Shown here piece after piece: positions 1-20,783 of a stretch of DNA of 20,783 nt (positions within the stretch are counted from its first letter, which is position 1; every line of letters starts with the position of its first letter). The stretch covers positions 2,265 through 23,047 of the forward strand of contig JAMYWO010000481.1 of the NCBI GenBank assembly GCA_024220525.1, in the 5' to 3' direction. Made by a program: the position numbers and the translations under genes. Below the pieces are notes generated by a model, which worked only from the letters and a program-made list of their open reading frames with translations, was not told where the DNA came from and ran no database searches. Source of the DNA: Cochliopodium minus (taxonomy: Eukaryota; Discosea; Himatismenida; Cochliopodiidae).

Positions 1-75
1 TTTTTTATTTTTTTATTTTTTTATTTTTTTATTTTTTTATTTTTTTATTTTTTTATTTTTTTATTTTTTTATTTT
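1..75. repeat. (TTTTTTTA)n microsatellite at window edge
   Basis: Seven T followed by one A repeats with a strict period of 8 bases from the first base of the window to about position 75. It is interrupted only where the coding-like island begins. It is probably truncated by the window edge. Confidence 0.95.
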
Positions 76-76
76 A

Positions 77-220
77 ACCTGTGTTCCAATTGACGGTGTT
101 GACTTCTTGATCGTTGGTGCTGAAAAGACTGCTGTAGAAAGATTCGCAAGAAGTATCTTTTTTGTATTGATCAATGATTGTCTCCATTTTCTTTTGTCTC
201 GTATCAAATTGTGCTTTTAA
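77..220. other. coding-like island of unresolved strand
   Basis: This short stretch has much higher GC than the A/T-only sequence around it and is open on both strands. On the minus strand, 213 to 79 is fully open. It is preceded by a T-rich stretch ending in AAAAG and followed by a GTTAAA donor-like site, and it contains an ATG at 187 (peptide starting METIIDQYKKDT), so it could be a first or internal exon. On the plus strand, 77-217 is open until TAA at 218-220 and includes the peptide PIDGVDFLIVGAEKTAVERF, but no AG acceptor precedes it. I could not join it in phase to the large gene ending at 475. It is most likely an exon of another gene lying left of the window. I do not recognise the product. 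Confidence 0.35.
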
Positions 221-334
221 AAAATTGATTAAAAAAAATCAATAATTTAATATTTTTGGTTATATTTTTATTTTAATTCATTTTTTATTTTATTTTTTAT
301 AGCCTTATTTTCATTTTATAATATTTTTATTTTA

Positions 335-404
<70 letters not shown>

Positions 405-474
405 ATTTTTATTTTTTATTTTTTATTTTTTATTTTTTATATTTTTTATTTCAAATTTTTTTTTTTTTTTTCTT
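221..474. repeat. A/T-only spacer with short-period repeats
   Basis: This is nearly pure A/T. Between about 330 and 415, blocks of A-T5-A-T6 recur with a period near 13, then pass into A-T6 units of period 7 up to about 450. A run of more than ten T lies just beside the stop codon of the giant gene. No gene is visible. It probably holds the 3' untranslated region and terminator of the giant minus-strand gene. Confidence 0.8.
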
Positions 475-3400
475 TTACCAAAATTTGATGAAGACAGTAA
501 CGAAAGAAGTGTGGTCAAAGTCTTCAATTTTGACAACTTTAACTTTGGAATAACCTTCACAAAACTTCTTCTTGTAATCTTCCGCACTCTGTTGAAGTTG
601 TTGCTTGAAGTCTTCGAGGGAGATGGTGGAGGAGGGAGGATCTTTGGCGGTTAAATGCTCACACTTTTCGAGGGCGGAGAATTCTTTTTTGAGCTTTGAG
701 AGGATTGCGAAGAGTGAGTTCAATGAGTTTGGGTCGTTTGAGTTGAAAAATCTAAAAAAAAATTTAAAAATCAAAAAAATAAAATTTTAAAAAATCAAAA
801 TTTAAAAATAAAAAATAAAGAAATGTGGTTATTAACAAATTTTAAAATTAATTTTTAAAAATAAAATACAAAAACAAAAAAATAAAAATAATTTTAAAAT
901 AAAAATAATTTTTTAAAAGAAAGTAAAATAATACATCAATTAAAATAATTTAAATCTCAAAAAAAAATAACAAAAAAAAATAATTATTTTAAAAATTTAA
1001 AAAAAAAACAAAAAATATTAATTTTTTTTTACTTTTCAAAATTCTTTTGGTTGTTTTCGATTTGAGGAACCAAAACTTTAATTTTGTCAAGGGTGATGTG
1101 GTCATTAGGGTTGGACTGAATTCTCTTCAACAAAATGAACCATTCTAAAATGAGCACGAGCCATGTTTCTCTGATGAACAAAGCGAATTGTCTCCCTGAA
1201 AAAAAAAATAAATTAAAATAATATAATTTAAAAAATATAAAAAATATAAAGTTAAAAAATCAAAAAATTCAAAAATAATTAAAATTCAAAAAAAAATATA
1301 AAAAAAAATAATATATTTAAAATTTAAAAATAAAAACAAAAAATTTTATATAATGATTAAAAACTAACAAAAAATAAAGAAAAAAAATTAAAAAAATTAA
1401 AAAAAAATAAAAAATAATTGATGTTTAAACTATAATGAAAAAATATTAAATTATAAAGAAAAATTATTAATTTATAAAGAAAAATTATTAATTTATAAAT
1501 AAAGAAGTTTAAAAAAACAAAATAATTAAAATATTTACCAGTATAACTTAATCCCATTTTAATCAATATTTGCCATAATAATTTGAAGAAGAGGGTGATG
1601 TTGTATTGAACGTCGTTCAAGTCAAGGGAGTTAGGATCTTTCTTGGATTTTTCGATGAAGCCCAAAATTTTCTTCCACAATGGTGTCAGTTCTTGCAAGT
1701 ATTGTTTGTGAAGTGCATCCACATCAAATTCAATTATTGATTTTCCTATCAATTTTAAAAATAAAAAATTTATTTGAAAAATAAATTTATAAAAGTAAAT
1801 TTAAAAAATTAATAGATAAAAATAAAAATTAAACTTTAAAATTTAATAAATTAAAAATATTATGATGAAAAAAAATATGTAAAATAATATTTAAAAATAA
1901 ATAAAGTAAAATGTAAAATTAATAATTTGAAATATTTGATAAATAAAAAATTTGATAAAAATAAAATTTAAAAAATAAAATTAAAAAATAAAATTAAAAA
2001 AATTTTAAATTATAAAATTTTAAACCATCAGGTAGTTCATCATTTTCGAGTTGTTTCATTTCCACAGGTTGTTCGAATAACTTTAGCATCTTTTTTGTGT
2101 CTTCGTCAGTGTTGATGTCGATCGGGGAGAGTCCTTGGAGGCTCTGGAGGAAGTTGGTCAAGTTCTCCAACAAGACCATGCATCTGTTGATCAAATCAAA
2201 AAAGTTTTTCTTCATTGATTCATATTCTAAAAGAGAAATAAATTTAAAATGGAAAAGAAAAAGATTTGAATTAAAATTTAAAAATTAAATAAAATTTAAA
2301 AATAAAAATTAAAATTAAAAGAATAAAATTAAAAATTAAAAATTAAAAATTAAAAATATTATTCCAAAAAAAGATTCAAAATGTTCATAATGAAAAATAT
2401 TAAATATGAAATTTAAGTTATCAGAAATTAAAATTTAGAAAAAATATTATTTATAAAAAAAAAAGATTGATTAATAAAATTATAAACAAAAATAAAACTT
2501 TATTTTTACCATTTGAAGAAATTAATTCAGGAGGTAAAGAGTTGAGTTGTCTAGAAACTTTGATTAACAACAAAGTGGCTTTTCCGAGATCATCAGACAA
2601 AGACTTGAGCTTGTTGAAATTCTTCTTGTCATCCTTGAGAGTCAACAAGAGGACCTTGGACTCTTTGATGACGACCAAGATGGCGTTGGTGAAAGCGGAG
2701 ACGTCAAAGTTTCTTCCATCTCCGGTCAAAGCGTCCAAAAGAAGATTATTGAGATCACTAGCTTGGTTGTTGATCTTTCTTTTGGAGTCTATCGATTGTT
2801 CTGGTGATGGTTGGAGTTCCAATGTGAGAAAATCGTCATTTTCGAGATCTCCTAACAGATTTTCGACGAGTTCGATGTCCTTTTCGGTTTTTTGGTTGTT
2901 GTGGTAGAGGGGCTTCAAGAGGGAGTTGTAGAGCTGCTCGATCATCTTGGTGTCTTCATCTACGAGCTTCTCAAAGTCGCCTAGTTGAGCGGGCCATTCT
3001 TTGGAAGGTTCGAGGACACCTTCGATGAAGAGGGGAGCCATCTTGTTGATCTTTCCTCTGAGTTCGAGCACCATATATCTCAATTTGGAGTTTTCTTTCA
3101 GTTTGAGTTCGATGGAGTAATGCAATAAAATCAACAAGATCAACAAGGCGATCAATCTGTCTTGATCGAGATCATCTGTAGGTTTGTTTCCGTTCTTCGT
3201 GTTGGATTTCAAGGGAGAGTCAAGAATGTCGCCAATGTCCTTCAAAACTACCTGGCATTCTAATATGAGCTGCTCTATGTCCTTGTCTTTCAAGACGGTA
3301 GGTTTGTTGGCAATTTCTTTGATTTGTACGGATCCCTTTTTGGATGGAATGAGTTTGTCCAAAAACAGGATGAGATCTCCCAGTGAGATCAAAAAGTTAT

Positions 3401-6400
3401 TGTTTGCCAGTTCAAATCCTTTCTTGTTGTCCTTCGTCTTCAACAACTTTATTGCGAGAATGAACTCCTTGGATCTGTTTGCGAACACTTCAGTCAATCC
3501 GTCCAACTCCTTGGCCAACTCTTGATCTTCTAACGATGCGCTGATCACTTTGCACATTTTGATCAATTCCAAAACGAATCTCAAGAAAGCTTCGAGATCG
3601 AGTTTCAAAGGATCTTTCAACTTCTCCACCAATTGTTTGAGCTTGTTAGAGAGATTGGGAGCTTTGTTTTTCACCAATGAGTCAAAGTTTTCTGGTGATG
3701 TTGCTTTGACAATTTTTGCGTTAGGCGCGTTTTGGTTTTTCTTTCCTTCTTTGGCTTGGGATGGGGTAATGAGCAGATCAGACACATTCTCAATCTTCTT
3801 CTTTTGTTCATCTACATCTACTACATCGATGGTTCCCAATTCCAATTTTGATCCAGGGAGCTTGTCGAAATTTTCGAAATCAGACATCGACAACGAATCA
3901 AATGGATCATTTTCCAAGTTTCTGTTTTGTCTGGATGACAATGGATCGTACGCCATTTCTTCTTCAGGGTAGAACGCCTCCATATCTAGCTCTGGTCTGT
4001 TCCATTCGGAAGGTCTTAATCTGATACTTCCTTGTCCCTTTCCAAACAAAGGAATGTCATCGTCATCATCTGTATTAAAAAAAGATTAAAATTAAAAAGA
4101 TTAAATGAAAGAAATTTTAAATTTTATTTTATGTTCTTACACTCATCTTTCTTGTTCTTCTTGTTTTTCTTTCTGTTACGTCTTTCTTTTTTGTTCTTTT
4201 CACTTTCATCTTCTAATCCAAAGTTAGGATCATCCAAGTTGGACAAAAGTAAATCGATGTCCCCGTTGAGCTGCAAATCAGGAAACAAAAGGCCAATATC
4301 ATCCATCTTTTCTTCAATCTTCTCTGCGAGATCATCATCACTTGAATCAGAGGAGGAATCATCACTGCTGGAGAAATCATCATCATCATCCAATTCGTTT
4401 TGCTTCATCTTCTTGTACTTTTTCTTTTTATCTTTTTTTTTATCTTTCGGTTGATCATCTTCTGCAATCTTGTCCAATTTCTTCTTTGCCTTCTTCTCTT
4501 GTTCAGGAAGCAAGTTTTGCAACTCTTTGATGAGTTTTTGTCCTTCTTTCTTCTTGTTGTCATCATTGTCAAGATCATCCAAGTTGTTCAAAGCTTTCTT
4601 CAGGAACTCTTCGTTCAAATCAATGAGATCATCAAGCCCATCTTTCAACTCATCTTTGTCTTTATCCTTCACTGCCTTGTTAACCTTGCTGTTTTTCTTT
4701 TTTGCTTTGTCAGTAGCGCTAGATGGTTTATCTTTCAATTTATGTTCTATTTGAGGGATGTATTCTTGCACTGCAACGTAGTTTTTGAGAAGAGCTTTGT
4801 TCTTCTTTGGATCGTTGATGTGATGAGGATCGTTTTTGGACTCAACGAAGCTCTCTTTGATCTTTGGAGCATCTTCAATCATTTTGGGTACGAAATCTTC
4901 AAGTTCATCAATGATATCCAAGATATCTCTCAAGCTTTTGTCATTTTTATCTTGATGTTGTGCTATATCTTTAACGAGATTGGATAGATCACGGGTGTTT
5001 TCGATAGCATCAACCAAATCATCATCGATAGAATCACCATCCTCATATGAACTGCTATCCAAATCACTATCATCGTCATCATCGATCCCCATCAACTTGT
5101 TTTCGATAGATTTCAAATCATCATTGACTCCCAAAAGATTCTGCAAGTCAGAAAACTCATCATCCCTTTCTTTATCGAGATTCAATTGTTCCAATTCGTT
5201 AATCAAATCAAGAAGATCATTATTCAAATGTTTCACTTCAAGAACATCGAGATCATTTGGATTTTGGAAGTATTTTTTGAGATATTCTTCTTGAAGAGGA
5301 ACCATTTCTTCGATTTCCTTGAGATTCTTTTCGATCTCCCTCTTGTTGGTATCATCAGAGTGATTGGCAACATCATGCATTGTATCCAAGGTATCATCCA
5401 CAGCATCTTTGAACTCCTTGTTTGCTTTTTTGACGTTTTCTGGAGATTCCTTTCTTCTGATCGCATCCACCACATTCCCATGCTTCTTCTTCAAATCTTG
5501 GATCTTATCATTCGCATTTCTAGGTGCATTCAATCCACCAACATCAGATCCAATCTTCAAACCTTTCAATGAAGGAACTTTGTTTTTGTTGTCTTTGTTC
5601 TTATCATCTTTCAAACTATCTCCAAAACTGAAATCATCACCACCCAAATCGAATTCACTATCTTTTTTCTTTGGTCTATTGGAGGAAGAATTTTTATCTC
5701 CACTTTCATTAGTTCCTTTTTGTGGAGAATCAGTAGTTTTAGATTTCGCCTGTTTTTGCTTTCCAGAACCAACAGGATTTAACTTTCTCTGTTTTTCTTT
5801 CTCCAGTTGATTTTCTCTGATGATATCGATGAGATTAGCCTTCTCTTTCGGAATCTTCTCTTTCAATTCATCTAATATCTTTTCTACGAGATCATGATTC
5901 TTATCTGCTTTAGATTTCATCTTTTCCAACACATCTTTGGGCACATCATCAGACTTGTTGATTTTGTATATTGCATGTTTGACATTGGCGAGATATTTTG
6001 TGAGAGAATCGTCCAATTTCTTTGCAAGTTTGTTCAATCTCTTCTTTTTCTTCTTTCCTACTTCTGGAGCAATTTTTCTTGTTGCATTGATAGCATTCTG
6101 ATAGTAATTACATACATCATAAACATGTTTGGGAAGAGATCCATTCTTATTATTAATCGAATCGTCCAATTTCTTTGCAGATTCTGAACCGTTCTTGTAT
6201 GCAAGGAGAATGATCTCGATGGGAGATAGATTGAATGCATTCTCAAGTGAATCCAAAACATTAGCAAGATCAATGTTCTTTTCTTCAATGTTATCCAACT
6301 TCTTTCTTGGATTCTCATTCGGATGATTCTTGAGATCTTTCGATACTCTCAAGTTTTCAGGAGGGATTTGTTGAATCTCTTTGATTGCTTTGGCGATTTT

Positions 6401-9400
6401 GTCTTGAGTATCTTTGTTTGAATAAATAGGGTTCAAAGCTTTCTTCTTGGCGTTTTTGGACAAAGGAACAGATTGATCGTTCAATTTTTCAGCTCCTGCT
6501 TCAATGGCATGAGGATTCTTCTTCTTCAATGCCTTGTTTTGCCAATCAATCTGTTTTCTCATTTGATCTACAAGATCTTCAACAGGATCAGACAATAAAT
6601 CAATTAATTCTGCATGATTTTGATTCAAATTGGAGATATCTGCTTTCAACAACTTTAACAACACCTTGTTTTCAGGATCAGCTTGAGATTTGATAGCATC
6701 ATGTGAAAGATCGTTCAAGTTCTGTTCTACTTTTCTTACCATCTCTTTCACCTTGTTTCTCTTTTCAGGTGATCCTTTTTTCTTGTCAACATACTTGTCT
6801 GCTTTGTCGAGTGTCTTCTTCACATTCTCCAAAATTTTTTTCAAAAGTTTTTTTACACCATCAATATCACCATTTGCAGCACTCTCCAACAATCTTCCCA
6901 AGTTTTCTCTTTGCGCAATGTTCAACTCTGTAGGGTTTTTTGGGAGGGAATCATTCAATTTCTCTTGTTCATCATCAATGTAATCATAAAGTGATTCTTT
7001 ATCTCCACCTTCTTTTCCTGGTAAAACAATGTTAGGTTCTCCTTTCTTCTTGTCGTAATAGTTTTTCTTCATTATTTCGTCAATGGATGGTTCTTCAAAG
7101 AGAGGAGTGAATTCAGGCAAAACACTTTCTTTAAGAGGGACATTCTCTCCTGCCAAAGCCTTTCTCAACTCTTTCAAAGGTTCTACAGTTTGTTTGTTTC
7201 CCTTTTTGGATTTGGGCTTGTTTATGTCAGAGTATTTCTTTGAATCATCAGATAGATCAGACATTGTCTTTTGAAGATCATTGAGTTTCTTCTTTATTTC
7301 ATTGGGATCCTCTTTGTTATCGATTGAAGAAATGATATCATCCACTTTGTTATGCATATCAAGTTGTTTATCAATGATATCTTGATTAGATAATGGAGGT
7401 GTTGCGAGATTTTGAATTTTATCTTCGAGTTTTTCTAAATCACAAAGCAATCCAGCAAGATTTTCTTCTTTGGAGTTTTCTTTATCATTTTCATTGTTGT
7501 TATCTTTTTCCTTGTCCTTCTTATTAAAAGATACAACTCCTTCTACAAGTTCTTTGATATTATCATCCAAATCCTTCAATTGATTTTCATAATACTCTTT
7601 CAAATCTCCTTCAGGAAGATCCTTTGCGACATTTTCTGAATCTTTTTTGAAATCATTTCCCAATTTCTTTATTTCTTCAACATTAGGATTCAAATCTTCT
7701 GTTTTATTATCTTTGAGTTGAGATATGGTATCCAAAATCTTTTGGAGAGGCAATGATGCAGAATTTTCAAGCTTATTTCTATTTTTGAGCTTTTTGGAAG
7801 ATATCTTTTCATTATCATCGTTTGTTGGTGTTGATGAAGTATCATCAGACAAAAGTTCCTTTAACAAGTTTCTTAGTGATTGGATATCTCTCAATGGTTT
7901 AGCTCTGTTATACTTTGGAACGTTTTGTTCAAGAGGAGTGTTCTTAGATTCGTTAGAAAGAGATTTCAATACTTTATCTTTCAACTCTGGTGACTCTTTT
8001 TTGATTGACTGAATAATTTTTTGTTTGCTGCTTGGAGAATGTTTGTTTGCATGATTCAAAGCAGTTTCTACTAACTTTTCTGCTTCGGACAATAAATCTT
8101 GGAGATCTTTTTGTTTAGGAGAATCAGATTTTAACAAGATTTGAGAAGAAGCCAACAATAAATCTGCTTTTTGAACATTCCCGTACAATGGCGCATCTAC
8201 GGAATCACATATTTGTTCTGCACTTTCTTTGCAAAATGAACTTTCTAACAAAATATTTTCTTTCGAAGATTGAGAAGGAACAAGGCAATAATCAGAAAGT
8301 TTATTGACATTGTTTTTGTGAGAGGAGATGTTTTCGAATGCTTTTTTCTTTTTCTCTTGGTTGGGAGAGATGGATGCACAAATGGATCCGAAATCACTGA
8401 GATTGTTGGAGTTTTCTCTCACTTTATTCAAGTTGATATCTTGGGATGAATGATCGTTGTTTTTCACAGATTGATCAATGGCTTCGAGGGATTGGATGGA
8501 ATCTTTAGATGAAGCCAAAACGATCAAGTGGGGCTTAGGATACAACAAAGAGATGAAGAAAATGATCAACTGTCTCAATCTTGTGCATTCAGAAAGGAAT
8601 TGCAAGCGATTCAAATTCCTTTTTGGGCTGTTTTCGGGTGATGTGATGAAAGTAATGACTGATTTCAAAATATCTACCAATGTGGAATCGTACAAAGGAG
8701 TCAACAATGGAACTGTACGAACGAATGATTCTCCCAAGTCTGTTTTGTTGTTACGTGCTTTGGAAACTTCCAAATTCAATCCTTTGAGAATGAGACTGTG
8801 AAGATTCTTCATTTGATCTGCAGAATCAACAATCTTTTGGTAGTTGTCCATTGATTTTGGATCCAATGAACTTTCAACGAAAGAACTTAATGTTTTGCTT
8901 TCTTTTATTAGAAGAGATAGAAGAGAATGATGGGATGGATCGAACAATGAATCTTCTGTTCCTTTCAATCCAAAATCAAGCTCTTTCATCATATCTGCCA
9001 AATCATCTTTCACTTTATCCTTTTTCTCTTCATCAAAATCGACGATTATCTCATCCAATTTTAACAATGCATCATCCACATCCTCTACCAATTGTAATGG
9101 CAAGTATTTTTGTTCAAGATCTTCAATATCATTCAACAAATCAACATTCTTTTGAGCAACTTTTTCTTTGGTTGGTTTCTTGTTCTTTGATTGCAACAAT
9201 TCTTTTTCAGATGGAAATGGAAGAACGATATCTCTGATTTCATTCAATTTTTGATTGATCTCTTCACAGTTCTTTAGAAGATCATCAATAGATTGCGGAT
9301 TTTTAAACTTTTCTTCTACTACCTTGTTGGTGTTGTCGTTTTTCTCGTCCAACTTTTTCTCCAACTGATCGATCAACTTTGAAAGCTTTTCTGCTTCCTT

Positions 9401-12400
9401 CTCATCGTTCTTCAAAGAAACAAGCTTCCCTGCCGAAACAGCAAAATTTTTTGCTTGTTTAGAAACTTCTGAAGAGTTTTCGAGAGTGTAAGGTACATCA
9501 TTGGAGCTAACAGATGGAGGAATAGCTTCCAAAAGTAATTGAGCTTTGTTCAATTGATCAATAAGATCACATTTGGTGATTTCAGGTATGAGATCCAATG
9601 CCAACTTGATCTTTTCTAAAGGATCATCCACTTTCTTGATCAGTTGGATATCATTGTTGGAATCAGATAATGGCAAGACATCAAGTTTGTTGTTTCCTTG
9701 TTTCTCGTTCTTTTCGACTTCTTTCTTTGCATGATCGTTGAGCTTGTTTGCTCCATCTTTGGCTTCCTTCATTTCTTTCTTCAACTTTTGTGTCAAAGGT
9801 TTTATTTTCTCATGTGTCTCTGGTTGCTGTAAAGACAACAATTTCAAGTTGAACAAAACAGGGACCATCTTGGAATCCAATTCCTGGATGGATTGAGGAA
9901 GATCAGATTCGATTGGATATAAATCTCCGCAATTAGCAACTTTATCCACATTATCTATGGCTATCTTTGCTTTTTTGATTGAATCTGAAAGTTTATCAAG
10001 AGGAGTATCCAATGAGCAAAGATCATATACACATTTGAGAACCTTTTCAAGTTTATCTGCCGATTTCTCCACTTTCTCTTTTGCTTCTTTCTTTTTGTTT
10101 TGATCTTTTGCATCTCTCAAGTCATTGATTTTCTTGAGATGATCGATGAGAGCAGATTTGAGAACAGGTGAAAGTTTCTTCAAGTTTCTTCTTTGGAAAG
10201 ATGGGATCTGTTCATCATCCAAAGCACAAATGATGTTTTTATCAAGTTTATTTGCAGCATTTGAGATCTGATCGATGTATTTCTGCTCTAAATTTTGGTT
10301 TGTGTCAAGAGTATCAAGAGGGATCTCATCGAGGATCTTCATCTCATCTTGTGCACTGATTTGTACTTGACGAAGAGGTGAAATACTGGCAGACAAAGCT
10401 CCTTTTAGGACTGCTTTGTAGTTTACAGCTGCATTTGTCTTTTCTGCTTCGGTTGATTTTGGATTGTTCATCACATTCTTGAAATTCTCGAATTCATTCT
10501 CTACTTCATCACAAATCAACTCTAAAACTTTCTCGTGAGGAGATACAGACAAAGGTTCGTTGATTGCTTCCTTGATATCTTCCTCAGAGATTCCCTTTTT
10601 AGTTGTGGAGAATGGTTTTTTATAATCATCTTTTTTATCGTTAGAAGATAGCTTTGATATTCCTTTCTTTCCTTTGTTGGATGGCTCGTTGATTTTCTTC
10701 AACTTGTTCAAAAGTCTATCGGTTTCTTTTTCGACAACTTTGGTGGTTTGAGGAGTGTTCACATGATAAAGTAAAGGAAGATCATCGTTCAAAGAAGTGT
10801 TGGTGGAAGATATATCTTTGGGCTTCTTGTTTACATCAGATTTGTTTTTATCATCAGATAGATTATCGAGAAGATGATCCAATTCTTCGATGATAGAATG
10901 TGCAAGGGCACTTGTCTTGATCTCTTTAGGAACTTTTTGTTTCTCAAGGAAATCATCAAGAATATTGATATCATTCTCCTTCAGCTCGTTGATGTTATTT
11001 GAATTAACCTTGTTCCCAGATGTTTTCAATGAATCATCGAATTGTTTCAATTGATTCTCAGGCAATTCAAGATACTTCTGATCAATCTTCTTTCCAGGAT
11101 TTAATCCCTCAACTTTGTTCTTGTGATTGTGATTGATGTTCACCACCAAAAGTTTCTTTCCATCATCGATCGCATTCTTCAATAACTCAATCTGTTTTCC
11201 ATCTTTGCTACCTTCAGAAATGAGAACATTAAGTTTTTCTATGTTCTTGATATGTCTCTCAGAAGCCAAAGCAAGTTTGTAATCAGAAAGAAGTGCAAAC
11301 TTTTTGATCGCAATATTAGGTTCTACATAATTTGTTTTCTTCGATCTCACTTTTTTAGGAGCCTTCTCTACATTTTTCGATTCTAAAGTTCTGGTAGGAA
11401 TTTTATTTCTTTCAATCTGTAAAGGTAAAGGATCAGATTTGGTCTTCTCATAATCGTTTCTGGTTGTATCCAATCCCTTTTTGAGATTTTGAAGCTTTGG
11501 ATTGTTTTTGATGGCATTATCTTGTTCTTTGATTTCCTTGAGCTTGTCTTTGCACAAGGAGAGATATTTGATGGCTTCTGGCTCCTCCAACTTTCCGCTC
11601 GATAGATCTTTTGGAGAAATGTTTTGTGGAACATCAAATTCTTTTTCGAGCAATTCAATAGCTTTCTCAGCATTATCTTCATGAGAATTCTAAAAGTAAA
11701 ATAAAAAATAAAAAATCAAAAGAAAAGAAAAGAAGAATGTATTACTTGATTGAGATTATCATAGTTCAAAAGATTTGGTCTGTATTTATTTACTAAAGCA
11801 CAAAGAGGAAGAGCATTTTGGAGACTAAAAACGGAGAAAGAAAATTAAAATAACAAATAATGATAAAAAAGAAATGAAAAATAAAATTTCTCTTACTTTT
11901 GTTTGACAGGTTTTGCTTTTTCTATTTTTACACCTTTGTAATTTCCCACTTCGTCATCCAACCAATCTAACAAAGAAAGTTTGAGCTCCTCCAAAGGATC
12001 GAGCTTCAAAATTTCGTCTTCAAAATTCTTTGCGATAACTTCCCTGTTCAACTCTTCTTCAGGCAAGATCTCTTCGTTTAGGTGGAAAGGTTCGTCCAAG
12101 ACTTTGTACTTTTGGATCTTTTCTTTCTCAGGCAAAGTTTTGTTGACATTATCAACGTGATTCTTGATGATATCTTTGAATTTAGGAGATTTCAAAAAGT
12201 TTTTGAGATCCATCTGGTTTTCTTTGGCACTTTCTTCGATTTCTTCGAGATTAGGAGAGAACAAAGCGACAGGATGAGATCTTCCTTGTCCCAATACGAA
12301 AGCGTCTTCGATGAAAGGATGTTCATTCAACTCTCTTTCTAATTCTCTTGGATTCACAGGTGTTCCATCATCCAAAGTGAACTGATCCTCTTTCAAACCT

Positions 12401-15400
12401 TTCACTTTAAGATAACCATCTTTATCTACTTCTCCCAAATAACCTGTTTTCAGTTTTCCATTGTTCACTTTGAGATCAAATTCTTTTGGATCATTGGATA
12501 CAGCAGACAACAAAGAAGGAGATGCTACAATGATTTCTCCGTTTCCTTTTTTGTCTTTTTCGTTTGAAATTTCAACTTTATTTCCTTCAATGGGTCTTCC
12601 AGAAGTTCCGTTCTTCTTGTGTTGCTTGCCAGAAAAAGTGATAGGACCACAAGCCTCCAACTCTTCAAAAAGAGGCAAAACAGGGAGTTCCAAATCATCA
12701 AAATATTGTTCATCGTTTTTGCACAAAGGACCATCAACGGAAATAGCAAGAGAACATTCCTTCAATCCAAAAGATTCTTTTTCCTTTTCTTTTTCATTTT
12801 TGTTGGAACTTTTTGCTTTCTCAAGAGGAATTTTTCTTTGTATTTTCTTTGAGATTTTGTTCCATTTCTTTGCAGGAGAAACAACCACACTAGGTTGAAC
12901 TTCTTTCATGTTTTCAAGCTCTTTATGAGGAGATTCTGCAAAATAAACTTTGTACCCAAGCATTACAGGAAGGTGTACAGCGAACAAAAGCTCGTCCAAA
13001 TGAGCCAAAGGTCTAGATGAAAGATACTTTGAATTTTCGTTCAATCCAACAAGAGGAGCAATCCTTCCTGAATTATTTTGTAAAGCAGCATGGCTTAGAA
13101 CAATTCCCTTTGGAGAAGATGTTCCCAATCTTTTGTAGATCAAGACTGCGGGGCTTTCTGGTTTTGTGTTGAGAACCCTGGATTCTATTGTGGATGGATC
13201 AGTGTTTTCTCCAGATTTGATAAACTCGTTCCAAGGAAGTAAATCTTTTCCATTTCCGCTATCTTCGTTCAAAAGAAAAACTTTTTTGAGAGATGGAAAT
13301 TTGTTTCTGTTTTTATCTATCAAAGAAAATTGATCTTTCTCTTGAACAAAAGCGATAGGAGCGTTGGTGTCCTTAAAAACAAGTTCCAACTCTTTCAATT
13401 TCAAGTTGGTGAACAAAGGAACAGCCACAGCTCCCACAAATTGACAAGCGAGATAAACGGTGGAAGATGCAGGTGAGTTTCTTGAGATGATCAAAACTTT
13501 TTGTTGAGGATTCACACCATTAGATACCAATGATCTAGATGCATGTTGAACATTGTCAAAATACTTTCCCCATGTCACAGGCTCCCATTTGTTTCCTCTT
13601 TTCACATAATAAGCGTCCTTTCCGTTATCAGAAAGAGCCAAGTTGACGAGTTTTCCGACAGCACAGTCAAAGTTAGGAGATACACTTGAATACAACATCT
13701 CAATTTCTCCCACATACTTTTGATTGATCAGATCTCTCACAATATTATCCACAGGATTTAGTTCTCCACCTTCGATAGTGAATGGAACTCTCAAGATGTT
13801 GTATCTTGCTACTTTTTCTTTGTTTTCGAGAGTGTTGTTGACGAGATCCACGTGCTCTTTGATTTCTTTTTTGAAAAGATCAGAATTCAAGAAATCTTTA
13901 GTTTCCAAGTTTTTAGATTTGCAGTGTCTTTCGATAGCCTCCATGTCAGGAGAAATCAAAGCAGCCAAAAACTTGCGGTTGTTTCCTACCAAACATGCTT
14001 TATCAATGAATTGATGTGATCTCAAAGCATTTTCTATTTTTAGAGGATAAACCTTGATACCTCCACTCAAAGTACTAAAAAATTAAAAATGAATTAAAAT
14101 TTTAAAAAAAGTTAAAATTAAATTTTTTTTTTTTTACATCAAATCAGATCTTCTTCCCCTTATGTACAAATTTCCATCTTCTATATATCCAATGTCGTCT
14201 GTGTAAAAGTAATTGTTTTTCAATCTCTTCTGGGTGAGTTGGGGATCGTTGAAATACCCACTAAACACGCAAGATCCCTTGACCAAAACCTCCGAATCGT
14301 CTCCAATCTTGATTTCAACTCCAGAAAGTTGTTTTCCTGCACTTCCCACCTTGGAAACTACAGATTTGTTGAGAGTTGTGATACCGCTTGTTTCGCTTTG
14401 TCCATAAAACTCAATGATGTTGATTCCGAACGCCAAAAAGTATCTTATGATCAATGTATCGATGGACATCACTCCCAAAATGGAAATTCTCAAGTTAGAA
14501 AGGCCCACCAAACTCAAATACTTTGACTTGCTTTCTTTAGGCAACTTTTCTACTTGAGAAGAAGACACTTTACTCGAAAACAAGAAGTAGATTCTTTCCC
14601 AAAGTTTGGGAGAAGTGTAGAAAATGGTTGGTTGTACTTCTTTCAAGTTTTCTACCACTTTGTTTGAACTTTCCGAGTAATACACTTTAGATCCTGAGAC
14701 GGACGGAATCCAAATTGAGAAAAGTTGTTCGTTGGAGTGAGCCAGAGACAAACTGCAAAGATATGTGTCATCTGCTCTTATTTCAAATGATTTTTGTGAT
14801 TCTTTTGAAATCAAAGACAAATTTTTATGTGTTAAAATAACTGATTTTGGTTTCCCTGTAGCTCCTAAAAAATTTTATTTTAAAATTTGAATAAAAAAAT
14901 ATCAAATAAAACAAAATAAAAATAAAATAAAAATAAAATTTTAATTTTAATTTATACCAGGAGTATATAAATGAGTAGATTCATCATTTTCCGAAAGTTT
15001 GGAAAGTAAATCTTGAACTTGATCAGATTTTGTTGACTCTCCCTTGCTCAAAAACTGGTTCCAAGACAAAATGTCGTTCCCATTTGAACCACTTTCTCCG
15101 TACCTCTTGTAAAGAATGATATATTTGATGGTGGTCACACTCGAACGGATTTGTTGCACTAATTTCAATTCTGCTTCGCTTTCAACCAAAACAAATCTCG
15201 CTAAAAAATAAAAAAAATCAAAAAAAATAAAAAAATGTTAAATATTTTATGAATTAATAAAATAAAATATAAAATAAAAATCATTTTTTAAAAAATTAAT
15301 TACCTTTAGAATGTTCGAGAATGTATTTTATGTTTAACACTGAAAAAGTTTCGTAGATACCAACTGGAACAGCCCCTATCATTTGTGCCCCAAGATAAAA

Positions 15401-17811
15401 AGTAGACCAAGAAGGGCCGGATCTACCAACAATAGCAACTCTCTCCCCCTTCTTCACTCCTTGAGATACGAAAGATCTTGCAACACCTTCTATTTGTTGT
15501 GAGTATTCTTTCCAAGTAACTGGTTTCCAGCTGTTTTCTGAATAAAAAACAAAATGAAATTGAAAATTTTCTTAGAAAAAGAATTAATAATTTAAAATAT
15601 TTTTATTAAAAGAAAAATTAAAAGAGATGATTTTTCAGAAAAACAAAAAAAGAATAAAAATGATTTAATTTCAATAAAAAGTAAATATTTTAAAAAAAAA
15701 TAATATGAAAAAAATGATTAAAGTTTGTTATTAAAGAAATATTAAAATAAAAAATAAAATAAAAATTTTAAAACCAAAAATTAAACATTAAAAAATATTT
15801 CTTACCTTGCTTTGTAAAATAAGCATTTGTAGGACCTTTTATTCCATTTGCTAAAGTAAATATTCTTGAAGGAATGGTGTCAGAGGATGAAGAAGACGAA
15901 GAATCATCTGAAGATCCCAAATCATCCAAATTGTATTTAACAGTGGGATGTTTTTCAAGTCCTTCGATTACGTATGAGATGAAAGTCATCATCGCTTTCT
16001 CTTCTGGTTCTTCGCTGATGTTTTCTGGGTTAATTACATGTGGAACTTGAAATTCTTTCTCCAAAACATTTATAACCTTATTAAAAAATATTTAATTTTG
16101 AAAAAACATTAATTTTTAATGATGCTGATTAAAAAAAAAAATTTGACAAAACAAAATGAAAAGTATGTAGATTTCGATAACAAAAAAAATTATTAAAAAA
16201 CATTCAATTAATTTTGAAACAATTATATAACAATAAAATAAAACTATTAATTTAAAATAAAAAATGAAAATAAGAAATAAAATTATTAAAAATATTGAAA
16301 TAAAAAATAAAATAAAAGATTAAACAAAATTACTAAAAAAACATTGAATTATTTTCAAAAAATTGTATAACAATAAAATAAAACTATATTAATTTAAAAT
16401 AAAAAATGAAAATAAGAAATAAAATTATTAAAAAAATTGAAAATAATAATAAAAAAATAAAACTATTAAAAAAATTGTTTTAAAAAAAAATAATAAAATA
16501 ATAAATAATAAAAAATAAAAATAAAGAAATAAAAAAATAAAAAAAGAAATAATATCACTAAAATTGAAAATAATGATTTAGATGATTTTAAAAAAAAAAT
16601 TTTTACTTCTTTGATGTTTGATAACTTTTCTTTCCCATTTATAATTTTTCTCGGATTTATAGCGTTGGGTTTCTTGGAATAAATCATGCAAGCCAAAACA
16701 GTACCATTACTCATGTCAGTGGTCAAGTTTTTCACTTCGACGGGATATCCCTTTGTGAGGTTTTGGCAGTAGAGCAAAAGCTTGTCTTTGGCTGTGAGAT
16801 TTGATTTTGTAGGTTTTTGATCGTTTTCGTTGTTTGGGGAGGTGGAATCTCCTTCCAAGTTATCTAATCCTTTCAGATCTATTTTGTTGATTTGATATTG
16901 CAAAATCAAAATCCATATCAAACCCTGAATGATTTAAAAGGAAAATATAATTTGGATTATGATCTTGATAGGATAATATTTTTTGATTTTACCATTATAA
17001 GCTTGAGATTTGAATCGTAAATATCTAATATTTATGTGGAAGATATTAATTTTTAGATATGGTCCAAGTGAATAGGGATATATTGATTATTTTTTACCTG
17101 TTGATCCAATGTTTTCCAATCTCACTCCTTCTTTTTTCAATGCTTCCAAAGCCAAAGTAATATTTGACATTTTATGCATCTAAAATATTGAAAAATTAAA
17201 ATAATATTGAAATTTTGTTTGGCAATAAATAAACTTCAATAGAAAATGTTATCGAAAATATAGGATGCATATATATTGTCTATATTAGATGTTTTATTAT
17301 CATTTCATAATTTGATTCAAATAAGTTAATGGACTTTAAAAAATATAAAATATAAATTTTATTTAAAATTTAAACTTTTTGTCAAATCAAAAATATTTTC
17401 TTACTTGAAATTTGGGATTAGAATTGATGCCTCCCAAAGATTTTTTGATGAGAATTTCAACCAATTTAGCCAATTGAACACCACTATGAAAATCCTCCAA
17501 TTTTTCTATTTTGGTATTGATGCTTGATAGATTGATATTCACCCAATTCTTGAAACTAATTCAGTCCAATACAAAGAAAATAAAATAAATATATAATAAA
17601 TTTTTTGAATGTTGATATTATAATTGAAATTGTGAAAAATGATCAGATATGTGTTCCTATTCAAATTACCTATCATATTGAACTTGAAATAATAAAAATT
17701 ATTAATTTATTTTATTGGGCAAATTTAATTATTTTTGAATTGGATACCTTTCTCCCATTTGTCTAATTTATCATAAGAGTTGATGATATCTTTTTTATCT
17801 TGCCCTTTCAT
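475..17811 (-). CDS. giant CH-CH / double acyl-CoA-synthetase-like / CH / helical-rod protein (about 4,782 aa)
   Basis: This is a spliced gene of 18 exons read right to left: 17811-17748, 17682-17670, 17555-17405, 17179-17098, 17024-16993, 16924-16607, 16076-15806, 15537-15304, 15200-14958, 14864-14138, 14074-11897, 11824-11746, 11689-4141, 4069-2510, 2226-2026, 1745-1539, 1195-1033 and 751-475. Every junction is GT-AG, phases match throughout, and the total is 14,349 bases including TAA. The start ATG has an in-frame TAA immediately upstream. Domain order is CH1 (about residues 19-125), CH2 (157-262), synthetase-like 1 (287-840), synthetase-like 2 (844-1403), CH3 (1405-1517), then a charged helical rod to the end. 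No signal peptide is seen, so a cytoplasmic actin-associated scaffold is inferred. Least certain is the 3' end: exon 17 could itself end in TAA at 1033, and exon 18 could splice on through a GTAAAAG site at its end. I know of no named family with this order. Confidence 0.85.
1196..1538 (-). other. 343-base A/T-only intron 16
   Basis: The intron lies between exons 16 and 17 of the giant gene, with GTAAAT at its 5' end and TTTTTTCAG at its 3' end. The sequence is almost pure A/T, with T-rich coding strand. Nothing else is seen in it. Confidence 0.8.
3666..4069 (-). other. non-helical, aromatic and acidic island at start of exon 14
   Basis: Residues about 3981-4115 differ from the surrounding rod. 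After a DDDD run there is an FGKGQGSIRLRPSEWNRPE segment, then closely spaced Phe, Tyr, Met and Pro residues within acidic sequence and several DP and SxSD pairs. The stretch looks disordered and suited to short linear motifs or a docking site. No known motif is claimed. Confidence 0.5.
11531..11997 (-). other. third CH domain (CH3), split by two small introns
   Basis: At about residues 1405-1517, joining the end of exon 11, the 79-base exon 12 and the start of exon 13 recovers a single CH domain. It has a LSLLDWLDDEVGNYKGVKIE opening helix and GY-GV turn, then ALPLCALVNKYRPNLLNYD, which is equivalent to the family's GLAFCALIHKYRPDLIDYD. It continues with NAEKAIELLEKEFDVPQNI and a PEAIKYLSLCKDKL closing helix. 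It resembles type 2/filamin CH2-like domains more than the single type 3 CH. Lone CH2-like domains usually bind actin weakly and may serve regulation. It sits between the synthetase-like pair and the rod. Confidence 0.85.
12001..13680 (-). other. degenerate acyl-CoA synthetase-like domain 2 (pseudoenzyme)
   Basis: About residues 844-1403, all within exon 11, repeat the fold of the preceding domain. Parallel segments include WEPVTWGKY, QFVGAVAVPLF, YKVYFAES and NMKEVQPSVVVSPAKKW, each with a counterpart in domain 1. Catalytic elements are worn away. The P-loop position reads YKRLGTSSPKG (1025-1035). The TGD motif is TGY (Tyr1257). The GR motif is GL (Leu1272). The catalytic lysine position in the LTPTLK-like segment is Glu1386. 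A Lys/Glu-rich insert lies near residues 1130-1145. The two domains abut without a spacer, which fits an old tandem duplication followed by decay of enzymatic function while the fold was kept, perhaps as a binding or dimer partner. The reading frame is fully open, so this is not a pseudogene. Confidence 0.82.
13690..15878 (-). other. adenylate-forming (long-chain acyl-CoA synthetase-like) domain 1
   Basis: At about residues 287-840 (exons 7-11) the sequence follows the ANL superfamily, ACSL/LACS branch. It has a WKPVTWKEY entry, a GERVAIVGRSGPSW strand and an AMIGAVPV-like helix (QMIGAVPVGIY). The P-loop is YTPGATGKPKSV at 467-478. The A5 motif is FYGQSETSG with E627, then YTDDIGY with D693, GRR with R707, and a C-terminal lobe ending near LYSS. 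In active family members the P-loop reads close to YTSGTTGxPKGV; here the serine is Pro469 and the first threonine Ala471. At the position of the lobe's catalytic lysine (LTPTLK) the sequence is LNPVDN, with Asn822. The region between the ERI helix and the A5 motif looks shorter than usual for long-chain enzymes. Nucleotide or acyl-ligand binding without full catalysis is plausible but is inference. Confidence 0.85.
16077..16606 (-). other. longest intron (530 bases) of the giant gene
   Basis: This is an A/T-only intron inside CH2, bounded by GTAAAA and TAATAAG. It contains a direct duplication described separately. No gene or conserved element is visible inside it. Confidence 0.85.
16188..16442. 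repeat. tandem duplication inside intron 6
   Basis: Two copies of a block of about 115 bases, offset by 140-141 bases, lie at about 16188-16301 and 16327-16442. They share an uninterrupted run of over 40 bases and differ by scattered single changes in the first part. This is a recent local duplication within intronic sequence. Confidence 0.85.
16993..17024 (-). other. 32-base micro-exon (exon 5)
   Basis: This exon encodes DIYDSNLKLIM, the CH1 segment equivalent to the family's DIVDGNLKLTL, and links IGST in exon 4 to GLIW in exon 6. It is flanked by TTAG and GTAAAA splice sites and keeps the phase exactly. Confidence 0.88.
17670..17682 (-). other. 13-base micro-exon (exon 2)
   Basis: The bases between an AG at 17684-17683 and a GT at 17669-17668 on the minus strand encode the VQYDS junction of CH1. 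Inclusion corrects the phase between exon 1 (64 bases) and exon 3, and completes the conserved WEKVQ-SFKNWVN start of the domain. No other splice choice I tried keeps the frame. Confidence 0.85.
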
Positions 17812-18111
17812 TTATAACAAAATTTATACTTAGTTATGTTTTTGCTTTTGAAGGTTATAAAGATAAATTTTTTTTTTATTTTTTTTCTCAATTTGAATTC
17901 TATCAAATACAAGGAATATATTTAACATTGAATTGATTCAAAAATCAAGATTATCATTTATATTTGGTAAGAATGTGTATAAAAAGAAAGGATATTTAAT
18001 TTATAAAAATAAGGAAAATAAATAAAAATAAATCAAAAATAATTTGCATCTGATTTTTATAAAACCCAAACATTAAATTATTTTTTAAAAAACTATAAAC
18101 ATTGTAATTTT
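17812..18111. promoter_or_regulatory. intergenic spacer holding the giant gene's upstream region
   Basis: This 300-base A/T-rich spacer separates the stop of the upstream membrane-protein gene from the ATG of the giant gene, both on the minus strand. On the coding strand a TATAAATT-like string lies about 20 bases before the ATG. It may be a promoter element, but such strings are common by chance in this composition. Confidence 0.3.
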
Positions 18112-18873
18112 TCAATCATCCAAACTGACATCAATGACACCCTCCCCACCCAAACCACTAACCATCTCATAAGTCTTAAGTTTTTGTTCTTGGCGGTACT
18201 TCTTGATAAGGAAGAAAGAGAAGACGACCAAGGAGATGAGAAGAACACCAGGCAAAGAAACCATGAATCCCACAAATAATAAAGATTTCAAAACCCTCGA
18301 TTTTAAATCGTCCATATCTTCAGAAGTAAATGCCAAAATACCTACATTAAAATTTAAAAAATATTAATGATTAAAAAAAATATTTAAAATTAAAAAATAT
18401 TAATGATTAAAAAAAATTTTTTTAAATTTATTTATTTTTTGATTTTTATTTTATTATTTTTCTAACCTACATTATGAGACTCATAATCAGTTGTGGTGTA
18501 AGGCAAAGCTTCAATGGGAATATAACAACTAGCAACCTTTATTTTTTTAATATTATAAAGATAAACTATTTTTTATTTTTATTTTTTATTTTTTTATTTT
18601 TATTTTTAAATAAAAAAAATTATTTTTATTATTTAATTAAAAAAATTGTTTTTTATTTACTTGACCCAATAAATATTTTGATTCATCTTTGTTTGCTTCC
18701 TCTAAAGACTTTCCCTCCCAAAAATACTCGTAAAAAAGACCACTTTTGTCCTTCATGGTATACTCCTTGTTGGAGAAGCTAACACCGTACCAGACTTTGT
18801 GTCCCTCTTTTGTTTTCACCACTTCTGCTTTTTGTAATACACATTCTCCTGGAATCCATTCGCCATTTGACAT
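18112..18873 (-). CDS. single-pass membrane protein with DUF3592-like region (170 aa)
   Basis: Three exons, 18873-18661, 18536-18467 and 18341-18112, join in phase with GT-AG introns of 124 and 125 bases and end in TGA. The ATG follows an in-frame upstream TGA. The N-terminal part (about residues 5-90) has a short strand-rich look. It contains VWYGVSFSNKEYTM, then KYLLGQVASCYIPIEALPYT, which recalls the DUF3592 pattern of a Y-V-Y/F-S core followed by a G-x-V-x-C-Y-x-P segment. One strongly hydrophobic helix at about 115-140 is followed by a basic KKYRQEQK stretch and a short tail ending in acidic residues. No clear N-terminal signal peptide is present. Function is unknown. It lies upstream of the giant gene on the same strand, but independent transcription is assumed. 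Confidence 0.65.
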
Positions 18874-19761
18874 GGAGAAATAAACCTTTCATAAATTTTC
18901 GTTTTAAAAATTTTTTTAATACAAAATTATTTGATATAAAATTATTTGATATAAAATTTTTTAATTTTTTATTTTTTTATTTTAAAATTTAATTGGTTAA
19001 AAATTTTCAAATATTTTTTTGATGATTAGTTTAATTTTAAACTTTTCATAAAGTTCGCCCATCTTCATTTTTAATTTATTTAAGGGAGCAATTAGACAAT
19101 ACTTGAATAAAATGTGAGATTTTAGGTTGATATTATTAAATAAATTAAATTTTAAGATTGACAAATAAGATACCAAAGTTATGATCCTGTTAACGATCAT
19201 TTTTACTAACAAATTTTCGTCATACAATTATTATTTTTAAACAAAAAATATTAAAAAGACAAATATCAATTTTTCAGTCACAACAATTTTAATATTTATC
19301 AGATTTATTTCTCAAAATATTTACTCCTGATATTAAATTAAAAAGATAAAGGCAGCTAACATTGAAATCCCTTTAAAGGGGACTCAATATAATCCAATTT
19401 CGATTGGTACATTTGTCTTGAATAAATTTTATTTTAAATTTTGAAGTGATAACTTAAACACTGTTTATATTTCGAGTATTAATAAGTGGGAAAATTTTCA
19501 TTCAAATATATCAAACTAAAATTTATTCAAATTTTTTTAAACTTTATCGAGCAAAAGTAAAAACTAAGAATCGGATCGAAATTAAAATATTTTACTTTCA
19601 AATGAAGATATGTTACTTTGGGAAATGACTTTTAAGATAATGTGATAATAATTATAGTTATCACCATCATTTTAAAGCATTTACTAGAAATCATCTGATA
19701 TAAACAGAACTCAGAATTTTGATGCTAATAAATTTAATACTATTCAATTTTAATTAAAATA
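18874..19761. other. gene-poor A/T-rich stretch
   Basis: No convincing exon was found on either strand. The 76-codon open frame on the minus strand at 18997-19227 is made almost only of A/T-driven codons. A perfect 12-base palindrome CCCTTTAAAGGG occurs near 19368-19380, and a 7-base inverted repeat (GTGATAA/TTATCAC) around 19642-19664. Neither has a known meaning here. Confidence 0.6.
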
Positions 19762-19919
19762 TCAAATCAAAGTTCTCCAATTTATAATTTTGACAAAAAT
19801 ATAAAATTGCAAAATTTTTATCACTTTGATGAAAAAATCCTCCTTTAAGATTATATTAATAGAATTGATTCTAATGTTGATTTGATATGTTTTTTTTTAA
19901 ATAAAGAGAAAATTTTTAC

Positions 19920-20045
19920 TTTTTTATACTCCATCGCTTGCTTTAGATTTGCCAATCCAATTATTATCAGGATAATACTCAAAACTGCCAAGAAGATGAC
20001 AACACTAATTATGATGATTTTGGCTGTTTTTTGTTGCATTGCCAT
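19920..20045 (-). CDS. possible small membrane protein, first exon
   Basis: From an ATG at 20045 the minus strand encodes MAMQQKTAKII followed by a highly hydrophobic helix of about 20 residues (ISVVIFLAVLSIILIIIGLA) and a polar NLKQAMEYKK end. It then meets a GTAAAAAT donor at 19919. An in-frame ATG at 20192 would add 49 residues. A possible second exon begins after TTAAAG near 19846 and runs to TGA at about 19762, but that splice is weak. The hydrophobic helix suggests a membrane anchor. No family is recognised. An A/T-rich context can create such hydrophobic frames by chance. Confidence 0.3.
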
Positions 20046-20176
20046 TTTTTTAGAATTAATTATTTTCTCAAAAAGAAAAGAAAATAGAGGAATTCTTGTA
20101 GAATCCTTTGTTGAACATTCCAATTCACTGATTTGATTGATACATGGTTTTATAATAACTTGATGAAAATGTTGAG

Positions 20177-20593
20177 ATGCCAGAACTTCCATTATTGAGA
20201 TTCTTCCTATGGGAATTTGTTTATTGAAAGATTATTGTACACTTTTTAACAGATTTTGATTTTAGGAGATAGGATATTTTTAAATAAACACAATAAATTT
20301 GAATGTAAAGATGATAAATGCATCCTTACGCATTCTTGTGGAAGAAAATATATCAATAAAACAAAAAATAAAGAAAGTGGGAGCATATGTGGATATATAT
20401 ATTTTTTCAAAAATTATTCTCCACCATCATTAACCTCAGTTGGATGGAGGTTTTTTATAAAGAAGTGCTAGTTTTATAAATCGATAAAATCTTATAGTGA
20501 TTTTTTTTTTTTTTCAAAAGAATCCCAAAAAATAATCTTATTGGACATGAACCTTCTCCCATTAAAATTAACCAACAAGCAACTACTTTTCCA
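20177..20593 (+). CDS. candidate FLYWCH-like zinc-finger protein (possibly broken or partial)
   Basis: A three-exon model joins in phase: 20177-20218 (from ATG), 20253-20464 and 20521-20593, with TAA at 20594-20596. The second exon reads ILILGDRIFLNKHNKFECKD then DKC, resembling the start of FLYWCH/WRKY-GCM1-type zinc fingers (LxLxGxxF, C-x4-C). The third contains NNLIGHEPSPIK, resembling their H-x-H/HEPxP end. The spacing between the two halves is longer than usual and contains extra Cys and His residues. Such fingers occur in MULE-type DNA transposases and in some host regulators. The second donor (GTGCTA) departs from the GTA donors elsewhere in the window, while both acceptors follow T-rich tracts. 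The first exon overlaps the alternative start region of the minus-strand gene. It could be a decayed transposon-derived gene. Confidence 0.35.
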
Positions 20594-20596
20594 TAA

Positions 20597-20783
20597 ATAG
20601 AGACAGAGGATCTGAATGAAAGTGAGGACAAAAGTTGTGTCGAAATAAGTTATGATGGCAGAGATATGAGTGAAATGGAAGAATTTGAGGATGATAAAGA
20701 AGAGGGTGAAGATGATTTCGTGGAAGATGAAGAGGATGTCATGGAGGATGAAAAACCTGAAATATTTGAAAAAATAAACTATC
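20597..20783 (+). other. acidic open frame running off the window
   Basis: Immediately after the TAA at 20594-20596 the same frame stays open to the window end and encodes a strongly acidic stretch (for example MEEFEDDKEEGEDDFVEDEE). Its GC and codon pattern look coding. It may be the next exon of the zinc-finger candidate entered through the TAG at 20598-20600, a separate gene, or the remainder of a gene interrupted by the TAA. No donor lies between 20521 and 20596 that would skip the stop. Confidence 0.35.

Follow-up and report, generated by a model that had tools for sequence, protein, structure and literature searches.

The window, a stretch of 20,783 nucleotides of Cochliopodium minus DNA, carries on its minus strand an 18-exon gene whose product joins two N-terminal CH domains, two acyl-CoA-synthetase-like domains (AMP1 and AMP2), a third CH domain and a very long rod. 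We consider it probable that this gene is a chimera of two families and that its product is an actin-bound scaffold in which the AMP modules are non-catalytic. The features that we refer to are as follows.

16871..17760, minus strand: CH1, residues 18–132, exons 1–6, including the 13-nt microexon 2 (17670–17682), which completes the start of CH1
15957..16798, minus strand: CH2, residues 157–260, exons 6–7; together with CH1, an alpha-actinin-type actin-binding domain
13672..15878, minus strand: AMP1, acyl-CoA-synthetase-like domain 1, residues 287–846, exons 7–11; motifs partly altered
12004..13671, minus strand: AMP2, acyl-CoA-synthetase-like domain 2, residues 847–1402, inside exon 11
11897..14074, minus strand: exon 11, with the inferred fusion point near residues 1402–1406
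11540..11994, minus strand: CH3, residues 1406–1514, exons 11–13; clusters with CH2 of the C61 gene
478..11539, minus strand: rod, residues 1515–4782, exons 13–18; helical periodicity
475..477, minus strand: apparent stop codon, possibly part of a splice donor instead (TTTTG/GTAAAAG)

Re-derivation of the 18 exons on the minus strand from 17811 to 475 gave 14,349 coding bases, encoding 4,782 residues and a TAA in a joined frame without an internal stop, and thereby reproduced the exon number, the length of about 4,782 residues and both ends given in the original prediction. All 17 introns run from GT to AG and have an A+T content of 77–95%, and a TAA stands in frame immediately 5′ of the ATG. 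A Pfam search of residues 1–1527 of the spliced protein, the kind of domain search proposed with that prediction, returned AMP-binding (6.7e-91, two stretches), CH (1.6e-39, three stretches) and AMP-binding_C_3 (1.9e-25, two stretches), in agreement with the order CH1–CH2, synthetase-like 1, synthetase-like 2, CH3, rod that had been read from the letters. The layout of the ANL enzymes, an N-domain (PF00501) and a C-terminal PF23562, was found with two stretches of each, and among the solved structures in the PDB, CoA ligases, fatty-acyl and others, match AMP1 (best, 3.4e-23).

Textbooks treat CH-CH proteins as actin crosslinkers and acyl-CoA synthetases as enzymes of metabolism. In the window protein an N-terminal CH1 is followed by CH2, and both match alpha-actinin-type actin-binding domains of solved structure (best in the PDB, alpha-actinin-like protein 1, 4.8e-37); CH1 retains the NLKLI.GLIW.LIL stretch typical of such domains, and the signature NLKLIMGLIWILIL of tandem-CH actin-binding domains is present in CH1–CH2. 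By analogy with these proteins, CH1–CH2 should dock on F-actin. Members of the alpha-actinin, spectrin, plakin and filamin superfamily share with the window protein an N-terminal CH1–CH2 followed by a long part, which in the window has helical periodicity, whereas the window protein adds the AMP-binding pair and the third CH domain in between. MICAL, whose CH domains are among the CH1–CH2 matches, resembles the window protein in that a CH domain is joined to an enzyme active at F-actin; MICAL has only one CH domain, however, and its enzyme, a flavin monooxygenase, has a fold unrelated to the AMP-binding fold.

The C-terminal part had been described as a huge helical rod, and its roughly 3,270 residues do have a strong helical periodicity (1.49, against 0.985 with a standard deviation of 0.039 in 40 block shuffles), which AMP1 and AMP2 do not (1.01 and 0.93). 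A long, continuous coiled coil, in contrast, is disfavoured by the 138 prolines of the rod, whose median spacing of 18 residues would be better fitted by many short helices with charged linkers. Self-BLAST at E 0.01 found no internal repeats in the rod. Pfam gave no match in exons 13 and 14 and one match below the cut-off (0.058) in exon 18, so that spectrin repeats, EF hands and filamin or plakin repeats were not detected in these three rod exons; among four related rods from the alignment, Pfam likewise found no known family, with one weak, unrelated match (0.017) in one member. A PDB search with a profile of exon 13 and its relatives returned no match up to E 1, and all 11 matches of a second such search (E 0.38–0.74) fell on the CH part of the profile and none on the rod.

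Two relatives of the rod, the C61 gene of the same genome and the protein P0037, continue beyond the last Trp of the window protein, and the stop codon lies in TGGTAAAAG, a possible donor, GTAAAA being the opening of 6 of the 17 window introns; the 3′ end at 475 is therefore uncertain, and the gene may be incomplete there. A coding-like segment at 79–213 on the minus strand ends in a GT donor. Considered as exon 19, its frame does not fit exon 18 directly, and searches of C61 and P0037 stayed at chance level; it may be an additional exon of this or of another gene. On the other side of the gene, what looks by eye like a small upstream multi-exon gene lies at 18100–18890 on the minus strand; it starts with MSNGEWIPGECVL and ends near a membrane-spanning stretch.

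In the genome that holds the window (44.65 Mb, 598 contigs; the window gene lies on the contig labelled C463), CH matches at E up to 0.001 number 90, of which 84 exceed the cut-off; AMP-binding matches occur on at least nine contigs (14 of 72 candidates scored), with weaker ones on C30, C77, C134 and C594. On four of the nine contigs, C463, C9, C52 and C106, a CH domain is encoded in the same gene as the AMP-binding domain. The C9 gene has the order CH1-CH2-AMP1-AMP2-coil-class III nucleotide cyclase-coil, and the C106 gene the order CH1-CH2-coil-AMP1-four AMP2-type domains-cysteine-rich fingers (the fingers assigned by eye). CH1 is thus evident in both; the readable part of C52 begins in the last part of CH1, continues with CH2 and AMP1, and breaks off after the first part of AMP2. 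The four tandem AMP2-type domains of C106 (L026:3661 to L027:2984) are 86–98% identical to one another and were therefore apparently amplified recently, though they are catalytically degenerate. Four public proteins pair this type of CH2 with an AMP domain: P0001 (CH2-AMP1-AMP2-cyclase), P0002 (CH2-AMP2 without AMP1), P0038 (CH2-AMP1) and P0039, in which the alignment places the end of CH2 before AMP1 and Pfam shows AMP only. Identity to the window is 40–48% for AMP1 (C9, C52, C106 and P0001) and 43–49% for AMP2 (C9, C106, P0001 and P0002).

A protein search gave 35 matches among 7,997 scored candidates, both CH and AMP domains being present in P0001 and P0002 only; 30 of the 35 have AMP-binding without CH, the majority of them being large proteins of many domains and several bearing bacterial or archaeal names; the other three (P0024–P0026) combine CH with filamin-type domains without AMP. 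When the CH2 region of C9 was searched against proteins of 0.55–1.75 times 586 residues, three proteins were returned from 358 candidates, every one of them with AMP-binding. The window protein has the arrangement of this CH-CH-AMP1-AMP2 family, in which AMP1 and AMP2 come after CH2 and every domain falls in its own clade. The order is not rigid, as CH2 directly precedes AMP2 in P0002 and a coil separates CH2 from AMP1 in C106, and the C-terminal parts vary from a cyclase (C9, P0001) to cysteine-rich fingers (C106) and CH3-rod (window). The window gene has the same CH2 beside AMP as these relatives and CH3-rod in addition; in the readable parts of the relatives, neither CH3 nor a window-type rod was found. 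Pattern searches for relatives of exon 11 in viral and prokaryotic genome collections gave 16 and 74 matches, respectively, none of which was confirmed. The CH-AMP linkage pointed out in the original prediction is unusual, as claimed, but it is not an isolated case: the window gene is one member of a family, and its CH3-rod part has an AMP-free sister in C61.

Several other loci of the genome were recorded in the course of these searches. The CH1-CH2 of C37 is of the window type, its two domains being 62% and 57% identical to those of the window, and no AMP domain was found in the stretch read; there (L037, minus strand, 1423–1926 and 2107–2646), CH1-CH2 is followed by two near-identical segments of about 165 residues of no recognised type. 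On C41 and C345 (L030 and L034), AMP-binding lies in long open frames (1,144 and 1,021 residues), each extended at the N-terminus by a part of no recognised type, and the P-loop of C41 is altered to TSGTHS. C1:260055-266636 (plus strand) contains two CH matches and then five class III nucleotide cyclase matches in one frame of 1,940 residues, perhaps another gene that combines tandem CH domains with an enzyme. At C11:110969-112652 (minus strand), a nucleotide cyclase match comes after two CH matches of that strand, and a CH match at C143:53574-53816 (minus strand) lies inside an extraordinarily long open frame of 17,951 residues.

The C-terminal part of the window protein leads to a different family. 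In the C61 gene, CH1-CH2 is followed directly by the rod, and the genome AMP searches gave no AMP-binding match on the C61 contig. The C61 rod is 48% identical to the window rod over 2,507 residues and 46% over 519 residues; rod searches of the genome found these two copies and no third. The window protein thus belongs with C61, P0036 and P0037 to a CH-rod family: it shares their rod, about 3,000 residues in length, and its rod is preceded by the CH domain that precedes the rod of C61, the CH2 of C61 corresponding to the CH3 of the window. This correspondence is borne out by pairwise identities, CH3 being 45% identical to C61 CH2 but 27% to CH2 of the window itself and 28% to C9 CH2, and by the CH tree, which groups CH3 with C61 CH2 (local support 0.986). 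Among the rods, P0036, the nearest relative, which begins at the equivalent of exon 13, groups with the window and P0037 with C61 (139 columns, versus 41 and 38 in favour of the other groupings). Should P0036 and P0037 both belong to a single second organism, the two rod types would predate the split. By our own reading of the sequences, intron places are also shared with each family: the intron before GLIW recurs in C9, that in the A8 segment in C9, C52 and C106, and that at the P-loop in C106, and the first intron of CH3 has an identical place and phase in C61.

Given an AMP-free CH1-CH2-rod gene on the one hand and CH-AMP genes on the other, the window gene looks like a chimera. We suggest an in-frame fusion, inside what is now exon 11, between a CH1-CH2-AMP1-AMP2 gene and CH2 plus rod of a gene like C61; placing CH-CH-AMP1-AMP2 before CH2-rod is the simplest history, and the direction of fusion is inferred on that ground. 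The searches for relatives brought to light families that share the parts, but the complete fused order was found in the window gene alone.

The catalytic motif set of acyl-CoA synthetases (ANL) comprises the P-loop, YGxxE, TGD, GRxxD and the A10 Lys. In AMP1 of the window, three of the five are altered: the P-loop reads TPGATG instead of TSGTTG, with two positions changed; TDD replaces TGD, the Asp being kept; and the A10 segment reads NPVDNIVR instead of TPTLKMKR, so that both lysines, either of which could be the catalytic one, are replaced. YGQSE and GRRSD are retained. The window is the exception with respect to the A10 lysine, at least one of which is kept in the other four of the five AMP1 copies that cover the segment. 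TSGTTG is intact in two of the seven AMP1 copies with a readable P-loop (C9 and P0038), reads TPGTTG in C52 and is truncated or rewritten in C106, P0001 and P0039. C9 AMP1 retains all five motifs (TSGTTG, YGQSE, SGD, GRKKD and KMKR) and P0038 AMP1 all four within its covered part, which makes it probable that the ancestral function was enzymatic.

Degeneration has gone further in AMP2. In all eight copies compared, which include the four near-identical copies of C106 and so represent five independent lineages, the TSGTTG P-loop, the TGD Asp and the GR Arg are absent, and the Glu of YGxxE is kept, the YG before it surviving as well in those of C106. Seven of the eight lack the A10 lysines, and the eighth, P0001, has a Lys one place on. 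AMP2 of the window accordingly lacks the P-loop, the TGD Asp, the GR Arg and the A10 Lys, and its YGxxE is reduced to Glu. Between the window and C9, AMP2 is nevertheless as conserved as AMP1 (49% and 48% identity), which argues for a kept, non-catalytic role; the AMP2 fold seems to be under constraint. In a small tree made with one program, in which one distant single-domain copy (C41) stands beside AMP2, the copies of AMP1 group in one clade (support 0.940) and those of AMP2 in another (1.000), so that the internal duplication looks older than the gene copies. The loss of three key motifs from every AMP2 copy and the three altered motifs in AMP1 of the window bear out the earlier suggestion that the synthetase fold may serve binding or contact instead of catalysis; because AMP1 keeps YGQSE, GRRSD and the TGD Asp, and AMP2 the Glu, nucleotide binding or residual activity is possible.

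That the window gene is not one gene but two or three, or an assembly error taken for one, we regard as very improbable. Both of its parts do occur apart in the genome, as genes of the C9/C52 type and of the C61 type. CH3, however, is spread across exons 11, 12 and 13, and the outer exons reach well into its neighbours: exon 11 is one open frame that encodes the C-terminal part of AMP1, AMP2 and the first part of CH3, and exon 13 is a single open frame of 2,516 residues that encodes the last part of CH3 and then rod. Under any reading other than one gene, CH3 would be broken. The frames and the CH3 introns match those of C61, and with just 48% identity the window rod is not a duplicated piece of the C61 contig. 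The single gene originally predicted is thus upheld by a split CH3, fitting frames and uniformly GT..AG introns.

For the product of this one gene, we propose that CH1-CH2 binds F-actin, with the AMP pair placed behind the docking head as in the relatives; there, acyl-CoA may be made by AMP1 at sites rich in actin. Neither AMP fold of the window protein looks catalytic, and our best guess is therefore that AMP2, and probably AMP1 too, would be a module that docks a partner or holds a nucleotide or acyl ligand, while CH3 and the rod may extend as a long tether or crosslinker. It is unlikely that AMP1 of the window is instead an active acyl-CoA synthetase, delivered by the CH domains to actin-rich membrane with AMP2 as an inactive regulatory partner; the full motif sets covered in C9 and P0038 and the YGQSE and GRRSD of the window would accord with activity, but the altered P-loop, the TDD and the replacement of both A10 lysines all speak against it. 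The motif loss could also be decay and not reuse. We give still less credence to the view that the AMP domains are decaying passengers of the fusion without a selected role, CH and rod alone being of importance. Lost motifs in both AMP domains and the existence of the AMP-free C61 are what such a view would expect, yet about 1,100 AMP residues are still open without a stop, the degenerate AMP2 is conserved between the window and C9 to the same degree as AMP1, and C106 has multiplied its AMP2-type domains to four. Most likely, therefore, on the sequence comparisons made here, the window protein would be a scaffold derived from a family of actin-docked acyl-CoA synthetases.

Compared with long-chain acyl-CoA synthetases, the window protein likewise has the N- and C-terminal ANL domains, in two copies, but it is fused to CH domains, and the motifs are gone from AMP2 and altered in AMP1; the best-scoring match outside the family is, by its name, a long-chain-fatty-acid-CoA ligase of Promethearchaeota (26%). 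In the literature covered, which included few subscription journals, no description of a fusion of CH and AMP-binding domains was found, and passages of two papers (PMC8409312 and PMC2565699) mention CH entries in one place and AMP-type or acyl-CoA synthetase entries in another. The CH-AMP-rod combination of known modules is apparently new at the family level, and domain-architecture databases may list it.

A wider reading, which we put forward tentatively and hold at somewhat less than even, is that this lineage uses the tandem CH as a general docking head for enzymes, tying acyl activation and cyclic-nucleotide signalling to F-actin. The enzymes carried by the proposed head would be synthetase pairs (C9, C52, C106 and the window) and cyclases (C9 and, apparently, C1 and C11). 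The window protein would then be a pseudoenzyme offshoot, its enzyme pair turned into a ligand- or partner-sensing relay between actin and the giant rod. As both parental gene types are present in the same genome, the fusion event itself is readable. With its active-looking and pseudoenzyme copies, the CH-AMP family offers a handle on whether lipid activation is located at actin-rich membrane, as in phagocytosis, and a way to ask how an enzyme fold turns into a structural part.
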